Of a stretch of 64,000 nt of DNA, positions 1 through 64,000 are shown piece after piece. The translations under genes and the position numbers were made by a program. The notes beneath the pieces are model-generated. The model had not been told where the DNA came from and did no database searches. It worked only from the letters and a program-made list of their open reading frames with translations. This DNA is from Marinobacter fonticola. GTDB taxonomy: Bacteria > Pseudomonadota > Gammaproteobacteria > Pseudomonadales > Oleiphilaceae. Positions within the stretch are counted from its first letter, which is position 1; each line of letters opens with the position of its first letter. Location: contig NZ_CP043042.1 of NCBI RefSeq assembly GCF_008122265.1, forward strand, positions 496,001 through 560,000, read 5' to 3'.

Positions 1-108
1 CAGCGGGCCTATCCGGCGACCGGGTTTATGCCGGAAGACTTCTTTGACGAAGACGTGTTCCGGCGCGCGGTGCGCCACCTGCGCGCCTTAATAGACCCCT
101 CTTACTGA
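1..108 (+). CDS. 3' end of an unrecognised gene
   Basis: An open frame enters from the left edge and encodes 35 residues ending in LRALIDPSY before a TGA at 106-108. Its stop overlaps by 7 bases the stop of the convergent reductase gene, a usual tail-to-tail arrangement in compact genomes. The visible tail is acidic and aromatic (MPEDFFDEDVF) followed by a basic helix-like stretch. I do not recognise the family from so short a fragment. Confidence 0.55.
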   Translation, partial: QRAYPATGFMPEDFFDEDVFRRAVRHLRALIDPSY

Positions 109-1043
109 CCTTCGGCCGCTTTCAACGTTTCTCGCATCCGCAGTGCGACCAGCATGGTCTTCAGGTGCGGCACCGCCACGCCGTGTTGATCGGCAATCGC
201 CACCACGTTCCCCAGCACCGCATCCAGTTCAATCGGCCGGCCGTTGATATGGTCCAGCGCCATGCTGTTCTTATAGGGCGGCATCTTGCGAGTGCCGGCA
301 ATGTTCTTGTCGATCAGGTCGTGGGGCATGGGGTAGCCGTCGGCCTCGGCGACCGCGAGCACTTCTTCGGTCATGGTGCGGATCAGGTCCTCGCCGCCCT
401 CGGTATCGAGGATGGTGGCCGTATCCGCGCCACCTGCCAGCACCGATAGGGGGTTGAATGGCGTATTCCACAGACACTTACGCCAACGTTCGCCGACCAC
501 CTGCTCGGTCAGGTCAATCTTGATGCCGCCCTCGATAAACAGATCCGCCAGGGACCGGGCGTTGTCGTCGATTCCGTCGGGGTAGCGGCCCATGACCAAG
601 CGGCCATACGCCTTGTGATGCACTTGACCCGGGCCGACACGGCTGACGGCAATAAACGCCAGGCAACTGACGATGGGGTTCCGGGGGAAGGCGTTGGCGA
701 TATCGCGCTCGATAGCCAGCCCGTTCTCGATCAGCACGATACGGGTGTTGTCGCCCATCCAGGGGCGAATCAATTCCGCGCGGTCGACGCCGGGCAGCAC
801 CTTGACGCACAGAATCAGGTAGTCCGGCGCCGATTCCGGCGTGTCGCTATCGCGATAAACGTGATTCGGACGGTACGACAGATCGCCCAGCTCGCTCTCG
901 ATCCGGATGCCGTCCTTGACCACCGCATCGTATTCCGAGCGCAAGACCACGCTAACCGGACAGCCGGCCCGTTGGAGAATGGCGCCGTAAAAGCTGCCGA
1001 TGGCGCCGGCGCCGACAATCAGGATACTGGGTTTGTCTGACAT
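102..1043 (-). CDS. Ketopantoate reductase family protein (PanE/ApbA-like)
   Basis: A 313-residue NADP-dependent oxidoreductase of the 2-dehydropantoate 2-reductase family. The N-terminus has the Rossmann dinucleotide motif GAGAIGSFYG, and the middle has the family's CVKV and ENGL segments and a WRKCLWNTPFNPLSVL stretch whose lysine and asparagine match the catalytic region of PanE. The C-terminal helical domain is complete. The longer frame opens at 1070, but I chose the ATG at 1043 because AAGGAG lies 9 bases upstream and the protein then starts directly before the Rossmann strand. It stands alone, away from other pantothenate genes, so it may act on another 2-keto acid; paralogues of this family are common. 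Family confident, substrate not. Confidence 0.85.
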   Translation of the reverse strand: MSDKPSILIVGAGAIGSFYGAILQRAGCPVSVVLRSEYDAVVKDGIRIESELGDLSYRPNHVYRDSDTPESAPDYLILCVKVLPGVDRAELIRPWMGDNTRIVLIENGLAIERDIANAFPRNPIVSCLAFIAVSRVGPGQVHHKAYGRLVMGRYPDGIDDNARSLADLFIEGGIKIDLTEQVVGERWRKCLWNTPFNPLSVLAGGADTATILDTEGGEDLIRTMTEEVLAVAEADGYPMPHDLIDKNIAGTRKMPPYKNSMALDHINGRPIELDAVLGNVVAIADQHGVAVPHLKTMLVALRMRETLKAAEGQ

Positions 1044-1830
1044 GTTGTTGAACTCCTTGAATGCATGCACTGCCGGTAAAGGCGAACGACCTGGCCTAGG
1101 GCCCTAGGGCCTGTCCGACGGAAGGAGGTCGGATCTATTGTGCTGGGAATGGCTTGGCTTTGAGTTGCTTGCGGTATCGTCTCTCGTTGTGCGGAATGGG
1201 TCAATTATAGATCGCCGGCCTCGTAAGTGATGGCAGAGGGAGCCGGGGTTCGTCAGCGGTCGTCCTTACATAAGTTTCATTGGCCTGTAGCGAGATGTTC
1301 ATGACTTGTATTGCATGATCTCGGCTCTCGAATCGTGATTCGGCCGCCACGATTATTAGCGCTTTCCCCGCCCTGTCTGCAGCAGTTAGGCGCTGTTGTT
1401 CCAGAGTCTCCTCTTAAAAACGTCCTGAAATCGGCAGTGTGGCGTTGCTCGCAACGGGGTCCGGCCCCCGAGACGCTAGAGGGGCCGTTGGATGATTAAG
1501 AAGAACTCGCTGCAACAGTTCCGTCATCGTTTTGTGATGTGCTTTTCCTATCAGGCGGCGTCGTGTTGGCCGTTGTGCGCCACAGACGTGCCTTTGCGGA
1601 AATGAGCACCGAATAGGTGCAGCGATCGATGGTTACCGGCACGGGTGCCTTCTTGGCGCTTGCGGATGAGGCGGCGAATATCAGGAGTCCGGCGGGAACC
1701 GAGAGATAGTGGATGGAATGTAAGGCGCAAAGGCCTTTTTCTTGCTTAGTAACTCGGTGAAACTGTGCGCTTGCGATGGCCCTCAAGCTATCGACATTCG
1801 CGGAGTAACGAAAAACAGGAATGGACTCGG
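1044..1830. other. Intergenic region ahead of the exopolysaccharide operon
   Basis: About 790 bases between the divergent reductase and gumB-like genes hold no convincing gene. Visible structure: a perfect 14-base palindrome CCTAGGGCCCTAGG at 1095-1108 flanked by a CGACCT/AGGTCG inverted repeat (1087-1092 and 1126-1131), and a CGAATC-GT-GATTCG palindrome at 1329-1342. The promoter of the long plus-strand operon should lie here. On the minus strand, about 1496-1715 reads as a signal-peptide-like stretch (GLLIFAASSASA) followed by a polar tail, but with no usable start codon. Confidence 0.5.
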
Positions 1831-2631
1831 ATGAAAATGCGTTGGCACGTGCTGTTTGTCTTGTTCGTATTCGCCCTTTCAGGTCAGGTGGGGGCTGCGG
1901 AAGAAGCCTACAACCTGGGGCCGGGGGACAGAATTCAGGTCGCGGTCTATGGTCAGGAGGATCTGGAGACAGAGGCGGAGCTCGGTGCCAATGGCACGAT
2001 TCACATGCCGCTACTGGGCCCCGTCCATATCGCTGGCCTCTCGGCGCCTGAGGCTGCGGATCGCATCGCAAGGGGGCTCGAGGTCGGGGGCTATCTCCAG
2101 GACGCCCACGTAAATTTGCTGGTGACAGAGTACAATAGCAAGTCGATCTCGGTGCTGGGGCAAGTGAATAAACCCGGCCAGATTGTGCTTAAAGGCCCGA
2201 CAACGTTGACCGAGGCTTTGGCAATGGCTGGCGGCATCAGCGAACGCGGCAGCGAGCGCATTGTCCTGGTTCGGGTGGGATCCGATGGCAAGCAGTCCCG
2301 GCGCGAGCTGCAGCTGCGTGAGCTGTTGGACAGCGAAGCGGAAAATCGAGCAGCGGTGAAGCTTCAAAAAGGCGACACGCTGTACGTGCCGTTGATCGAT
2401 CAATTCTACGTCCACGGCCAAGTGCAGAAGCCGGGGACTTACAGCCTCGACCGGCCGCTTAATGTGATGCAGGCGCTGTCGGTCAGTGGTGGTCTGAATG
2501 CCCGCGCCAACAACGATGGTCTTATTCTTTACCGGCAGCAAGACGATGGATCGCTTCGCGAACAGGACGCCGATCTCTATGACCCGATTCAGGATGGGGA
2601 TGTCCTGTTCGTAAAGGAAAGCCTCTTCTAA
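1831..2631 (+). CDS. Polysaccharide export outer-membrane protein (GumB/EpsE, Wza family)
   Basis: A 266-residue export protein expected to form the outer-membrane exit channel for the polymer. Residues 1-22 are a signal peptide ending ...GQVGA. The Poly_export domain follows with the diagnostic NLGPGDRIQVAVYGQEDL, then two SLBB-type repeats, beginning at ISVLGQVNKPGQ and FYVHGQVQKPGTY. There is no lipobox cysteine, so unlike Escherichia coli Wza it is not an obvious lipoprotein; the length fits GumB/EpsE-type proteins. The ATG at 1831 is chosen because the signal peptide begins there and an AGGA lies 10 bases upstream; the ATG at 1837 is an alternative. It is the first gene of the plus-strand exopolysaccharide operon. 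Confidence 0.9.
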   Translation: MKMRWHVLFVLFVFALSGQVGAAEEAYNLGPGDRIQVAVYGQEDLETEAELGANGTIHMPLLGPVHIAGLSAPEAADRIARGLEVGGYLQDAHVNLLVTEYNSKSISVLGQVNKPGQIVLKGPTTLTEALAMAGGISERGSERIVLVRVGSDGKQSRRELQLRELLDSEAENRAAVKLQKGDTLYVPLIDQFYVHGQVQKPGTYSLDRPLNVMQALSVSGGLNARANNDGLILYRQQDDGSLREQDADLYDPIQDGDVLFVKESLF

Positions 2632-2657
2632 GCGATCTCTTCACAAGGACGAGTGTA

Positions 2658-2816
2658 ATGAGCGAGCGAGTTTATATTAATCGACATGGCGCAAGACCTC
2701 CGTTAGGCCGAGTTTCACTTTTATGCCGATTAGCGCCGTTATGGAAAGCCCCGCCAAAGGAAAGGTCGCTGTGTACCGCGGATGACGGCTTCGCGCAAGA
2801 GGTTGGATTCGCATGA
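2658..2816 (+). CDS. Possible 52-aa ORF, translationally coupled to gumC-like gene
   Basis: A short frame between the export and chain-length genes. It starts with ATG at 2658 behind AAGGA with 8-base spacing and stops at 2814-2816, overlapping the next start as ATGA. The product is basic (begins MSERVYINRHGARPPLGR), has no signal peptide or membrane segment and three cysteines, and matches no family I know. Codon use is poorer than its neighbours (several CGA and TTA codons), which argues against a conserved protein. It may instead be a leader ORF whose translation feeds ribosomes into the chain-length gene, which has only a weak ribosome-binding site. Confidence 0.4.
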   Translation: MSERVYINRHGARPPLGRVSLLCRLAPLWKAPPKERSLCTADDGFAQEVGFA

Positions 2817-4171
2817 CGTTCGATACGTTCTTCCGAGTTCTCCTGGCGCGCTGGAAACTCATCATCGTATGTTTTTTGCTCTGCGTTGGTGCCGCTCTGG
2901 CTGTCTCTCTCGTCCTGCCAAAATCCTATACGGCCAGTACAGAACTGATTGTCGACGATAAAACCCAGGATCCGCTGAGTGGCACCTATCTGCCTTCGGA
3001 CAAAGGGTATCTGGCGACGCAAGTCGACGTTATTACCAGTCGCAACGTGGCTTTGCGGGTCTGGGCAATGCTTAACGGCGAGCAGCAATCGCTGGCGAAG
3101 CAGCAGTTCAGTGCCGAGGATATCGAGAGTAAAGAACCGCAGATCCTGCTCGCCCGTTATATTCTTCAGAACATCAACGCTTCGCCGGGTCGCGACAGCG
3201 ATGTGGTTCGCATCAGCATGAAAAGCGAGAATCCGCAGCTTGCAGCGATACTGGCGGATGCGGTGGCTGGGTCGTATGTCCAGACCAGCCTGGAGCTGCG
3301 GACCGAGCCGGCGCGCCGGTTCACCGAATGGTACGACGGCCAGCTAGAAGTGTTGCGCGCGAACCTGCGGGAAGCGCGTGAGACATTGTCGTCCTATCAG
3401 AAGAAACAAGGCATCGTCGCCGTCGACGAGCGTCTGGACGTCGAGAGTAGCCGCCTGCGGGAATTGTCGTCGATGCTCGTAGAGGCTCAGGGCCAGCGGC
3501 TGCAGGCTGAAGCCCGCAAAAGTAGCAGTAAGGACGAAAACTGGCGGCAGTCCAGCGCCGATGTGCTCGATAATCCCGTGCTGCAGGGGCTGCGATCGGA
3601 ACTCGCCACAGCAGAGGCGAATCTGCAAGAGCTGTCGACGCGGTTAGGCGAGAACCATCCCCGATATCTCCAAGCCCGGGCGGAAGTCCTCACGCTACGC
3701 TCGCGAATTGCCGAAGAAACAACGGTGGTCGGGAGCAGTATCCAGTCTGCGGCGCAGTTGTCGACGAACCGTGAAAAAGAGCTGGCCCGGGCCGTAGACG
3801 AGCAAAAAAATCAGGTGCTCGAGCTGACCTCCCAGCGCGACGAGCTGAAATATCTTCAGCAGGAAGTCGCCATGGCGCAAGAAGCTTATAACTCGGCCGC
3901 AAATCGTGCATCGGCGAGCCGCCTCGAAAGCCGCCTTGCGGAAACGGACATTGCGGTGCTCAATCCCGCAATCACTCCGTCGTTGCCTTCCGGTCCCAAC
4001 CTGAAGCTGAACCTGGTCATTGCCGCAGCACTGGGTGTGTTGCTGGGTATAGGCCTGGCGCTGATGCTGGAGTTGTTTAATCGCCGTGTTCGCAGCCGTG
4101 TCGATCTGGAAGAAACGCTTGGATTACCCGTGTTGGCCTACTTGCCCCATGACCGCAGACGCTGGATTTAG
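2813..4171 (+). CDS. Chain-length determinant / polysaccharide co-polymerase (GumC/EpsF-like, Wzz domain)
   Basis: A 452-residue inner-membrane co-polymerase that sets chain length and bridges to the outer-membrane exporter. A first membrane helix lies near residues 13-36 (LIIVCFLLCVGAALAVSLVL), followed by the Wzz domain, a long periplasmic coiled coil (roughly residues 180-370, rich in E, L, R, Q) and a second membrane helix near residues 395-420 preceded by the proline-rich PSLPSGPNLK segment typical of these proteins. No kinase domain is fused; the ATPase-like partner is the next gene. Length and layout resemble xanthan GumC and EpsF. The start overlaps the stop of the preceding short frame. 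Confidence 0.9.
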   Translation: MTFDTFFRVLLARWKLIIVCFLLCVGAALAVSLVLPKSYTASTELIVDDKTQDPLSGTYLPSDKGYLATQVDVITSRNVALRVWAMLNGEQQSLAKQQFSAEDIESKEPQILLARYILQNINASPGRDSDVVRISMKSENPQLAAILADAVAGSYVQTSLELRTEPARRFTEWYDGQLEVLRANLREARETLSSYQKKQGIVAVDERLDVESSRLRELSSMLVEAQGQRLQAEARKSSSKDENWRQSSADVLDNPVLQGLRSELATAEANLQELSTRLGENHPRYLQARAEVLTLRSRIAEETTVVGSSIQSAAQLSTNREKELARAVDEQKNQVLELTSQRDELKYLQQEVAMAQEAYNSAANRASASRLESRLAETDIAVLNPAITPSLPSGPNLKLNLVIAAALGVLLGIGLALMLELFNRRVRSRVDLEETLGLPVLAYLPHDRRRWI

Positions 4172-4186
4172 ACAGGAGGGAAAAGG

Positions 4187-5077
4187 ATGACTGAATATGC
4201 ACCTCCGATTGTCGGCAGCGATGCACCCCAAACCACCACGCGGGCCTTGGCCAAAAGCGGACAGATTGGCCGGCTGCTGTATGAAAGCGGCAAGCTTTCA
4301 GACGACGATATCGATCGCGTGGTCAAACTCCAGGAACAGCGGGGTCTGAGGTTCGGCGAAGCCGCCGTCAAGCTGCGGCTGGTTTCGCCGGAAGACGTTA
4401 AGATGGCTGTGGCTCAGCAGTTTTCTTACCCGGTTGTACCGCTCTCCAATACCGACCTGGACCGGTCGCTGATTGCGGCGTTGCGGCCCCAGAGTCCGCG
4501 AGTGGAAGCCCTCAGGGGCCTGCGCAGCGAGTTGATGCTGCGTTATTTCGATGAGCCGAGCCAGCGTGTCTTGCCGTTAGTGGGCGTTGACGATGCGGTA
4601 GAGGACGGCAAATTGGCGGCCAACCTGGCGATCGTGTTTTCGCAGTTGGGGGCCCGCACGCTGCTGATGGATTGTAACCTCCGGACCCCCTCTCTGCACC
4701 GCCTGTTCGGGTTGCCCAATCAGCATGGTTTATCGGATATTTTGGCCTCCCGCGCCAACTTCCGTCCGCAACTCTGCACGCCGTTGGAGTCTCTGTGGCT
4801 GTTGAACGCCGGAACGCCGGCCCCCAATCCGCAGGAGCTGCTGTCCAACAAACGGTATCGCAGTCTGGTTGCGAAGCTGGCGGACCAATTTGACGTGATT
4901 ATCGCCAGCACCCCGTCACTCGGTTCAAATCTGGATGCCCATTTGATCGCCAGTCGGGCGGGCGCTGCTTTATTGGTCGCCAAAGAGCATGCCACGCCCA
5001 TGCGCGAACTCGAACGGGTAAGCCGCCGTCTGCAGGATGTGGGCGTCAGCATATTAGGCGTGACGCTTTCTCAGTAA
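4187..5077 (+). CDS. EpsG-like polysaccharide tyrosine-kinase homologue with degraded nucleotide-binding motifs
   Basis: A 296-residue cytoplasmic protein. Residues 26-86 look like an MshEN/T2SSE N-terminal fold (IGRLLYESGKLSDDDI... then RFGEAAVKLRLVSPEDV), an arrangement I know from EpsG-type kinases. Residues about 105-296 resemble the bacterial tyrosine-kinase ATPase domain, with AANLAIVFSQLGARTLLMD and the NPQELLS motif recognisable. The catalytic motifs are damaged: Walker A reads VEDGKLAANLA, without the GK[ST] hydroxyl residue; Walker A' is MDCNLRTP instead of D-x-D; Walker B is VIIASTPS, with alanine-serine where aspartate is expected. There is no tyrosine-rich tail. It is probably a regulatory pseudokinase paired with the preceding co-polymerase. 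The ribosome-binding site GGAGGG precedes the ATG. Confidence 0.8.
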   Translation: MTEYAPPIVGSDAPQTTTRALAKSGQIGRLLYESGKLSDDDIDRVVKLQEQRGLRFGEAAVKLRLVSPEDVKMAVAQQFSYPVVPLSNTDLDRSLIAALRPQSPRVEALRGLRSELMLRYFDEPSQRVLPLVGVDDAVEDGKLAANLAIVFSQLGARTLLMDCNLRTPSLHRLFGLPNQHGLSDILASRANFRPQLCTPLESLWLLNAGTPAPNPQELLSNKRYRSLVAKLADQFDVIIASTPSLGSNLDAHLIASRAGAALLVAKEHATPMRELERVSRRLQDVGVSILGVTLSQ

Positions 5078-5136
5078 GTGGGTAATCACCGGCCAGGCTG
5101 GACTTGCCAGGGGTGGCTGCCATCGGAGGGATTCGA

Positions 5137-6408
5137 TTGATTCAGAACGCTACGCACGATGCCAGGCAATTGCGCCTGGTCCTGCTGGTGGTCGGCGCCG
5201 CGGTCACCTACCAGGCGGTTCTGTGCGCGCTGCATACTGTCGGATTCCCCATGTCCAGGGCCATCATCGGTGCGGCCGAGTTCTTGATCCTCGCCGCGTC
5301 TTTCCCGCTGCTGTTTCCCCGCGTGCTGCCGGGCGTCATGATCCTGGCCGCCTTCAGCGGCGGCATGCTTTGCCTGCTGGCCTTACTGCGCGGTGGACTG
5401 GACATCAAGGCCTTCCGCGACCTGCTGATTCCTTTCTGTTTCTATTGGGCCGGTCGCAACGTGGGTGAGCCCGCTATAGCGGACAAGGCCCTCAAGCTGA
5501 TTCTGATAGTCGTGCTGTTCTTTGCGTTTTTCGAATTGCTAGCGCTCGATGTTTACACGCAGGTTTTCAATATTTTTTCCTATTACGTCAGCACCGGTGG
5601 GCTTGAGGAGATTACCGAGTACGAGCGGGACAGCCGACTTCAGATGAACGGTATCCGGCCGGAGGGCATCGGGCGGACCTTGCTACCCTGGCTGCTCGAC
5701 AGTCATCGCGTGTCCTCGGTGTTTCTCGAACCGGTCTCCCTGGGGAACTTCGCGACCATCGTAGCGGCCTGGGGGCTGGCGAAAGAGCGTAGCCAGGTCC
5801 GTGAGGGTCTATTCTTCATCGGAGCGGCCGTGGTGCTGATTGTGCTGGCCGACTCCCGCTTCGCACTGCTTTCCGTCGGCTTTTTGATGGTCGCTCGCGT
5901 GCTCTTCAATGGCTGGGCCTCATACCTGCCATTTCTACTGCCGCTGGCGTTGCTCGGATTGCTGGTGGGTATTGGCCTCTTCGGTCACAACATACACGGC
6001 GACGACTATGTCGGCCGCCTCGCCTCCAGTGGCCGCAGCCTGATCGAATTCGACGTCCCGCTGCTGCTCGGTTACGGACACAACGGCGGCTTCCCGGATC
6101 AGGGCTATGCCTATTCATTGTCGAAATTTGGCCTGGTCCTGGTCATGGTCTTATGGCTGGCGTTCTGGCTGATTCCCGCGCCGGATGATCAGGCCCGGCG
6201 CTTTCGCTGCTATGCCGGCATCTATATCGCGCTCATTCTGTGTGTCAGCGGCAGCTCGCTATTCGCCATGAAAACCGCCGGCCTGCTTTGGTTCCTGTTT
6301 GGCGTGGTGATGAAGCAACCCGCCGGGGCCGAGAAACTGAAACAGAAATCGCGGACCATGCACGCGGCCCACCGGAACGCCCGGCTCCCTGCTGTACCCG
6401 TGCCATGA
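5137..6408 (+). CDS. Polysaccharide polymerase, Wzy/O-antigen ligase-like (GumE position)
   Basis: A 423-residue polytopic membrane protein with about ten hydrophobic helices and a long periplasmic loop around the NGIRPEGIGRTLLPWLLDSHRVSSVFLEP segment. This layout is typical of Wzy polymerases, which join lipid-linked repeat units in the periplasm. The SVFLEPVSLGNF motif and the later DSRFALLSVGF recall the O-antigen ligase/polymerase superfamily. By position it is the equivalent of xanthan gumE. The frame is open from TTG at 5104, but TTG at 5137 has GGAGGG six bases upstream and is preferred. The stop is the first link of a chain of overlapping micro-ORFs leading to the next gene. Confidence 0.82.
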   Translation: MIQNATHDARQLRLVLLVVGAAVTYQAVLCALHTVGFPMSRAIIGAAEFLILAASFPLLFPRVLPGVMILAAFSGGMLCLLALLRGGLDIKAFRDLLIPFCFYWAGRNVGEPAIADKALKLILIVVLFFAFFELLALDVYTQVFNIFSYYVSTGGLEEITEYERDSRLQMNGIRPEGIGRTLLPWLLDSHRVSSVFLEPVSLGNFATIVAAWGLAKERSQVREGLFFIGAAVVLIVLADSRFALLSVGFLMVARVLFNGWASYLPFLLPLALLGLLVGIGLFGHNIHGDDYVGRLASSGRSLIEFDVPLLLGYGHNGGFPDQGYAYSLSKFGLVLVMVLWLAFWLIPAPDDQARRFRCYAGIYIALILCVSGSSLFAMKTAGLLWFLFGVVMKQPAGAEKLKQKSRTMHAAHRNARLPAVPVP

Positions 6409-6457
6409 ACAGCGCGCCCATGAACAACGCCCCATGAACAAAGAGGTCAATGAATAA
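6405..6457 (+). other. Chain of two overlapping micro-ORFs between polymerase and glycosyltransferase
   Basis: The polymerase TGA (6406-6408) overlaps an ATG at 6405 that opens a 10-codon frame (MNSAPMNNAP). Its TGA (6435-6437) overlaps an ATG at 6434 opening a 7-codon frame (MNKEVNE), whose TAA (6455-6457) overlaps the ATG of the glycosyltransferase at 6457. The element CATGAAC occurs three times (about 6404, 6419 and 6433), suggesting local duplication of a start/stop junction. It probably serves stop-start translational coupling rather than encoding functional peptides. Confidence 0.45.
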
Positions 6458-7575
6458 TGCTCAATGTTACCCACGTCGTTCGCCAGTACCTGCCGTCGAT
6501 TGGCGGCATGGAGGATGTCGTTCGTAACATCGCGGCCAACCAGATGGCCCAGACGGGCGTTCAGCCCAGGGTGATTACCCTGGACCGCCTGTTTCGCCAG
6601 GGCGAGCAGCCTCTGGCCCGCGAGGAGGAGATCGACGGCATCCGCGTGACCCGCCTGCCTTACTTCGGTTCCAGCCGGTACCCCGTGTGTCCTCGCGTAC
6701 TTCAGGAAATCCGTAAAGCCGACGCTGTACACGTGCACGGTGTGGACTTCTTCTACGACTTTCTGGCGGCGACCAAAGTTATCCACCGGCGTCCACTCTT
6801 GCTTTCGACACACGGCGGCTTCTTTCACACGGCCTTCGCCAGCAAGCTGAAAGAGCTGTGGTTCCAAACGATTACCCGGGCTTCGTCCGGTGCCTACGAG
6901 CGCATTATCGCGACCAGCGAAAACGATGGGCAGATGTTCCAGCGTGTCGTGTCGCCCTCGCGGCTCCGGGTTATAGAGAATGGCGTCGATACCCATAAAT
7001 ACGCCGATTGCGGCAGCCGGCGCCTGACAAAGACACTGATCTACTTCGGTCGCTGGTCGTCCAATAAAGGCTTGGTGGAAGCGCTGGATTTCGTACGCGA
7101 ACTCCATCGCGGCGACGAGGCCTGGCGTCTTATCGTCGCCGGGCGCGAATACGACTATTCACTGCCGGATCTGCAGCGAGAAGTGGAGCAGCGTCAGCTT
7201 GGCGATGTGGTTGCACTCGAGCCGAATCCGACCAACGAGCGTCTACGGGCACTCATCGGCGAGGCAAGCTATTTTCTGTGCCTGTCCCGCCACGAAGGGT
7301 TTGGCCTGGCGGCGATCGAGTCCCTGAGCGCCGGCTTGACGCCTGTACTCAGCGACATCCCGCCTTTTCGTCGTCTGCTTGAAGAAAGTGGCGTGGGACT
7401 GATCGTCGATCGTTCGACGCCGGATACCGGTGCATCGTTGCTCGCGGCGCTGCACGATCAGGGCCAGGCGGCGGCCGACCAGCGGCGCGAAGCGGGTATT
7501 GCTTTTGCCGACCGCTACAGTTGGCAGCGGGTTTCACAGGATTATTTCGCAATCTATCAGCAACTGGGTGGCTGA
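6457..7575 (+). CDS. GT4-family glycosyltransferase, GumH-like (alpha-mannosyltransferase predicted)
   Basis: A 372-residue GT-B fold glycosyltransferase. The N-terminus has the acceptor-side glycine loop (YLPSIGGMEDVVRNIA) and the DAVHVHG segment. The C-terminal half has the GRWSSNKGL donor-domain entry, the SRHEGFGLAAIESL motif with the E-x7-E pair of retaining GT4 enzymes, and the family's usual end. In a cluster with GumK, GumM and GumD homologues, the natural role is GumH: addition of alpha-1,3-mannose from GDP-mannose to the lipid-linked cellobiose. The ATG overlaps the preceding micro-ORF stop. Family certain; donor inferred from context. Confidence 0.85.
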   Translation: MLNVTHVVRQYLPSIGGMEDVVRNIAANQMAQTGVQPRVITLDRLFRQGEQPLAREEEIDGIRVTRLPYFGSSRYPVCPRVLQEIRKADAVHVHGVDFFYDFLAATKVIHRRPLLLSTHGGFFHTAFASKLKELWFQTITRASSGAYERIIATSENDGQMFQRVVSPSRLRVIENGVDTHKYADCGSRRLTKTLIYFGRWSSNKGLVEALDFVRELHRGDEAWRLIVAGREYDYSLPDLQREVEQRQLGDVVALEPNPTNERLRALIGEASYFLCLSRHEGFGLAAIESLSAGLTPVLSDIPPFRRLLEESGVGLIVDRSTPDTGASLLAALHDQGQAAADQRREAGIAFADRYSWQRVSQDYFAIYQQLGG

Positions 7576-7577
7576 CT

Positions 7578-8696
7578 ATGGACGGATGCAAGCGTATGGA
7601 TAGATTTGGCAAGCTTCCGGGGTGGGTGTTCTCGCTCGTCCTCGCTTTCGCCAGTGCACAGGCTGCGGCGGTCTGCCTCGACGCGACAAGCCTGCGCGGC
7701 GTTAACCTGGCGGGCGCGGAATTCAACAGCAAGAAGCGGCCTGGTGTCATGTATCAAGACTACACCTATCCGAGCGCCAGCGAGATCGACTACTACGCGC
7801 AGAAGGGCGTCACGGCCATTCGTCTGCCGGTGCGCTGGGAACGGGTACAACGGGAGCTGTTCGCCGAGCTGAACGACGAGGAAATGTCGGCAATCGGTAA
7901 AACGTTGGCGTCGGCGCGCGATCGGGACATCTGCCTGATCCTGGATATCCACAATTACGGCCTGTACAACGGCGAGCCTATCGGTTCGGATGCGGTTCCG
8001 GCCGATGCCTTTGGCGATCTCTGGCGGCGCATTGCCGAGGAATTGGACGATCCCGAGTATTTGGCGCTGGGCCTGATGAACGAGCCCTTCAAGTTGGATA
8101 TAGCGGCCTGGGGCGAGATTGCTCAGAGCACGGTCAACGCGCTGCGCGAGTCGGGCGCCGAGCAACTGATCTTCGTGTCGGGAGGGCGCTGGAGCGGGGC
8201 GCACGAATGGCAAAAGAGCTTCTCCGGGAGCAGCAACGCGGAGACCTTTGCCGATTTCAAGGACCCTCTCAATCGAACGGTGCTCGAAGTGCATCAATAT
8301 GCGGACGAGTATTACTCGGGCACCAAGCAGGACTGCCACGAACCGTCTCACTTCAATCGCATCTTCGAATCAATGGAGCAATGGGCGCAGGCCAACGACC
8401 AGCAGTTGTTCCTCGGTGAGTTTGGTGTCCCTGCTTCGGAGCAATGCCTTGCCTCCCTTGACCGCATGCTTTCCCTAATGGGTAATACGTCGGTCTGGCG
8501 TGGCTGGACGTACTGGGCCGGGGGAGCCTGGTGGGGCGACTACTTTATGTCCATCGCCCCCCAGGACGGTGTCGATGCAGCGCAGATGGAGGTCGTCGAA
8601 CCTTACTTGAAGGTTACCGAGTGCCAGGACGGAGGTCGTGGCGAGTGCCCGATGCCGCCAAAGGGTGTTCAAGTAGACGGCGAAGGCGGCTCATGA
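7578..8696 (+). CDS. Secreted GH5-family glycoside hydrolase (endo-beta-1,4-glucanase-like)
   Basis: A 372-residue secreted hydrolase. After an N-terminal signal peptide (LPGWVFSLVLAFASAQAAA) comes a GH5 catalytic domain: RGVNLAG entry strand, RLPVRW, the acid/base glutamate in LGLMNEPF and the nucleophile glutamate in LFLGEFGVP, then a tryptophan-rich end (YWAGGAWWGDY). The start is set at ATG 7578, three bases after the upstream stop; ATG 7596 is possible and also leaves a signal peptide. The gene lies inside the operon and overlaps gumK by ATGA. Since a gum-type polymer has a cellulose backbone, the enzyme could trim misassembled chains, control length or release polymer, as cellulases do in cellulose operons. 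That role is inferred. Confidence 0.87.
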   Translation: MDGCKRMDRFGKLPGWVFSLVLAFASAQAAAVCLDATSLRGVNLAGAEFNSKKRPGVMYQDYTYPSASEIDYYAQKGVTAIRLPVRWERVQRELFAELNDEEMSAIGKTLASARDRDICLILDIHNYGLYNGEPIGSDAVPADAFGDLWRRIAEELDDPEYLALGLMNEPFKLDIAAWGEIAQSTVNALRESGAEQLIFVSGGRWSGAHEWQKSFSGSSNAETFADFKDPLNRTVLEVHQYADEYYSGTKQDCHEPSHFNRIFESMEQWAQANDQQLFLGEFGVPASEQCLASLDRMLSLMGNTSVWRGWTYWAGGAWWGDYFMSIAPQDGVDAAQMEVVEPYLKVTECQDGGRGECPMPPKGVQVDGEGGS

Positions 8697-9934
8697 ATCG
8701 ATTAGACGATGAGGTGACGACGACAATGGCAAGGACAACGCCGGGGGAGACGCCGGACCCTGAGGCCTCGACGGTATCCGCGAGCACTACGGTGCCGGCG
8801 AGCAATAAAGTACCCCATTATCTGGTGCTATCTGCCCACGATTATCGGTCGCCGCGCAAGGCAAACATCCACTTTATCACGGAGGAACTGGCTCGCCGTG
8901 GACGCGCACGATTCTTCTCGCTGCGCTACAGCCGGCTATCGCGCTACACCGGCGATCCGCGCCTATCCCTGGACGCGCGGGCAAACCGGGTCGAGCAGCA
9001 TGAGGGCGTCGACTGTTATCTATGGAAGACGCTCTTCCATCCGATCAATACCCGCAGGCCCATGCTGCGGCCAGCGGAAGGCCTCCTGTTCCGCTGGTAT
9101 GTGGGCGCCGCTGGCAAGACCTTGCGAGAATGGATGGGCGAAGCGGACGTGATCATTTTCGAAAGCGGCATCGCCCCCATATTTTTCGATCTCGCCAAGC
9201 GTATCAATCCGGCGGCAGAGACGGTGTATATTGCGTCCGACGACCTGGATACGATCAATGTGGCGGATTACGTCAAAAAAACCTTCCAACGTATTGCGCC
9301 GGAGATGACCACGATCCGGCTGCCGTCGAAGGCGCTGGCTAATGCTATCCCCGGCGGCACTAACGTGCGCTTTATCCCGCACGGTATCGATCATTCGCTC
9401 GCCGATAACGCAGGCGCTTCGCCTTATGGCGAGGGTAGGCATGCCGTTTCGGTCGGATCGATGCTGTTCGATTCCGATTTCTTCGTTTTTGCCTCAAAGC
9501 GCTTCCCGGACATTCAGTTCCATATTATTGGCTGCGGTCAACCGGCCCGCGAGGACTATGGTCCTAACGTGACCGTCTACGATGAGATGCCGCACCAAGA
9601 CACCATTCGCTATATCAACCATGCCACATTCGGGATTGCGCCTTATCGCTCGGAACAGGTGCCCGACTATTTGGCCGATACCTCCATGAAGTTGATCCAG
9701 TACGATTTTCTCGGCCTTCCTGCGGTGTGCCCCTGGGCGGTGGTGGGCGATTACGACAGCCGTATCGGTTATGCGCCGGGCGATGACGCATCGATTGCAA
9801 ACGCCATCGAGCAGGCGGTGGATACTCCGCACCGTTCATCGCGAAAGCATCTGGACTGGGACGCAGTGACCGACCGTATCCTGGCTCCGCACAAGTACGA
9901 AGATACCCGCCTGATGGGAGGGACTGCCTCATGA
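8693..9934 (+). CDS. gumK: GumK-like beta-glucuronosyltransferase (GT70)
   Basis: A 413-residue GT-B transferase that should add glucuronic acid from UDP-GlcA to the lipid-linked Man-Glc-Glc intermediate on the inner face of the membrane. The sequence follows xanthan GumK closely as I remember it: YLVLSAHDYRSPRKANIHFI near the start, RFFSLRYSRLSR, DVIIFESGIAPIFF, AVSVGSMLFDSDFF, and FGIAPYRSEQVPDYLADTSM. About 40 additional residues rich in T, S, P and E precede the conserved domain. The ATG at 8693 overlaps the GH5 stop (ATGA), and the stop overlaps the gumM start in the same way, so the three genes are translationally coupled. Confidence 0.93.
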   Translation: MNRLDDEVTTTMARTTPGETPDPEASTVSASTTVPASNKVPHYLVLSAHDYRSPRKANIHFITEELARRGRARFFSLRYSRLSRYTGDPRLSLDARANRVEQHEGVDCYLWKTLFHPINTRRPMLRPAEGLLFRWYVGAAGKTLREWMGEADVIIFESGIAPIFFDLAKRINPAAETVYIASDDLDTINVADYVKKTFQRIAPEMTTIRLPSKALANAIPGGTNVRFIPHGIDHSLADNAGASPYGEGRHAVSVGSMLFDSDFFVFASKRFPDIQFHIIGCGQPAREDYGPNVTVYDEMPHQDTIRYINHATFGIAPYRSEQVPDYLADTSMKLIQYDFLGLPAVCPWAVVGDYDSRIGYAPGDDASIANAIEQAVDTPHRSSRKHLDWDAVTDRILAPHKYEDTRLMGGTAS

Positions 9935-10701
9935 CAGCCACGGCGAAACAGTCGCGCCTCCCCATCGGTGGACTCGAAGTACAGGCCCTGACTTTCCATG
10001 ACTTGTCCCAGCGCCTTGTCACTGCAATGGATCGGGGCCAGCAGACAGCCCTGTTCTTCGTTAATAGCAATCTGGTCAACAAATGCGATCCCCTGCGGAA
10101 GCCATTGAATAGCCCGGATGTGGTGCTGGTCAACGACGGCATCGCCATGGATATCGCGAGTTGGCTGGTGCACCGGCGGCGCTTTCCCGAGAATCTCAAC
10201 GGAACGGATTTTACGCCGGCGCTGCTGGAGGAAAATGCGCGCACGAGCGACCGGCCTTGGGGCGTTTTCCTGTTCGGTGGCCAACCCGGTATCGCCGAAA
10301 GAGCCGCCGATAAGCTACGGCAATCGAACGTTCAGGTGGTTGGCACCTCCGATGGCTACAACCGTGACAACGACGCGCTTATTCAATCGATCAACGCCTC
10401 CGGTGCCGATGTCGTTCTGGTGGCCATGGGGAACCCGCTGCAAGAGCGGTGGATTATCGAGCATCGCCACGCGCTCAACGCGCGCTTGTTGGTCGGCGTC
10501 GGTGCATTGCTGGATTTCCTGGCGGGGGACAAGCCCCGAGCGCCGATGCTGCTTCGCCGGATGCATCTGGAATGGGCCTACCGTTTGAGCCTTGAGCCGA
10601 GACGCCTGCTGCGTCGATACACCGTAGACATGGCGGTCTTCCTGATGCGTGCTTTACGTTGGTCGCAGGGAAAACGTTTGGCATCGGACGGCGGAAAATA
10701 G
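9931..10701 (+). CDS. gumM: GumM-like glycosyltransferase (WecG/TagA/CpsF family, GT26)
   Basis: A 256-residue GT26 enzyme. Diagnostic segments are FFVNSNLVNKC, the active-site region VLVNDGIAMDIA, the arginine-rich RRRFPENLNGTDF, and the late VALxxP-type segment seen here as VLVAMGNPLQERWI with the conserved P-x-QE-x-W. Xanthan GumM is the beta-1,4-glucosyltransferase that makes the cellobiose unit on undecaprenyl diphosphate, and that role is expected here next to gumK and with a gumD homologue in the facing operon. Its basic, hydrophobic C-terminus (about residues 205-250) fits peripheral membrane association. It overlaps gumK by ATGA. Confidence 0.88.
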   Translation: MTATAKQSRLPIGGLEVQALTFHDLSQRLVTAMDRGQQTALFFVNSNLVNKCDPLRKPLNSPDVVLVNDGIAMDIASWLVHRRRFPENLNGTDFTPALLEENARTSDRPWGVFLFGGQPGIAERAADKLRQSNVQVVGTSDGYNRDNDALIQSINASGADVVLVAMGNPLQERWIIEHRHALNARLLVGVGALLDFLAGDKPRAPMLLRRMHLEWAYRLSLEPRRLLRRYTVDMAVFLMRALRWSQGKRLASDGGK

Positions 10702-10780
10702 GCTTAAAAAATGGATGACGGGTAGGTGCAGGGATGCGTAGTAAGGGAATGGGCCCGGGTAAAGGGCCGGAGGTATTTCG

Positions 10781-11560
10781 ATGATCCCTGCTTATTTGAT
10801 CAATCTGGCGAAGGACGACGAACGACTCCGCTCGTCCACGGAGCAATTTGCGCACCTGGGACTCACGCCGGAGCGCATCGAGGCCATCGACGGGCGACAG
10901 CTCACCGGAGCTGAATTCAAAGCGTTTTGTCACCTTCGGCCCCGTGGTGGCAAAAAGGGATGGCTTCCAGGCCAGGCGGGGTGTTTGTTGAGCCATAGGG
11001 CGGCGTGGCGCCGGATTGCCGGGAGCAATGCGGAATGGGCGGCGGTTTTCGAGGATGACCTGCGTATTGCCGACGACCTCCGGGACATGCTCGTTTCAGA
11101 TACCTGGATACCGAATGCGGTGGATCTTGTTCGCTTGGAGCCCTCGACAAACCGTGTATGGCTTAAAGACGACACCCGTTTTAGCCGGGGGTCGCGTGAT
11201 ATCCTGCGGGTGGGCTCCACGAGCTGGTGTGCCGGCGCCTACCTCATACACCGGGAAACAGCAAAGAGGCTGGTCGCGCTGGACCCGGTGCACCATCAGC
11301 CTGCGGACATGCTGCTGTTTTCCTTTGAAGATTCGGTCCTGGCGCCGACGCTCGCGATCTTTCAGTGTGAGCCGGCTCCCTGTATTCAGGACAAATTCTT
11401 GAACCGGTCGCGGCCCGCATGGCAGAGCAACATTGAAACCGGCGACGCCAAATCGACGTTGCTCCGCTACATGGCCCAGATGAAACCTTCGGCCTTGCGC
11501 AAGCGCCTGGAACGCACCCGGCTGAAATACCGGCGCACCACCTATCGGCGTTTCTCCTGA
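10781..11560 (+). CDS. GT25-family glycosyltransferase
   Basis: A 259-residue member of the LPS-type glycosyltransferase family 25. It begins with IPAYLINLAKDDERL, the typical start, followed by ERIEAIDGR, the GCLLSHRAAWRRI segment and the putative metal-binding FEDDLRI (acidic triad), then WCAGAYLIHRETAKRL. Many characterised GT25 enzymes transfer galactose to LPS or capsule oligosaccharides. It is not part of the xanthan set and suggests that an extra residue is added to the repeat unit. The start is supported by GGAGG seven bases upstream. A 79-base gap separates it from gumM. Confidence 0.85.
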   Translation: MIPAYLINLAKDDERLRSSTEQFAHLGLTPERIEAIDGRQLTGAEFKAFCHLRPRGGKKGWLPGQAGCLLSHRAAWRRIAGSNAEWAAVFEDDLRIADDLRDMLVSDTWIPNAVDLVRLEPSTNRVWLKDDTRFSRGSRDILRVGSTSWCAGAYLIHRETAKRLVALDPVHHQPADMLLFSFEDSVLAPTLAIFQCEPAPCIQDKFLNRSRPAWQSNIETGDAKSTLLRYMAQMKPSALRKRLERTRLKYRRTTYRRFS

Positions 11561-11652
11561 ACGAATGACTCCTTGGTCTCCATAGGCGATGACAGGTTAG
11601 ACCGATGTCGCCCGATGGCCGCTTGGTCGGCATCCTTTGAACTGGATACGGT

Positions 11653-13140
11653 ATGGATTTGAAGAAAAGGTTGAGCTATAGCACCGCTTGGATGAGCCTT
11701 GGCGCGACAGGAACCAGCGTCGTCAGCTTCATCATTTTTATTATTATTTCACGGCTGCTGACGCCGGCGGAAATCGGTCTGGTAGCCTTTTCCCTCATTT
11801 TTATCGACTTCGGCAAATTGGTGGCCCAAGGGGCCATCGGCAAAGCTATCGTGCAGCACAGTAGCTGGAACGACGACTTCGCCTCGACCTGTTTCTATCT
11901 CAATCTGGTTTTCGCGGTATTGCTGTCCCTGTTGTTTCTCGCCGTGGGTGTGCCGCTGGTTTCAACCTATTACGAACCAGCCGCGGGTCCAATCCTGCAG
12001 GCTTTGACAGCCATTTTCCTGCTGGAAGGGATCAAGACGGTCTATGAGGGAAAGCTTCAGCGAGAATTCGCCTTCCGGGTGATCGCTATCCGCACCATGG
12101 TTAGCAGTCTCGTTTCCGGTGCGGTGGGGGTTTTCCTGGCCGTGCGGGGTTACGGCGTGTGGGCGTTGGTGTGGCAGCAACTGATCAACAATCTTCTGCT
12201 GATGCTGATTACGGTGATCTGGGCTCGCTGGCGCCCACGATTCCGGTTCTCAAGGACGGCGTGCAGAAAGATCTTTCAGTTCGCGTCGCCTATCCTCGGC
12301 GCGCAAGTGCTTGGCGCGGCCAGCGCCAAGATATTCGAACTCTTTGTCGGCATCTTCCTGGGGCCGGCAGCGCTGGGCTTTTTCAAGGTCGGCGGCCGGG
12401 CGATCTATATCCTTCAGGACATTGTGCTCAAGCCATTTGAACACACGCTGCTGTCGGCGCTCTCCCGCTTGCCAGGGCCGGAAGAGCAAGCACGAGGCAC
12501 TCTGCGGGTGATTCGCATATCAGCCTACATCACCTTTCCGATTTTCTTCGGTGCGGCTGCGATAGCACCGGATTTCATTGTTTTCGCCTTCGGTTCGAAG
12601 TGGGAAGCCAGCGGCAACATCATGGCCATTATCGCCCTGGGTATACCGCCGTTCGTGGTCGGCACCCAGCTCAAAGGTATTCTGATGGCGGGCGGACACT
12701 CCCGGGTATTTTTCATGGTCGCTCTGGGCATGCTGTTGGCCAACGGCGTATTGGGTCTGGTCTCGGTACCGATGGGATTACTGATGGCCGCTTGCGGTTT
12801 CTCGCTGCGCAATTACATCTCTATGGTGTTTTATCTGCGGGCCTTCCGCCGGCTCTACAACGTACCGGCACTGTCGGTGGTGAAGACCGTTTCGCCCGCG
12901 TTCGTGGCCTCGGTCATCATGTGCCTTTGTGTGTTTACGATGGGCGGCTTGTTCCATGAGGATGCTCCGGGCGCCATCAAGCTCCTTGCGCTGTGCACGG
13001 CAGGCGCAGGCCTCTATCTGGTGCTCATGATCACGGTCTGCCGCCGGGAGACGGGGCATTTCTTCGAGGAAGGGATGGATATACTGCCGCATAAGATGCA
13101 GCCTCTGGCCCAGGCCATCCAGCGTTTCATCCGAGTCTAG
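11653..13140 (+). CDS. gumJ: Polysaccharide flippase, Wzx/GumJ-like (MOP superfamily)
   Basis: A 495-residue integral membrane protein with about twelve to fourteen helices of the polysaccharide transporter group. The first helix (GTSVVSFIIFIIISRLLTPAEIG) carries the LTPAE motif typical of Wzx, and the VWALVWQQL and GFFKVGGRAIYI regions also match. It should translocate undecaprenyl-diphosphate-linked repeat units to the periplasm for polymerisation. It is the last gene of the plus-strand operon and ends 87 bases from the convergent minus-strand operon. Assignment to the family is firm; the gumJ symbol rests on the gum-type gene set. Confidence 0.85.
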   Translation: MDLKKRLSYSTAWMSLGATGTSVVSFIIFIIISRLLTPAEIGLVAFSLIFIDFGKLVAQGAIGKAIVQHSSWNDDFASTCFYLNLVFAVLLSLLFLAVGVPLVSTYYEPAAGPILQALTAIFLLEGIKTVYEGKLQREFAFRVIAIRTMVSSLVSGAVGVFLAVRGYGVWALVWQQLINNLLLMLITVIWARWRPRFRFSRTACRKIFQFASPILGAQVLGAASAKIFELFVGIFLGPAALGFFKVGGRAIYILQDIVLKPFEHTLLSALSRLPGPEEQARGTLRVIRISAYITFPIFFGAAAIAPDFIVFAFGSKWEASGNIMAIIALGIPPFVVGTQLKGILMAGGHSRVFFMVALGMLLANGVLGLVSVPMGLLMAACGFSLRNYISMVFYLRAFRRLYNVPALSVVKTVSPAFVASVIMCLCVFTMGGLFHEDAPGAIKLLALCTAGAGLYLVLMITVCRRETGHFFEEGMDILPHKMQPLAQAIQRFIRV

Positions 13141-13148
13141 TGTCTTTT

Positions 13149-13210
13149 AACACTAGAAGGTGACCGGATAACTAGAAGATGACTGGGTAACACTGGAAAG
13201 TGTCCGGGCC
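13149..13210. repeat. Three imperfect tandem copies of a ~20-base unit
   Basis: Between the two convergent operons, three imperfect copies of the core AACTAGAAGRTGACYGG-like element follow each other with about 20-base period: AACACTAGAAGGTGACCGG (from 13149), AACTAGAAGATGACTGGG (from 13170) and AACACTGGAAAGTGTCCGGG (from 13189). No hairpin with a T-run is obvious. It could be a decayed mobile-element end or a local slippage product. No transposase is nearby. Confidence 0.6.
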
Positions 13211-13227
13211 AATAGGCGACGCCGAGG

Positions 13228-14391
13228 TTAGAATTCGCCGGCTAAACCCAGCGAGAACTCCCGAGCCGTGTAGTTACGCTCGTCGATGGGCGACTCGCGC
13301 TGTTGCCAGCCGCTGACGAAACGTACGCTAATGGCATTGTTAAGCTGATAGCGCAGCAGCAACGGCACCCAGCCGTAGGATTTTTCATCGCGCGCCACGC
13401 GTTCAAGCGTGTCGTCGTACTCCTGGAAGGCGGCGCGCACGGCGGTTTCGACGGTGATCTTAGACGTCCACTCCCAGGCCACACGGGCCGAGACGATGTG
13501 GGCCTCGCTGGGGTTTTCGGAATCTTCCCCCACCGGTGGCTGGTCGAAAGCGTAAATAAGGATGAGATCCGTCTTGTCGGTGGCCGCCCAGTCGGTCTGG
13601 ATGCTGGTTTCCAGGCCGTTGCCGGAGTTAACTTCACCGTCGCGGTCAAAATAACCGAGGGTCCCCGTCAACTTCGTCTTGCCCGTCATTTGCCATTCGG
13701 TTTCGAACGCCATGCGCTGGTAGTCGTAATCCAAATCGTCTTGGGGGTCGACGCCTGGCACGTCGCCCTCGCCGGGATGAAGGTAGTGGCGGTCGCCCTC
13801 GGTGAACTTGAGCGTCACGGTCGATTTCCGGCCGGAGGTGTATTGCAGCCCCGCACTGTAATCGCGCTCCTCGTAATCGAGGGACTCCCGGTCATCGTTT
13901 GAGTGGGTTTGCTCCGCATCGCGAGCGCCCCCGACCAATGCCCAGCCGGAGAAAATCGCGTATTTCACGGCCGCGTTTTTCTCGTCCAGGTTGATCACGT
14001 CTTTGCCAACGAAATCAATCCGTTCTGCCAACCGGTCGCGGTAGGACCAGGACAGGGCGAAAGACAGCCGGTTGCCTATCGGACCACGCCAGCCCAGTCC
14101 ACCACGGTAGAGCGTAGCGTCGAGAAAATCTCGCCGGTTGTGGCGGTAGCGCGCGGCGCCGAGGCTGGCGCTCAATGTTTGCCGGCTGAGTGTCGTGTTG
14201 ATGCCGGTTCCCAGGCTGGCGCGCGTGATCTGTTCGGATGACGAACCGGGCTCCCGGTTGTAGTTGCTGTCCCAGGTCTGGCTGATATCGGCGTTAACCG
14301 ACAGGGTGTCATTTTCTTCCTCTGCAGCAGCGACCGCCTGCGTGGCGCAACAGAGAAGTACGGCAATATGCGAAAACCTATGAGAACTCAT
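13228..14391 (-). CDS. EpsL-like outer-membrane beta-barrel protein of exopolysaccharide operon
   Basis: A 387-residue predicted outer-membrane barrel. A signal peptide (HIAVLLCCATQAVAA) is followed by alternating amphipathic strands such as TLSASLGAARYRHN, TVTLKFTEGDRHY and ISVRFVSGWQQRE. The protein ends in a terminal phenylalanine (SLGLAGEF), the usual signal for barrel insertion. Proteins of this type (EpsL, methanolan/exosortase-type clusters) accompany polymer export. The start at 14391 is selected for AGGGA close upstream and the signal peptide; the longer frame to 14496 adds an improbable leader. It is the last gene of the minus operon, separated from the GT2 gene by 150 bases. A role as a periplasm-to-surface conduit is inferred. 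Confidence 0.75.
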   Translation of the reverse strand: MSSHRFSHIAVLLCCATQAVAAAEEENDTLSVNADISQTWDSNYNREPGSSSEQITRASLGTGINTTLSRQTLSASLGAARYRHNRRDFLDATLYRGGLGWRGPIGNRLSFALSWSYRDRLAERIDFVGKDVINLDEKNAAVKYAIFSGWALVGGARDAEQTHSNDDRESLDYEERDYSAGLQYTSGRKSTVTLKFTEGDRHYLHPGEGDVPGVDPQDDLDYDYQRMAFETEWQMTGKTKLTGTLGYFDRDGEVNSGNGLETSIQTDWAATDKTDLILIYAFDQPPVGEDSENPSEAHIVSARVAWEWTSKITVETAVRAAFQEYDDTLERVARDEKSYGWVPLLLRYQLNNAISVRFVSGWQQRESPIDERNYTAREFSLGLAGEF

Positions 14392-14541
14392 GTTGTCCCT
14401 ATTATTGAAACGCTTTTGGGATTCGTTATATCGGATGTCCGCGTCCCCGGCGGGAGGCCGGCATGATGATAGACCGGGGGGGGCAGCAGGCGTCATCGCC
14501 TGCCAAGTCCGGTGAAAGCGAGCCCCGCCACGCCTATCGTA

Positions 14542-15534
14542 CTAATGCTTGGTGTCGGCCGCGGTGCGTTTTTGCATGAGCCTGATAAGGCGCCGGTAGG
14601 CGGTGCTGGCCCAGAGCAAGGCGCGAGGAATGTACTCGGAAACGAAAAGCAAAACGCGCGCAGGCAGATAGCCGGATTCCTGGTAGGCATGACGGTAAAA
14701 CGTCCGTGCATTGTCGAGATGACCGTCGGCGGCAAACCGGCTGCCGAACAGGAAGAGGGATTTCGACAATTCCCGGCTGGGCGGCTTGGTCAACGCACCT
14801 TGCTGGCCGTAGCGGTCGAGCGGATCGGGCCGGCCGGCCAAACGTTCGCGGTGGCAAAAGACCGCGAAATCCGAGAGGTAGCGCTGCAATAGCAACCGAT
14901 GCGGGTCGGCGGAGACGGAGCCCGGCATCTTGGCGTACTTACGATACAGAACGTCCTCTAGCACCACGAAACGCGTCAAATGACTGAGCCGGCACCAGAG
15001 GTCCCGGTCCTGTGCGCAGACGAAGAAGGGGCGATACTTGCCGACTTTATAGAACAGATCGCGGCGGAACATGACTTCGCCGTGATGGAAAGGATTGTGT
15101 TTAAGCAGGTGCTCTTGGGCTTCGCCATCGAAACTGTCCTCGCTGACGAAGGGAGGACGGCTGCTCTGTAGCGTTACGATCTCCGACCGGCAGCCGACGA
15201 CGCCGACATCGGGCCGCGTGTCCAGAAGCTGGCTTTGCAGACGTAAGCGGTCGGGCAACGCTGTATCGCCACTCCCGTGAATCGCAATATAGTCGCCGTT
15301 GGCTTGATCGATGGCGTTGTTGATCGCGTTGACGAAACCCTGATTCGGAGCCGTAATGACCCGCGTCCGGTGGTCTTCGTACTGCTTGAGCTGCTCTAGC
15401 GTGTCGTCTGTCGATCCGTCGTCGACCAGCAGGATCTCGTAGTCGTCATAGGTCTGGTTCTGCAGGCTCTCGGCGGTCTCTTGCACCCACTTGGAGCGGT
15501 TGTAGAACACCGATACCACTGAAACATGCGCCAT
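14542..15534 (-). CDS. GT2-family glycosyltransferase
   Basis: A 330-residue GT-A glycosyltransferase. The N-terminal nucleotide-binding half is textbook: VSVVSVFYNRSKWVQETAES, EILLVDDGSTDDTLEQL and NAIDQANGDYIAIHGSGD, where the usual DxD position reads GSGD. A C-terminal helical region carries basic residues and a possible membrane-associated segment (VLLFVSEYIPRALLWASTAYR). It follows the MurB-like gene by 12 bases, so it may transfer the sugar those enzymes make. Neither donor nor acceptor can be read from sequence. No GumI homologue was seen, so this gene and the GT25 gene are the unassigned transferases of the locus. Confidence 0.85.
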   Translation of the reverse strand: MAHVSVVSVFYNRSKWVQETAESLQNQTYDDYEILLVDDGSTDDTLEQLKQYEDHRTRVITAPNQGFVNAINNAIDQANGDYIAIHGSGDTALPDRLRLQSQLLDTRPDVGVVGCRSEIVTLQSSRPPFVSEDSFDGEAQEHLLKHNPFHHGEVMFRRDLFYKVGKYRPFFVCAQDRDLWCRLSHLTRFVVLEDVLYRKYAKMPGSVSADPHRLLLQRYLSDFAVFCHRERLAGRPDPLDRYGQQGALTKPPSRELSKSLFLFGSRFAADGHLDNARTFYRHAYQESGYLPARVLLFVSEYIPRALLWASTAYRRLIRLMQKRTAADTKH

Positions 15535-15546
15535 ATCTGGAGTCTC

Positions 15547-16599
15547 TTATCTGCTGCTGGCTGCGTCGAATCTGTTCGCTGGAGCCGTGACCGGAGCCGG
15601 CTGGCGGAACAGCTGCTCTGCTTTCAGATGAGCCGGGGTGAGTTCCCCTTCGGGGGTGAGATACCGGACTTCTGCCGGCATGTCATAGCCGGTCCTTGCT
15701 CTCACGGTGTCTCTCACTTTGTGGATCAGGTAAAGGAGATCGCTGGCGGTGGCTCGCCCGTTGTTCACGATGAAGTTGGCGTGTAGTGGCGAGATTTGAG
15801 CACCGCCGTGAACGACACCTTTCAGTCCGCACTGTTCGATCACGGCGCCTGGCGGCCCGTATTCGTCGTACATGGCGGGGTTGCTGACGAAAACCGAGCC
15901 GCAGTTGGGCAGCTTGCGTGGAAATTTTTCCCGGCGCTGGCGAAGTATGCTCAGCATTGAGCGGCGGATGGCGTCGGCCTCACCGGAATGATCGAACTGG
16001 AAGCGGGCCTCGAGAATGATGTCATTGGACGCTTGAAAGCGCGACGCCCGGTAAGCGAACGAACACGACGTTTGATCGTATCGCTGGATGTCGCCGCTGG
16101 GGGTGATCGTTGTCACCTCGGCAATGTTGTCGCCGATACCCTTGCGTTGACTGCCGCCGTTCATATAAATCAGTCCACCCAAGGTGCCTGGAATGCCGCA
16201 CACATGCTCGGCGCCCGTCAGTCCGGCGCGGGCAACCTGGCGAGCAAACTCGGGAACCCAGACGCCGGCCTGACTCCAGACGGTGTTGCCTTCTATCCGC
16301 AACTGCGAGAATTCGGCACCGAAGTGAATACCGAGCACGCGCAGACCTTCGTCGGCAAACATGAGATTCGAGCTGGAGCCAATCACCACGTAGGGAATCT
16401 CGGCATCGCCGACAAAGCGCATCAGCGTGCGAATCTCGTCCAGGGTGCGCGGTGCCACGATGCAATCTGCAATGCCCCCGACACGCCAGCGGCTGAGTGC
16501 CGATAGATCCACATCCGTGTAAACGGCGCCCGGCATCAATGCTTGTAGGGCCGCAATGGCTGAACGCAAATCCGGCCGGGCGTTACCGATCTGTTCCAT
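15547..16599 (-). CDS. MurB-like FAD-dependent UDP-GlcNAc-enolpyruvate reductase paralogue
   Basis: A 350-residue member of the UDP-N-acetylenolpyruvoylglucosamine reductase family. The FAD-binding half shows SALSRWRVGG, YVVIGSSSNLMF and the GIPGTLGGLIYMNGGS loop. The C-terminal half has FAYRASRF, the catalytic serine region NCGSVF, LHANFIVNNG and the final glutamate in MPAEVRYLTPEGE. All residues I expect for catalysis are present. It lies 6 bases after the MurA-like gene. A housekeeping MurB would normally sit elsewhere, so this pair likely provides a lactyl-ether sugar nucleotide (UDP-MurNAc or a relative) for the exopolysaccharide; that role is inferred. Confidence 0.85.
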   Translation of the reverse strand: MEQIGNARPDLRSAIAALQALMPGAVYTDVDLSALSRWRVGGIADCIVAPRTLDEIRTLMRFVGDAEIPYVVIGSSSNLMFADEGLRVLGIHFGAEFSQLRIEGNTVWSQAGVWVPEFARQVARAGLTGAEHVCGIPGTLGGLIYMNGGSQRKGIGDNIAEVTTITPSGDIQRYDQTSCSFAYRASRFQASNDIILEARFQFDHSGEADAIRRSMLSILRQRREKFPRKLPNCGSVFVSNPAMYDEYGPPGAVIEQCGLKGVVHGGAQISPLHANFIVNNGRATASDLLYLIHKVRDTVRARTGYDMPAEVRYLTPEGELTPAHLKAEQLFRQPAPVTAPANRFDAASSR

Positions 16600-16605
16600 G
16601 GAGCG

Positions 16606-17883
16606 TCACTCTGTTTCGATCAGGGATGCGTGGATGCCCAGGGTCTTAAACTTGTCCAGCAGGCCGTTATAGCCGCGCATCGCCATGTGCACATCTTTGA
16701 TGCGGCTCTGGCCATCGGCGCAGAACGCCGCCATCACCAGCGCCATGCTGCCGCGAAGATCCGTAGAGGTAACGTCGGCTGCTTTGAGTTTGGCGACGCC
16801 GTAGGTGGTAATTTTTCCCGGTTCGCAGGCGATAGCGTCTTTGTTGAAACGGCCCAGTTCGCGGGCGTAGGCGATCCGCTCCGGATAGCGGTAATCGAAG
16901 GTGCGTGAAATCCCATTGGCTTTCATGCCGAGCAAGACGTAGAACGACTGCATGTCGGAAATCACCCCCGGGTGCGTCCCGCACGCCAGCTCGAAGGGCT
17001 GGATGCCCTGGCGAACGCATTCGCCGGAGACGAAGACCGAGTTGGAGTTGCGATAGAGATCGAGCCCCGCTTCCTCAAGGTGCAGCAGCGGTACTTTCAT
17101 GTGCTCGAAGGGGACGCCTTCGACGAAGACGTTGCCGCCGGTCATCGCTGCGAAAACAATCCAGGTCAGCGCTTCGATTCGGTCTGGCATGACGGCAAAG
17201 GATGCGCCACGCATCAGCCCGCCCACGCCGTTTACGCGAATCAGACTGTTGCCGTAGTTCTCGATCTGGGCGCCCATCTGCCCGAGCATGTCGATCAGGT
17301 CTTCGACTTCCGGCGTGATGTAGGCGTTGCGGATTTCGGTGGTGCCGGTGGCGACCGACGCGCACATCAGCGCGTTCTCGGTACCGCCCACCGTCGAGAT
17401 GGGGAAGTCGATCGAGCCGCCGCGGAAAGCGCCGCTGACCTCAATGTACTCCGCTTCTTCCTTGACGTGACAACCAAGATCTTTCCAAACCATCATGTGC
17501 AAATCGTAGCCGCGAGAGCCAATTTTGCACCCGCCGGGGTACGGGATTCGCGCGGTACCGTTGCGCACGATCTGGCTTGCCGTCAGCAGATAGGTGGTTC
17601 TGATGGGCAGATCGTAGTTGTCGATAGCGTCATAGGACAGGCTTGGCGTGCGTATCTCGACAAATTCGCGTTCGTCGTCGGTCTCGATCTTTGCGCCTAG
17701 CTCCCGCATAAACCGGATTTTTTCCACCACGTCGACCAGCTGGGTGGGGAAGTTGCGTATCCGCACGGGCTCGTCTGCCAGCATCGACGCTGCGAGAAGA
17801 CGCGTGGCGGAGTTCTTGGCGCCACTGACCTTGACCTTACCCGAGGGAACCTGGCCGCCTTCAACAATCATGTCGTATTTCAT
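16606..17883 (-). CDS. MurA-like UDP-GlcNAc enolpyruvyl transferase paralogue
   Basis: A 425-residue EPSP-synthase-fold enzyme. It retains the lysine-asparagine pair (VSGAKNSATRLLAAS), the active-site cysteine loop (YPGGCKIGSRGYDLH, equivalent to Cys115 of Escherichia coli MurA), the general-base aspartate region (HPGVISDMQSFYVLL) and DLRGSMALVMAAF. It should therefore be active, transferring enolpyruvate from PEP to UDP-GlcNAc or a similar sugar nucleotide. The ATG at 17883 has AAGGAGAAGGAAG just upstream and begins MKYDMIVEGG, the natural start; an ATG at 17940, also with a purine-rich leader, would add 19 residues. It lies between gumD and the MurB-like gene in one operon. Whether it is the organism's only MurA cannot be told from this window. 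Confidence 0.87.
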   Translation of the reverse strand: MKYDMIVEGGQVPSGKVKVSGAKNSATRLLAASMLADEPVRIRNFPTQLVDVVEKIRFMRELGAKIETDDEREFVEIRTPSLSYDAIDNYDLPIRTTYLLTASQIVRNGTARIPYPGGCKIGSRGYDLHMMVWKDLGCHVKEEAEYIEVSGAFRGGSIDFPISTVGGTENALMCASVATGTTEIRNAYITPEVEDLIDMLGQMGAQIENYGNSLIRVNGVGGLMRGASFAVMPDRIEALTWIVFAAMTGGNVFVEGVPFEHMKVPLLHLEEAGLDLYRNSNSVFVSGECVRQGIQPFELACGTHPGVISDMQSFYVLLGMKANGISRTFDYRYPERIAYARELGRFNKDAIACEPGKITTYGVAKLKAADVTSTDLRGSMALVMAAFCADGQSRIKDVHMAMRGYNGLLDKFKTLGIHASLIETE

Positions 17884-17940
17884 GGACTTCCTTCTCCTTG
17901 GTTTGGAATCCTCGCCACTCGGGTGCAAGGTCTGACTCAT

Positions 17941-17972
17941 GCCACCTCAATAGGCCGCCACCTCAATAGGCT
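17941..17972. repeat. Direct 14-16-base tandem duplication at the gumD stop
   Basis: GCCACCTCAATAGG occurs at 17941-17954 and again at 17957-17970. The second copy contains the gumD stop codon (17963-17965, minus strand). The first copy places another TGA and a GAGGTGGC purine stretch directly upstream of the ATG at 17940. The duplication therefore created an extra ribosome-binding-like site in the gumD-murA junction. Confidence 0.7.
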
Positions 17973-19423
17973 GTCTTGGAAAACAGCGAGAAGGGCGTCT
18001 TGATCAGAATCTTGACATCGGACCAGATGGACCAGGTATTGATGTACTCCAGGTCGAGTTCCACCCGGCGCAGCATCTTCTCCAACGTATCCGTCTCGCC
18101 GCGCAGGCCATTGACCTGGGCCAGACCGGTCATGCCCGGCTTGATCCGGTGGCGCAGCATGTAAGACTGGATTTTGTTGGTGTAAAGATCGTTGTGCTCA
18201 ATCGCATGCGGGCGCGGCCCGACCAGGGACATCGTGCCCTGCAACACGTTGAATAGCTGCGGCAGCTCGTCGAGGCTGGTGCGGCGAATAAATCGACCCA
18301 CCCGGGTAATGCGGTCATCGTGTTTTGTGGCCTGTTTGACGCGCTTGTCGAAGTGCATAAACATCGATCGGAACTTCCACACCTCGATCACCCTGCCGTC
18401 CCAGCCATGGCGTTTCTGTTTGAAGAGAATGGGGCCGGGCGAAGACTGCCAGACCAGGTAGGACACCGTGAGCATCAGCGGACTGAGCAGCGTCAGTGCC
18501 AGTAGAGCGATCGTCTTGTCGAGCAGGTTTTTGGTCATCGCCTGGGACTGGGAAACCAGTGGGCTTTCCGATAGCGAGATCAACGGCAGGCCGTTGAGCT
18601 CCTTGACCGAGTGATTGAGCAAGCGCATGGCGAAGATGTCAGGCACCCACACCACATCCACCGGAACATCGGCCAGCTTGCGGCAGGCTTCCTCGATGGT
18701 CGCCGAGCAAGTAATAGGCAGCGCGATATAGACGCGGGTAATGTTGCTGTCTTCAAGAATGTGCAATAGCTCGTCGAAATCGCCAAGATAGGGCACCGGG
18801 TCGCGCACCCAGCGATCCAGGCCATTCTTGTTTTCATCGATGACGCCGACAACGCGGTCCGGCATCCAGGCGTTGCTGGTGATGCTCTCGACCAGGTGTT
18901 CGGCGAGCCAGTAGGAGCCGAGCACCACGGCTCGGATGGGCTGGCGACGGGTGTGTCTGTAGCGCTGCGAGAGTTTGTAGGAAATCTGGTACGCCATAAC
19001 CTGAGCCACATAACCCAGAGCCGCCCAGCTGATGATCACCATGCGCGAGAAATCTTCGCTGGTTTTGGTGACAAACGTGGTGAAGACGGCCAGGGTGGTG
19101 ACCAGCAGCCAGGACCGTGCCAGGCGCATGCAGGTATCGATCCGGCCGGAGAAGCGCCTGAAAACGCCCCGCCATTCGTATACCACCAGAATCAGCAGTC
19201 CGGCGATGAGTGCCAGCGTGCGGTAATGCCCGTGGATGACACCGTCATCCCGCCACCATGCCAGAGAAAACATCACAGCGGCTGAGATAATGATGCTCAG
19301 TCCGATCTGAATATAGTGAAGCAGATTGTCATGATTCTGCAGCAGGCGCCTTGGGCGCTTAATGACAGGCGAGAACGCCGAAGCCGCCCGAATGCTATTT
19401 TGCGTAGTCGGGTTCCAGTCCAT
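17963..19423 (-). CDS. gumD: GumD-like undecaprenyl-phosphate glucose phosphotransferase (initiating enzyme)
   Basis: A 486-residue polyprenyl-phosphate hexose-1-phosphate transferase of the WbaP/GumD group. Four or five N-terminal membrane helices are followed by a CoA-binding-like fold (IRAVVLGSYWLAEHLVES) and the C-terminal catalytic domain: DKTIALLALTLLSPLM, the GPILFKQKRHGWDGRVIEVWKFRSM signature, RRTSLDELPQLFNVLQGTMSLVGPRPH and KPGMTGLAQVNGLRGET. It should start repeat-unit assembly by adding glucose-1-phosphate to the lipid carrier. Of two nearby ATGs, 19423 is preferred because the CTCCTTT complement at 19431-19437 gives 7-base spacing; 19429 is too close. It is the first gene of the minus operon. 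Confidence 0.9.
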   Translation of the reverse strand: MDWNPTTQNSIRAASAFSPVIKRPRRLLQNHDNLLHYIQIGLSIIISAAVMFSLAWWRDDGVIHGHYRTLALIAGLLILVVYEWRGVFRRFSGRIDTCMRLARSWLLVTTLAVFTTFVTKTSEDFSRMVIISWAALGYVAQVMAYQISYKLSQRYRHTRRQPIRAVVLGSYWLAEHLVESITSNAWMPDRVVGVIDENKNGLDRWVRDPVPYLGDFDELLHILEDSNITRVYIALPITCSATIEEACRKLADVPVDVVWVPDIFAMRLLNHSVKELNGLPLISLSESPLVSQSQAMTKNLLDKTIALLALTLLSPLMLTVSYLVWQSSPGPILFKQKRHGWDGRVIEVWKFRSMFMHFDKRVKQATKHDDRITRVGRFIRRTSLDELPQLFNVLQGTMSLVGPRPHAIEHNDLYTNKIQSYMLRHRIKPGMTGLAQVNGLRGETDTLEKMLRRVELDLEYINTWSIWSDVKILIKTPFSLFSKTAY

Positions 19424-19889
19424 TGGCATGCTCCTTTGCCATGAGATGCTGCACTGAGTGATGCAAGCAACTTGCCAACTAGTAGCGTTTATAAAACCGT
19501 TAATAAAACAACGTGTTAGAAATATGCTTGGTTTACCGAGGGTGTCCTAAATAAAGCATCTCGCCCAGTTTCGGTGCGTACTATTGCAGAGGCATGATAG
19601 TTTCGCGAATTTCAGTAATCTTTCACCCTATATGGTTTAAGTTTAATGTTTGGTTTAATGGTTAAGAGAGGTTTTTATTGTTTTAAATCGCTGTAAATTC
19701 ATCTGTTTGTAATAAAGAATAGGAAGCTTTAACGACACTACATTTAATGTGACTCAATGGTTATGTAGTTGCTTTACTCACCCTATATATGCGTGTTGTC
19801 TTTCTTATATACACATACAATGAGGACGTATTTTCGTATCGCGACTGCCGGTATGAACGTCCATCGAATGGCACACGACTGTTTCCGGG
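19424..19889. promoter_or_regulatory. AT-rich regulatory region upstream of the gumD operon
   Basis: A 466-base non-coding stretch, far richer in A and T than its surroundings between about 19480 and 19830 (runs such as TTTAAGTTTAATGTTTGGTTTAATGG kept in pieces). CACCCTATAT occurs twice (about 19624 and 19780). It lies between the start of the gumD operon and the end of the helicase gene, so it should hold the gumD promoter. AT-rich tracts of this kind are typical targets of H-NS- or MvaT-type silencers, though none is demonstrated. I see no gene here; a short plus-strand frame from 19769 runs into the helicase gene and is not credible. Confidence 0.55.
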
Positions 19890-22187
19890 CTACTCCGGCA
19901 GAGGGGTATTTGCGAACCACCACTCAGGTAAGAGGCGGCGTACCTGGGGCCGGCTGTAGCGATCGTCGATCAGCCAGATGACGCCGCGGTCCTCGGGCGT
20001 GCGGATCACCCGGCCGGCGGCTTGAGTCACTTTCTGCAGTCCGGGAAACAGGTAGGTATATTCGTAGCCCGCGCCAAAACGGTCCGCCAGCCGCTGTTTG
20101 AGGATCTCGTGCCACGCGTCGAATGGCGGCAGGCCCAGGGTGGCGACAAAGGCGCCAATCAGCCGCTCGCCTGGCAAGTCGATACCTTCGCCGAACGCCC
20201 CGCCGAGAACGGCGAAGCCCACGCCCTGCCCCTTTGCCGTAAAGCGATCGGTAAACCCGTCCCGTTCCGCCGTGCTCATGTCTGGCCGCTGCTGCCACAC
20301 GGGAATATCCGGCGCCTGTTCCTGCAGGACGCTAAGCGCGGCATTTAGATAGGTGAAGCTACTGAAATAGGCCAGGTAGTTGCCCGGCCGGCGGTGAAAT
20401 TGGTCGGCAATAATTTGTGCGATCGGCACGAGCGACGCCTGGCGATGCTGGCGGCGGGTGCTGACGTGGTGTGCGAACTCCACCTGAAGCTGGCTGGCGC
20501 TGAAAGGACTCTCGATTGAACGCCAAAAGGTATTCTCCGGCAAGCCCAATAAATCACGGTGGTAGACGCCGGGGCTCAAGGTCGCTGAGAACAGCAGGCT
20601 GCTATCGACGGCATCGAAGCGGGGCCGGAGAAAGTCGGCGGGAATCAGGTTCTGGATGGTTAGCGTCGTCTTGCCGCGCCCGCCGGTGCGAAGTTCGCAG
20701 AGGGAATGTTCGCCGAAGACGTCCGCCAGTCGTGTGAACGCCAGGCATTCGAACATCAGCTCCTGCAGCGCCAGATCCGGTGGGTGCTCCGTCAGGTAAT
20801 CGGTAATAGCGGAAACCAGCCTGTTAAGGCTGGGAATCAGTGTTTTGGGAATGGCTTCCAGAAACAGGGCGTTTTCCGGTTTGCCTAGCGCTTTTCCAGG
20901 GTTGCCGGGCGTGTCTTCAGGAAAGGCTTCCCGCACGAGTGTTTGCCACTGGCCGGCGACGCGATTCAGCGCCCCCTTGAGTTCTGCCGGCGCTTGGCGC
21001 CGAACGTAGAGCAAACGCGACTGGTTCAGGGTCACCGAATACATGCCCCGGGCCCGGTCGATGAGGTTGTGGGCCTCGTCCACCAGCAGGCTGACTTTCC
21101 ACTCATTCTGCCGGGTCAGAGCGTGCAGCAACGCGTGCTGGTCGAACATCCGGTTAACGTCGCCGACGATCAAATCGCACCAACGGGCCATTTCCTGCGC
21201 CAGAAAGTAGGGGCAGAGCGAGTGCTCGCCGGCGATGCGGCTCAGGGCATCGCGGGTGAGAATGCCGTCAAAGCTGGCGGCGGCTTGCCGCGCGGCGGGC
21301 AAACGATCGAAGAAGCCCTGGGCCAAGGGGCAGGATTCGCCATGGCAGGCTTTGTCCGGATGCTCGCAGGCATGCTCCTTGGCGCTCAGTTCGAGGATGC
21401 GCAAGGGTAGCGTGCTGGGTTGCGCATCCCGGAGTCGTTGTAGACTATCGAGTGCCAGGCGGCGGCCGGGGTTGCGGGTGGTCAGGTAGAACAGGCGATC
21501 CTGCCCGGCTTTGGGTATCGCCATGAGCGCCGGGAATAGGGTGCCCAGCGTTTTGCCCAGGCCCGTGGGGGCCTGCAGCATGACGGTCTGACTGCGCACG
21601 CTGTTTTTGTAGGCGGCTTCCGCGAGCTGGCGCTGTCCGGTGCGAAAATTTTCGAAGGGAAATGCCAGCGTTTCCAATGCGTGATCACGGCGCAGGCGGT
21701 GCGCCTCTTCCTGTTGTGCCCACTGGCGATAAGCGTCGCAGAGGTCGGTTAGTTCCTGCCACAGCGCGCCAGCCGATGCGGCTTCGGTGAGCACGCTTTC
21801 CGTTTCCTTGCTCACATCGAAATAGACCAGCGCAAGCTGTACGCTATCCTGGCCGGTCTCGTGGCAGTGGAGGGCGCCATAGGCACGCAGTTGCGCGCGG
21901 TGCAGGGCCCGTTGGGCCGCGGACAGCCGGGACAAGTCGCCGCGATGAGTCTTGATTTCTTCGAGACGATTGGTCAGAGGGTCATAGCCATCGGCGCGGC
22001 CACTGAGTATCAGGCCGGCACACTCGCCGGACAACCGCCACTCTCGCTCGTAATGGGGACCGCGCCGGTCCTGAACCTTGCCGTGGCCGGCAATACCGTC
22101 CTCGGAGGATGGCGCCGGTGTGTAGCGGTGCTCCAGGTCGCCGCGGCGGGCTGCGAACTCGCATAGGGTGCGGACAGCTACCCGCAT
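19890..22187 (-). CDS. Rad3/XPD-DinG-type DNA helicase with N-terminal PD-(D/E)xK nuclease-like domain
   Basis: A 765-residue superfamily 2 helicase. Residues about 50-110 contain LILSGRADGYDPLT and LEEIKTHRGD, a D...E-x-K arrangement typical of PD-(D/E)xK nucleases. The motor follows: Walker A APTGLGKTLG, motif Ia region LTTRNPGRRL, four-cysteine iron-sulfur region (HACEHPDKACHGESCPL and later LCPYF), DEAH box LLVDEAHNL, and the motif VI region QAAGRVIRTPEDRG. It probably unwinds damaged or branched DNA. The ATG overlaps the stop of the FAN1-type gene (TGATG), so the two are coupled and likely act together in crosslink or branch repair. I see all helicase motifs; the nuclease assignment is less certain. 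Confidence 0.85.
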   Translation of the reverse strand: MRVAVRTLCEFAARRGDLEHRYTPAPSSEDGIAGHGKVQDRRGPHYEREWRLSGECAGLILSGRADGYDPLTNRLEEIKTHRGDLSRLSAAQRALHRAQLRAYGALHCHETGQDSVQLALVYFDVSKETESVLTEAASAGALWQELTDLCDAYRQWAQQEEAHRLRRDHALETLAFPFENFRTGQRQLAEAAYKNSVRSQTVMLQAPTGLGKTLGTLFPALMAIPKAGQDRLFYLTTRNPGRRLALDSLQRLRDAQPSTLPLRILELSAKEHACEHPDKACHGESCPLAQGFFDRLPAARQAAASFDGILTRDALSRIAGEHSLCPYFLAQEMARWCDLIVGDVNRMFDQHALLHALTRQNEWKVSLLVDEAHNLIDRARGMYSVTLNQSRLLYVRRQAPAELKGALNRVAGQWQTLVREAFPEDTPGNPGKALGKPENALFLEAIPKTLIPSLNRLVSAITDYLTEHPPDLALQELMFECLAFTRLADVFGEHSLCELRTGGRGKTTLTIQNLIPADFLRPRFDAVDSSLLFSATLSPGVYHRDLLGLPENTFWRSIESPFSASQLQVEFAHHVSTRRQHRQASLVPIAQIIADQFHRRPGNYLAYFSSFTYLNAALSVLQEQAPDIPVWQQRPDMSTAERDGFTDRFTAKGQGVGFAVLGGAFGEGIDLPGERLIGAFVATLGLPPFDAWHEILKQRLADRFGAGYEYTYLFPGLQKVTQAAGRVIRTPEDRGVIWLIDDRYSRPQVRRLLPEWWFANTPLPE

Positions 22188-23863
22188 CAGCTTTCCGCCT
22201 CCAGCCAGCGCACGTAGCAGACGGCGACTTGAATGCCGTGGTCAAGGCAGAATTCCAGCCAGCGCCGCTGGTGGTCCTGTAGCCGGTCGCCGGGGCCTTT
22301 GACTTCGATCATCTCGTAATCACCGGCGTCGGGCCTGAAGCGAATCAGGTCGGGCAGTCCGCTTCGGTGTTCCTTCAAGTCTCGTAACAGTCTTAGGAAA
22401 ATGAGCTTGAGATGGGCCGGTGGAATGCAATGCAGAGCCATGTCCAGGAGATCTTCAGTCAGCACCGGCCAAATCACGAAGGGCGATGTGATGCCTCTTT
22501 TCTCACGCCAGGCGTGGCGAATGCGCGCCTTGTAATCGCCGCTATCCAGCGTTGCCAAACAGGCGCCGAATAGATTCTGGCGCCGCTCGACAAAATCTTC
22601 CCGGTGCAGGTCGGCCGGCGCCATGTGAAACGGGTGGAAGAAAGCCCCGGGCAGCGGCGCGTAGAGCGCTGGCCAGCACAGCAAGCCGAATAAGCCGTTG
22701 AGCAGGGTGTTCTCGACATAGCATACGGGGGCGTCGTCGGTGCCCAAGTGCTCCAGCGCGGCCCACTCCACCGAATGCAGGCGTGGTTGAGGCAGATGCA
22801 GAGAGAATTCCGGTATCTTCGGGCGCCGGGGCGTTTCTGGCAGATCGTGACCCAGCTTTTTAGTCAGGCGCCGCATAAGGCGCTCCAAACCGCGAACTTC
22901 AGCGTCGCCGCGGGGCGCTGCCATGGCCTTCGTTGCCAGCGTCCAGGCTTCGTCGAAGCGTTTTTGGCGTTCCAGTAAGCGCAGTTGCCGCAATCGGGCT
23001 TCCCGGTGACCGCTGTCGCTCCAGGCTGTCAGGGCCAGCCCGGGGTTCCCTGCGCGTTCGGCTTGGCGGCCAAGCTCCAGCAGCAGGCGACCGCGCCGGC
23101 TTTCCAGCCAGGCGTTGCCGGTGCCGGTATCAGGCACATCCGGCCAAATGGAGTCAGGGCGTTCGCCGTCGTCCAATCGTTGGCGACACAGGTGCATCTT
23201 GAGGTAGCGTTCCACGTCCTCGCGACTCTGGAAGGCGCGCGAGTCGGGCGTGAACGGCACCTGTTCGTAAGCGTGATGACCCAGCTCCACCAGCACGAAA
23301 TCCGACCAGCTCTGCCGCAGGTTGCCAAAGAACATCAGGCGAATCCGATCAAACAAAGGCATGTGGTTGAGCGCGACCAGACGATCTTCCGCTATTGGCC
23401 ACCAGTGGGAGAAGCGGCGCGGTGCCGGTGCCTCGCTGACAATGTGAGCCCGCATGATTTTTTTGCTGGTGGCGCGGGGAAGGCCGGCTTCTGCGAGTGT
23501 CTGCGCGAAGACGGCCCGGCACTCCGGAGCCGTCAAAGCGTTGAACAGCGTGTCAATATCCAGTTCCGGGTCGACGTCCACCCAGCCACTATCGATCAGC
23601 CGGTCCAAGGCATCGGCGACGGGCAGACCCAGTTCGGCATAGTTCAGCCGGCTTTCGCGAAACAGCTCGCCGCTGCGCATCACCAAGCGCGCCAGCAGCG
23701 CCCGCACGGGCTGGTCCAGCGCCATTAGGGCGCCAATCGAGGTTCTCTCTTCGGCGGTTAGCAGGTCGCCGTGATGCTGGTGGACCCAGTTCACCACCGT
23801 CTCGAAATTGCGGAGGTAGTACAGCGGATCGTCCAGCGAAGCGGTTTGGGGACGCGGCGTCAT
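22187..23863 (-). CDS. FAN1-type structure-specific nuclease (VRR-NUC domain)
   Basis: A 558-residue bacterial FAN1 homologue. The N-terminus (YYLRNFETVVNWV...LLTAEE) resembles the FAN1 HTH/SAP-like region, the centre is a helical TPR-like area (LERQKRFDEAWTLATKAM), and the C-terminus holds the VRR-NUC nuclease core GLPDLIRF, YEMIEVKGPGDRLQDHQRRWL, with the P-D...E-V-K active site intact. FAN1 enzymes incise DNA near interstrand crosslinks and 5' flaps. The gene starts at ATG 23863; a TTG one codon upstream is possible. It is upstream of and overlaps the helicase gene. Confidence 0.9.
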   Translation of the reverse strand: MTPRPQTASLDDPLYYLRNFETVVNWVHQHHGDLLTAEERTSIGALMALDQPVRALLARLVMRSGELFRESRLNYAELGLPVADALDRLIDSGWVDVDPELDIDTLFNALTAPECRAVFAQTLAEAGLPRATSKKIMRAHIVSEAPAPRRFSHWWPIAEDRLVALNHMPLFDRIRLMFFGNLRQSWSDFVLVELGHHAYEQVPFTPDSRAFQSREDVERYLKMHLCRQRLDDGERPDSIWPDVPDTGTGNAWLESRRGRLLLELGRQAERAGNPGLALTAWSDSGHREARLRQLRLLERQKRFDEAWTLATKAMAAPRGDAEVRGLERLMRRLTKKLGHDLPETPRRPKIPEFSLHLPQPRLHSVEWAALEHLGTDDAPVCYVENTLLNGLFGLLCWPALYAPLPGAFFHPFHMAPADLHREDFVERRQNLFGACLATLDSGDYKARIRHAWREKRGITSPFVIWPVLTEDLLDMALHCIPPAHLKLIFLRLLRDLKEHRSGLPDLIRFRPDAGDYEMIEVKGPGDRLQDHQRRWLEFCLDHGIQVAVCYVRWLEAES

Positions 23864-23918
23864 CAAAAGCGTTAGGCGTTCATTCGGATTAACAGGGTGG
23901 GCGTTGCGGGGCGGATTC

Positions 23919-23964
23919 CAGGGCCGCCGGGCAGCGTATTCTGCCCAGTAGATTGGCGGCCCTG
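23919..23964. other. Long imperfect hairpin between AGCS and FAN1 genes
   Basis: CAGGGCCGCC (23919-23928) pairs with GGCGGCCCTG (23955-23964), and just inside GGGCAG (23929-23934) pairs with CTGCCC (23941-23946), leaving an asymmetric bulge. It sits after the stop of the minus-strand symporter gene. Neither strand has a T-run on the correct side, so it is not a classic intrinsic terminator; it may stabilise the 3' end of the symporter mRNA. Confidence 0.55.
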
Positions 23965-23997
23965 AAAATAAGTTGCAAGGGGTTTAACGTTACCGTT

Positions 23998-25410
23998 TTA
24001 GCGCCAGATGGAGCTGTCGATTTTCTCCGCCAACTCCGGATAATCCTGGGCTTTAAAACGCGGCACTTCGCCAGCCTTGCGTTGGCCCAGGTAGTCCTTG
24101 GTCAGCTTCACCACAGTGCCGGAAAGCAGCACGATGGCGATCAGGTTGACGGTAGCCATCAATCCCATCGACGCATCCGCCGTGTTGAATACGGTAACGA
24201 CCGCCTCATAGCTGCCCCAGATCACCATGCCCAGCGCCGCCAATCGCAGCAGAGTCAGGGCAATCGTGCTGCTGCCGCCAAGATAGATCAGGGCGTTCTC
24301 GGCATAGGTGTAGTTGGCGACAATGGAGGTAAAGGCGAAAAACAGGATGGCGATGGCAATAAAGTAGCTGCCAAGGACGCCGACATGCACTTCCATGGCT
24401 TGCTGGGTCAGCTCGGTGCCGGTGACGCCGGATTCCGGGTCCAGCACACCGGAAAGCAGGATCATGATGGCGGTTGCGGTGCAGATCACCAGCGTATCCA
24501 CGAAGACGCCGAAGGCCTGGACCAGACCCTGTGACGATGGATGGTGCGGGGCCGGCGTAGCCGTTGCCGCGATATTGGGCGCCGAACCCATGCCCGCCTC
24601 GTTAGAGAACAGTCCTCGTTTGATGCCGTTGAGCATGGCTGCGGTCACTGAGCCAGCCACTCCGCCACCAGCCTCCTCCAGGCCGAGCGCGCTATTGATG
24701 ATTGTCATGATGACGCCAGGCACCTGATCGATATTAAAGAGCACCACGCCCAGCGCAATTAACACGTACGCGCCGGCCATGAACGGCACCACAATTTCGG
24801 CAAAGCGAACGATCGAGCGCAAGCCGCCAAAAATCACGATACCGGCGAACACCGCGATAACGATGCCGACCCAAATCTTGGGAACGCCGAAAGCCCCTTC
24901 CATGGCGTCGGCGATGGAGTTTGCCTGGACCGCGTTAAAGACCAGACCGAACGACAGAATGAGGCAGACGGCGAAGATTCCACCGGCCCAGGGCGCCTTA
25001 AGTCCTTTTGCCATGTAGACGGCGGGGCCTCCCCGGTACTGGCCCTTGCCATCACGCACCTTGTAGAGCTGAGCCAGCGTGCTCTCGGCATAGCCTGTCG
25101 CCATGCCCACCAGGGCAACCATCCACATCCAGAAAATTGCGCCGGCGCCGCCCAAATACAGCGCCACCGCGACCCCCGCCAGATTGCCGGTGCCCACCCG
25201 TGAGGCGAGACTGGTGCACAGCGCCTGGAATGGTGAAATGCCATTGGCGTCGCTCTCCCTGGAGCCCCGAATGGCGCGGATCATCTCACCGAAATTGAGA
25301 AACTGGAGGAAGCCAAGACGGATGGTGAAAAACACGCCCACGGCCAGCAGTCCGTAGACGAGAACGTAACCCCAGAGAATAGAATTCAGGAAATCGACAA
25401 TTGCGGTCAT
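23998..25410 (-). CDS. Sodium:alanine/glycine symporter (AGCS family)
   Basis: A 470-residue membrane protein with around ten to eleven helices. Family signatures are FFTIRLGFLQF near the start, ALCTSLASRVGTGNLAGVA (substrate/sodium-binding loop), GPAVYMAKGL, GIKRGLFSNEAGMGSAPNIAA and TYAENALIYLGG. It should import alanine or glycine with sodium into the cytoplasm. It is a single gene, with 234 bases of divergent non-coding DNA towards the next plus-strand gene. Amino-acid choice between alanine, glycine and D-forms cannot be read. Confidence 0.92.
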   Translation of the reverse strand: MTAIVDFLNSILWGYVLVYGLLAVGVFFTIRLGFLQFLNFGEMIRAIRGSRESDANGISPFQALCTSLASRVGTGNLAGVAVALYLGGAGAIFWMWMVALVGMATGYAESTLAQLYKVRDGKGQYRGGPAVYMAKGLKAPWAGGIFAVCLILSFGLVFNAVQANSIADAMEGAFGVPKIWVGIVIAVFAGIVIFGGLRSIVRFAEIVVPFMAGAYVLIALGVVLFNIDQVPGVIMTIINSALGLEEAGGGVAGSVTAAMLNGIKRGLFSNEAGMGSAPNIAATATPAPHHPSSQGLVQAFGVFVDTLVICTATAIMILLSGVLDPESGVTGTELTQQAMEVHVGVLGSYFIAIAILFFAFTSIVANYTYAENALIYLGGSSTIALTLLRLAALGMVIWGSYEAVVTVFNTADASMGLMATVNLIAIVLLSGTVVKLTKDYLGQRKAGEVPRFKAQDYPELAEKIDSSIWR

Positions 25411-25643
25411 GCAGTATCTCCAGCGGCCCTGCCGCGATACCGGTGAATTTCAAGCAAGCCGCCAGAATACCGACCTCACCCTGGCTTTCCATTATGCCTT
25501 GGTGGACTTCCTGCCTGACGTTTGCATGGGTAAGGCGTTAATTTTTTGAAGCTTATTCACATGCTCTTTAACCAATCTAGCCAAGAATGGCATGATCGAC
25601 ATTCAAATTCTCCACCCTGCATCTCTCTTCATGCTTCTACGCC

Positions 25644-26012
25644 ATGGCCTTTAAGCTCCAACCACACCAGATCGCCGTCTATGGCACGCTCAAGCGCGGT
25701 TGCGCTAATCACGCGCTTCTTCGCGGCGCACGCTACGTCGGTACCGACCGATTGCAGTCGATCGCGCTTTACGATCTCGGACACTACCCCGGTGCGAAGC
25801 TGGAAAGATCGCAAGGTATCGAGGTGGAAATCTACGCGGTGACGCCCCGGGGCTTGAACCTGTTGGATCGGTTGGAAGAACATATCCCCCGGGCGCCGGA
25901 GCGTAGCGTTTACGATCGCAAGCAGCTAGAAACCTGTCACGGACCGGCGTGGGTTTACCTGTACAGGCGACCGGTTAAAGGTCATCGGCGCATTGTGCGG
26001 GGTGGCTGGTGA
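25644..26012 (+). CDS. Gamma-glutamylcyclotransferase family protein (AIG2/YtfP-like)
   Basis: A 122-residue small protein with the family's substrate loop VYGTLKRGCANHALLRGARYVG and the later IEVEIYAVTPRGLNLLDRLEE segment, whose acidic residue matches the conserved catalytic position. Such proteins cleave gamma-glutamyl groups or related amides to give pyroglutamate, though many bacterial members are uncharacterised. The ATG at 25644 has no clear ribosome-binding site; no better start is visible in frame. It has no operon partner: a 128-base gap follows before the phosphoribosyltransferase. Confidence 0.8.
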   Translation: MAFKLQPHQIAVYGTLKRGCANHALLRGARYVGTDRLQSIALYDLGHYPGAKLERSQGIEVEIYAVTPRGLNLLDRLEEHIPRAPERSVYDRKQLETCHGPAWVYLYRRPVKGHRRIVRGGW

Positions 26013-26140
26013 AGCACTCGATGGGCGCCTGCTTTTCGGTTATTTTCTGACCAAGGCTTAATCTGGCTCGTCTTCCGGCCTTCAGATGTTAGGCTAAAAG
26101 CGTTCCTGTCGTATCCATCGATCACAGGGAGGGCAGAGCC

Positions 26141-26788
26141 ATGAGCAAGGTGTTCAAGAATAGGATAGATGCGGGACAACAACTGGCTGATAAACTGGAA
26201 GAACTCACCCTCGAAGACAATGCCCTGATACTGGGCTTGCCTCGAGGCGGCCTGCCGGTCGCCGCGGAGGTGGCTAACCGTCTTAATCTCGAACTGGACG
26301 TATTCAACGTTCGCAAACTGGGTGTGCCCGGTCAGTCCGAAGTGGCTATGGGCGCGATGACCGAAGACGGCACCCGCTACCTCAATCACGACCTGATCCA
26401 GGCGCTACAGATTAGCGATGCCGACATCGACCAGGTAGCCGCTCGCGAGCAAGCCACGTTGGAACGACGTGCCGAGGAATACCGCAGAGGGCGGAAGCAG
26501 CCCAGCTTCGAAGGGCGACAAGTGATATTGATTGACGACGGGCTGGCCACCGGCGCCACCATGCGCGCCGTCATCGAGTCGGTACGTCTTCAGAAGCCCG
26601 TGCGGATTACGGTGGCGGTGCCGGTAGCGGCACGGGACAGCGCAGACGCAATGCGGGGGATCACCGACGATTTCGTGTGTCCCTTGGAGCCGAGAGATTT
26701 TCGTGGCGTAGGTCTCTGGTACCAGGATTTTGCCCAGGTCAGCGACGATGAAGTGACGGAAATCCTCGCCCAGGCCCGCCGGCCGTAG
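26141..26788 (+). CDS. Phosphoribosyltransferase-fold protein
   Basis: A 215-residue type I phosphoribosyltransferase-like protein. The PRPP-binding motif is VILIDDGLATGATMRA, preceded by GLPRGGLPVAAEVA and NVRKLGVPGQSEVAMGA, a pattern seen in the predicted phosphoribosyltransferases often found fused or linked to dienelactone-hydrolase-like genes. A ribosome-binding site GGGAGG precedes the ATG. The substrate is unknown; it lacks features of HPRT, APRT or OPRT. It ends 18 bases from the convergent RNase Z gene. Confidence 0.85.
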   Translation: MSKVFKNRIDAGQQLADKLEELTLEDNALILGLPRGGLPVAAEVANRLNLELDVFNVRKLGVPGQSEVAMGAMTEDGTRYLNHDLIQALQISDADIDQVAAREQATLERRAEEYRRGRKQPSFEGRQVILIDDGLATGATMRAVIESVRLQKPVRITVAVPVAARDSADAMRGITDDFVCPLEPRDFRGVGLWYQDFAQVSDDEVTEILAQARRP

Positions 26789-26806
26789 GGCGAATAGGGT
26801 GGCTCC

Positions 26807-27784
26807 TTAGTTTTCCGGAGGGGCGACCCGGCTCAGCGTTAGGTCCTTGTGCAGCCGGTACTCATCGAAATCACGGGCCAGTTCCAGATGGCCGTTGTAG
26901 AACCGGCGCGCCTCTAATTCGATCTCGTCGATCTGCGGGGCGCCACCTTGCGTCAGTTGGTAGCGTGAGCTGAAGTGGGTGAGTATCAGGTTCGGTAGCC
27001 CGGCTGACTCGGCGAAGCGAGCCACTTGTTCTGCCGAGCTGTGCTGCGGCGCTGGACCGACACGGTTGGAGACAGCTTGGGTATAGGTGGATTCGTGGAT
27101 CAGGAGGTGGGCATCGGAGCAGGTCTCGTGCAATAGTTCCGGTGTATCGTTATCGCCACCCACCACAATGCGCCGGGGATCACGGGTGACCGCAGCGTAG
27201 GTGTCGCTCTTGAGTACGCGTCCGTCGTCCAGCACGACATCGCGTCCACGCTGAAGCTCGCCCCAGGCGGGGCCGGGTTCAATATCATCGGCTTCCAGCT
27301 CGTCGGTCAGAAGCTTGCGCTCCAGGTTTTGCTCCGTGAACGCATAGGCCACGCAGGGCACGCGATGGGACAGCGGTGCTGTCGTTACCTCCACATAGTC
27401 GTCCGACCATACAAAATCCGCCGCACCCACCTCGATAAAATCGACGTCGTAGCCCAACTGCGAGTCGCAAGCGGATAGCGCCGTCTCGACATAATTCCGG
27501 AGTGGCGCTGGCGCAATCAACGGCAGTGGCGACGTCCGGCCGGACATCGATGCACTGGCGAGCAAGCCAGGCAAACCGAACGCATGGTCGCCATGCACGT
27601 GGGTGATAAAGATGGCCCGCAGTTGAACCAGTGAATGCCGCGTATGCAGTAACTGATGCTGGGTTCCCTCACCGCAATCGATCAAGTACCAGCCCCTGGC
27701 TCCGCCATGTTGCAGAGCCAGTGCCGTGACGTTGCGAACCTTGGTGGGTGTACCCGCCGAGGTGCCTAGGAAGGTGAAATACAT
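26807..27784 (-). CDS. rnz: Ribonuclease Z (tRNA 3'-processing endonuclease)
   Basis: A 325-residue metallo-beta-lactamase-fold enzyme. It begins with FLGTSAGTPTKVRN, the classical RNase Z start, has the zinc motif FITHVHGDHAFGLPGLL, a later aspartate/histidine set (VVGGDNDTPEL, HESTYT) and LTHFSSRY. The length is typical of the short bacterial form. It removes 3' extensions from pre-tRNAs lacking encoded CCA and may act on other RNAs. A single-gene unit. Confidence 0.93.
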   Translation of the reverse strand: MYFTFLGTSAGTPTKVRNVTALALQHGGARGWYLIDCGEGTQHQLLHTRHSLVQLRAIFITHVHGDHAFGLPGLLASASMSGRTSPLPLIAPAPLRNYVETALSACDSQLGYDVDFIEVGAADFVWSDDYVEVTTAPLSHRVPCVAYAFTEQNLERKLLTDELEADDIEPGPAWGELQRGRDVVLDDGRVLKSDTYAAVTRDPRRIVVGGDNDTPELLHETCSDAHLLIHESTYTQAVSNRVGPAPQHSSAEQVARFAESAGLPNLILTHFSSRYQLTQGGAPQIDEIELEARRFYNGHLELARDFDEYRLHKDLTLSRVAPPEN

Positions 27785-27818
27785 GGCGATATCAAAACCT
27801 GTTTGTTTTCATCCTATG

Positions 27819-29297
27819 CTACGAAGCTGCCTTTTCCGCCTGATACCGTTCCCGTCCCGCACGTTCTTTCAGTCTTTCAATACACTCCCGGAACGTTCGG
27901 CTGATCAACGTCTGGTCCTCGATCATGGCCATCATCGGCCAAGTCGCCCGTTCGCCAATCCGGATATACATTTCCAGATCGGTCTCGCTGGGGTTGGCGA
28001 GCACTTTGCGATAGAGCATCGGCTTGAATGGAAACTGGATATTGATATCCCCCAGGTAGGACTGGGTCGCCATGGCGTGAGCTTGCTCGAGCAGAGGGCG
28101 GACCATCGTCGACGACCAGGTGTTGCTTGTCAGCTCCAGCACGGTCGCAACATGGGCATGCAGGATCGACGATGCGGCCTGCTTGAGGGATGCCCGGTAG
28201 CCACGCTCGAAACGGTGGCTGATAAAAGGCAGCACGTGTGGGTTCGCTTGGCTGACGATGGTTTTGTTGACGTTGTGCAGGCGCGCCAAGCGCATGTGCG
28301 GCAGGTCGCCCTGAACACTGCCGTCGATCCATCGCTCGGTCGGCATGTAGGGCGTTTCGCCCTTGCCGTCACCGGATTGGTCCCGGGCTTTCAGGGTCAC
28401 CGAGGGGAAAATACCGGGTACGGCGCATGAGGCCAGCACAGCCGAATCGATCGTGACATTCGGCGAGGCCAATTCGTTCAGCAGACGTGGCTTCTGACGC
28501 GTGCGTGTTGGGGAGACGGAGATGTTCAGGGTGCGTCCGCTGCGCTCGAACGCTTCCCGGAAACTGTAGCTGCCGATATTGGTACGGATATGTTCGTGGA
28601 GCTGGGCCTGATCCATGGCGAAACCATCGCGCCAGATCTCGTCGAGTTTCAGCCAGCGCAGGGCGTCGCGGTGCACCCGTTCGGGATGATCGAAAAATTC
28701 CGCCAATTCCGTATTGTTGCGGCTGCAGACGCTGGCGGCAATGATGGCCCCCATGCTGGAGCCGGCAATGACGTCCGGCAGCAGGTGCTGGCGCCAAAGT
28801 GCCCGGGTAACGCCTAAATGATAGATGCCGAAGGCTGCGCCACCGCTGAGCATCAGCGCCGGTTGGCCGAACACCTTCTCCGCCTGGCGGAACATCTGCA
28901 GTTTCTCGGCCGCCGAGACGCCCGGCTGCTTTTGGTCGCAGATGGTGTTCATGCTGCGCCGGACTTCGCCGAGGAATTCGGTGACTACCAGTTTCGTGCC
29001 GGTGCGGGCGCGGGCGTAAAGATCCGGGTTGGAGAGTTCGCCCAGGTGGCGGTACAGGCTTTCCTGGAGAACGCGGGTTAGGGCAGCGGTCTGGCCCTGC
29101 TCACGGTATTTACGCATCAACTGGATATGCTCACGAATCAGCGACCCGTGCAGCATGTCCGTTTCGCCTTCCTGGCGCCACTTCAGTGCGCCGTCGAGCT
29201 CGTCCAGTTTCTCCGCGATCTCCCGCCACCGCTCGAAAGAGTCGGCTTCGGTGAGTTGGTGTTTGAGCTGTTTACGTACCTTGGCTTTGGTGTTCAT
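27819..29297 (-). CDS. Patatin-like phospholipase with N-terminal DUF3336 domain
   Basis: A 492-residue serine lipase-like protein. The first 110 residues form the helical DUF3336 region (RWREIAEKLDELDG). The patatin domain shows the oxyanion loop LSGGAAFGIYHLG, the nucleophile elbow GSSMGAII (G-x-S-x-G) and the catalytic aspartate in WIDGSVQGDLP, giving the Ser-Asp dyad. Relatives include the yeast triacylglycerol lipases Tgl3/4/5 and many bacterial proteins. It probably hydrolyses phospholipid or neutral lipid at the inner membrane. No signal peptide is visible. It is 34 bases upstream of rnz on the same strand and could be cotranscribed. Confidence 0.88.
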   Translation of the reverse strand: MNTKAKVRKQLKHQLTEADSFERWREIAEKLDELDGALKWRQEGETDMLHGSLIREHIQLMRKYREQGQTAALTRVLQESLYRHLGELSNPDLYARARTGTKLVVTEFLGEVRRSMNTICDQKQPGVSAAEKLQMFRQAEKVFGQPALMLSGGAAFGIYHLGVTRALWRQHLLPDVIAGSSMGAIIAASVCSRNNTELAEFFDHPERVHRDALRWLKLDEIWRDGFAMDQAQLHEHIRTNIGSYSFREAFERSGRTLNISVSPTRTRQKPRLLNELASPNVTIDSAVLASCAVPGIFPSVTLKARDQSGDGKGETPYMPTERWIDGSVQGDLPHMRLARLHNVNKTIVSQANPHVLPFISHRFERGYRASLKQAASSILHAHVATVLELTSNTWSSTMVRPLLEQAHAMATQSYLGDINIQFPFKPMLYRKVLANPSETDLEMYIRIGERATWPMMAMIEDQTLISRTFRECIERLKERAGRERYQAEKAAS

Positions 29298-29338
29298 AGC
29301 TCACACGATAGCGTATCGATCGCGATCGAGGTAGGGCT

Positions 29339-29974
29339 TCACCCATTCAGCCGCTGCCACGCCGCCACGTAGGCATCGGCGTTTTGGCGCAGTGTCGCTG
29401 CGTCGTGGCCCGGTTTGTAGAGGCCCGATCCCAACCCAAAGCCTTTGGCGCCGGCATGGGCAAAGGTGGCCAGATTATCGGGCATGACACCGCCGGTCGG
29501 TGCGACGACTGTCCCCTTGGGCAGCACCGAGAGCAGGGCCTTGATACCGGATGGACCGACAAGTTCTGCCGGGAATATCTTCAGGGCTTCAGCACCGGCT
29601 TGGAGTGCGGCAAAGGCTTCGGTGGGCGTCATGACGCCGGGTAGCACATCGAGCCCCCGGTGTACGCCAGCGCGAATCACGTCCGGATCTGCATGGGGCA
29701 TCACCATCAGCTGCCCACCTGCCTGCTTCAAGGTTTCGACGTCTGAGGGCCGGGTTACTGTGCCGGCACCGATCAGCGCCCGATCACCAAACCGCTCGGC
29801 CAGCGCCGCGATGCTCTCGAAGGGATCAGGGGAGTTCAGCGGTACTTCGATCAGGCGAAAGCCCGCGTCGATCAGCGCACTGCCCAGGTCGATAGCTTCG
29901 TCCGGACGCATACCGCGGAGGATGGCGATCAGCGGCATGTCTTCGAAATAGCGGTTGAATGCGGTGCTTGGCAT
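29339..29974 (-). CDS. dgoA: 2-dehydro-3-deoxy-6-phosphogalactonate aldolase
   Basis: A 211-residue class I aldolase of the KDPG/KDPGal family. The sequence LIAILRGMRPDEA, IEVPLNSPDPFESI, IGAGTVTRPSDVE and the Schiff-base lysine region EALKIFPAELVGPSGIKAL are clear; the PLNSPDPFES segment fits DgoA better than the KDPG aldolase Eda. It should split KDPGal into pyruvate and glyceraldehyde-3-phosphate. It is the last gene of the operon dehydratase-dgoK-dgoA, 15 bases after dgoK. A homologous role on 6-phosphogluconate cannot be fully excluded. Confidence 0.9.
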   Translation of the reverse strand: MPSTAFNRYFEDMPLIAILRGMRPDEAIDLGSALIDAGFRLIEVPLNSPDPFESIAALAERFGDRALIGAGTVTRPSDVETLKQAGGQLMVMPHADPDVIRAGVHRGLDVLPGVMTPTEAFAALQAGAEALKIFPAELVGPSGIKALLSVLPKGTVVAPTGGVMPDNLATFAHAGAKGFGLGSGLYKPGHDAATLRQNADAYVAAWQRLNG

Positions 29975-29989
29975 GGCGGTATCCTGTGC

Positions 29990-30928
29990 TCAGTTCCGGA
30001 TAAGATCGGCGTGGGTGGCTAAGTGGTGGAGACCGGCGATGGCCGCGGCGTCGCCGTCGATGCACCGGGTGTTTACACCTCTCGCGTCGAGGGCGTCAGC
30101 GTATAGCGCCGTTAATTGACGGTTGGCAATCAGCGTGACGGTGCCCTGGGGTTTCAGCGCGTCTACCATGGCGTGGACTTCCGAACCGATCAGCAGGCCG
30201 GAAAGGTACGCTGCCGACGCCTGTGGTGGCAGATCGCCCAGCAGCACTTCGGTGCGTGCACTGAATAAGTGATGTAGCAAACCGCCGGGCTGATCGGTTT
30301 GCGCCAGACCCTGGCGGAAAGCCTGCGGATCGTGCTCGCCCTGGGTGGTGTAGCGTTTCAACAGCGTGTGGCTGCGGAGCGCGGCGTAGACATCACCGGT
30401 CATGCAGGTGCTGAACGTCATTACGCGCCGTCCCTCAAGCGATACCCATTTGGAGTGGGTGCCGGGTAGGCAGAACGTTTGCGCATCAGGCTTGGTGCCT
30501 TGAAGCGCACCGAGAATCTGAATTTCTTCGCCGCGCATGACATCGTGGTTGCCGGACATTGAACGCCCCCGCAGGCCGGGGACGATATAGGCCTGACGGT
30601 GGCCTTCGAGTTCGGGGACCGGCGCTAGTGCTTGAGCCATATCGTCCAGGCTGGCCGGACATTCCAGGTAGGGCACTTCAACCAACCCCTCGGCACTGCC
30701 GATCATGCCGGCCATGAGAAGAGGTGTATCCGGCAGGGCCGATAGCCAGGGTGCCAGCAATTCGGTCAAGGTGCTTGCCAGCATGCCCTTCTCCAGCTGC
30801 AGTAAGCCCTTCGGTGCCTGAATGCGATCGAGAATCTCACCTGCGTCATCAAGCAGTGCCGCGCGGAAATTGCTGGTCCCCCAGTCAACCGTAATCAGCT
30901 TGCCGGCCTGAATACTTTCGCCGGCCAT
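29990..30928 (-). CDS. dgoK: 2-dehydro-3-deoxygalactonokinase
   Basis: A 312-residue DgoK-family sugar-acid kinase. The phosphate-1 motif is ITVDWGTSNFRAALLD, followed by PLLMAGMIGSAEGLVEVPYLECPA, GEEIQILGAL, FCLPGTHSKWV and the adenosine-side GLLIGSEVHAM region, all as in DgoK. It phosphorylates 2-keto-3-deoxygalactonate to KDPGal with ATP. Its start is only one base after the dehydratase stop, and the ribosome-binding site GGGAG lies in the end of that gene, so the genes are tightly coupled. Confidence 0.92.
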   Translation of the reverse strand: MAGESIQAGKLITVDWGTSNFRAALLDDAGEILDRIQAPKGLLQLEKGMLASTLTELLAPWLSALPDTPLLMAGMIGSAEGLVEVPYLECPASLDDMAQALAPVPELEGHRQAYIVPGLRGRSMSGNHDVMRGEEIQILGALQGTKPDAQTFCLPGTHSKWVSLEGRRVMTFSTCMTGDVYAALRSHTLLKRYTTQGEHDPQAFRQGLAQTDQPGGLLHHLFSARTEVLLGDLPPQASAAYLSGLLIGSEVHAMVDALKPQGTVTLIANRQLTALYADALDARGVNTRCIDGDAAAIAGLHHLATHADLIRN

Positions 30929-30929
30929 A

Positions 30930-32657
30930 TCAATGGGACTCCCGTGTCACGATATGGCCGCTGCCGCCGACCAGAAAGTCCAGGTCAGCCCCATGCTCGG
31001 CCTGCAGGACATGGTCGATGTAGAGCCGGTAGTAGCCACGGGTGTGGGGTGTCTCCGGGGCTTCCCATTCAGTCTGGCGCTGGATCAGCTCGTCCGGCGG
31101 GATATCCAGATGAAGCTGACGGGCTTCCACATCCAGCTCGATCCAGTCGCCGTTCTGAACCAGGGCCAAGGGGCCGCCTTCATTGGCTTCCGGCGAGATA
31201 TGCAGGACCACGGTGCCGAAGGCGGTGCCGCTCATGCGGGCATCGGACAGGCGCACCATGTCCGTCACGCCTTTTTCCAGCAGCTTGGGTGGCAGCGGCA
31301 TATTGCCCACTTCCGGCATGCCGGGGTAACCCTTGGGGCCACAGCCTTTGAGAACGAGGATGGAGTTCTCGTCCACATCCAGGTCCGGATCATCGATGCG
31401 GGCCTTGAAGTCTTCGATGGTCTCGAAGACCACCGCCCGGCCCCGGTGCTTGAGTAACGATTCGCTGGCGGCGGACGGTTTGATGATGGCGCCATTGGGG
31501 CAGAGGTTGCCTTTGAGTACGGCGATACCCGCGGCCGGGCGCACCGGGTTGTCCATCGGGCGAATAACGTCGTCATCGAAGCATTCCACCGCGTCCAGGG
31601 CATCGCCGATCCGGCCACCAGAGATGCTGGGAGCGTCCAAATGAAGCCGATCCGCCAGGCGCTTGAGCACCACCGGCACACCGCCGTTGTAGTGGAAGTC
31701 TTCCATCAGGTATTTGCCCGACGGCATCAGGTTGATCAGCAGCGGAATCTCCCGGCCCAGGCGGTCGAAGTCTTCCAGGGTCAGATCGATACCCAGGCGG
31801 CCGGCCATGGCCAGCAGGTGGACCACCGCGTTGGTGGAGCCGCCAATCGCCGCGTTCACTTTGATGGCATTCTCGAAGGCTTCGCGGGTAAGCACTTTGG
31901 AGATGGTCAGGTCTTCGTGAACCATTTCGACCAAACGCTTGCCCGTCAGATGTGCTAACACGCGGCGGCGGGAATCCACCGCCGGGAGCGTGCCGTTCAG
32001 CGGCAGCGACAGGCCCATGGCTTCCATCAGCGAGGCCATGGTGGAAGCGGTGCCCATGGTCATGCAGGTACCGACACTGCGGGACATGCAGCTTTCGGCA
32101 TTGAGGAATTCCGGCAGGCTCATGGTGCCGGCCCGCACTTGTTCGCTGAACTTCCACACGTCCGTGCCCGAGCCAATATCCCGGCCCCGGTACTTGCCGT
32201 TGAGCATGGGGCCGGAGGAAATCACCGCCGTGGGCAGATTCACGCTGGCGGCGCCCATCACCTGGCCTGGCGTAGTCTTATCGCAACCGCCCAGCAGCAC
32301 CACGCCGTCCAGCGGATTGGCGCGGATCGATTCTTCCACCTCCATGCTCAGCAAATTGCGGAACAGCATGGCGGTGGGGCGCATCTGGGTCTCGCCCAGG
32401 GACATGGCGGGGAATTCCAGCGGCACCCCGCCGGCTTCCCATACGCCTTTCTTGACGAACTCGGCGATGTCGCGCAGGTGGGAATTACAGGGGGTGATTT
32501 CCGACCAGGTGTTGCAGATCCCGATCACCGGACGACCGTCAAACGCGTGGTCCGGGAACCCCTGGCTCTTCATCCAGCTGCGGTGGATAAACCCGTCGCG
32601 GTCCAGCTTGCCGTACCACTGCTGGCTGCGAAGTTTGCGGTCCTTGTCGTTGCTCAA
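30930..32657 (-). CDS. IlvD/Edd-family sugar-acid dehydratase (galactonate/arabinonate dehydratase type)
   Basis: A 575-residue iron-sulfur dehydratase. The start RSQQWYGKLDRDGFIHRSWMK and segments GICNTWSEITPCNSHL, LLGGCDKTTPG, the cluster-binding SVGTCMTMGTASTM, NAAIGGSTNAVVHL and GPKGYPGMPEVGN match the L-arabinonate/D-xylonate branch of IlvD/Edd. Conserved cysteines at CDK and TCMT fit the 2Fe-2S form. Canonical D-galactonate dehydratase (DgoD) belongs to the enolase superfamily, so this would be a non-orthologous replacement: its operon partners dgoK and dgoA require 2-keto-3-deoxygalactonate. L-arabinonate as additional substrate is likely from family knowledge. First gene of the minus operon, behind IclR-type operators. 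Confidence 0.88.
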   Translation of the reverse strand: MSNDKDRKLRSQQWYGKLDRDGFIHRSWMKSQGFPDHAFDGRPVIGICNTWSEITPCNSHLRDIAEFVKKGVWEAGGVPLEFPAMSLGETQMRPTAMLFRNLLSMEVEESIRANPLDGVVLLGGCDKTTPGQVMGAASVNLPTAVISSGPMLNGKYRGRDIGSGTDVWKFSEQVRAGTMSLPEFLNAESCMSRSVGTCMTMGTASTMASLMEAMGLSLPLNGTLPAVDSRRRVLAHLTGKRLVEMVHEDLTISKVLTREAFENAIKVNAAIGGSTNAVVHLLAMAGRLGIDLTLEDFDRLGREIPLLINLMPSGKYLMEDFHYNGGVPVVLKRLADRLHLDAPSISGGRIGDALDAVECFDDDVIRPMDNPVRPAAGIAVLKGNLCPNGAIIKPSAASESLLKHRGRAVVFETIEDFKARIDDPDLDVDENSILVLKGCGPKGYPGMPEVGNMPLPPKLLEKGVTDMVRLSDARMSGTAFGTVVLHISPEANEGGPLALVQNGDWIELDVEARQLHLDIPPDELIQRQTEWEAPETPHTRGYYRLYIDHVLQAEHGADLDFLVGGSGHIVTRESH

Positions 32658-32843
32658 CTTAATGTCTCCAGTGTTCGGTTTGAATCTTTCGCTAGGGCGT
32701 CTCTGCTCAACGCTTTGTCTCTGGGTGCAAGGGATTATTTAGCGGTTCCTTGGGATCTGTTTGCTTTGACCGGGCGGAGGGCTGTCCCATTCACAATCAG
32801 TTTAGTCGCCGGTTTAGGTCCTGTATTTCATGGGCAGGATACA

Positions 32844-32874
32844 AACATTAGTTCCTTATAATGGAACTAATGTT
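32844..32874. promoter_or_regulatory. Perfect 12-base inverted repeat, probable IclR operator 1
   Basis: AACATTAGTTCC (32844-32855) and GGAACTAATGTT (32863-32874) are exact complements around a 7-base centre, TTATAAT. The half-site core TTCC/GGAA and the central AT stretch resemble IclR-family operators. It lies between the divergent dehydratase and iclR genes, 187 bases from the dehydratase start. An overlapping GGAAC-TAAT-GTTCC palindrome extends to 32876. Confidence 0.75.
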
Positions 32875-32983
32875 CCGAATATTTGGATAAGTTTGAAGTT
32901 TAATGAGTTCTAGTGTCAAGCAGGGCGGCTTTGTAACAACTTTGTTACGTTTGCCGATAACCTTGACGTAGGTAAATTAAAAC

Positions 32984-32999
32984 GTCCATATTATGGAAC
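32984..32999. promoter_or_regulatory. Probable IclR operator 2
   Basis: GTCC-ATATTAT-GGAAC repeats the TCC-N7-GGA pattern of operator 1, with exact TCCATA/TATGGA arms around one base. A third, weaker right half (CGGAACG) follows at about 33015. The site is 52 bases upstream of the iclR start, suited to autoregulation. The rest of the 393-base divergent region (32658-33050) contains no gene; I see no clear -35/-10 pair with ideal spacing. Confidence 0.65.
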
Positions 33000-33050
33000 T
33001 TATATCCTTTATGTCGGAACGTTCTGCTGGATTTAAAAAGGAGTATCCGG

Positions 33051-33827
33051 ATGTCGTCGATTGACAAGGCGATTCAAGTGCTGGAGGCCGTCTGTGACAG
33101 TGCAGAGCCGGTGCGATTCACCGACCTCGTGACCCGCCTCAAGCTGCCCAAGTCGACGGCTCACCGGCTATTGACCACGCTGCTGGAGCAGGGTTTGGTG
33201 CGCTACGACCGGATTGAGCAGCGTTATTCGCCGGGCTACCGGCTGTTAACGCTGGCGCAGCGGACCTGGGCAGGAATGGATATCCCACGGGCGGCGAAGG
33301 ACTACATGCAACGCCTACTGCAACAGGCGGGTGAGACGGTGCATTTGGCGGTGGTCGACGGCAACGAAATTATCTACGTCGACAAGCTGGAGAGTCCGAA
33401 GACCGTACGCCTATATTCGGCGGTTGGTAAGCGCGGGCCGATGTATTGTACCGGCGTCGGCAAAGCCATCCTGGCCTACCTGAGTCAGGAGCGTCAGGAC
33501 GAGGTTATCGCCCAGACGACCTTTCAGCGGCATACGGCGCACACGCTCAGCGACGCACGGGCCTTGAGGCAGGCACTGGCGGATATCCGGGTAAGGGGCT
33601 GCGCACTGGATATGGAGGAGCACGAAGAGGGCATCCGTTGCGTGGCGGCACCGATTTTCAATTTCCGCGGTGACGTCGTGGCGAGTATCAGTGTGACCTC
33701 GGTGGCCTCTCGGATGACGAATACACGATTGCAGGATCTGCAGCCGGTGGTGCTGGACATCGCCCGCAGTATTTCGCGGGAATTGGGCTTCTTGCCCAAT
33801 GACGGCCTGAACCGGACGGCAGGCTGA
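33051..33827 (+). CDS. IclR-family transcriptional regulator of sugar-acid genes
   Basis: A 258-residue regulator. Residues about 1-65 are the winged helix-turn-helix (IDKAIQVLEAV, RFTDLVTRLKLPKSTAHRLLTTLLEQGLVRYD), and residues 80-250 are the IclR effector-binding domain (AVVDGNEIIYVDKLESPKTVR, MYCTGVGKAILAYL, VAAPIFNFRGDVVASISVT). Its divergent position and the paired palindromes upstream make it the likely local repressor of dehydratase-dgoK-dgoA and of the lactonase and transporter genes that follow it. The effector is probably a sugar acid or its keto-deoxy product. Confidence 0.9.
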   Translation: MSSIDKAIQVLEAVCDSAEPVRFTDLVTRLKLPKSTAHRLLTTLLEQGLVRYDRIEQRYSPGYRLLTLAQRTWAGMDIPRAAKDYMQRLLQQAGETVHLAVVDGNEIIYVDKLESPKTVRLYSAVGKRGPMYCTGVGKAILAYLSQERQDEVIAQTTFQRHTAHTLSDARALRQALADIRVRGCALDMEEHEEGIRCVAAPIFNFRGDVVASISVTSVASRMTNTRLQDLQPVVLDIARSISRELGFLPNDGLNRTAG

Positions 33828-33897
33828 AGCCAGTGAGCCTGCAAGCCTCCTTAGGCTCATCAAACAAAACAACAAACCACGGTTAGGAGGGCGGCGA

Positions 33898-34785
33898 ATG
33901 AAATTCCAGCCTGTGAGCACCGATCGCTTCATGCTGGGGGAAGGCCCCCACTGGGATGAAGCAAAGCAGGAACTGCTCTGGGTCGATATTGCCGGACGGC
34001 AAGCGTATGTCTGGCAACCCGGTACCGATCGACCGCGTCGATGGGCTTTCGATGAGCCCGTCAGCGCCATCGTGCCGAGAACGAATGGCCACTATCTGGT
34101 GGCAACAGGCCGCGGCGCTTACGATCTCGATCCGGAGACCAGCGCCCTCACACCGATCGCCGAACCCGCTGACGAACATCCCCGCAATCGCACCAACGAA
34201 GCTCGCGTCGACCCGCGGGGGCGTTTCTGGTTGGCGTCGATGGAAAACAATATCGGCCCTGGCGGTGAGAGCCTTCCCGTGGAGCAGAGCACCGGCATGC
34301 TCTGGTGTATCGATACGGATCGGAGTCTGCGGCAAGTGGAAACGGAAATCGGCATCAGCAATAGCCTGGTGTGGAGCCCCGATCACAAGCAGATGTATTT
34401 CGCCGATACCCTCAAGAGCGTTATCTGGGTCTACGACTGGGACGCGGACACAGGTCATCCCTCCAACCGTCGCGTATTTGCGGATACGCAAGGCTACGGC
34501 CACCCGGACGGTTCTGCGATGGACGAGGATGGCTGTCTGTGGAACGCCCGTTGGGGCGCTGGCTGCATTATCCGTTACCGGCCGGACGGGAGCATCGACC
34601 GCATCGTGGACGTGCCCGCGCGCTGCCCGAGCAGTTGCGTGTTCGGCGGTGAAGACCGGCGCACGCTGTATGTGACGACCGCCCACTTCGGTCTGGATCC
34701 AGCGGAGCGCGGGGAAATGGATGGAGCCCTGCTTGCGGCTCGAACGGATGTGGTCGGCCAGGCTTGCTCGCCTTTCGCCGGTTGA
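33898..34785 (+). CDS. SMP-30/gluconolactonase-family sugar lactonase
   Basis: A 295-residue six-bladed beta-propeller lactonase. It has the metal-binding glutamate in LGEGPHWDEAKQELLWVDI, the asparagine/aspartate ligands in NEARVDPRGRFWLASM and SNSLVWSPDHKQMYFADT, and the late GHPDGSAMDEDGCLWNA. Such enzymes open the lactone made by sugar dehydrogenases, giving here galactonate or arabinonate for the dehydratase. It follows iclR by 70 bases, with TAGGAGGG before the ATG, and precedes the symporter gene. Confidence 0.9.
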   Translation: MKFQPVSTDRFMLGEGPHWDEAKQELLWVDIAGRQAYVWQPGTDRPRRWAFDEPVSAIVPRTNGHYLVATGRGAYDLDPETSALTPIAEPADEHPRNRTNEARVDPRGRFWLASMENNIGPGGESLPVEQSTGMLWCIDTDRSLRQVETEIGISNSLVWSPDHKQMYFADTLKSVIWVYDWDADTGHPSNRRVFADTQGYGHPDGSAMDEDGCLWNARWGAGCIIRYRPDGSIDRIVDVPARCPSSCVFGGEDRRTLYVTTAHFGLDPAERGEMDGALLAARTDVVGQACSPFAG

Positions 34786-34866
34786 CAATAAATCAAACAG
34801 GGCGCCGTTCGCTCCCATGGCGAACGCGTCGGGCGCCAACAACTCTCGCATAAACAAGGACAAGAT

Positions 34867-36462
34867 ATGCATGCCCTCACACTGATCTCGTTTCTCTTCT
34901 TTACGGGTCTGGTCGCCCTGATCACGTGGTGGTTCACCCGCCGGGATGACCACAGTAGCACCCGTGGCTATTTCCTGGCCGGGCGTAGCCTGACCTTCCC
35001 GTTCATCGCCGGTTCGCTGCTGATGACCAACCTCTCCACCGAGCAGATGGTTGGCCTCAACGGTGCTGCCTTCACCGATGGGCTGAGCGTCATGGCCTGG
35101 GAGGTCGTGGCTGTCATCGCCTTGGTCGCTCTGGCCCTGTTTTTCCTGCCACGCTTCTTGCGTAGCGGTATCGCGACGATTCCCCAACTCTTGCGGATTC
35201 GCTTCGACGGAACGACTCAGCTGATCTGTAACCTCATCTTCCTGGTGGCTTATGCGGTCATCCTGTTGCCGATTATCCTCTATTCCGGCGCAGTAGGGCT
35301 GCAGGGCATGTTGGATCTGCCCGGACTGACCGGTATCCAATCCGATACGGCGCTGCTTTGGGGAACGGTCTGGGTTGTCGGCATCATTGGTTCGATCTAC
35401 GCCTTGTTTGGCGGTCTGAGAACGGTCGCCTTTTCTGACACCCTCAATGGTGTGGGGCTGCTAATTGGCGGGTTTGTCATCGCCTACTTCGGTCTGCAGG
35501 CGGTTTCGGACGGCAACGGCGTGATGGCCGGCTGGGAGATGCTCAAGGAGACCAATCCCGACAAGCTCAACTCCATCGGCAGTAGCGAACAGCAGGTGCC
35601 GTTTGCCACGCTGTTTACCGGCGTTCTGTTGATCAACCTGTTCTACTGGACCACTAACCAGCAGATCATCCAGCGGACCTTTGCCGCCAAAACCTTGGCC
35701 GAAGGCCAGAAGGGTGTCCTGCTCACCGGTTTGTTCAAGCTTTTAGGCCCGCTGTACCTGGTTCTGCCGGGGATCATCGCGTACCACCTCTATGCCGGTG
35801 ACGACATCCGTGCGGACGAGGCCTACGGGCACCTGGTCTTCAACGTACTGCCGCCGTACCTGACCGGCTTCTTCGCCGCGGTGATGGTCGGTGCCATCCT
35901 GTCGTCCTTCAACTCGGCACTGAACAGTACCACCACCCTGTTCAGTATCGATCTGTACAAAGGTTTGCTGAACAAAGACGCCACGGAAGAACAGGTGGTG
36001 AAATCAGGCAAGATCTTCGGCTGGATCATGGCTATCGCTGCGATGACCATTGCCCCGATGCTGGCCGGTCAGGACAGCCTGTTCGGTTACCTGCAGAAGA
36101 TGAACGCGATGTACTTCATCCCGATCCTGGCCGTCGTGCTGGTAGGCTTGCTGACCAAGCGCGTCCCCGCTATTGCGGCGAAAATTTCCCTGATCGGCGG
36201 CTGCATTGTCATCGGACTGGTGTATTTCGTGCCGCCCTTTACCGGTTTGCTGGACGTGGTCCAGAATTTCCACTTCGTCGCCATCGTTTTCGTGGCTTTG
36301 GTCGCTCTCATGCTGCTGCTTGGCAAGATCAGTCCGCGTGAGACCGCCTGGGTGCATGAAGACGCCCGCAAAGTCGACCTGACGCCGTGGAAAGGCGCGG
36401 TGCCTGCGGGGATCGTGCTGGTGATTCTGGTGATCTCGATCTATGCGGCCTTTGCGGGGTAG
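34867..36462 (+). CDS. Sodium/solute symporter (SSS family, SglT-like sugar transporter)
   Basis: A 531-residue membrane protein with about fourteen helices. Family signatures include YFLAGRSLTFPFIAGSLLMTNLSTEQMVG, the NGAAFTDGLSVMAWEV segment resembling SglT, IYALFGGLRTVAFSDTLNG, WTTNQQIIQRTFAAKTLAEGQKG and the sodium-site helix AVMVGAILSSFNSALNS. This subgroup transports galactose or glucose with sodium. It is the last gene of iclR-lactonase-transporter and is followed by a strong terminator. The location supports uptake of the sugar whose acid is degraded by the divergent operon. Confidence 0.9.
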   Translation: MHALTLISFLFFTGLVALITWWFTRRDDHSSTRGYFLAGRSLTFPFIAGSLLMTNLSTEQMVGLNGAAFTDGLSVMAWEVVAVIALVALALFFLPRFLRSGIATIPQLLRIRFDGTTQLICNLIFLVAYAVILLPIILYSGAVGLQGMLDLPGLTGIQSDTALLWGTVWVVGIIGSIYALFGGLRTVAFSDTLNGVGLLIGGFVIAYFGLQAVSDGNGVMAGWEMLKETNPDKLNSIGSSEQQVPFATLFTGVLLINLFYWTTNQQIIQRTFAAKTLAEGQKGVLLTGLFKLLGPLYLVLPGIIAYHLYAGDDIRADEAYGHLVFNVLPPYLTGFFAAVMVGAILSSFNSALNSTTTLFSIDLYKGLLNKDATEEQVVKSGKIFGWIMAIAAMTIAPMLAGQDSLFGYLQKMNAMYFIPILAVVLVGLLTKRVPAIAAKISLIGGCIVIGLVYFVPPFTGLLDVVQNFHFVAIVFVALVALMLLLGKISPRETAWVHEDARKVDLTPWKGAVPAGIVLVILVISIYAAFAG

Positions 36463-36499
36463 GTAAGTCGCAGCTAACAACGACATCAAGCACTTGATG

Positions 36500-36543
36500 A
36501 CGCCACCATCGGGTTTTCTGCAAACCTGATGGTGGCGTTTTTA
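36500..36543 (+). terminator. Rho-independent terminator after the sugar symporter
   Basis: ACGCCACCATC (36500-36510) pairs perfectly with GATGGTGGCGT (36528-36538), with an inner GGTTT/AAACC extension, followed by TTTTTAT. It ends the iclR-lactonase-symporter unit and insulates the downstream hipBA genes. Confidence 0.9.
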
Positions 36544-36593
36544 TTTGGCTGGCGAAAAATTTAACAGCAAATAATAGGTTATTCGGTGTAAAA

Positions 36594-36672
36594 ACAAGTC
36601 AAAAGTTGTAATTTGTCGGCTAAAACAACTAAAAGTTGTATTTTTGGTATAAAACAACAAATATATTGTTGT
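36594..36672. promoter_or_regulatory. AT-rich promoter with repeated ACAAC/GTTGT operators for hipBA
   Basis: Two clear inverted repeats precede hipB: ACAACT-AAA-AGTTGT (36625-36639) and ACAACAA-ATATA-TTGTTGT (36654-36672), plus a looser ACAA/TTGT pair at about 36594-36609. HipB antitoxins bind paired palindromes over their own promoter, so these are probable autorepression sites. The region is much richer in A and T than the flanking sugar genes. Confidence 0.7.
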
Positions 36673-36701
36673 GTTTAAGAGGTTTGAGAGACGAGTAATC
36701 A

Positions 36702-37010
36702 ATGAAAGCCGTAGCAGAGATATCGGAGGTACTGCAGGCTCAGCGTAAAAAGCTCGGGCTGAGCCAAAAGGATATGCTGATGCGCATCGGTATGTCCCAG
36801 CAGCAGTACCAGAAAATCGAATCCGGCAGCGATATGAGGCTGTCTACGTTGCTACGCATTCTCGAAGGTATGAATCTGGAACTGGCTATCCTGACACGCG
36901 AGCAGGCCCAGGGAATCGATGCTGTTACCTCCGCGCATGATGACTACAACACCCCGGAACGGGACTCCATCTGGTCGTCGGTGCTTGATGACCTGAAGGA
37001 CGATCAGTGA
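36702..37010 (+). CDS. hipB: HipB-like antitoxin (XRE-type HTH)
   Basis: A 102-residue DNA-binding antitoxin. The Cro/C1-type helix-turn-helix spans about residues 10-65 (LQAQRKKLGLSQKDMLMRIGMSQQQYQKIESG, read in segments), followed by an acidic, disordered tail (TPERDSIWSSVLDDLKDD) that would be protease-sensitive. It should neutralise HipA and repress the operon by binding the upstream palindromes. Its TGA overlaps the hipA start (TGATG), and AAGGA near the end of the gene is the ribosome-binding site for hipA. Confidence 0.9.
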   Translation: MKAVAEISEVLQAQRKKLGLSQKDMLMRIGMSQQQYQKIESGSDMRLSTLLRILEGMNLELAILTREQAQGIDAVTSAHDDYNTPERDSIWSSVLDDLKDDQ

Positions 37011-38287
37011 TGGAAGGCCGGCACGATAGACAGGAGTTGGTGGAGGCGCTTGCCATTGAACTGCATGGTGACCGTGTCGGCATTCTGGTCCATTACGCCG
37101 GCGGCAAGAATATACTCACCTTCGATCCGGCATACGCTGAAAGCGATCCCGCCTACCGACCCACGGTTACCTTAAGTCAGCAACTCAGTGAGCATTATCT
37201 TCACAAGCCCCAACTGGCTGCCCAGCGGCTGCCGCCACTTCTGTCCAATCTCCTGCCCGAAGGGGCTTTGCGGGAATGGATGGCCGAGTCACTGAAGACG
37301 CATCCGGACAACGAGTTTCCGTTGCTCGCTATTGCCGGTCAAAACCTTCCGGGCGCATTGGTTGCTCGGCCTTTGGCAAAGGGCCAGATTCCAGCTTGGG
37401 CTCTATCTTCCAGAGAGCGGGTCGAACCTGTTCAAATCGACGTCCGAACCCGAGGGCAGCGCTTTTCGTTGGCTGGCGTGCAGATGAAATTCTCCGCCAG
37501 GCGTCATGATCAACGCTTCAATATTGCGTCTGAAGCCAGTGGCGACGACTGGATCATCAAAACCCCGTCCACTATCCATAGGCATGTACCCGTCAACGAA
37601 TATAGTGCCATGCGACTCGCCGAGGCTGTGGGTGTGGACATTCCGGACATTGAACTAATTCCTCTGGATAGATTGGAGAATCTGCCGGATATCCAGATGG
37701 GTGAAGACTACGCCTACGCGATCAAGCGGTTCGACCGCAGTGCACAAGGCAGGGTCCACAGTGAAGACTTTGCACAGGTTTTCGGCCTTTATGCCCACGA
37801 AAAATACGGCACAACCAACTATGAGCAGATTGGGCGGGCTCTACACCGGTTCAGTGCTGACGGGCTGACGCAGCTACAGCAAATGGCGCGTCGCATGCTG
37901 GTCAATATTCTCCTGGCCAACGGCGACGCTCATCTTAAAAACTGGTCTCTGATCTACCCTGACCGTCAAAGTGCTCGATTATCCCCGGCCTATGACATCG
38001 TAACGACACTTCCTTATGTGCCCGGTGAATCAGGCGCAGCGTTGAACATGGCAGGGACCAAACGTTGGGAGGCGATGAGCCTGAATCATTTCAAAACCTG
38101 GTCCGAACGAGTTGGGGTGTCCTGGCCGGCGATTCGTGTGCATCTGGTCGATGTGCTGAAGCGGGCGAAGGCCGACTGGTCGGCTATCCTGGATGCTTCG
38201 CCCATGGTGGACCCCCATAAAGCAGTTTTACGCCAGCACTGGCACACGCTGCACAAGGATTTCCGCTTGGGGCACGGCCATGCTTAG
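37010..38287 (+). CDS. hipA: HipA-family serine/threonine kinase toxin
   Basis: A 425-residue HipA kinase. The N-subdomain has a HipA_N region (VGILVHYAGGKNILTFDPAY) and the SLAGVQMKFSA segment; the catalytic part has IIKTPST, NEYSAMRLAEAVGVDIPDIE, YAIKRFDR, the catalytic aspartate loop LLANGDAHLKNWS and the metal-binding SPAYDIV. All kinase residues are retained, so an active toxin is expected; Escherichia coli HipA phosphorylates glutamyl-tRNA synthetase and causes growth arrest. ATG at 37010 is used; GTG at 37007 is equally placed. The stop overlaps the start of a secreted-protein gene by 8 bases. Confidence 0.92.
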   Translation: MEGRHDRQELVEALAIELHGDRVGILVHYAGGKNILTFDPAYAESDPAYRPTVTLSQQLSEHYLHKPQLAAQRLPPLLSNLLPEGALREWMAESLKTHPDNEFPLLAIAGQNLPGALVARPLAKGQIPAWALSSRERVEPVQIDVRTRGQRFSLAGVQMKFSARRHDQRFNIASEASGDDWIIKTPSTIHRHVPVNEYSAMRLAEAVGVDIPDIELIPLDRLENLPDIQMGEDYAYAIKRFDRSAQGRVHSEDFAQVFGLYAHEKYGTTNYEQIGRALHRFSADGLTQLQQMARRMLVNILLANGDAHLKNWSLIYPDRQSARLSPAYDIVTTLPYVPGESGAALNMAGTKRWEAMSLNHFKTWSERVGVSWPAIRVHLVDVLKRAKADWSAILDASPMVDPHKAVLRQHWHTLHKDFRLGHGHA

Positions 38288-39107
38288 TTTTCTTTTTTGG
38301 GGATGGCGAGCGCTTCTGCTTTGGCTACTCGCGACTATGGCCATGTCTGCCTACGCGAACTGCCCACCGGAGCCACCGACCGCTTACGAGAGAATCTACT
38401 GCGCTGTAAATGCGAAAGGAGAGGGCGCTTCACTGCCTTCCTACGAGGACTTCCGTCGTAACGACCCAAAAGTCCAGGCGTTACTTTTGAAACGCCCGGC
38501 GCAACGCCTTGGTATTGAAGTGCCCGTGCCAACAGCCAGCGCTACGCAACCTCCCACCACCACCAACCAAAATCCTGGACCCCAATCAGAACCAGAGTCG
38601 CCTGTCCCTGAAACTCCGTCCGTCACGACCGGGCTGGATAGTTGCACCTTGCAGGGGAAGACGATCCTTTGCTCAGGCAGGGCCTATCGACTGGCAACAA
38701 ACCAGCCCAACAGCGCATTGGCGGACGGTGTGCTGGACGAATCAAACACCCTGGGCCTGGACAACTATAAGGGCGACCTGAACGACGAAGCGGCGGCGCG
38801 CAGGTATCTCTCAAACGCCTATGACCGCTACATCGCCAAGATGCTGGAGATCGGTTTGGGCGGTGCATCCATGAGCTTCACCCGCTTCTACAACAGTTTT
38901 CACCGGCACGAAGCCGAAGGAATCGACTTCGCAGAGCGGATGGAGTCGACGTTCAGTTATCTCAAACAGGACAAGCAGAATCTGGGTATCAGTGGGCGGC
39001 TGACCGAAGAGTTGCCCAAGCGGATCCAGGAATGTGCCTGGGCCGGGCGCGCCATCATCGTCTGCGACAACGTGGCAACCAATTGGATATATGTGCGACA
39101 GGAATAA
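38280..39107 (+). CDS. Secreted protein of unknown function overlapping hipA
   Basis: A 275-residue exported protein. Residues 1-27 are a signal peptide (WRALLLWLLATMAMSAYA then NCPPEP). The mature part has an N-terminal segment with paired cysteines (NCPP, RIYCAV), a proline/threonine/serine-rich linker (about residues 85-120), a CTLQG/LCSGRAYRL segment and a helical C-terminal domain (LSNAYDRYIAKMLEIGLGG, STFSYLKQDKQNL) with two more cysteines. I do not recognise the family. The ATG lies inside the end of hipA (ATGCTTAG), implying coupled translation with the toxin gene, although its function may be unrelated. Confidence 0.75.
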   Translation: MLSFLFWGWRALLLWLLATMAMSAYANCPPEPPTAYERIYCAVNAKGEGASLPSYEDFRRNDPKVQALLLKRPAQRLGIEVPVPTASATQPPTTTNQNPGPQSEPESPVPETPSVTTGLDSCTLQGKTILCSGRAYRLATNQPNSALADGVLDESNTLGLDNYKGDLNDEAAARRYLSNAYDRYIAKMLEIGLGGASMSFTRFYNSFHRHEAEGIDFAERMESTFSYLKQDKQNLGISGRLTEELPKRIQECAWAGRAIIVCDNVATNWIYVRQE

Positions 39108-39242
39108 CAAGCTGGATCGTTATTGATCATATTCACTTGAGGCGGGTTATTTTAAGTTAGGGGCAAAGATAAAATAAGGTTTGTGGCTAATTTAAGTTGC
39201 AGAGGGCTTATTTAGCAGCCATCAGGCTTTCGATGAGTGGAT

Positions 39243-39473
39243 TTAGCCTGCTTTGCGCAATTCATTCAGTCGCTCCACAGCCAACTTCGAAACCGCACTC
39301 AACTCACTCCCATCACTCTCCGCATACTCAATAATCTGCTGCTTCATACTACGCGCCCAGAATTTCTTGATATGGCTAGCGACCGCTTCGGCGGCTTTGT
39401 CCTTATCGCCGTGATCGAGGTTGACGCTGATCTGGTTGATCATTTTGATCAGGGGCTGCAGTGGGTCACTCAC
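39243..39473 (-). CDS. fdsD: Formate dehydrogenase delta subunit
   Basis: A 76-residue helical protein (PLIKMINQISVNLDHGDKDKAAEAVASHIKKFWARSMKQQI, read in segments) that matches the FdsD family of NAD-dependent molybdenum formate dehydrogenases. FdsD is needed for assembly or stability of the complex. Its ATG overlaps the fdhD stop by 4 bases (ATGA), as is usual for the end of fds operons. Confidence 0.9.
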   Translation of the reverse strand: MSDPLQPLIKMINQISVNLDHGDKDKAAEAVASHIKKFWARSMKQQIIEYAESDGSELSAVSKLAVERLNELRKAG

Positions 39474-40363
39474 GTCTTGTTCTCCTGGACTTGATCGATG
39501 GCATTTGTGGTCTGTCCCTGGTGGTAGATCACGTGGCGGCCCGGGCGGGCGAAGCCGATGAGGGTCATGCCGGCCTTGCGCGCTTCGCGGATGGCCAGAC
39601 CGGTAGGCGCGGAGACCGCAGCCAGGCAGCCGATGCCCACGGTGGCGCTTTTCTGGACCATTTCGAAGCTGGCCCGGCTGGAGATCAGCGCGAATCCATT
39701 TTCGAAGGTGTGGCCAGCGTGCAGGTGATAGCCAACGAGCTTGTCCAAGGCGTTATGGCGGCCCACATCCTCGCGGACGGCGATGATTGAACCGTCGACG
39801 TCGCACCAGGCGGCGGCGTGGGTCGCACCGGTTTGGGCTTGCAGAGGCTGGTGCTGCCTGAGGCTTTTTAGCGCAACCTGGATCGCGTGATCGCTAACAG
39901 TCGGGTGCGGTCCAACCTTCGGGATTTTGCGGATCGCGTGGGCCAGCGACTCGGTGCCGCACAGGCCGCAGCCGGTGCGCCCGGCCATGTTACGGCGTTG
40001 CTCCTTGAGGGCGAACAGGCGCTCGGTGGCGATGGTCATTTCAACCGTCACACCGTCCGGGCCGTGGTGCATTTCGAGATCGTAGACTTCATCCAGGCTG
40101 CAGACGATGGTCTCCGTCAGGCTGAAACCCAGCGCGAAATCCTCCAGGTCTACCGGCGAGGCCATCATCACCGCATGGGAAATGCCGTTGTAGACCATGG
40201 CAACCGGACATTCTTCCGCAACCACATCCTCTCCTTCGCCAGCCTGCTCCGTGCCGCGTTCGTCGACGCGGGTACGGAACAGGGGCGAAGGCGCGCTTTC
40301 CTCTTCGGAGGTCGCGCCGATGTCACTTGAGCGCAAAGTTCGATGCATCGGAGGTTTGCTCAA
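39470..40363 (-). CDS. fdhD: Formate dehydrogenase accessory sulfurtransferase
   Basis: A 297-residue FdhD. The sulfur-carrying CxxC loop is GRTGCGLCGTESL, preceded by DFALGFSLTETIV and followed by HAAAWCDVDGSIIAVREDVGRHNALDKLVG and SSRASFEMVQKSA. It hands sulfur from IscS to the molybdenum cofactor of formate dehydrogenase. The frame begins with TTG at 40363, with AGG six bases upstream, and overlaps the end of fdsA by 41 bases; ATG at 40348 is an alternative without a clear ribosome-binding site. Confidence 0.9.
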   Translation of the reverse strand: MSKPPMHRTLRSSDIGATSEEESAPSPLFRTRVDERGTEQAGEGEDVVAEECPVAMVYNGISHAVMMASPVDLEDFALGFSLTETIVCSLDEVYDLEMHHGPDGVTVEMTIATERLFALKEQRRNMAGRTGCGLCGTESLAHAIRKIPKVGPHPTVSDHAIQVALKSLRQHQPLQAQTGATHAAAWCDVDGSIIAVREDVGRHNALDKLVGYHLHAGHTFENGFALISSRASFEMVQKSATVGIGCLAAVSAPTGLAIREARKAGMTLIGFARPGRHVIYHQGQTTNAIDQVQENKT

Positions 40364-43211
40364 GATAAGCCTGCTGTCGTTGGTCGAAATGCTGGAAGTG
40401 TTTCTGCCATTCCGACGGTTGCGTGACTTTTTCCACCTGCACTGCGGTCACCTTGTACTCGGGGCAGTTGGTCGCCCAGTCCGAGTTGTCGGTGGTGATG
40501 ACGTTCGCACCGCTGCCAGGATGATGGAATGTGGTGTAGACCACCCCCGGTAGCATGCGGTCGCTGATCTTGCAGCGCAAGACCGTCTGGCCCACGCGGC
40601 TGCTGATACCCAGCCAGTCGCCGTCCTTGATGCCGCGCAGTTCTGCATCGCTGGGGTGGAGCTCCAGTACGTCCTCATCGTGCCAGGCGCTGTTGTCGGT
40701 ACGCCGGGTCTGGGCACCGACGTTGTATTGGCTGAGGATCCGCCCCGTGGTGAGCAGCAGTGGATAGCGCCGGTTGGTGCGCTCCTCGGTGGCCACGTAC
40801 TCGGTAATAGCAAAGTGGCCCTTGCCGATGGGGAAGTCCACTTCGTGCATCGTCGGCGTACCGTCGGGGTGTTCGTTATTGCACGGCCACTGGATGCTGC
40901 CCAATTCGTCGAGCTTGGCATAGCTGACGCCGGTAAACGTCGGGGCCAACTGCGCGATCTCGTCCATGATTTCCGTCGGATGGCTGTAGTTCATCGGATA
41001 ACCCAGGGCATTGGCTAGGTCCTGGGTGACTTCCCAGTCTTCCTTGCCCGCAACCGGCGGCATCACCTTGCGCACGCGGTTGATACGGCGTTCGGCGTTG
41101 GTGAAGGTACCGTTTTTCTCCAGGAAGGTGGAGCCCGGCAGCAGCACGTGCGCGTACTTGGCGGTTTCGTTGAGGAAGATGTCCTGCACGATCAGGCAGT
41201 CCAGCGCGGTGAGTGCGCTTTCCACATGCTGGGTATTGGGATCGGACTGGGCGATGTCTTCGCCCTGCACATACATGGCCTTGAACGTGCCGGCGATGGC
41301 CGCGTCGAACATGTTGGGAATGCGCAGGCCCGGCTCGTCGTCGATCTTCACCTGCCAGATGTCTTCAAAGCGCTCCCGTACGGCTGCATCGGCCACATGC
41401 TGATAGCCCGGCAGTTCGTGGGGGAAGGACCCCATGTCGCACGAGCCCTGCACGTTGTTCTGGCCCCGCAACGGGTTCACGCCCACGCCTTCGCGGCCAA
41501 GGTTACCGGTGGCCATGGCTAGGTTGGCGATGCCCATCACCATGGTGGAGCCCTGGCTATGCTCAGTCACGCCGAGGCCGTAGTAGATGGCGCCGTTACC
41601 GGCCGTAGCATAGGCGCGGGCGGCTGCGCGAACCTGTGCAGCCGGCACGCCGGTTTCCGCTTCCAGGGCCTCCGGCGAGTTGCGGTCTTCGCTGATGAAG
41701 TTGCGCCAAACCTGGTAGGCCTCGGCTTCGCAGCGTTTCTCGATGAAGGCCTTGTCTTCCAGTCCTTCCGTGACGACGACGTGGGCCAGCGAGTTGATCA
41801 GCGCGACGTTAGTGCCCGGCTTCAACGCCAGATGCATGGATTCGCCGCCATGGGGTGTCTTGAGCAGGTCGATGCGGCGCGGGTCGGCGACGATCAAGGA
41901 GGCGCCCTGACGCAGCCGGCGGCGCATCTGTGAGGCAAAGACCGGGTGGGCATCGGTCGGGTTGGCGCCGATAACCAGAATAGTGTCCGCCTTCATCACC
42001 GAATCGAAGGTCTGGGTGCCGGCGGATTCCCCGATGGTGGTCTTGAGGCCGTAGCCGGTCGGGGAATGACAAACCCGGGCGCAGGTGTCGGTGTTGTTGT
42101 TGCCGAAGCCGGCGCGGATCAGCTTCTGCACTAGATAGGTTTCTTCGTTAGTGCAGCGTGACGAGGTGATACCGCCGATGCTTTCCCGACCGTATTTGGC
42201 CTGCGTGTCCTTGAGGCGTTTAGCAGCGAAGCCGATAGCGTCTTCCCAGGATACGGTGCGCCAGGGCTGGTCGATGGATTCCCGGATCATCGGTTCCTTG
42301 ATGCGGTCCTTGTGCGTAGCGTAGCCAAACGCAAAGCGTCCCTTTACGCAGGAGTGGCCATGGTTCGCGTCGCCACCCTTGTAAGGCACCATGCGCACCA
42401 GCTGATCGCCTTTCATTTCGGCCTTGAAGGAGCAGCCCACGCCGCAATAGGCGCAGGTGGTGACAACGCTGTGCTCCGGTACGCCCTGGTCGATCACGCT
42501 CTTTTCCATCAGCGTCGAGGTGGGGCAGGCTTGTACGCAGGCGCCGCAGGAGACGCATTCGGAATCAATGAAGTCCTCGTTCTGGCTGGCGGCGACGGTG
42601 GAATCGAAGCCCCGGCCATCGATGGTCAGCGCGAAAGTGCCCTGAACTTCCTCGCAGGCGCGAACGCAGCGGGAGCAGACAATGCATTTGCTGGGATCGA
42701 AGCTGAAATAGGGATTGGAGGCATCCGTTTCCGCATCCAGGTGATTCTTGCCATCGAAGCCGTAGCGTACGTCCCGCAGGCCGACGGCCCCGGCCATGTC
42801 CTGCAGCTCGCAGTCGCCGTTGGCAGGGCAAGTCAGGCAGTCGAGCGGATGGTCGGAGATATACAGCTCCATGATGTTACGCCGCAACTTGGCCAGCTTG
42901 CCGGTTTGCGTGGTGACATCCATGCCTTCGGCCACCGGCGTGGTGCAGGAGGCGGGGTAGCCGCGCCGGCCTTCGATCTCCACCGCGCACAGGCGACAGG
43001 AGCCGAACGCCTCCAGGTTGTCGGATGCACATAGTTTGGGAATGGTGATGCCCGCCAGAGCCGCCGCGCGGATGACAGACGTCCCTTCCGGCACGCTGAT
43101 CTCCATGCCGTCGATGGTCAGGGCGACGTGGTTCTCGGAGAGCCTGGCCGGCGTACCGTAGTCCCGATTAGGGTCGACACGGTGCTGGCTGGGATCGAAA
43201 AAGTTCAACAT
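40323..43211 (-). CDS. fdsA: NAD-dependent formate dehydrogenase alpha subunit (Mo-bis-MGD, Fe-S)
   Basis: A 962-residue catalytic subunit. From the N-terminus: a 2Fe-2S ferredoxin domain (CASDNLEAFGSCRLCAVE), a NuoG-type histidine-cysteine cluster segment (HPLDCLTCPANGDCELQ), two 4Fe-4S sites (CIVCSRCVRACEE, CVSCGACVQACPT), then the molybdopterin oxidoreductase with its own 4Fe-4S (CAYCGVGCSF). The molybdenum ligand is cysteine in NTDTCARVCHSP, so no selenocysteine. The C-terminus is the MGD-binding domain. The ATG at 43211 has GGAGG six bases upstream; the longer frame to 43442 would run into fdsB. It oxidises formate and passes electrons to FdsB. Confidence 0.95.
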   Translation of the reverse strand: MLNFFDPSQHRVDPNRDYGTPARLSENHVALTIDGMEISVPEGTSVIRAAALAGITIPKLCASDNLEAFGSCRLCAVEIEGRRGYPASCTTPVAEGMDVTTQTGKLAKLRRNIMELYISDHPLDCLTCPANGDCELQDMAGAVGLRDVRYGFDGKNHLDAETDASNPYFSFDPSKCIVCSRCVRACEEVQGTFALTIDGRGFDSTVAASQNEDFIDSECVSCGACVQACPTSTLMEKSVIDQGVPEHSVVTTCAYCGVGCSFKAEMKGDQLVRMVPYKGGDANHGHSCVKGRFAFGYATHKDRIKEPMIRESIDQPWRTVSWEDAIGFAAKRLKDTQAKYGRESIGGITSSRCTNEETYLVQKLIRAGFGNNNTDTCARVCHSPTGYGLKTTIGESAGTQTFDSVMKADTILVIGANPTDAHPVFASQMRRRLRQGASLIVADPRRIDLLKTPHGGESMHLALKPGTNVALINSLAHVVVTEGLEDKAFIEKRCEAEAYQVWRNFISEDRNSPEALEAETGVPAAQVRAAARAYATAGNGAIYYGLGVTEHSQGSTMVMGIANLAMATGNLGREGVGVNPLRGQNNVQGSCDMGSFPHELPGYQHVADAAVRERFEDIWQVKIDDEPGLRIPNMFDAAIAGTFKAMYVQGEDIAQSDPNTQHVESALTALDCLIVQDIFLNETAKYAHVLLPGSTFLEKNGTFTNAERRINRVRKVMPPVAGKEDWEVTQDLANALGYPMNYSHPTEIMDEIAQLAPTFTGVSYAKLDELGSIQWPCNNEHPDGTPTMHEVDFPIGKGHFAITEYVATEERTNRRYPLLLTTGRILSQYNVGAQTRRTDNSAWHDEDVLELHPSDAELRGIKDGDWLGISSRVGQTVLRCKISDRMLPGVVYTTFHHPGSGANVITTDNSDWATNCPEYKVTAVQVEKVTQPSEWQKHFQHFDQRQQAYLEQTSDASNFALK

Positions 43212-43228
43212 GGCTTGCCTCCAGTCGG

Positions 43229-44776
43229 TCAGGCTTGCTGCCGGGTCAAATCGTTCGGGAAGTGCTGCATGACACTTTGCACGGGAAAAGGCGTCATTCC
43301 GCCCATGGCGCATAGGGAACCATCCACCATGGTTTCGCAAAGGTCGGACAGGAGTTCGAGGTTGGCGTCGGCGTTCTCGCCGGCACGGATGCGATCGATC
43401 ACTTCCACGCCGCGCACGGCGCCGATGCGGCAGGGGGTACACTTGCCACAGGATTCGACGCTGCAGAATTCCATGGCAAAGCGGGCCTGTTCGCCCATAT
43501 CCACGGTGTCGTCGAACATCACCACGCCGCCATGGCCGACGACGCCGCCGAAGGCCGCAAAGCCTTCGTAATCGATAGGACTATCCCATTGGCTTTCGGG
43601 CAGATAGGCGCCGAGCGGGCCGCCGACCTGGACGGCTTTCAGTGGACGGCCACTCAGGGTGCCGCCGCCGAAGCCTTCCATCAGTTCACGCAAGGTGGTG
43701 CCGAAAGCAAGCTCTACAAGGCCACCCTGCTTGACGTTGCCCGCCAGTTGCAGTGCAAGGGTCCCGCGGGACTTGCCCATGCCGTAATTCGCGTAGGCCT
43801 GCGCGCCCTGATCGATGATGAACGGGACAGCCGCTAGAGATAGGACGTTATTGACCACCGTAGGCCGGCCGAAGAGGCCTTTGATAGCGGGCAGTGGCGG
43901 TTTCGCCCGCACCATGCCGCGCTTGCCTTCCAAGCTGTCGAGCAATGAGGTTTCCTCGCCGCAGATGTAGGCACCTGCGCCCAGGCGCACTTCCAGATCG
44001 AAGTGCCTGCCGCTGCCCAGGATATCGTTGCCCAGATACCCCGCGTTATAGGCGCGTTTGAGGGCTTCGTTAAACATCCGGTGGGCGATTGGGTATTCCG
44101 AACGCAGGTAGATATAACCCTGGGTCGCGCCCACTGCCAGTCCGGCGATAGTCATGCCTTCGATGAGCATGTAGGGATCGCATTCCATCACCAGCCGGTC
44201 GGCGAAGGTGCCGGAGTCGCCCTCATCGGCATTGCAGACGATGTATTTCTGGCCCTCCGGCTCGTCGTGGACGGTTTGCCACTTGATCCCCGTGGGAAAA
44301 GCCGCACCCCCACGCCCGCGCAGGCCGGAATTCTTCACCTCGTCGACAATGGCTTGGGTGGCCATGGTCAGGGCTTCTTCCAACCCGGCAAAGCCGCGAT
44401 GGGCGCGATAGTCGTCGATGGAAAGCGGGTCGGTGAGACCGATGCGGGAGAAGGTCAGGCGCTGCTGGTTCTTCAGATAGGGGATTTCGCCAGTCAGTCC
44501 GTGAGCCAGCGCGTGCGCCCGTTCACCCTCGAACAGTCCGGCATCGGCAAGCTCAGCCACATCGGAGGGATCGACCGGGCCATAGGCAACGCGGCCCTCC
44601 GGGGTGTCGACCTCAATCAGGGGTTCCAGCCAGAACAAGCCTCTCGACCCATTGCGGACAAGCTTCAGATCCAGTTGGCGGCTTTCGGCTTCACGCTCGA
44701 TCAAGCTGGCGACGTCGTCCGCGCCAAGGGCCAGGGCGGTGGTGTCGCAGGGCACATACACGGTCACGGTCATCAT
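43229..44776 (-). CDS. fdsB: NAD-dependent formate dehydrogenase beta subunit (FMN/NADH-binding)
   Basis: A 515-residue NuoF-like subunit. The N-terminal about 110 residues form a thioredoxin-like extension; then come the FMN/NADH site (GLRGRGGAAFPTGIKW, YIVCNADEGDSGTFADR, GAGAYICGEETSLLDSLEG) and the 4Fe-4S motif ESCGKCTPCRIG. It accepts electrons from FdsA and reduces NAD. The start overlaps the fdsG stop by ATGA. The layout G-B-A-fdhD-D is the standard fds operon. Confidence 0.95.
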   Translation of the reverse strand: MMTVTVYVPCDTTALALGADDVASLIEREAESRQLDLKLVRNGSRGLFWLEPLIEVDTPEGRVAYGPVDPSDVAELADAGLFEGERAHALAHGLTGEIPYLKNQQRLTFSRIGLTDPLSIDDYRAHRGFAGLEEALTMATQAIVDEVKNSGLRGRGGAAFPTGIKWQTVHDEPEGQKYIVCNADEGDSGTFADRLVMECDPYMLIEGMTIAGLAVGATQGYIYLRSEYPIAHRMFNEALKRAYNAGYLGNDILGSGRHFDLEVRLGAGAYICGEETSLLDSLEGKRGMVRAKPPLPAIKGLFGRPTVVNNVLSLAAVPFIIDQGAQAYANYGMGKSRGTLALQLAGNVKQGGLVELAFGTTLRELMEGFGGGTLSGRPLKAVQVGGPLGAYLPESQWDSPIDYEGFAAFGGVVGHGGVVMFDDTVDMGEQARFAMEFCSVESCGKCTPCRIGAVRGVEVIDRIRAGENADANLELLSDLCETMVDGSLCAMGGMTPFPVQSVMQHFPNDLTRQQA

Positions 44777-45318
44777 TTCACCTCCAGCGTCGAGGTGGTG
44801 AGCCGGTCCACCAGGCGATCGAATTTGTCGGCGGTCACCCGGCCGTGGATGGTGTCATCCACACGGATCGACGGGCCGCAGGCGCAATTGCCCAGGCAAT
44901 AGACAGGCTCAAGGGTAAATTCGTTGTCCCGGCTGGTCTGGTGATAGTCCACGCTCAGCTTATTCTTGATATGGGCTTCGAGCTGGCGGCTACCCACCGC
45001 CTGGCAGGCTTCCGCGCGGCACACATGCACCACGTGGCTGCCCGCCGGGTGTGTTCGGAAATGGTGGTAGAAACTAATAATGCCGTGGACCTCGGCGCGA
45101 GTGTGGCGCAGAGCTTCGGCAATGATGGGCACGGCCGCTTCCGGGATATACCCAAAGCGGTCCTGGATCGCGTGCAGGATCGGCAGAATGGCTCCGGGCT
45201 TGTCCTTCAGGGCATCAATCTCCTGCTGGATCAACTCGGGGGTCCACTCTTGCGGCTGCAGTGTACCGGAAGGGGCCATGGACAAGCTCTCATCAATGTG
45301 GTTATTGTGCTCTAACAT
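44773..45318 (-). CDS. fdsG: NAD-dependent formate dehydrogenase gamma subunit (2Fe-2S)
   Basis: A 181-residue NuoE-like subunit with a thioredoxin-fold 2Fe-2S domain. The cluster ligands are CRAEACQAVG and CLGNCACGPSI, and the upstream helical part (QDRFGYIPEAAVPIIAEAL, GIISFYHHFRTHPAG) is typical. The ATG at 45318 has no good ribosome-binding site; ATG at 45279 (GAGAG upstream) would remove 13 poorly conserved residues. It is the first gene of the fds operon and faces the regulator gene across a 90-base AT-rich gap. Confidence 0.92.
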   Translation of the reverse strand: MLEHNNHIDESLSMAPSGTLQPQEWTPELIQQEIDALKDKPGAILPILHAIQDRFGYIPEAAVPIIAEALRHTRAEVHGIISFYHHFRTHPAGSHVVHVCRAEACQAVGSRQLEAHIKNKLSVDYHQTSRDNEFTLEPVYCLGNCACGPSIRVDDTIHGRVTADKFDRLVDRLTTSTLEVK

Positions 45319-45355
45319 ATGAATTATCGTTCTTAATTGTTTTTGGTTTTGTTAG

Positions 45356-45376
45356 GCTATTTATCTGCAAAATAGC
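45356..45376. promoter_or_regulatory. Inverted repeat operator between fdsG and its regulator
   Basis: GCTATTT (45356-45362) and AAATAGC (45370-45376) are exact complements around 7 bases, in the AT-rich 90-base divergent promoter. The spacing of arm centres (14 bases) and the A/T-rich cores fit a dimeric ModE- or LysR-like helix-turn-helix protein, such as the product of the adjacent gene. Confidence 0.6.
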
Positions 45377-45408
45377 ACTCAAAAATTAACCAATAAATAT
45401 GAATAGTC

Positions 45409-46491
45409 ATGCATAAGAAAAAACTTCATATATCACCCGCCTGGGTATTTCGAACCGAAGACGGCGAGTTGTTCGAGCCGGTCCTCTTCCGCTTGCTCAA
45501 GGGCGTGCGCGATTCCGGCAAGCTGACGGTTGCCGCCGAGGTTGCCGGTATTTCCTATCGCCATGCCTGGAACCTCCTCAACCGCGGTGCCGACTTCTTC
45601 GACGTGCCGCTGGTACTGATGCGCAAGGGGCACGGCACGCAGCTTTCGGCCCTCGGGGAGAAGTTGCTGTGGTCCGAGCAGCGGGTCAAGGCGCGCTTGG
45701 GACCACAAATCGACAGCATGGCCTCCGAACTCAATATGCAGCTCCAGCAGTTGCTTGCGGGCGCCCACCCGGTGCTGCGCCTGCATGCCAGTCACGGCTA
45801 TGCGGTGGCGCTGCTACCGGATTTCTCCGAATGGGTGGAGCTGGACCTGCAGTACACCAACCCCGCCGACGCCCTAAGTGCGCTGGCCCGGGGCGAGTCC
45901 GACCTGGCCAGTTTCCATTTTCCCGCCTGCCCGCGACTGGCGGATCAGGTCATGGCCCTCTACAGGCGTCAGCTCGACCTCAAGAACCTGCGCGTGATCC
46001 GCTTCGTCACCCGGGAGCAGGGGCTGATCATCCGCAGCGACAGCCGAGAGGCAATCGCCGGCCTGCAGGATCTCACCAAGCCGGACGTCCGCTTTATCAA
46101 CCGTGATCGTCATTCCGGCACCCGCATCCTGTTCAACTTATTGCTGGAGGAGCAGGGCATCGTGACTGACGACATCCGCGGTGCCGATCAGGAAGAGTTT
46201 ACCCACACCGCGGTGGCGGCCTACGTCGCTGCCGGCATGGCCGACGCCGGTTTCGGTGTGGAGGCCTCGGCCCGGCAATTCGGGCTCGACTTTATCAACC
46301 TGGCCACCGAGCACTACCTGCTGATCTGCCCTGAAGACAAGCTCAAGCAGGGCAACATGCGCCAGCTGCTGGAGCTCATGGGCGCGCCCGAGTTTCTCGC
46401 CGAAATCGACAAGCTCCCCGGCTACGCCCCGGATCGCTGCGGCGAGATCTGCTCCTTTGAACAGATGCTCGCCGGAGATCGGGGCGTCTGA
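45409..46491 (+). CDS. ModE-like DNA-binding regulator with substrate-binding-protein-like domain
   Basis: A 360-residue regulator. Residues about 10-95 resemble the ModE/LysR helix-turn-helix (FRLLKGVRDSGKLTVAAEVAGISYRHAWNLLN, in segments, then GHGTQLSALGEKLL). Residues 120-345 look like a periplasmic-binding-protein fold used as an effector domain (LRLHASHGYAVALLPDF, SDLASFHFPA, LIIRSDSREAIAGLQDL, FINRDRHSGTRILFNLLL, HTAVAAYVAAGMADAGFG), as in molybdate-sensing one-component regulators. Divergent placement next to fdsG makes it the likely regulator of the formate dehydrogenase genes, sensing molybdate, tungstate or formate; the ligand is not readable. Confidence 0.85.
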   Translation: MHKKKLHISPAWVFRTEDGELFEPVLFRLLKGVRDSGKLTVAAEVAGISYRHAWNLLNRGADFFDVPLVLMRKGHGTQLSALGEKLLWSEQRVKARLGPQIDSMASELNMQLQQLLAGAHPVLRLHASHGYAVALLPDFSEWVELDLQYTNPADALSALARGESDLASFHFPACPRLADQVMALYRRQLDLKNLRVIRFVTREQGLIIRSDSREAIAGLQDLTKPDVRFINRDRHSGTRILFNLLLEEQGIVTDDIRGADQEEFTHTAVAAYVAAGMADAGFGVEASARQFGLDFINLATEHYLLICPEDKLKQGNMRQLLELMGAPEFLAEIDKLPGYAPDRCGEICSFEQMLAGDRGV

Positions 46492-46492
46492 C

Positions 46493-46519
46493 GGCGATCC
46501 GGGATTATTCCCGGTCGCC
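46493..46519. terminator. Hairpin between convergent regulator and transporter genes
   Basis: GGCGATCCGGG (46493-46503) pairs with CCCGGTCGCC (46510-46519), with one bulged base and a 6-base loop ATTATT. No T-run follows on either strand, so if it terminates transcription it does so weakly or bidirectionally. It sits in the 41-base gap between convergent stops. Confidence 0.4.
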
Positions 46520-46532
46520 TCTAGCCGATGAC

Positions 46533-48191
46533 TTAGAGCAACGCTGCGGCTTTGGCCAGCGCGATATAAAGTCCGATGAGAAACGGAATGCCCACACCCA
46601 GCCAGCACAGCACGCCGGTAATGCCGAACTTGCCGCGCGCGGCGGTTTCGGCGTTGGCGGAAACGCGGTCTTCATGCTGCAGCGAGCGCTCGTATTCCAC
46701 CTCTTCTTCGGTCATCTGGTCGGATGCCTTTACCGGCCGTACCAGCGCGTTGCAGATCAGGCCCAAAAACAGCAGGCCCGCCATAATGTACAACGTGCGG
46801 TCGTAGACCAGCGCGGGCTCTACGCCTGCTTCCAGTTGGGCTTCGCGTAGCGCTGCGATAATCAGCGGGCCGACCAGGCCGGCGGCGGTCCAGGCAGTGA
46901 GTAATCGGCCGTGGATCGCGCCCACCATTTGCGTGCCGAAAATGTCCGCCAAGTAGGCCGGCACCGTGGCAAAACCGCCGCCGTACATGCTCAGGATGAC
47001 GCAGATGGAAAGGACGAACATGCCCGCCATGCCGAGGTGTCCCCAGGTGGGTAGCAGGCAATACATAACGATGCCGATGACGAAAAAGCAGTAGTAGGTG
47101 TTCTTGCGGCCGATCTTGTCCGAGAGGGAGGCCCAGAACAAGCGCCCGACGCTGTTGAACAGACTGATCAGGCCCACCAGGCCGGCGGCCGCCGCAACGA
47201 CCGCGGCCTTCTGGGCATCCGTCAGCGTGGCGGCGCTGTCCTGGATGCCAACCAGCGCGGCGCCGAACACATCCTGAAGCATCGGGCTGGCCATGGAAAT
47301 GACGGCAATGCCGGCTGTCACGTTGAGGAACAGGACCCCCCAGATCAGCCAGAACTGCTTGGTCTTCCAGGCCCGGTTCAGGTGAACGTGTCCCTGCGTG
47401 ATCATCGCGTTGGATTTCTGGTCTTCGGAGGGTTGCCAGCCTTTCGGGCGCCAGCCGTTGGGTGGGACGCGAAAGCCGATAGCACCGCTGACCATGACGA
47501 TGGCGTAGATGATACCCATGGTAATTAGCGTCATGGCGACTCCGGTGCCCCCATCCGCGGAGAAATAGCTCATCAGCAGGACCGCCAGCGGGGCGCCGAT
47601 CATCGCACCGCCGCCGTAACCCATGATGGCAAAGCCGGTAGCCATGCCGCGGCGATCCGGAAACCACTTGATGAGCGTCGAAACGGGTGTGATATAGCCC
47701 AGACCCTGGCCGATACCGCCCAGCACGCCCGCGCCCAGGTAGACCAGCCACAACTGATGGACCATCACGCCGATACCGCCAACCACCATACCGCCGCCCC
47801 AGCACAGGGCCGCAATGCAGCCAGCTTTTCGTGGTCCGGCATGCTCCAGCCAGGCGCCCCAAATGGCAGCAGAGACGCCCAGCACGGCGATGAAGATCCC
47901 GAACACATAGGTGACGTGGGCCACCGACCAGTTACAGGTGGTGGTTGTCAGCGCCTGAATAAAGCCGATATTGGCGCAGCTGGCCGGGGCGTTGGCAATC
48001 TCGTTGCTCATTGGCAACCAGAATACCGAGAAGCCGTACGCCATCCCGATACAGAGGTGAATCGCCAGCGCGGCTGTGGGTACCAGCCAGCGGTTGAAGT
48101 TGGGTCCTGCAATTGTGCTTTCACGGGCGAAGAAACCAGCGGAGCGCCGCCCGCCGGATGCCAATGTTCCGTCTTCAGTGATGCCGTCCAT
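46533..48191 (-). CDS. MFS transporter, OFA (oxalate/formate antiporter) family
   Basis: A 552-residue major facilitator with an unusual cytosolic N-terminal leader and twelve predicted helices. OFA markers are IHLCIGMAYGFSVFWLPM in helix 1, YITPVSTLIKWFPDRRGMATGFAIMGYGGGAMI (read in segments) and NSVGRLFWASLSDKIGRKNTYY. A central cytosolic insertion contains the NGWRPKGWQPSEDQ segment. Next to an fds operon, transport of formate or another small carboxylate is expected. The start has GAGAG about 11 bases upstream. Substrate inferred from context only. Confidence 0.87.
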   Translation of the reverse strand: MDGITEDGTLASGGRRSAGFFARESTIAGPNFNRWLVPTAALAIHLCIGMAYGFSVFWLPMSNEIANAPASCANIGFIQALTTTTCNWSVAHVTYVFGIFIAVLGVSAAIWGAWLEHAGPRKAGCIAALCWGGGMVVGGIGVMVHQLWLVYLGAGVLGGIGQGLGYITPVSTLIKWFPDRRGMATGFAIMGYGGGAMIGAPLAVLLMSYFSADGGTGVAMTLITMGIIYAIVMVSGAIGFRVPPNGWRPKGWQPSEDQKSNAMITQGHVHLNRAWKTKQFWLIWGVLFLNVTAGIAVISMASPMLQDVFGAALVGIQDSAATLTDAQKAAVVAAAAGLVGLISLFNSVGRLFWASLSDKIGRKNTYYCFFVIGIVMYCLLPTWGHLGMAGMFVLSICVILSMYGGGFATVPAYLADIFGTQMVGAIHGRLLTAWTAAGLVGPLIIAALREAQLEAGVEPALVYDRTLYIMAGLLFLGLICNALVRPVKASDQMTEEEVEYERSLQHEDRVSANAETAARGKFGITGVLCWLGVGIPFLIGLYIALAKAAALL

Positions 48192-48692
48192 AAACAGTTC
48201 TCTCTTTTCTTATTTGTTTTGCAGAAGGCTCCGTTACAGATTGAAGAGCCTGCGTACAGCTTCGGAACGGTGGAGGTTCTGACTGCTAGTGCGTTCGTCG
48301 TCGGTGAGTGAATACGCAGCGAACTCCCGGGGGTGGGAGCGCAAAGGATGGGGCGCGAGGCTGGAAAAGCGGGGCTATCCGGCCACAGCTGCACGGGATG
48401 GAATCGCTCATGGCAGCTCTCTTTATTGTTTTATATGAATTGGAGTGCATAGGTGAAACGGTGTTGACAAGGGCTTCACCAAAGGCGTCATTTGATTTGA
48501 ATGGTGGTTAGGCTGCAACTAGTCGAAAGTCTTATGATTTATTATGCATATATTGTGGAGTGCACTCAGACCAGTATGCCTGGGCTCCTAAAACGCTTGG
48601 TCTGAAAGGGGCTTGCAGTTGAAAGCTCGATGGGCCTCTATTTCTGAGAACCAGAGGGATCTATTGAGGTGATTGGCGAAGGTTATGGGTCG
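48192..48692. other. Intergenic region with no recognised gene
   Basis: About 500 bases between two minus-strand genes: downstream of the kinase gene on one side and upstream of the OFA transporter on the other. It should contain the transporter promoter and the end of the bkd-kinase transcript. The only structure I see is CAGACCA (48567-48573) with TGGTCTG (48598-48604), separated by 24 bases, near AT-rich sequence from 48530 to 48560. Confidence 0.4.
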
Positions 48693-50537
48693 TCAGCTCT
48701 CTGTCCTCGGATTCTTCGGATAATACCGCTCCGGCAGGCGCTCGATGTGCGGGAAAAAACGCGTGTCTTTGTAGGGCATTTTCATAAAGCCCGAAACGCC
48801 CAGCCCGGTGATCTGGTCCACGGCGGCGAGGATGTCGTCCAGGCAGCGGCTGAATTCAACTTCCTTGGCCGGGTCGAGCAGGCGGTAGTGGCTGTGGATC
48901 TTCAAATGGCGGGGTAGGGCCTCGAAGATGATCATGCCGGTGTGATGGATGTTGTTCAGCGCTTCCAGGGATTTCATGATGGCATCGGGCAGGACCAGGA
49001 ATTCTTCCGGGTCCGGGCCATCCTCGAAATAGGAGTGGATGCGGGTGCGGTCCTCGATTTCCGGGGCGGCGCTAACTTCGTAGCGTAGCTGCATGTCCGG
49101 GGAGAGGATGAACGGCTGGTTCGGATCGTCGCGGTCGACGTGCAGGGTGTCGCGGGCATTGAACAGGCAACTCTTGAAGATGCCCTGGCGGTAGATCGCC
49201 TGAGCCAGGTTCACCATATTGTTGACCGCCGTAACAAAGGCATTTTTGAGCTTGGGATCGTGCAGGTTCAGTGAGGTGTCCACATAGACGCCGTTGGCCT
49301 CCCAGCGCACCGCCAATCCGCCTTCCACCGGATAGCGGCCCAGTCGGCTGACCGCCGCCAGGAACGCCTTTTCGGTTTCACCCATGCCTTGCATGAAGTT
49401 CTTGTAGTAGCGGTCGAGCTGCACGTCGTTGACGTCATTGAGCGTCGAGGGCGCATTTTCTTCACGCAGGAATGACTTTCGCGAGCTATAGACGACGGTA
49501 TCGATCTCCCGGTCCGATTGCCGTGTCCAGACCGGCACCAGTGGGCTCGGCGCCGGCTCGGGCAGGTCGATCATCACCGTGCGGGCCATGCGCGGCATCT
49601 CTTTCAGGTAGTAGTCGCCAGCGCGTCGGCGGGTGTCGGGGTCGGGGTCGAGCATGCCGTCCAGCATGCGGGCGAACGCCATCGGCAAGCCCAGGGAGGT
49701 GGAAGGTATGGCGTGGTGGCCGAAGCGGCAGGATTGTCCCGAGGCCAGCGCATAGAGCGTTCCCGCGGCACCCTGCTCGTCGAAACGTGGGGAGGAAAGC
49801 CCGCCATGCAGTTGTTCCTCCCCGATAAAGTAGACATCGCCTAGACGGGCGTTGGTCTGCTGCAGGTTATCGGACATCAGTTCCATCACATTGGCGGTGA
49901 TGAACTGCTGATTGGCGTCCAGTTGCGCGAACACGGAGGAGCCCCAGTCGATCAGGGCGATGTTTTCGCGCTCGGCGTCGAAGACCAGGTTGGACGGTTT
50001 GATGTCGCCGTGGACGATGGGCCGTCCGGAAGGTCCGGATTCGCGGCGTAGATTGCGCAGGATATCCGCGAGCTGAGCGGCAATGCGCATGACCAGCCGG
50101 GGCCGCAGCCGGCCTTCCCGTAGCGAGACCTCTTCCAGGTTGAGGCCGGCGGCCCGCTCCATCACCAGAATGGGTTGATTCCGTGCCCGTTGGAACGCGA
50201 TCAGACGAGGCACCCTGGGATGCTCCACCTGCTCGAGAATAAACGCCTCGTCTTCCAGCCGGTCCTGCAGGTGCTGGGGCAGGTTGACCCGGGTGAACTT
50301 GAATACGTGCTCAAGGTCCCGCGTACCCTCCAGCGCCAGCCGGCCGGCAAATACGAAGCCGTAGGCGCCTTTGCCGATCATCTCGATATCGCGGTAACCC
50401 AGCTGCCTGAGCTGGTCTGCGCACAGGGCCACCCAGTCCTTCAGTTTCCTGGCATCGTCCTCGCTGAGCAGATAGATCGACTGCTCTTCGGGGATGTAGA
50501 ACTGCTGAAGCTGGGATGGCTCGGTGTCATGCAGCAT
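48693..50537 (-). CDS. Hanks-type serine/threonine protein kinase linked to the bkd operon
   Basis: A 614-residue protein kinase with an unassigned C-terminal domain. The kinase core shows the glycine loop GKGAYGFVF (residues 55-63), a lysine in HVFKF (about 80), a glutamate in the following helix (DEAFILEQ), the catalytic loop HGDIKPSNLVF (about 176-186, with HGD for HRD) and DWGSS for DFG (about 197-201), so catalysis is plausible. Residues 360-600 form a separate alpha/beta region (EKAFLAAVSRLGRYPVEGGLAVRWEA, PDAIMKSLEALNNIHH) that I do not recognise. No membrane segment is seen. The start lies 2 bases after the E2 stop, so it should be cotranscribed with the branched-chain dehydrogenase, which is its obvious candidate substrate. 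Confidence 0.85.
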   Translation of the reverse strand: MLHDTEPSQLQQFYIPEEQSIYLLSEDDARKLKDWVALCADQLRQLGYRDIEMIGKGAYGFVFAGRLALEGTRDLEHVFKFTRVNLPQHLQDRLEDEAFILEQVEHPRVPRLIAFQRARNQPILVMERAAGLNLEEVSLREGRLRPRLVMRIAAQLADILRNLRRESGPSGRPIVHGDIKPSNLVFDAERENIALIDWGSSVFAQLDANQQFITANVMELMSDNLQQTNARLGDVYFIGEEQLHGGLSSPRFDEQGAAGTLYALASGQSCRFGHHAIPSTSLGLPMAFARMLDGMLDPDPDTRRRAGDYYLKEMPRMARTVMIDLPEPAPSPLVPVWTRQSDREIDTVVYSSRKSFLREENAPSTLNDVNDVQLDRYYKNFMQGMGETEKAFLAAVSRLGRYPVEGGLAVRWEANGVYVDTSLNLHDPKLKNAFVTAVNNMVNLAQAIYRQGIFKSCLFNARDTLHVDRDDPNQPFILSPDMQLRYEVSAAPEIEDRTRIHSYFEDGPDPEEFLVLPDAIMKSLEALNNIHHTGMIIFEALPRHLKIHSHYRLLDPAKEVEFSRCLDDILAAVDQITGLGVSGFMKMPYKDTRFFPHIERLPERYYPKNPRTES

Positions 50538-50539
50538 GT

Positions 50540-52150
50540 TCAGCCCAAATGCAGCAACATCGTTTGCGGCGCTTCCAGGTAGCCCTTCCAGCGGTTGCAG
50601 AAGCGGGCGATGGTGCCGCCATCGATGACGCGGTGATCGCCGGCCCAGCTGATCGTCATGATCGCCCGTTCCACCACCTGGCCGTTGGCATCGAAACGCG
50701 GCAGGCGCTGGGTACGGCCGAGCGCGACGATGGCTACCTCCGGCGGGTTGATGATGGGCGCGGCGTAGGTGCCGCCCAGCGCGCCGATGTTGGAGATGGT
50801 GATGGTGCCGCCTTTCAGGTCTTCCTGACTGACGCGGCCCTCGCGGGCGGCTTCGGTCAGGCGGGCCACTTCATCGGCGATCTCCAGCAGGGTCAGCCGC
50901 TCGACGCCTTTCACGTTGGGCACGATCAGGCCTACTTTGCTGTCCACCGCCATGCCGATATTGCACTGAGGCTGGTAGTGAATCTCGGTGACGTCATCGT
51001 TGATGCGGCTGTTGAGGATCGGGAACTCCTGGACCGCCAGTGCCATGGCTTTCATGATGAACGGCATCAGCGTCAGGCGCTTACCCTGGGCTTCGGCCTC
51101 GGGTTTGAGCTGCTGGCGCAGGTTGAGCAGGTCGGTGACGTCGATGTCCTCGCTGAAGTTGAAGTGAGGGATCGTCGACGCCGATTCCGCCATGCGCTTG
51201 GCCATGGCTGCCCGCATGCCTTTGATCGGCTCGACGCGCACCTCCTGCTCGGCCGCCTCGGCGCGGCGTGGTTTGGCGGCCTTCGCCGAGTCCTCGGGCT
51301 GGCGGGTTTGTGCGGCCGGCTTTTCGAGATGCGCCAGAATGTCCGCTTTGAGCACCCGGCCGTCCTTGCCGGTGCCCTCAATGTCGGATAGCTCCAGATC
51401 ATGCTCGCGGACCAGTCGCCGCACCGCGGGGCTGGCGGGAATGCGCTGACGTGTTTGCGGCGAGGTGGTGGTTTTGGCGGTAGCCGGCACCGAGTCGCTG
51501 CTCTTGGGCGCGGCGGCTTGTTGCGGTTTAGCCGCAGGTGCCGAGCCTTCCTCTCGTTCCCGCGGGATAAACGCAAACAGCGGCGAATGTACCTTGGCCA
51601 GTTCTTCCTTCTGATAGTAAAGCTGAGTCACCCGGCCGGCTTTTGGCGCGGTGATCTCGACCATCGCCTTGTCGGTCATCACGTCGACCACAGGCTGGTC
51701 TTCCTCGATCTCGTCGCCCTCGGCGATGCGCCATTCCACGACCTCGCACTCGACGATGCCTTCACCGATATCCGGCAGGATAAAGTCCTCTGTCTCGCCA
51801 TCGTCAGAGGCGGTGGTTTCGCCTTTTTGCTCAGCTTCGGGACTGCTTTTGGCGTCCCGGTTGCTATCGGCGGGCGAGGACTCCGATGCGGCGCTTTCGC
51901 TACCGTCGTCGTCGTCTTCTGCGATCAGCTCGAACAGCGGTTCATGCACTTTGGCGGTGTCGCCTTCCTGATGGTATAGGCGGGTCACGCGGCCTTTATA
52001 GGGCGCTGGAATTTCCACCAGCGCTTTGTCGGTCATGACCTCGGCCACCGGCTGATCTTCCTCGATCACGTCGCCCTCGCTCACCAGCCACTTGACCAGC
52101 TCGCACTCCACGATACCTTCGCCGATATCGGGCAGTATAAAATCACTCAT
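50540..52150 (-). CDS. bkdB: Branched-chain 2-oxoacid dehydrogenase E2 (dihydrolipoyl acyltransferase), two lipoyl domains
   Basis: A 536-residue E2 core. Two lipoyl domains stand in tandem at about residues 1-80 and 115-195, each with the lipoylated lysine in VMTDKALVE or VMTDKAMVE. An acidic linker separates them, then an alanine/proline-rich linker, an E3-binding domain (ASPAVRRLVREHDLELSDIEGTG) and the catalytic acyltransferase domain with the HRVIDG active-site motif near the end. Two lipoyl domains are more than the single one I expect for Pseudomonas BkdB. ATG 52150 is preferred, with GGAGAG upstream. It transfers the branched acyl group to CoA. No E3 gene lies nearby, so a shared lipoamide dehydrogenase is presumed. 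Confidence 0.92.
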   Translation of the reverse strand: MSDFILPDIGEGIVECELVKWLVSEGDVIEEDQPVAEVMTDKALVEIPAPYKGRVTRLYHQEGDTAKVHEPLFELIAEDDDDGSESAASESSPADSNRDAKSSPEAEQKGETTASDDGETEDFILPDIGEGIVECEVVEWRIAEGDEIEEDQPVVDVMTDKAMVEITAPKAGRVTQLYYQKEELAKVHSPLFAFIPREREEGSAPAAKPQQAAAPKSSDSVPATAKTTTSPQTRQRIPASPAVRRLVREHDLELSDIEGTGKDGRVLKADILAHLEKPAAQTRQPEDSAKAAKPRRAEAAEQEVRVEPIKGMRAAMAKRMAESASTIPHFNFSEDIDVTDLLNLRQQLKPEAEAQGKRLTLMPFIMKAMALAVQEFPILNSRINDDVTEIHYQPQCNIGMAVDSKVGLIVPNVKGVERLTLLEIADEVARLTEAAREGRVSQEDLKGGTITISNIGALGGTYAAPIINPPEVAIVALGRTQRLPRFDANGQVVERAIMTISWAGDHRVIDGGTIARFCNRWKGYLEAPQTMLLHLG

Positions 52151-52197
52151 GGTTGCTCTCCTGTCCTTCACCCGTCCTTCAATGAAAATCGGGGGAC

Positions 52198-53175
52198 CTA
52201 GAATTCGATGCTTTCCCGGATGGCCTCGTAGACCTTCAGGTCGTTGGGCAAGTACTCTTTTTCGAGCACCAGCGGGAAGGGCGTGTCCATCCCGGTAACC
52301 CGTGCAATCGGGGATTCCAGGTAGAGGAAACAGCGTTCCTGGATGGTGGCGGCGATCTCGCTGGCAAAGCCGCCGGTCAGCGGGGCTTCGTGCGTGACCA
52401 CCAGACGCCCGGTCTTGAAGACCGAATCGGCGACGGTTTCCACATCCCAGGGCAGGATGGTGCGCAGGTCGATGACTTCACAGGAGATGCCGTCCTTTTC
52501 CGCTTTCTCGACGGCTTTTTCGATGACCTCCATTTGCGCGCCCCAGCCCAGCACGGTGACGTCCTTACCTTCTTTGAGTACCTCGGCTTCGCCCAGGGGC
52601 AGCTGGTACTCGCCTTCCGGGACCTCGCCGACGGACGCGCGATAGAGGCGTTTGGGTTCGAAGAACAGGGTAGGGTTGGGGTCGTGAATCGATGCTAGAA
52701 GCAGGCCCTTGGCCTGATGCGGATTGCGCGGTACGACGATTTTCAGGCCCGGTGTATGCGCGAAATAGGCTTCCGGAGACTGGGAGTGGTACAGGCCCCC
52801 GGCGATGCCGCCGCCATAAGGGGCGCGAATGGTCAGGCCGCCCACATCGAACAGGCTGCCTGAGCGGTAGCGGAACTTGGCCGACTCGTTCACGATCTGG
52901 TCGAATGCGGGAAAGATGTAGTCCGCAAACTGGATCTCGGCGACCGGGATCGAGCCCTGTGCCGCCAGGCCGTTGGCGAAGCCAACGATACCTTGCTCCA
53001 CCAGCGGTGTATTGAAACACCGGGCCTTGCCGTACTTCTGCTGCAGGTTGCTGGTGGCCCGGAAGACGCCGCCGAAAATGCCGACATCCTCACCAAAACA
53101 CAGTACCCGGTCGTTGCCGGCCATCGCGATATCCAGGGCATCGTTGATGGCCTGGAGCATATTCATCTTCGCCAT
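52198..53175 (-). CDS. bkdA2: Branched-chain 2-oxoacid dehydrogenase E1 beta subunit
   Basis: A 325-residue transketolase-like subunit. Recognisable are [31 protein letters not shown], the [19 protein letters not shown] segment, [19 protein letters not shown] and [12 protein letters not shown], all typical of E1beta of branched-chain dehydrogenase, and the C-terminal transketolase domain ([19 protein letters not shown]). It forms the thiamine-diphosphate site with E1alpha. Its start is 1 base from the E1alpha stop with GGGAGGGG in the end of that gene, so translation is coupled. Confidence 0.93.
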
Positions 53176-53176
53176 G

Positions 53177-54373
53177 TTAAGCCCCTCCCTTTGCCGTTAT
53201 GGCTGGATCGTTCGCGCTCTTGGGATAGTCATCCGGGTATTTGCGGATGTGGGCCTTGAGCTTCTCGAACTGGGCGTTCAGCATCGGCGGCACCTGATCA
53301 TAGACATCGGTGATCAAGGACTCGAGTGGCGGCGGCGGGCGTTTCTGGGCGCGTTTCATGGTTTCCAGTACTTCGCGGCGCAGGTCTTCCTGGATTTTCT
53401 TTTCGTCGTCCTCGGTCCACCATTTGTGCTTCTCCATCCAGCGCTGCATGCGCAGGAGTGGGTCTTTCTCGCGCCAGGCGGTCTCTTCGTCCTTGCTGCG
53501 GTAGCCGGAGGGGTCGTCCGACGACGAGTGCGCCGCGAGACGGTAAGTCATGGCTTCGACCAGTACAGGGCGGTTCTCTTCCACCGCCATTTTACGGGCC
53601 AGGCGAGTGGCTTCGTAGACAGCCAGAACGTCGTTGCCGTCGACGCGAATGACATCCATCTTGTAGCCATAAGCCCGGGGCGCTACGCCATCGGCCGCGA
53701 ACTGTTCGACGGCCGGGGTGGAAATGGCATAACCGTTGTTACGGCAGAAGAAAATGACCGGTACGCGATGCACGGCGGCCATGTTGAGGGCGGCGTGGAA
53801 GTCGCCTTCCGATGCGGCGCCTTCGCCGAAATAGGTGATCGTGCACTCACCCTTGCCGGCCAGTTTTTGGCCGTAGGCGTAGCCGGTGGCCTGGGGAATC
53901 TGGGTGGCTAGGGGGGATGAAATGGTCATGTAGTGCAGGTTGCTCGAGCCATAGTGAACCGGCATCTGACGACCCTTGCCGTAGTCCAGCTCGTTACCGA
54001 ACAGCTGATTCATGAACTCGTCGATGGTGTAGCCACGGTAAGCGAGCGAGCCTTGTTCCCGGTACTGGGCCATGATCATGTCGGTATCGTCCAGGGCAGC
54101 GGTACTGCCGATTACGGCGGCTTCCTCCCCGGTGCACTGCATGTAGAAGCTCAGGCGCCCCTGGCGCTGGGCGGCGAGCATGCGCTCGTCGAGTACCCGC
54201 GTCATCACCATCGCGCGATAGATGCGTAGGGCTTTGTCCTTGTCGATATCAGGCGCTTTGGCGCCCTTGTAGAGGGAGCCGTCCTGCTTGAGAAGCTTGA
54301 ATGTGGGAATGTGAAATTCCGCACCGTCGGTAAAAGACGGAGAATAAACAACCTTGGATTTTGTTGTTGTCAT
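53177..54373 (-). CDS. bkdA1: Branched-chain 2-oxoacid dehydrogenase E1 alpha subunit
   Basis: A 398-residue thiamine-diphosphate enzyme. The cofactor motif is [19 protein letters not shown] (about 181-199) with the later [18 protein letters not shown]-like entry is [10 protein letters not shown]. The loop [16 protein letters not shown] (about 278-293) retains serines at the places equivalent to the two regulatory phosphoserines of mammalian BCKDH E1alpha (HSTSDD...YRS). The ATG at 54373 has AGGAAGAGGA directly upstream; the longer frame to 54427 adds an implausible leader. It decarboxylates the keto acids of valine, leucine and isoleucine. First gene of the operon E1alpha-E1beta-E2-kinase. 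Confidence 0.94.
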
Positions 54374-54455
54374 AATCCTCTTCCTGGGGTGGTGGCTTGA
54401 GGAACAAGATGCCCCTTGTGAGGGCACCCATTTACGTGAGCCGCTGTTCCATCCA

Positions 54456-54495
54456 GTTCTATCGAGTTCTATCCAGAGTATAGAAAGTATAGAAC
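54456..54495. promoter_or_regulatory. Symmetrical cluster of four GTTCTAT/ATAGAAC half-sites upstream of the bkd operon
   Basis: GTTCTAT occurs at 54466-54472 and 54456-54462, exactly 10 bases apart, and its complement ATAGAA(A/C) occurs at 54480-54486 and 54489-54495, 9 bases apart. The whole forms a near-symmetric 40-base array, 83 bases upstream of the E1alpha start. It looks like a double operator for a dimeric or tetrameric regulator, whose gene is not next to the operon. The rest of 54374-54723 contains no gene. Confidence 0.7.
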
Positions 54496-54723
54496 GCAGA
54501 GCGCAGCCCGCTGGATATCCGCCTGGAGTCTGTGTCGACCCTCAGGCGAAAGCCAGCGAAACTGGGCTCTGCGCCGCATTTTCCGGTGATCGACCGGGGC
54601 GCGGCAGGGCTCTTTGGGGCTAACTTGTGGGTTTGGATAAAACCGACTTGAATCAGCCAGTGTTGACCTTAACGTAAAGTGCTGGCTTGGGGTAGTGTCA
54701 AGTGATCGAACTTTGGTTCTCGT

Positions 54724-56004
54724 TTAGGCAACGACACCGGATCGAAACAAGACTGCAATGGCGGCTTCGTCCAGTTCAAGGTCTTCCGTTAACAAGGTCT
54801 GGGTATGTGCGCCAAGGCCGGGCGGTGCCGCTCGATAGGCGGCCGGGGTTGCGCTGAATTTTGCCGGATAGGCAATGGTGGGAATGGCGTAGCCATCGGC
54901 TCGCTCGAGGGGAACGACCATCTCACGGGCGCTCACCTGGGGGTCTTCGAAAACTTCCGGGATGGTATTGATGGGACCGCAGGGCACCTTCGCCATTTCC
55001 AGCAGGTGAATAATGTGCTCGCGTGAGTAGTGGGCCAGCCGTTCTTCCAATGTGGCCTCAAGGGCGGAACGGTTTGCGACCCGGTCGGCGTTGGTGCGGA
55101 ACCTTGCGTCCTGACCTGTCGCATCAAGCGCCAAAACGTCGCACAGCGATCGGAATTGCCGGTCGTTGCCGCAGGCGATAATCACGTGGCCATCCTGCAC
55201 CGGATAAGCTCGGTAGGGCACCAGGTTAGGGTGATGATTGCCCATCGGGCGAGGCGTACGTTTGCCCACGAGCCAGTTGGAACCCTGGTTGGCAAGCATT
55301 GCTACCTGGCAATCCAGCAGGGCGCAGTCGATATACTGGCCCTCACCGGTTCGATCCCGGTGCGCGATGGCGGCGAGGATCGAGGTGGCAGCGTACATGC
55401 CGGTGAATTCATCGGCGATGGCAACGCCGGTCTTTAACGGTTCGCTGCGTTGATCCCCATTATCCGGCTGACCGGTAATGCTCATCAGCCCGCCCATGCC
55501 CTGAATCAGAAAATCATAGCCAGCGCGTTGGGCGTAGGGGCCGGTCTGGCCGAAGCCGGTGATAGAGCAATACACTAAGCGCGGGTTGAGCTCTCGCAGC
55601 GTGTCGTAGTCCAGGCCGTACTTCTTTAGGCCGCCGACCTTGAAGTTCTCCACCAGAATATCGGCGGAGCGGGCCAGCTTGCGGATCAGGTTCGCCCCTT
55701 CGGGCTTTGAGAAGTCGACACAGACCGACTCCTTGTTGCGATTGCAGCAGGTGAAGTAGGCGGCATCGGAGGCGCCGGACGATGGGTCTTCTATACTACC
55801 GCTACTGCGCGTCAAAAAGGGTGGGCCCCAGCGACGGGTGTCGTCGCCGATCAGGCTTTCAATCTTAATCACCCGGGCGCCCAAGTCCGCAAGAATCTGC
55901 GTGGCCCAAGGGCCGGCCAGAATGCGGCTCAGGTCCAGAACGGTCAGATGACTGAGTGGTCCCTGGCGTGCCGTCGTGGGAGGCGCTGGATTGGATTGAT
56001 CCAT
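54724..56004 (-). CDS. Family III CoA transferase (CaiB/BaiF), probable glutarate CoA transferase
   Basis: A 426-residue class III acyl-CoA:carboxylate CoA transferase. Signatures are HLTVLDLSRILAGPWATQILADLGARVIKIE, GDDTRRWGPPF, RNKESVCVDFSKPEG, LVENFKVGGLKKYGLDY and the aspartate-containing GYDFLIQGMGGLMSITG, the catalytic nucleophile region. Next to glutaryl-CoA dehydrogenase it probably makes glutaryl-CoA from glutarate and succinyl-CoA, as its counterparts do in lysine/glutarate degradation. It is 67 bases downstream of gcdH on the same strand. Substrate inferred from context. Confidence 0.88.
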   Translation of the reverse strand: MDQSNPAPPTTARQGPLSHLTVLDLSRILAGPWATQILADLGARVIKIESLIGDDTRRWGPPFLTRSSGSIEDPSSGASDAAYFTCCNRNKESVCVDFSKPEGANLIRKLARSADILVENFKVGGLKKYGLDYDTLRELNPRLVYCSITGFGQTGPYAQRAGYDFLIQGMGGLMSITGQPDNGDQRSEPLKTGVAIADEFTGMYAATSILAAIAHRDRTGEGQYIDCALLDCQVAMLANQGSNWLVGKRTPRPMGNHHPNLVPYRAYPVQDGHVIIACGNDRQFRSLCDVLALDATGQDARFRTNADRVANRSALEATLEERLAHYSREHIIHLLEMAKVPCGPINTIPEVFEDPQVSAREMVVPLERADGYAIPTIAYPAKFSATPAAYRAAPPGLGAHTQTLLTEDLELDEAAIAVLFRSGVVA

Positions 56005-56071
56005 GGAACACTCTCTCCGTTGCCCATTGGGATGCGCCGGACGTTATCGCGCCCGGCGGCCCCGGTCGGGT

Positions 56072-57259
56072 TTAGCAGGTAAACGCCTGGATGCCCGTCT
56101 GAGCACGGCCCAGGATCAGGGCGTGCACGTCGTGGGTCCCCTCGTAGGTGTTGACCGCTTCCAGATTCACCATATGGCGGATGACGCCGTACTCGTCGGA
56201 TACGCCGTTGCCGCCGAGCATGTCGCGGGCCGTCCGTGCGATATCCAGCGCCTTGCCGCAGGAATTGCGCTTCATCAGCGACGTGATCTCCACGGCGGCC
56301 TTCTCTTCATCCTTTAATCGACCCAGCCTCAGACAGCCCTGCAGGCCCAGGGTGATTTCCGTCTGCATGTCCGCCAGCTTCTTCTGGATCAGCTGGTTAG
56401 CGGCCAGTGGGCGGCCGAATTGCTTGCGGTCGAGCACGTATTGGCGCGCCGCCGTCCAGCAGAATTCAGCGGCACCCAGGGCGCCCCAGGCAATGCCGTA
56501 ACGGGCGGAATTCAGGCAGGTGAAGGGGCCACGCAGGCCGGTGACGTCCGGGAACATGTTCTCTTCCGGCACGAAGACTTCATCCATCGCGATCTCGCCG
56601 GTGATGGAGGCGCGCAGGCTCACCTTGCCGTGGATGGCCGGGGCGCTCAATCCCTTCATGCCCTTGTCGAGGATGAAGCCGCGGATCTTGCCATCCTCGG
56701 TCTTGCCCCAGACTACGAACACGTCGGCGATTGGGCTGTTGGTGATCCAGATCTTGCTGCCGCTCAGCTTGTAGCCACCGTCGACTTTCTTGGCGCGGGT
56801 TTCCATGCTGCCGGGGTCGGAGCCGTGATTCGGCTCGGTCAGGCCGAAACAGCCAATCCACTCGCCGCTGGCCAGCTTAGGCAGATACTTCTGCTTCTGC
56901 GCTTCGGAGCCGAATTCGTTGATCGGCACCATCACCAGGGAAGACTGCACGCTCATCATGGAGCGGTAGCCGGAATCCACCCGCTCGACTTCGCGGGCGA
57001 TCAGGCCGTAGGACACGTAGTTGAGGCCCGCGCCGCCGTACTGCTCGGGGATGGTGGCGCCCAGCAGGCCCAGTTCGCCCATCTCACGAAAGATCTTCGG
57101 ATCGGTGTTTTCGTTGCGGAAGGCATCCAGAACGCGGGTGGCCAGCTTGTCCTGGGCGTAGCTATGGGCGGTATCCCGCACCATGCGTTCTTCTTCCTCA
57201 AGCTGGTCGTCCAGCAGTAGAGGGCTTAACCAGTTGAATTCGGCGTCGGAGCGGCTCAT
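56072..57259 (-). CDS. gcdH: Glutaryl-CoA dehydrogenase
   Basis: A 395-residue acyl-CoA dehydrogenase of the glutaryl-CoA type. Typical segments: [38 protein letters not shown] (in parts), [17 protein letters not shown], the [18 protein letters not shown] stretch, [16 protein letters not shown], and the catalytic glutamate in [20 protein letters not shown]. It oxidatively decarboxylates glutaryl-CoA to crotonyl-CoA in lysine, tryptophan and glutarate catabolism. It is the first gene of the gcdH-CoA-transferase unit and faces a LysR regulator. Confidence 0.94.
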
Positions 57260-57373
57260 TGTTCGTTAACCTCACTTGAGAATTTGTTGACTTTTTAGTC
57301 TGCTGCTCTGAAAAGGGCTTTGTTACGGTATAATTGGATAATAAAGAAACAACTGATCTTTACTCAAACGATA

Positions 57374-57400
57374 ATATTTCATTCCATTGTGCTAAAATAT
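57374..57400. promoter_or_regulatory. Possible LysR-type binding site upstream of gcdH and its regulator
   Basis: ATATTT (57374-57379) and AAATAT (57395-57400) are complementary around 15 bases (a T-N11-A-like arrangement) in the AT-rich 182-base divergent region. The site lies 42 bases upstream of the LysR-gene start, where autoregulatory sites of this family usually lie. Confidence 0.45.
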
Positions 57401-57441
57401 CACTTCATAATTCGTGCGGCAGCCAGGAGCAGAGAGATTGC

Positions 57442-58332
57442 ATGCGTCGTAAAGTACCCAGTACAACGGTCCTGATGGGCTTCGAAGCGGCGGCCCGGCA
57501 CGTTAGTTTTACCGAAGCGGCCCAGGAACTGTCGTTGACTCAGAGCGCCATCTGTCGTCAGATCGCCTCCCTTGAAGAGTTTCTTGGTGTCAAGCTGTTT
57601 CGGCGCGGCCGCCAAGGTGTGCGGCTGACGCAAGCCGGCGAGAGCTACCATCGCCTGGTGGCGCAGCGTCTCAACGAGATTGAGCGCGACACGCTATCGG
57701 TCATGGGTAATCATGGCACGGAAAACGCACTTGAGCTTGCCGTAGTGCCCACGTTCGGCACCCGCTGGCTAATTCCTCGCCTGCGCAAGTTCAGGGCGCT
57801 GCACCCGAATATTACGGTGAACATGACCAACAAGACGCGGCCGTTCCTGTTCTCGGATACACCGTTCGACGCTGCTATTTACTTCGGCAATGGCGATTGG
57901 TCGGGCACCGAGACCACTTTGTTGATGTACGAGCGGCCGGTGCCGGTGTGCAGTCCGGAGCTGATTGCTCCAGCTACATCGCTGGCTTACGACGACATTG
58001 TGAACTATCCGTTGCTGCAGCAGACCACACGACCCTATGCCTGGCGGGAATGGTTTCGGTCGCTGGATATGCGCGTCGAGCGGGATATGTCCGGCCCACG
58101 CTTCGAGCTGTTCACGATGTTGGCGGAGGCTGCCGCCCACGGCATGGGCATCGCCCTGATTCCAGCGTTTCTGATCGAGCGGGAACTGCAGTCGGGCCAA
58201 TTGATCGTGCCGGTTTCGCACAGCTTCCGCAGTAAAGGTGGCTACCATTTTGTATTGCCCGATCTTCGGAAAGACAACGAAACGGTCAACCATTTCAGGG
58301 AGTGGGTGTTGAGTGAAGGTGAGTTTGCCTGA
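57442..58332 (+). CDS. LysR-family regulator (GcvA-like subgroup), probable gcdH regulator
   Basis: A 296-residue LysR-type protein. Residues 1-60 form the winged helix-turn-helix (LMGFEAAARHVSFTEAAQELSLTQSAICRQI, in segments), followed by the linker helix and the effector-binding domain (ALELAVVPTFGTRWLIPRLRKF, FDAAIYFGNGDW, LLQQTTRPYAWREWF). The start at ATG 57442 with GAGAGA upstream is chosen; an upstream TTG at 57334 would add 36 residues without homology to the family. Divergent from gcdH, it resembles the glutarate-responsive activator GcdR of pseudomonads by position. Confidence 0.88.
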   Translation: MRRKVPSTTVLMGFEAAARHVSFTEAAQELSLTQSAICRQIASLEEFLGVKLFRRGRQGVRLTQAGESYHRLVAQRLNEIERDTLSVMGNHGTENALELAVVPTFGTRWLIPRLRKFRALHPNITVNMTNKTRPFLFSDTPFDAAIYFGNGDWSGTETTLLMYERPVPVCSPELIAPATSLAYDDIVNYPLLQQTTRPYAWREWFRSLDMRVERDMSGPRFELFTMLAEAAAHGMGIALIPAFLIERELQSGQLIVPVSHSFRSKGGYHFVLPDLRKDNETVNHFREWVLSEGEFA

Positions 58333-58434
58333 GTGATGGAAGCCTAATGACGCTAGACCATTGCGCTATGCCGGATTAACCAACCGCCCCCTCCTTGGAA
58401 CGGCTGCGCAACTGGATAAGGCCCTTGTAAAACC

Positions 58435-59643
58435 TTGATTGACGCTCCAAAAAATCGTCAGAAAAGCGATAACAGGCTTAACTTCCGCATCATTTGTATT
58501 GCAATGACGGCAGCTTTCCTGGCGCAATCCATGTTGCTCGTGGCGATTCCGGTCCACGCGCTGGATCTGCATGCCTCGCCGCTGGAACTCGGGGCCATCT
58601 TTAGTGCGCCGGCCATCCTGCCGCTGTTTTTTGCCATTCCCATGGGTGGCTTCGTGTCTCACCGGGGTGGGCGTTTCTCTATCATTTCGGGAGCGGTGGT
58701 GACGGTGGTGGGGATTGGCCTGATCCTGGCGCTCCCCTCCATTCCAGGTCTTTTTATAGCTCAGCTGTTGATCGGTCTGGCCCAGATGCAAATGGTGCTG
58801 GCGGCGCAAACCGTCGTTTCCAGTCTGGGCACCGGCAAGACGCTGGAGAACTATTTCGGCTGGTACACCACTTGGCTGTCCGGCGGTCAGGTGATCGGTC
58901 CGCTGCTGGCCGGTGGTTTGATCGATTTGTATGGCACCGCAGAGCCGGCGTTTTACGCCATGGCTCTGTTGTCGCTGGTGGGCGCTTTCCTCGCGCTAGG
59001 GTTGATCGGCGATGCCCGCGAAGGCCGAGCCACAGATCGATCCGTCAGCGGTTTTCTCGCCCAGGGGAGACTGCTGAAAACCAACCGCGGCGTACAGGTT
59101 TCCATCGCCGTCACTATGGCAGCGATGTTCGCCCTTACGGTCCATGGCAGTTACCTACCGGTCTATCTCGATGGTTTGGGGCTCGGAGCCTCCACCATCG
59201 GCTTTCTCGTCAGTTTGCGCGCAATCGCTTCCATGCTGGTTCGCCCTTTCACCGGGCGTATTATTTCCATACTCGGCGGTCGCGAAACCACGGTGTTGTT
59301 CTCCGTCGTGGCCATGACCGTCGGCCTTGGCTTCACCGGTAGCGTTCACGCGGTCGTAGCCTTGGGTCTGCTGTCCGTGCTGGTCGGCATCGGTGCGGGG
59401 CTATCGCAGCCGTTGTCCATGGTTCTACTGGCCGAAAGCGTTGACAGCGAACAGCGCTCCGGCGCACTGGGCATGCGGCTGATGGGGAACAGGGCGGTGA
59501 AACTCATTGCGCCGCTGCTGTTCGGGGCGGTATTTGCCATGGCTGGGTTCGGTGTGGCGTTTATGGTGGGCGGGGTGACTGTCGGCGTTTGTGGGATCTT
59601 GCTGTACTGGATTGTGCGGCGGTTGGGGGTGGAATCCGCATGA
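58435..59643 (+). CDS. MFS transporter of unknown substrate
   Basis: A 402-residue transporter with twelve helices. The loop 2-3 signature appears as GGFVSHRGGRFSIISGAVV, and helix 5 region as YFGWYTTWLSGGQVIGPLLAGGLIDL; the second half repeats the fold with VRPFTGRIISILGGRETTV. It may export or import small molecules; no substrate is visible. The start is uncertain: TTG at 58435 begins the frame and ATG 58504 is the first methionine codon near helix 1. It follows the LysR gene by 102 bases in the same direction and may be in its operon. Confidence 0.8.
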   Translation: MIDAPKNRQKSDNRLNFRIICIAMTAAFLAQSMLLVAIPVHALDLHASPLELGAIFSAPAILPLFFAIPMGGFVSHRGGRFSIISGAVVTVVGIGLILALPSIPGLFIAQLLIGLAQMQMVLAAQTVVSSLGTGKTLENYFGWYTTWLSGGQVIGPLLAGGLIDLYGTAEPAFYAMALLSLVGAFLALGLIGDAREGRATDRSVSGFLAQGRLLKTNRGVQVSIAVTMAAMFALTVHGSYLPVYLDGLGLGASTIGFLVSLRAIASMLVRPFTGRIISILGGRETTVLFSVVAMTVGLGFTGSVHAVVALGLLSVLVGIGAGLSQPLSMVLLAESVDSEQRSGALGMRLMGNRAVKLIAPLLFGAVFAMAGFGVAFMVGGVTVGVCGILLYWIVRRLGVESA

Positions 59644-59708
59644 TCGAGGCTGAGTCTGCAGGAAGCTTCCAACTCGAGGTGGGGCCTGTAAACTCGCGAC
59701 GGGGCCCG

Positions 59709-59739
59709 TAAAAAGGGCGAGGCTATGATCCATCGCCCT
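59709..59739 (-). terminator. Rho-independent terminator of thiG
   Basis: Read on the minus strand, AGGGCGA (complement of 59733-59739) pairs with TCGCCCT (complement of 59714-59720), followed by TTTTTA (complement of 59709-59714). The 7-base GC-rich stem and T-run fit an intrinsic terminator just after the thiG stop. On the plus strand the stem could also limit the MFS transcript, but without a T-run. Confidence 0.75.
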
Positions 59740-59754
59740 AAGGTCGCTAAACTC

Positions 59755-60546
59755 TCAGCCGATTAAACCCGCCGTCGGTGACGAGGGATTCGCGCGCACT
59801 CGACGTGGCATGCGTTCAGCCAGGTACGCGCGGCGCCCGGCTTCTATCGCCATGCGCATGGCGCCCGCCATCAGAATGGGTTGCTTGGCGTGGGCAATGG
59901 CGGAATTCATTAATACGCCGGCACACCCTAGTTCCATCGCGAGCGCCGCATCGGAGGCGGTGCCAATGCCCGCATCGACGATGACGGGCACCTCCAGGCC
60001 GTCGAGTATGATCGTCAGCGCATGAGGGTTGGATAGCCCTAAACCGGAGCCGATTAACGAACCCAGGGGCATCACGGCACAGCAACCTATCCGTTCCAGC
60101 TCTTTAGCAACGATGGGGTCGTCATTGGTGTAGACCATCACGTCGAAGCCGTCTTGAATCAGCTCCTCGGCCGCCTTTAAGGTTTCCACAACGTTGGGGT
60201 ACAGCGTGTTGTCGTCCCCGAGCACCTCAAGCTTGACGAGGTTATGACCGTCGAGCAGCTCCCGAGCCAGTTTGCAGGTGCGGACGGCATCCTTGGCCGT
60301 GTAACAGCCGGCGGTGTTGGGCAGCAGCGTATAACGTTCGGGCGAGATCACGTCCAGGAGGTTGGGACCCTCGTCTTGACCGAGGTTGGTGCGGCGTACC
60401 GCAAAGGTCACAATTTCAGCGCCGCTTTCAGAGACTGCAAGGGCGGTCTCATCGAAGTCACGGTACTTGCCCGTCCCCACAAGCAGTCGGGAACTGAACG
60501 TCCGTCCAGCGATTTTAAGCGGCTTATCTGCAACAGCTTTTTGCAT
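59755..60546 (-). CDS. thiG: Thiazole synthase
   Basis: A 263-residue TIM-barrel enzyme. The Schiff-base lysine lies in [12 protein letters not shown], with [13 protein letters not shown] at the start, [43 protein letters not shown] and [20 protein letters not shown] later. It makes the thiazole phosphate of thiamine from deoxyxylulose-5-phosphate, ThiS-thiocarboxylate and dehydroglycine. AAGGA lies 8 bases upstream of the ATG. ThiS, usually adjacent, is not encoded in the 205 bases upstream or just downstream, and no TPP-riboswitch motif is visible, so the gene is separated from its partners. Confidence 0.94.
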
Positions 60547-60751
60547 GTCGTTTCCTTGGGTTTACCCCCGCCCCGGTACTGCGGATATCTTCGTAGGTTG
60601 TTACAGGTGCGTTGGTTGGCACCGTAACGGCTCCCCGAGGCGGTTCTTTCAGTAGTTTCCAGATGTTTCGTCGGCAACGGGCGCTGGGAGGGCGCGAAGT
60701 GTCGCCCGATTGGCCGAGACAGCGCGCCTATTTCCTTAGTCCCGTGCCTGG

Positions 60752-61207
60752 TTATGCCTCTGGATGTCCAGCGAGAAAGCTGGCGTTCTGCGGCTGCTCC
60801 AGGCAAGCGGCGATGGCTTTGATGCCGGCCTTGGCGACTTGGGCGTCCTGGTCGGGCTTGACGCCCGAGACGCCGATGCTGCCGGCCACCTGGCCGTTCT
60901 GGATCACAGGCACACCGCCGGTGAGCAGGCCCTCAAGCGGCGCGGAGAGAAAGGCATTCCGGCCGTTATTGATCATGTCCTCGAAGACCGCCGTTTCCTT
61001 GCGTCCGATGGCGGCGCTACGGGCTTTTTCTATGGCCACATTCACCGTGAAGGGTGCTACGTCGTCCAGCCGCCGCAAGCCCAATAAATGACCGCCGTCG
61101 TCGGCCACCGCTATCGTGACCGCCCAGCCATTGGCTTCGGCTTCTTTTTGAGCGCCGTCAAGAATCGCGCTGACGTCGGTCAACGCCAGCACCGGTTTTG
61201 TTTTCAT
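60752..61207 (-). CDS. GlcG/HbpS-family protein
   Basis: A 151-residue protein of the GlcG/HbpS (DUF336) family. The hallmarks are VTIAVADDGGHLLGLRRLDDV, AIEKARSAA (lysine/threonine heme-contact region in HbpS), PLEGLLTGGVPVIQNGQVAGSIGVSG and DAQVAKAG. Members bind heme or other cofactors, or accompany glycolate and cobalamin-linked genes; the function here is open. It is 70 bases downstream of the purine permease gene on the same strand and could belong to that unit. Confidence 0.85.
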   Translation of the reverse strand: MKTKPVLALTDVSAILDGAQKEAEANGWAVTIAVADDGGHLLGLRRLDDVAPFTVNVAIEKARSAAIGRKETAVFEDMINNGRNAFLSAPLEGLLTGGVPVIQNGQVAGSIGVSGVKPDQDAQVAKAGIKAIAACLEQPQNASFLAGHPEA

Positions 61208-61277
61208 AATAGGGTCCTTGGTTCGTCACTGTTTGTTATTGAATGTCGGAGTTAATCGTTAAATAGCGAGTCTCGAC

Positions 61278-62642
61278 CTATCCGTTAGTTTCAGTGCCGT
61301 CGGGCAGTGAAATGCGGCTTTTAGGGAGAATCAGGTTCAATACGATTGCTGTAAGCGCTCCAGGGATTAAGCCGGACTCGATCATGGCTATGACATTTTC
61401 CGATAGGCCGGCATAAAGCCCTTCCTGTGCCGGCAGACCCACGGCAATTGTGAGCGATGTGCCGATGATCAGCATGTTGCGCTTGTCGAACGGGACGCTA
61501 CTGAGCATTTTGATACCCGCACTGGCGATCATGCCGAACATGATCAGTACGGCGCCGCCGAGCACGGCATTCGGAATGCTGGAAATCACGCTTCCGAGCT
61601 TTGGCAGGAGGCCAGCCAACATCAGGAATACGCCGCCGATGGCGACGACGTACCGGCTGACAACGCCAGTGAGCGCCACCATGCCGACGTTCTGACTGAA
61701 ACTGATTTGCGGAAAGGCGTTAAAGATGGCGGCAAAAACGCTTGCGATGCCATCGGCCATGACGCCGCCGGAGAGCTCTTTCTTGGTGGGCTCGCGGTTC
61801 AGTCCGCCCGCAGTGGTGCCTACGATATCGCCAATGGATTCGGCCACGGTAACCAATGACAACAGGACGACGGGAACAATGGCCGCAAGATGGAACTCAA
61901 TGCCAATACCAAACGGTGAGGGTAGGGACACCCAGTCTGCACCGGTTACTTTCGAGAAATCGACATAGCCCAGGAAAATGGCCGCGCAGAAGCCTGCCAG
62001 CAAGCCGACCAGGGGCGCCACTTCGCTCCAGATACCGCGACAGAACTGGTGAAGGCCTATCGTCACGATCAGTACCAGCGCAGCAAGCCCAAGATGATGG
62101 ATGGACCCGAAATCCGCGGCGCCGAAGCCGCCGCCGGCATAGGCAAGTCCGACCGGCATCAGCAATATACCGAGCATCACCACGAAGGTGCCCGTCACCA
62201 CAGGCGGGAACAGGAAGCGGAACCAGGGCAGGAACAGACCCACCACCGCCATTGCAATACCGCCACATAGCGCGGCTCCCAAAGCAGCAGGCAAACCCAG
62301 ACCGACGGCTATCGGGATCAGGACAGGTACAAACCCGAAACTCGTTCCCATGACGATGGGGAGGCGGGCGCCGATCGGGCCTAAACCCAACGACTGGAGC
62401 AGGGTTGCAACGCCGGCGACAAACATCGCCGCCTGAACCATGAACGCGGTTTGATCGGGAGGCAGGTCCGCCGCCCCCGCGATAATGATCGGTACGGTTA
62501 CGTTACCGACAAACATCGCCAATACATGTTGAATACCCAAAGGTATTGCGCGCCGCAAAGGCGGCATGGCGTTGACGTCGTGGGAGCCGCCGCGGTTATC
62601 GGCCGGTGTGCTCTCTACTTTTTCGGACGTGGTTGAGGTCAT
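61278..62642 (-). CDS. Purine permease (NCS2/NAT family, xanthine/urate type)
   Basis: A 454-residue nucleobase:cation symporter-2 protein with about fourteen helices. The family motif is SFSQNVGMVALTGVVSRYV, in which Q-N-x-G-x4-T-G agrees with bacterial xanthine/uric-acid permeases rather than uracil permeases. LQSLGLGPIGARLPIVMGTSFGFVPV, near residue 90, is also typical. Its neighbour is an oxoguanine-type deaminase, which supports import of purines for degradation. The polar N-terminal leader (about 28 residues) is cytosolic. Confidence 0.9.
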   Translation of the reverse strand: MTSTTSEKVESTPADNRGGSHDVNAMPPLRRAIPLGIQHVLAMFVGNVTVPIIIAGAADLPPDQTAFMVQAAMFVAGVATLLQSLGLGPIGARLPIVMGTSFGFVPVLIPIAVGLGLPAALGAALCGGIAMAVVGLFLPWFRFLFPPVVTGTFVVMLGILLMPVGLAYAGGGFGAADFGSIHHLGLAALVLIVTIGLHQFCRGIWSEVAPLVGLLAGFCAAIFLGYVDFSKVTGADWVSLPSPFGIGIEFHLAAIVPVVLLSLVTVAESIGDIVGTTAGGLNREPTKKELSGGVMADGIASVFAAIFNAFPQISFSQNVGMVALTGVVSRYVVAIGGVFLMLAGLLPKLGSVISSIPNAVLGGAVLIMFGMIASAGIKMLSSVPFDKRNMLIIGTSLTIAVGLPAQEGLYAGLSENVIAMIESGLIPGALTAIVLNLILPKSRISLPDGTETNG

Positions 62643-62697
62643 CGGGGTCTCCTGGATATTGTTTTTGTACGGATCCTAGCGGGGACTGCGAGTGGTC

Positions 62698-64000
62698 CTA
62701 TACGGCCCTCCTGAGCTTGCGGGCGGCCTCGTCGTGGCGTGCCATCAGCGAGTTGAGGTCGACGCCGCAGGGTTGGCCGTCGGCGACTCGCCAGCGCCCG
62801 GCGACCATGACGCGGTCCGCACGGTGGGCGCCGCACAGCAATAAGGCAGCTAAGGGATTTTCTGCGCCGGAAAAACGCGGCTCGTCAAGTTTGAACATCG
62901 CCACATCCGCCTGCTGGCCGGGCTCCAGACCGCCGATGTCTGTGCGTCCCAGACATCGGGCGGAGCCTCGCGTCGCCCAGCGGATGACGGCTTCGTGAGT
63001 GACCTCGCTCGGGGAATATCGCAGTCGACCCAACAGCAATGCCTGACGCATTTCCGAAGCAAGGTTCGAGTGGTCGCACGAGGCCGAACCGTCGACGGCC
63101 AAACCCACCGGCGCGCCCGCGGCTTCGAGCTCCAGGGTACGGCATAACCCGGAACCCAGAACCATATTCGAAGACGGGCAGTGCGCGATACCCGTTCCTG
63201 CGCGTCCAAGGCGCTGAACTTCGTCCTGCTCGAAATGAATGCCATGGGCCAGCCAGGTGCGATCGCTCAGCCAACCGCAATCTTCAAGATAGTCCAAGGG
63301 GCGCATGCCAAAGAGTTTCTGGCAATAGGCGGTCTCGTCTTCAGTTTCGGCAAGGTGGGTGTGCAGGCGAACGTCGTTGACCTCGGCCAAGCGCGCGCTC
63401 TCGCGCATGAGATCGCGGCTTACCGAAAACGGCGAGCAAGGCGCCAGGGCTATCGTGGTCATGGCCCCGTCAGCCCGTTGGTGGTAACGGTCAATGAGGC
63501 GCTGGCTGTCGTCGATGATGGTTTGCTCGTCCTGCACCACGGTCTGCGGCGGTAGGCCGCCATCGTCGCGGCCTACGCTCATGGAACCCCGCGTCAGCGC
63601 GGCCCGGACCCCCAGACGTTGGGCGGTTTCGACCTGGCAGTCAACGGCGTTTTTCAGCGCCCCGGAAAACACGTAATGGTGATCGGCGACGGTCGTGCAT
63701 CCTGACATGAGCAACTCGACCATCGCCAGCTCGCTGGCCAAGGCCATCTGGCTTTCGTCGAGGTTGGCCCATACGTCATAGAGGGTGGTCAACCACGGAA
63801 ACAGTTCCTTGTTGAGCGCTGGGGAGTAGGCTCGCGTCAGGGTTTGGTAAAAGTGATGGTGTGTATTGACCAGGCCGGGCAGCAGCACATGCTCTGATGC
63901 ATCGAAGGTTTCATGAACGTCCTGGCTGGGTTGTTGACCCGCTGCCACCTTTTCCACGATTTTCGTCCCATCGACCACAATCCCACCGGCGGCATTCGGA
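62698..64000 (-). CDS. 8-oxoguanine deaminase-type amidohydrolase (5' end outside window)
   Basis: A 434-residue fragment of an aminohydrolase; the frame continues without interruption to the right edge (...NAAGGIVVDGTKIVEK), so the N-terminus lies outside. Metal and substrate residues are present: LLPGLVNTHHHFYQTLTRAYS, GCTTVADHHYVF, LHTHLAETEDE, WLAHGIHFEQDE and VGLAVDGSASCDHSN. The NTHHHFYQTLTRA form is characteristic of 8-oxoguanine deaminases, which convert 8-oxoguanine to urate; hydroxyatrazine-type enzymes are relatives. The adjacent NCS2 permease supports a purine role. A GTG at 63976-63978 should not be taken as the start. Confidence 0.88.
   Translation of the reverse strand, partial: PNAAGGIVVDGTKIVEKVAAGQQPSQDVHETFDASEHVLLPGLVNTHHHFYQTLTRAYSPALNKELFPWLTTLYDVWANLDESQMALASELAMVELLMSGCTTVADHHYVFSGALKNAVDCQVETAQRLGVRAALTRGSMSVGRDDGGLPPQTVVQDEQTIIDDSQRLIDRYHQRADGAMTTIALAPCSPFSVSRDLMRESARLAEVNDVRLHTHLAETEDETAYCQKLFGMRPLDYLEDCGWLSDRTWLAHGIHFEQDEVQRLGRAGTGIAHCPSSNMVLGSGLCRTLELEAAGAPVGLAVDGSASCDHSNLASEMRQALLLGRLRYSPSEVTHEAVIRWATRGSARCLGRTDIGGLEPGQQADVAMFKLDEPRFSGAENPLAALLLCGAHRADRVMVAGRWRVADGQPCGVDLNSLMARHDEAARKLRRAV

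Follow-up and report, generated by a model that had tools for sequence, protein, structure and literature searches.

The last gene of a bkd cluster in the window (the whole stretch of 64,000 nucleotides that was analysed) encodes a protein kinase which is probably dedicated to the BCKDH of its own cluster, most likely phosphorylating Ser283 of the E1alpha subunit and lowering E1 activity. This reading rests on gene order, intact catalytic residues, the co-occurrence and co-loss of kinase and E1alpha, the covariation of E1alpha Leu279 with the kinase, and the similarity of the complex to BCKDH. Bacterial phospho-control of BCKDH had been proposed in the first-pass annotation of this DNA, and the linkage, co-loss, and Leu279 covariation support it, phosphorylation and its effect being predicted.

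Gene cluster and enzyme complex

The cluster comprises four genes, in the order E1alpha-E1beta-E2-kinase:

53177-54373, minus strand: E1alpha gene; top PDB match BCKDH E1alpha 1dtw_A, 406 bits
52198-53175, minus strand: E1beta gene; top PDB match BCKDH E1beta 1dtw_B, 451 bits
50540-52153, minus strand: E2 acyltransferase gene; two lipoyl domains and an E3-binding domain, stop TGA at 50542-50540
48693-50537, minus strand: kinase gene; open reading frame of 614 residues, ATG at 50537-50535, last gene in the cluster

The kinase starts 2 bases past the E2 stop, as annotated previously, and the gene spacing suggests cotranscription with E1alpha, E1beta, and E2. A promoter scan detected no sigma-70-like site. 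Upstream of E1alpha, the sequence TTTACGTTAA (54669-54678) was compared by pattern alone (one match with at most one mismatch vs 0.89 expected), and no assignment as a LiuR site is made.

Both E1 subunits are closer to the BCKDH of 1dtw, which we take to be human, than to the enzyme of 1qs0, presumably from Pseudomonas putida. After its top match (50% identity over 367 columns), E1alpha scores 234 bits to 1um9 (presumably Thermus), 222 to 1qs0 (1qs0_A), and 160 to mitochondrial PDH, and the corresponding E1beta scores are 353, 325, and 194 bits. E1 is thus nearer to the solved BCKDH than to PDH. The nearest NCBIfam models to both subunits are PDH models, with scores below their cut-offs. As the source genome carries three aceE genes, the complex of the cluster is not its sole pyruvate dehydrogenase. 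The complex is taken to be a BCKDH, with a branched-chain ketoacid substrate assigned by homology.

Kinase protein

Two regions can be distinguished in the kinase:

49575-50423, minus strand: kinase domain, about residues 39-321; GKGAYGFVF loop, Lys80, Glu97, HGDIKPSN (Asp178, Asn183), DWG (Asp197), and Asp253
48696-49547, minus strand: C-terminal domain, residues 331-614; two similar alpha/beta halves in structure models, about 384-472 and 512-602

The Pfam profile Pkinase (PF00069) is matched with 59.9 bits (cut-off 31.7, E 3e-16). Across 46 aligned kinase rows, Lys80, Glu97, His176-Gly177-Asp178, Asn183, Asp197-Trp198-Gly199, and Asp253 are invariant, as are Gly55, Gly57, and Gly60 of the glycine loop; in kinases of this type, Asp178 is the catalytic Asp, and Asn183 and Asp197 bind the metal. 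HGD replaces HRD in the catalytic motif. With the Pkinase profile, the catalytic residue set, and the kinase fold all found, the protein is, by sequence, a Hanks-type (eukaryotic-like) Ser/Thr kinase with an intact core, for which phosphotransfer to Ser/Thr is predicted.

The C-terminal domain had been noted as some 250 residues of no assigned family; it extends over about 280 residues (approximately 331-614), for which there is no Pfam hit, and the structure-model comparison gave no usable match for its fold. Its two halves align weakly with each other (E 0.001).

Gene linkage, co-occurrence, and loss

Whether the kinase consistently adjoins bkd genes, a check suggested with the first-pass annotation, can be answered positively for named genomes. 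A scan of these yielded 289 kinase relatives; the analysis used the best 80, whose titles name mostly Marinobacter, Halomonas, and Billgrantia. Marinobacter nauticus ATCC 49840 and Halomonas elongata are among the named genomes that have the kinase. Among these best 80 of 289, E1alpha, E1beta, and E2 accompany the kinase in 77 loci, the other three (L038, L063, and L066) being interrupted by contig ends. With start codons assigned by rule, the gap between E2 and kinase is at most 71 bp in 72 of the 79 loci with E2, and at most 220 bp in 78; the remaining locus has a gap of 2095 bp.

In a phylum sample of 398 genomes, the kinase occurs in 29, and E1alpha at 59% identity or more occurs in the same 29 and in none of the 369 others, 60 of which contain an E1alpha match at E 1e-60 or better (top identity 42%). 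All 29 carriers belong to the class of the window, Gammaproteobacteria according to the names of its relatives. The two genes are adjacent in 22 carriers and apart in seven (G590, G669, G691, G679, G566, G711, and G639). In a class sample of 369 genomes, the full-length kinase is present in five, the same five that have this type of E1alpha; in one further genome (G362), the kinase is a fragment at the end of a contig, and E1alpha was not found.

Two families offer a denser view. The first is that of G711, closest to genomes that carry the name Shewanella; the kinase is present in 89 of its 96 genomes, and the seven kinase-less genomes all retain E1alpha (searched in 20 of the 96 genomes, with a positive result in all 20). 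A single stop is listed in some kinase rows of Shewanellaceae; pseudogene copies were considered and rejected, since open frame and match have much the same length and the stops probably reflect the match overrunning the gene end. In one genome, G801, both genes are split, which is read as an assembly problem. The second family, that of G584, is inferred from relatives' names such as Thalassotalea to be Alteromonadaceae. Among its 162 genomes, 128 have both genes, two the kinase only, 19 E1alpha only, and 13 neither (Fisher p 5e-9, a value that ignores kinship). The two kinase-only genomes (G901 and G917) are MAGs that are 84-85% complete.

E1alpha is therefore retained after kinase loss in some lineages, and the only examples of the converse are a pair of incomplete genomes and the fragment at a contig end. 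Where both genes were searched, the enzyme dispenses with the kinase and the kinase hardly ever occurs without the enzyme, as would be expected of a dedicated regulator.

The two genes could also have been co-inherited in a few families without any functional coupling, as the restriction of all 29 phylum-sample carriers to one class and the shared ancestry in most linked cases would allow. Nevertheless, linkage is broken in some families, and kinase and E1alpha still co-occur and are co-lost. In genus g338, the genes lie 1.1 Mb apart, on separate contigs, or 35 kb apart (G933, G958, and G978), and both are missing in G717 and G903; in genus g484, they lie 110-303 kb apart (G852, G891, G951, and G970), and both are missing in G923. 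Unlinked genes were thus co-lost in two genera. Moreover, kinase and E1alpha are equally conserved (mean distances of 0.175 and 0.174, respectively) and the kinase retains its full catalytic set, so mere hitchhiking is highly improbable. Over 76 loci, kinase and E1alpha distances correlate with r 0.88, compared with 0.84 for E1alpha-E1beta and 0.77 for kinase-E1beta, the comparison pairs being cluster genes only.

The kinase might instead have another target in the catabolism of branched-chain compounds or fatty acids, such as a regulator, and be clustered with bkd merely for co-expression. In bacteria, a Hanks kinase often acts on several targets, and the present kinase stands apart from bkd in five Shewanellaceae-type genomes, four of which were examined around it (G711, G566, G590, and G749), so the operon is not required. 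Inspection by eye of the neighbours at unlinked kinase sites (G711, G566, G590, G691, G669, and G749) revealed no consistent metabolic partner. However, the kinase tracks a single E1alpha type through separation and co-loss, and Leu279 of that E1alpha covaries with it, which makes another target quite unlikely.

Loop serines and covariation of Leu279

The mammalian kinase BDK phosphorylates E1 at Ser293 and Ser303 and inactivates it, Ser293 being suggested as the critical site (PMC8329528). The equivalent region of the present E1alpha was located by alignment to 1dtw_A:

53495-53539, minus strand: E1alpha phospho-loop, residues 279-293 (Leu279-Ser293)
53537-53539, minus strand: Leu279, column covarying with the kinase in counts of rows with and without it
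53525-53527, minus strand: Ser283, equivalent of mammalian site 1 and proposed target; aligned to position 292 of chain 1dtw (HHS)
53495-53497, minus strand: Ser293, equivalent of mammalian site 2; aligned to position 302 of chain 1dtw (YRS)

The two loop serines of chain 1dtw sit 10 residues apart, as Ser283 and Ser293 do. The alignment confirms that E1alpha retains both serines of the loop phosphorylated in mammals, as the first-pass annotation had stated; its caution that these serines alone prove nothing was equally justified. Position 283 is Ser in all 178 rows with the kinase, in all 26 without it, and in 30 of 33 outgroup E1alpha sequences (Thr in three), the outgroup consisting of 33 of the 71 distinct kinase-less matches of lower identity. 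Because Ser283 is kept with the kinase, without it, and in most of the outgroup, it is not diagnostic, and the loop serines were rejected as evidence of regulation. At position 293, 173 of the 178 kinase-bearing rows have Ser or Thr, and the other five have Ala, Glu, or Val; Ser or Thr is also found in 24 of the 26 kinase-less rows but in only five of the 33 outgroup sequences, 21 of which have Pro. This rarity in the outgroup makes the Ser/Thr of site 2 a clade feature, common to the clade and 1dtw.

A different picture emerges at column 279, inside the loop and four residues ahead of Ser283. It is Leu in all 177 rows with the kinase, whereas the 26 rows without it have Met (13), Val (seven), or Leu (six). 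Of the six kinase-less rows that retain Leu279, four are incomplete or fragmented assemblies (G959, G931, G875, and G905), which may simply miss the kinase gene. The other two are G758 and G977; in the latter, Leu279 is accompanied by Glu at position 293, and both residues are also found in G932, its nearest row, which bears the kinase.

The covariation scan covered E1alpha columns only. A first scan, of 118 rows with the kinase vs seven Shewanellaceae rows without it, returned columns 59, 122, 151, 201, 207, and 279. When a second family was added, contributing 19 further kinase-less E1alpha sequences, column 279 alone was left (178 rows with vs 21 without); five incomplete or fragmented kinase-less genomes had been set apart from these 21 after the loops had been seen. 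In a recount, every kinase-less row was restored and one doubly counted genome (G711) was removed, and column 279 was again the sole column at unchanged thresholds (97%, 34%; 177 rows with vs all 26 without). Looser thresholds of 97%/50% add column 281, also in the loop, and 95%/50% also column 332. The 177 kinase-bearing rows represent 172 distinct sequences from named and unnamed collections that may overlap in organisms; for the family of G584, 60 of the 128 kinase-bearing genomes were added to those already in the set.

Conservation by group points to the same residue. Six kinase-less groups were compared, of which five are clades and one is a set of incomplete assemblies. Among 124 E1alpha columns that are at least 98% conserved in the presence of the kinase, 117 show a majority deviation in no group, six in one group, and Leu279 in four. 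With four groups, 119 columns deviate in none, four in one, and column 279 in three. On an E1alpha tree of 133 rows (112 with and 21 without the kinase, the named loci being thinned to numbers divisible by 8), kinase presence changes five times. An independent-pairs sign test gave 2.8 pairs in the same direction, none in the opposite direction, and 1.2 with no difference; as kinase losses are few, this test cannot attain 0.05.

Control through another subunit (the E2 lipoyl domains or linker, or E1beta) should also be considered, in which case Leu279 would covary indirectly, for example if the kinase docked close to the loop. The E2 linkers contain many Ser/Thr residues, the whole cluster is linked, and E1alpha alone was scanned; nevertheless, the E1alpha column that repeatedly covaries falls in the very loop phosphorylated by mammalian BDK, and we regard this alternative as unlikely.

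Proposed mechanism and known systems

In the preferred reading, that of a dedicated BCKDH kinase, the enzyme would recognize the Leu279-x-x-His-Ser context and phosphorylate Ser283 in the active-site loop of E1alpha. Phosphorylation would lower E1 activity when branched-chain ketoacids need no burning, its effect being probably inhibitory by analogy with the mammalian case. The C-terminal alpha/beta domain would most likely sense a metabolite or dock the kinase on E1/E2.

BCKDH phospho-control is known from mitochondria, where it is exerted by BCKDK (BDK), a kinase of the GHKL/PDK type. Mitochondrial BCKDK acts on the homologous E1alpha loop (Ser293/Ser303), and both serine equivalents are in place here. 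In contrast, the present kinase is Hanks-type and PknB-like, with a C-terminal domain of no matched family, and no GHKL domain was found among its five Pfam matches at E 0.1, which places it outside the BCKDK/PDK family. Since the target is homologous and the mammalian kinase is of a different fold class, the present kinase is likely an independent counterpart of mitochondrial BCKDK, and the switch a convergent one.

AceK, the isocitrate dehydrogenase kinase/phosphatase of E. coli, is encoded with a central-metabolism operon and switches one enzyme, and the present kinase can be likened to it in these respects, its own phosphatase activity being only hypothesized. The AceK family is absent from both the Pfam list (E 0.1) and the NCBIfam list (E 0.01) of the kinase, so that it does not belong to this family. 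No phosphatase gene was seen adjoining the kinase, and the protein might therefore carry out dephosphorylation itself. A fuller version of the proposal, which we hold only tentatively, is an independently evolved and reversible control on the same loop, in which the C-terminal domain of the PknB-like kinase would sense a branched-chain metabolite and the protein may also dephosphorylate like AceK. A search of the genome for PP2C_2, the sole phosphatase family searched, gave two hits, which adjoin, or lie in the frame of, the two kinases that the source genome has in addition to the bkd-linked one.

Compared with PknB/StkP-type kinases, the protein differs by HGD for HRD, by its own C-terminal domain, and by its fixed gene partner, and no PASTA domain occurs among its Pfam matches. 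The kinase part alone also matches the phage-defence systems PD-T4-6 and MAD6 (best 72.7 bits with PADLOC; MAD6 50 bits vs a cut-off of 460). A role as a phage-defence kinase was rejected: those defence genes are patchy, whereas the present gene is widespread in its families (89/96 in one) and tied to a metabolic enzyme, that of bkd.

To our knowledge, no BCKDH phospho-control is known in bacteria. Neither a kinase-bkd link nor bacterial BCKDH phosphorylation is described among the literature matches listed, in a collection that is thin in subscription journals. In Shewanella, the bkd operon sits in the LiuR/TyrR branched-chain amino-acid regulon, and the word "kinase" is absent from the bkd passages of the source, which treat bkd control as transcriptional (PMC3223726). 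According to two reports, loss or gain of the mitochondrial BCKDH kinase causes human disease (PMC8878489, PMC8872256). If the present reading is true, an unrelated second kinase acting on the same loop would be a clear instance of regulatory convergence, and the oxidation of branched-chain amino acids would be under a post-translational brake in many environmental bacteria, namely Marinobacter, Halomonas, Shewanella, and relatives. The carriers are described as marine and salt-loving bacteria.

Affinity of the E1 subunits and neighboring genes

The two E1 subunits of the cluster were compared with the sequences of two PDB entries, 1dtw, human BCKDH, and 1qs0, the Pseudomonas putida BCKDH. E1alpha (53177-54373, minus strand) scored 406 bits to 1dtw versus 222 bits to 1qs0, and E1beta (52198-53175, minus strand) 451 versus 325 bits. 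Judged by sequence similarity, the pair is far nearer to 1dtw than to 1qs0 for both subunits, a nearness which, as read from bit scores, touches on the origin of the mitochondrial enzyme.

The cluster is adjoined, within 54724-58332, by the following genes:

Family III CoA-transferase, nearest to the succinate-glutarate type
Acyl-CoA dehydrogenase
LysR regulator

Judged by their sequences, these genes appear to serve the breakdown of glutarate or lysine. A pattern match in the gap upstream of E1alpha, TTTACGTTAA (54669-54678), is a possible regulator site.

Related kinases and other loci

The M. fonticola genome holds two further kinase matches (contig positions 1423318-1424801 and 1138929-1140416), each accompanied by a PP2C_2 match, either adjoining or within the same open frame. 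Since both open frames are 588 aa long, PP2C_2 and kinase probably share one frame in each case.

In another genome (G139), a 513-aa gene on the opposite strand (10357-11898 of kinase locus L093) separates E2 from the kinase; a Pfam search assigned it to no clear family (best E 0.2). A further record, P0091, is filed as Streptosporangium jomthongense, by its name an actinobacterium, and its kinase is 84% identical to that of the window; this record is probably mislabelled or mixed. On the M. fonticola contig, pyruvate dehydrogenase E1 of the aceE type is also encoded by three full-length genes, at about 582164, 2569668, and 3831105.
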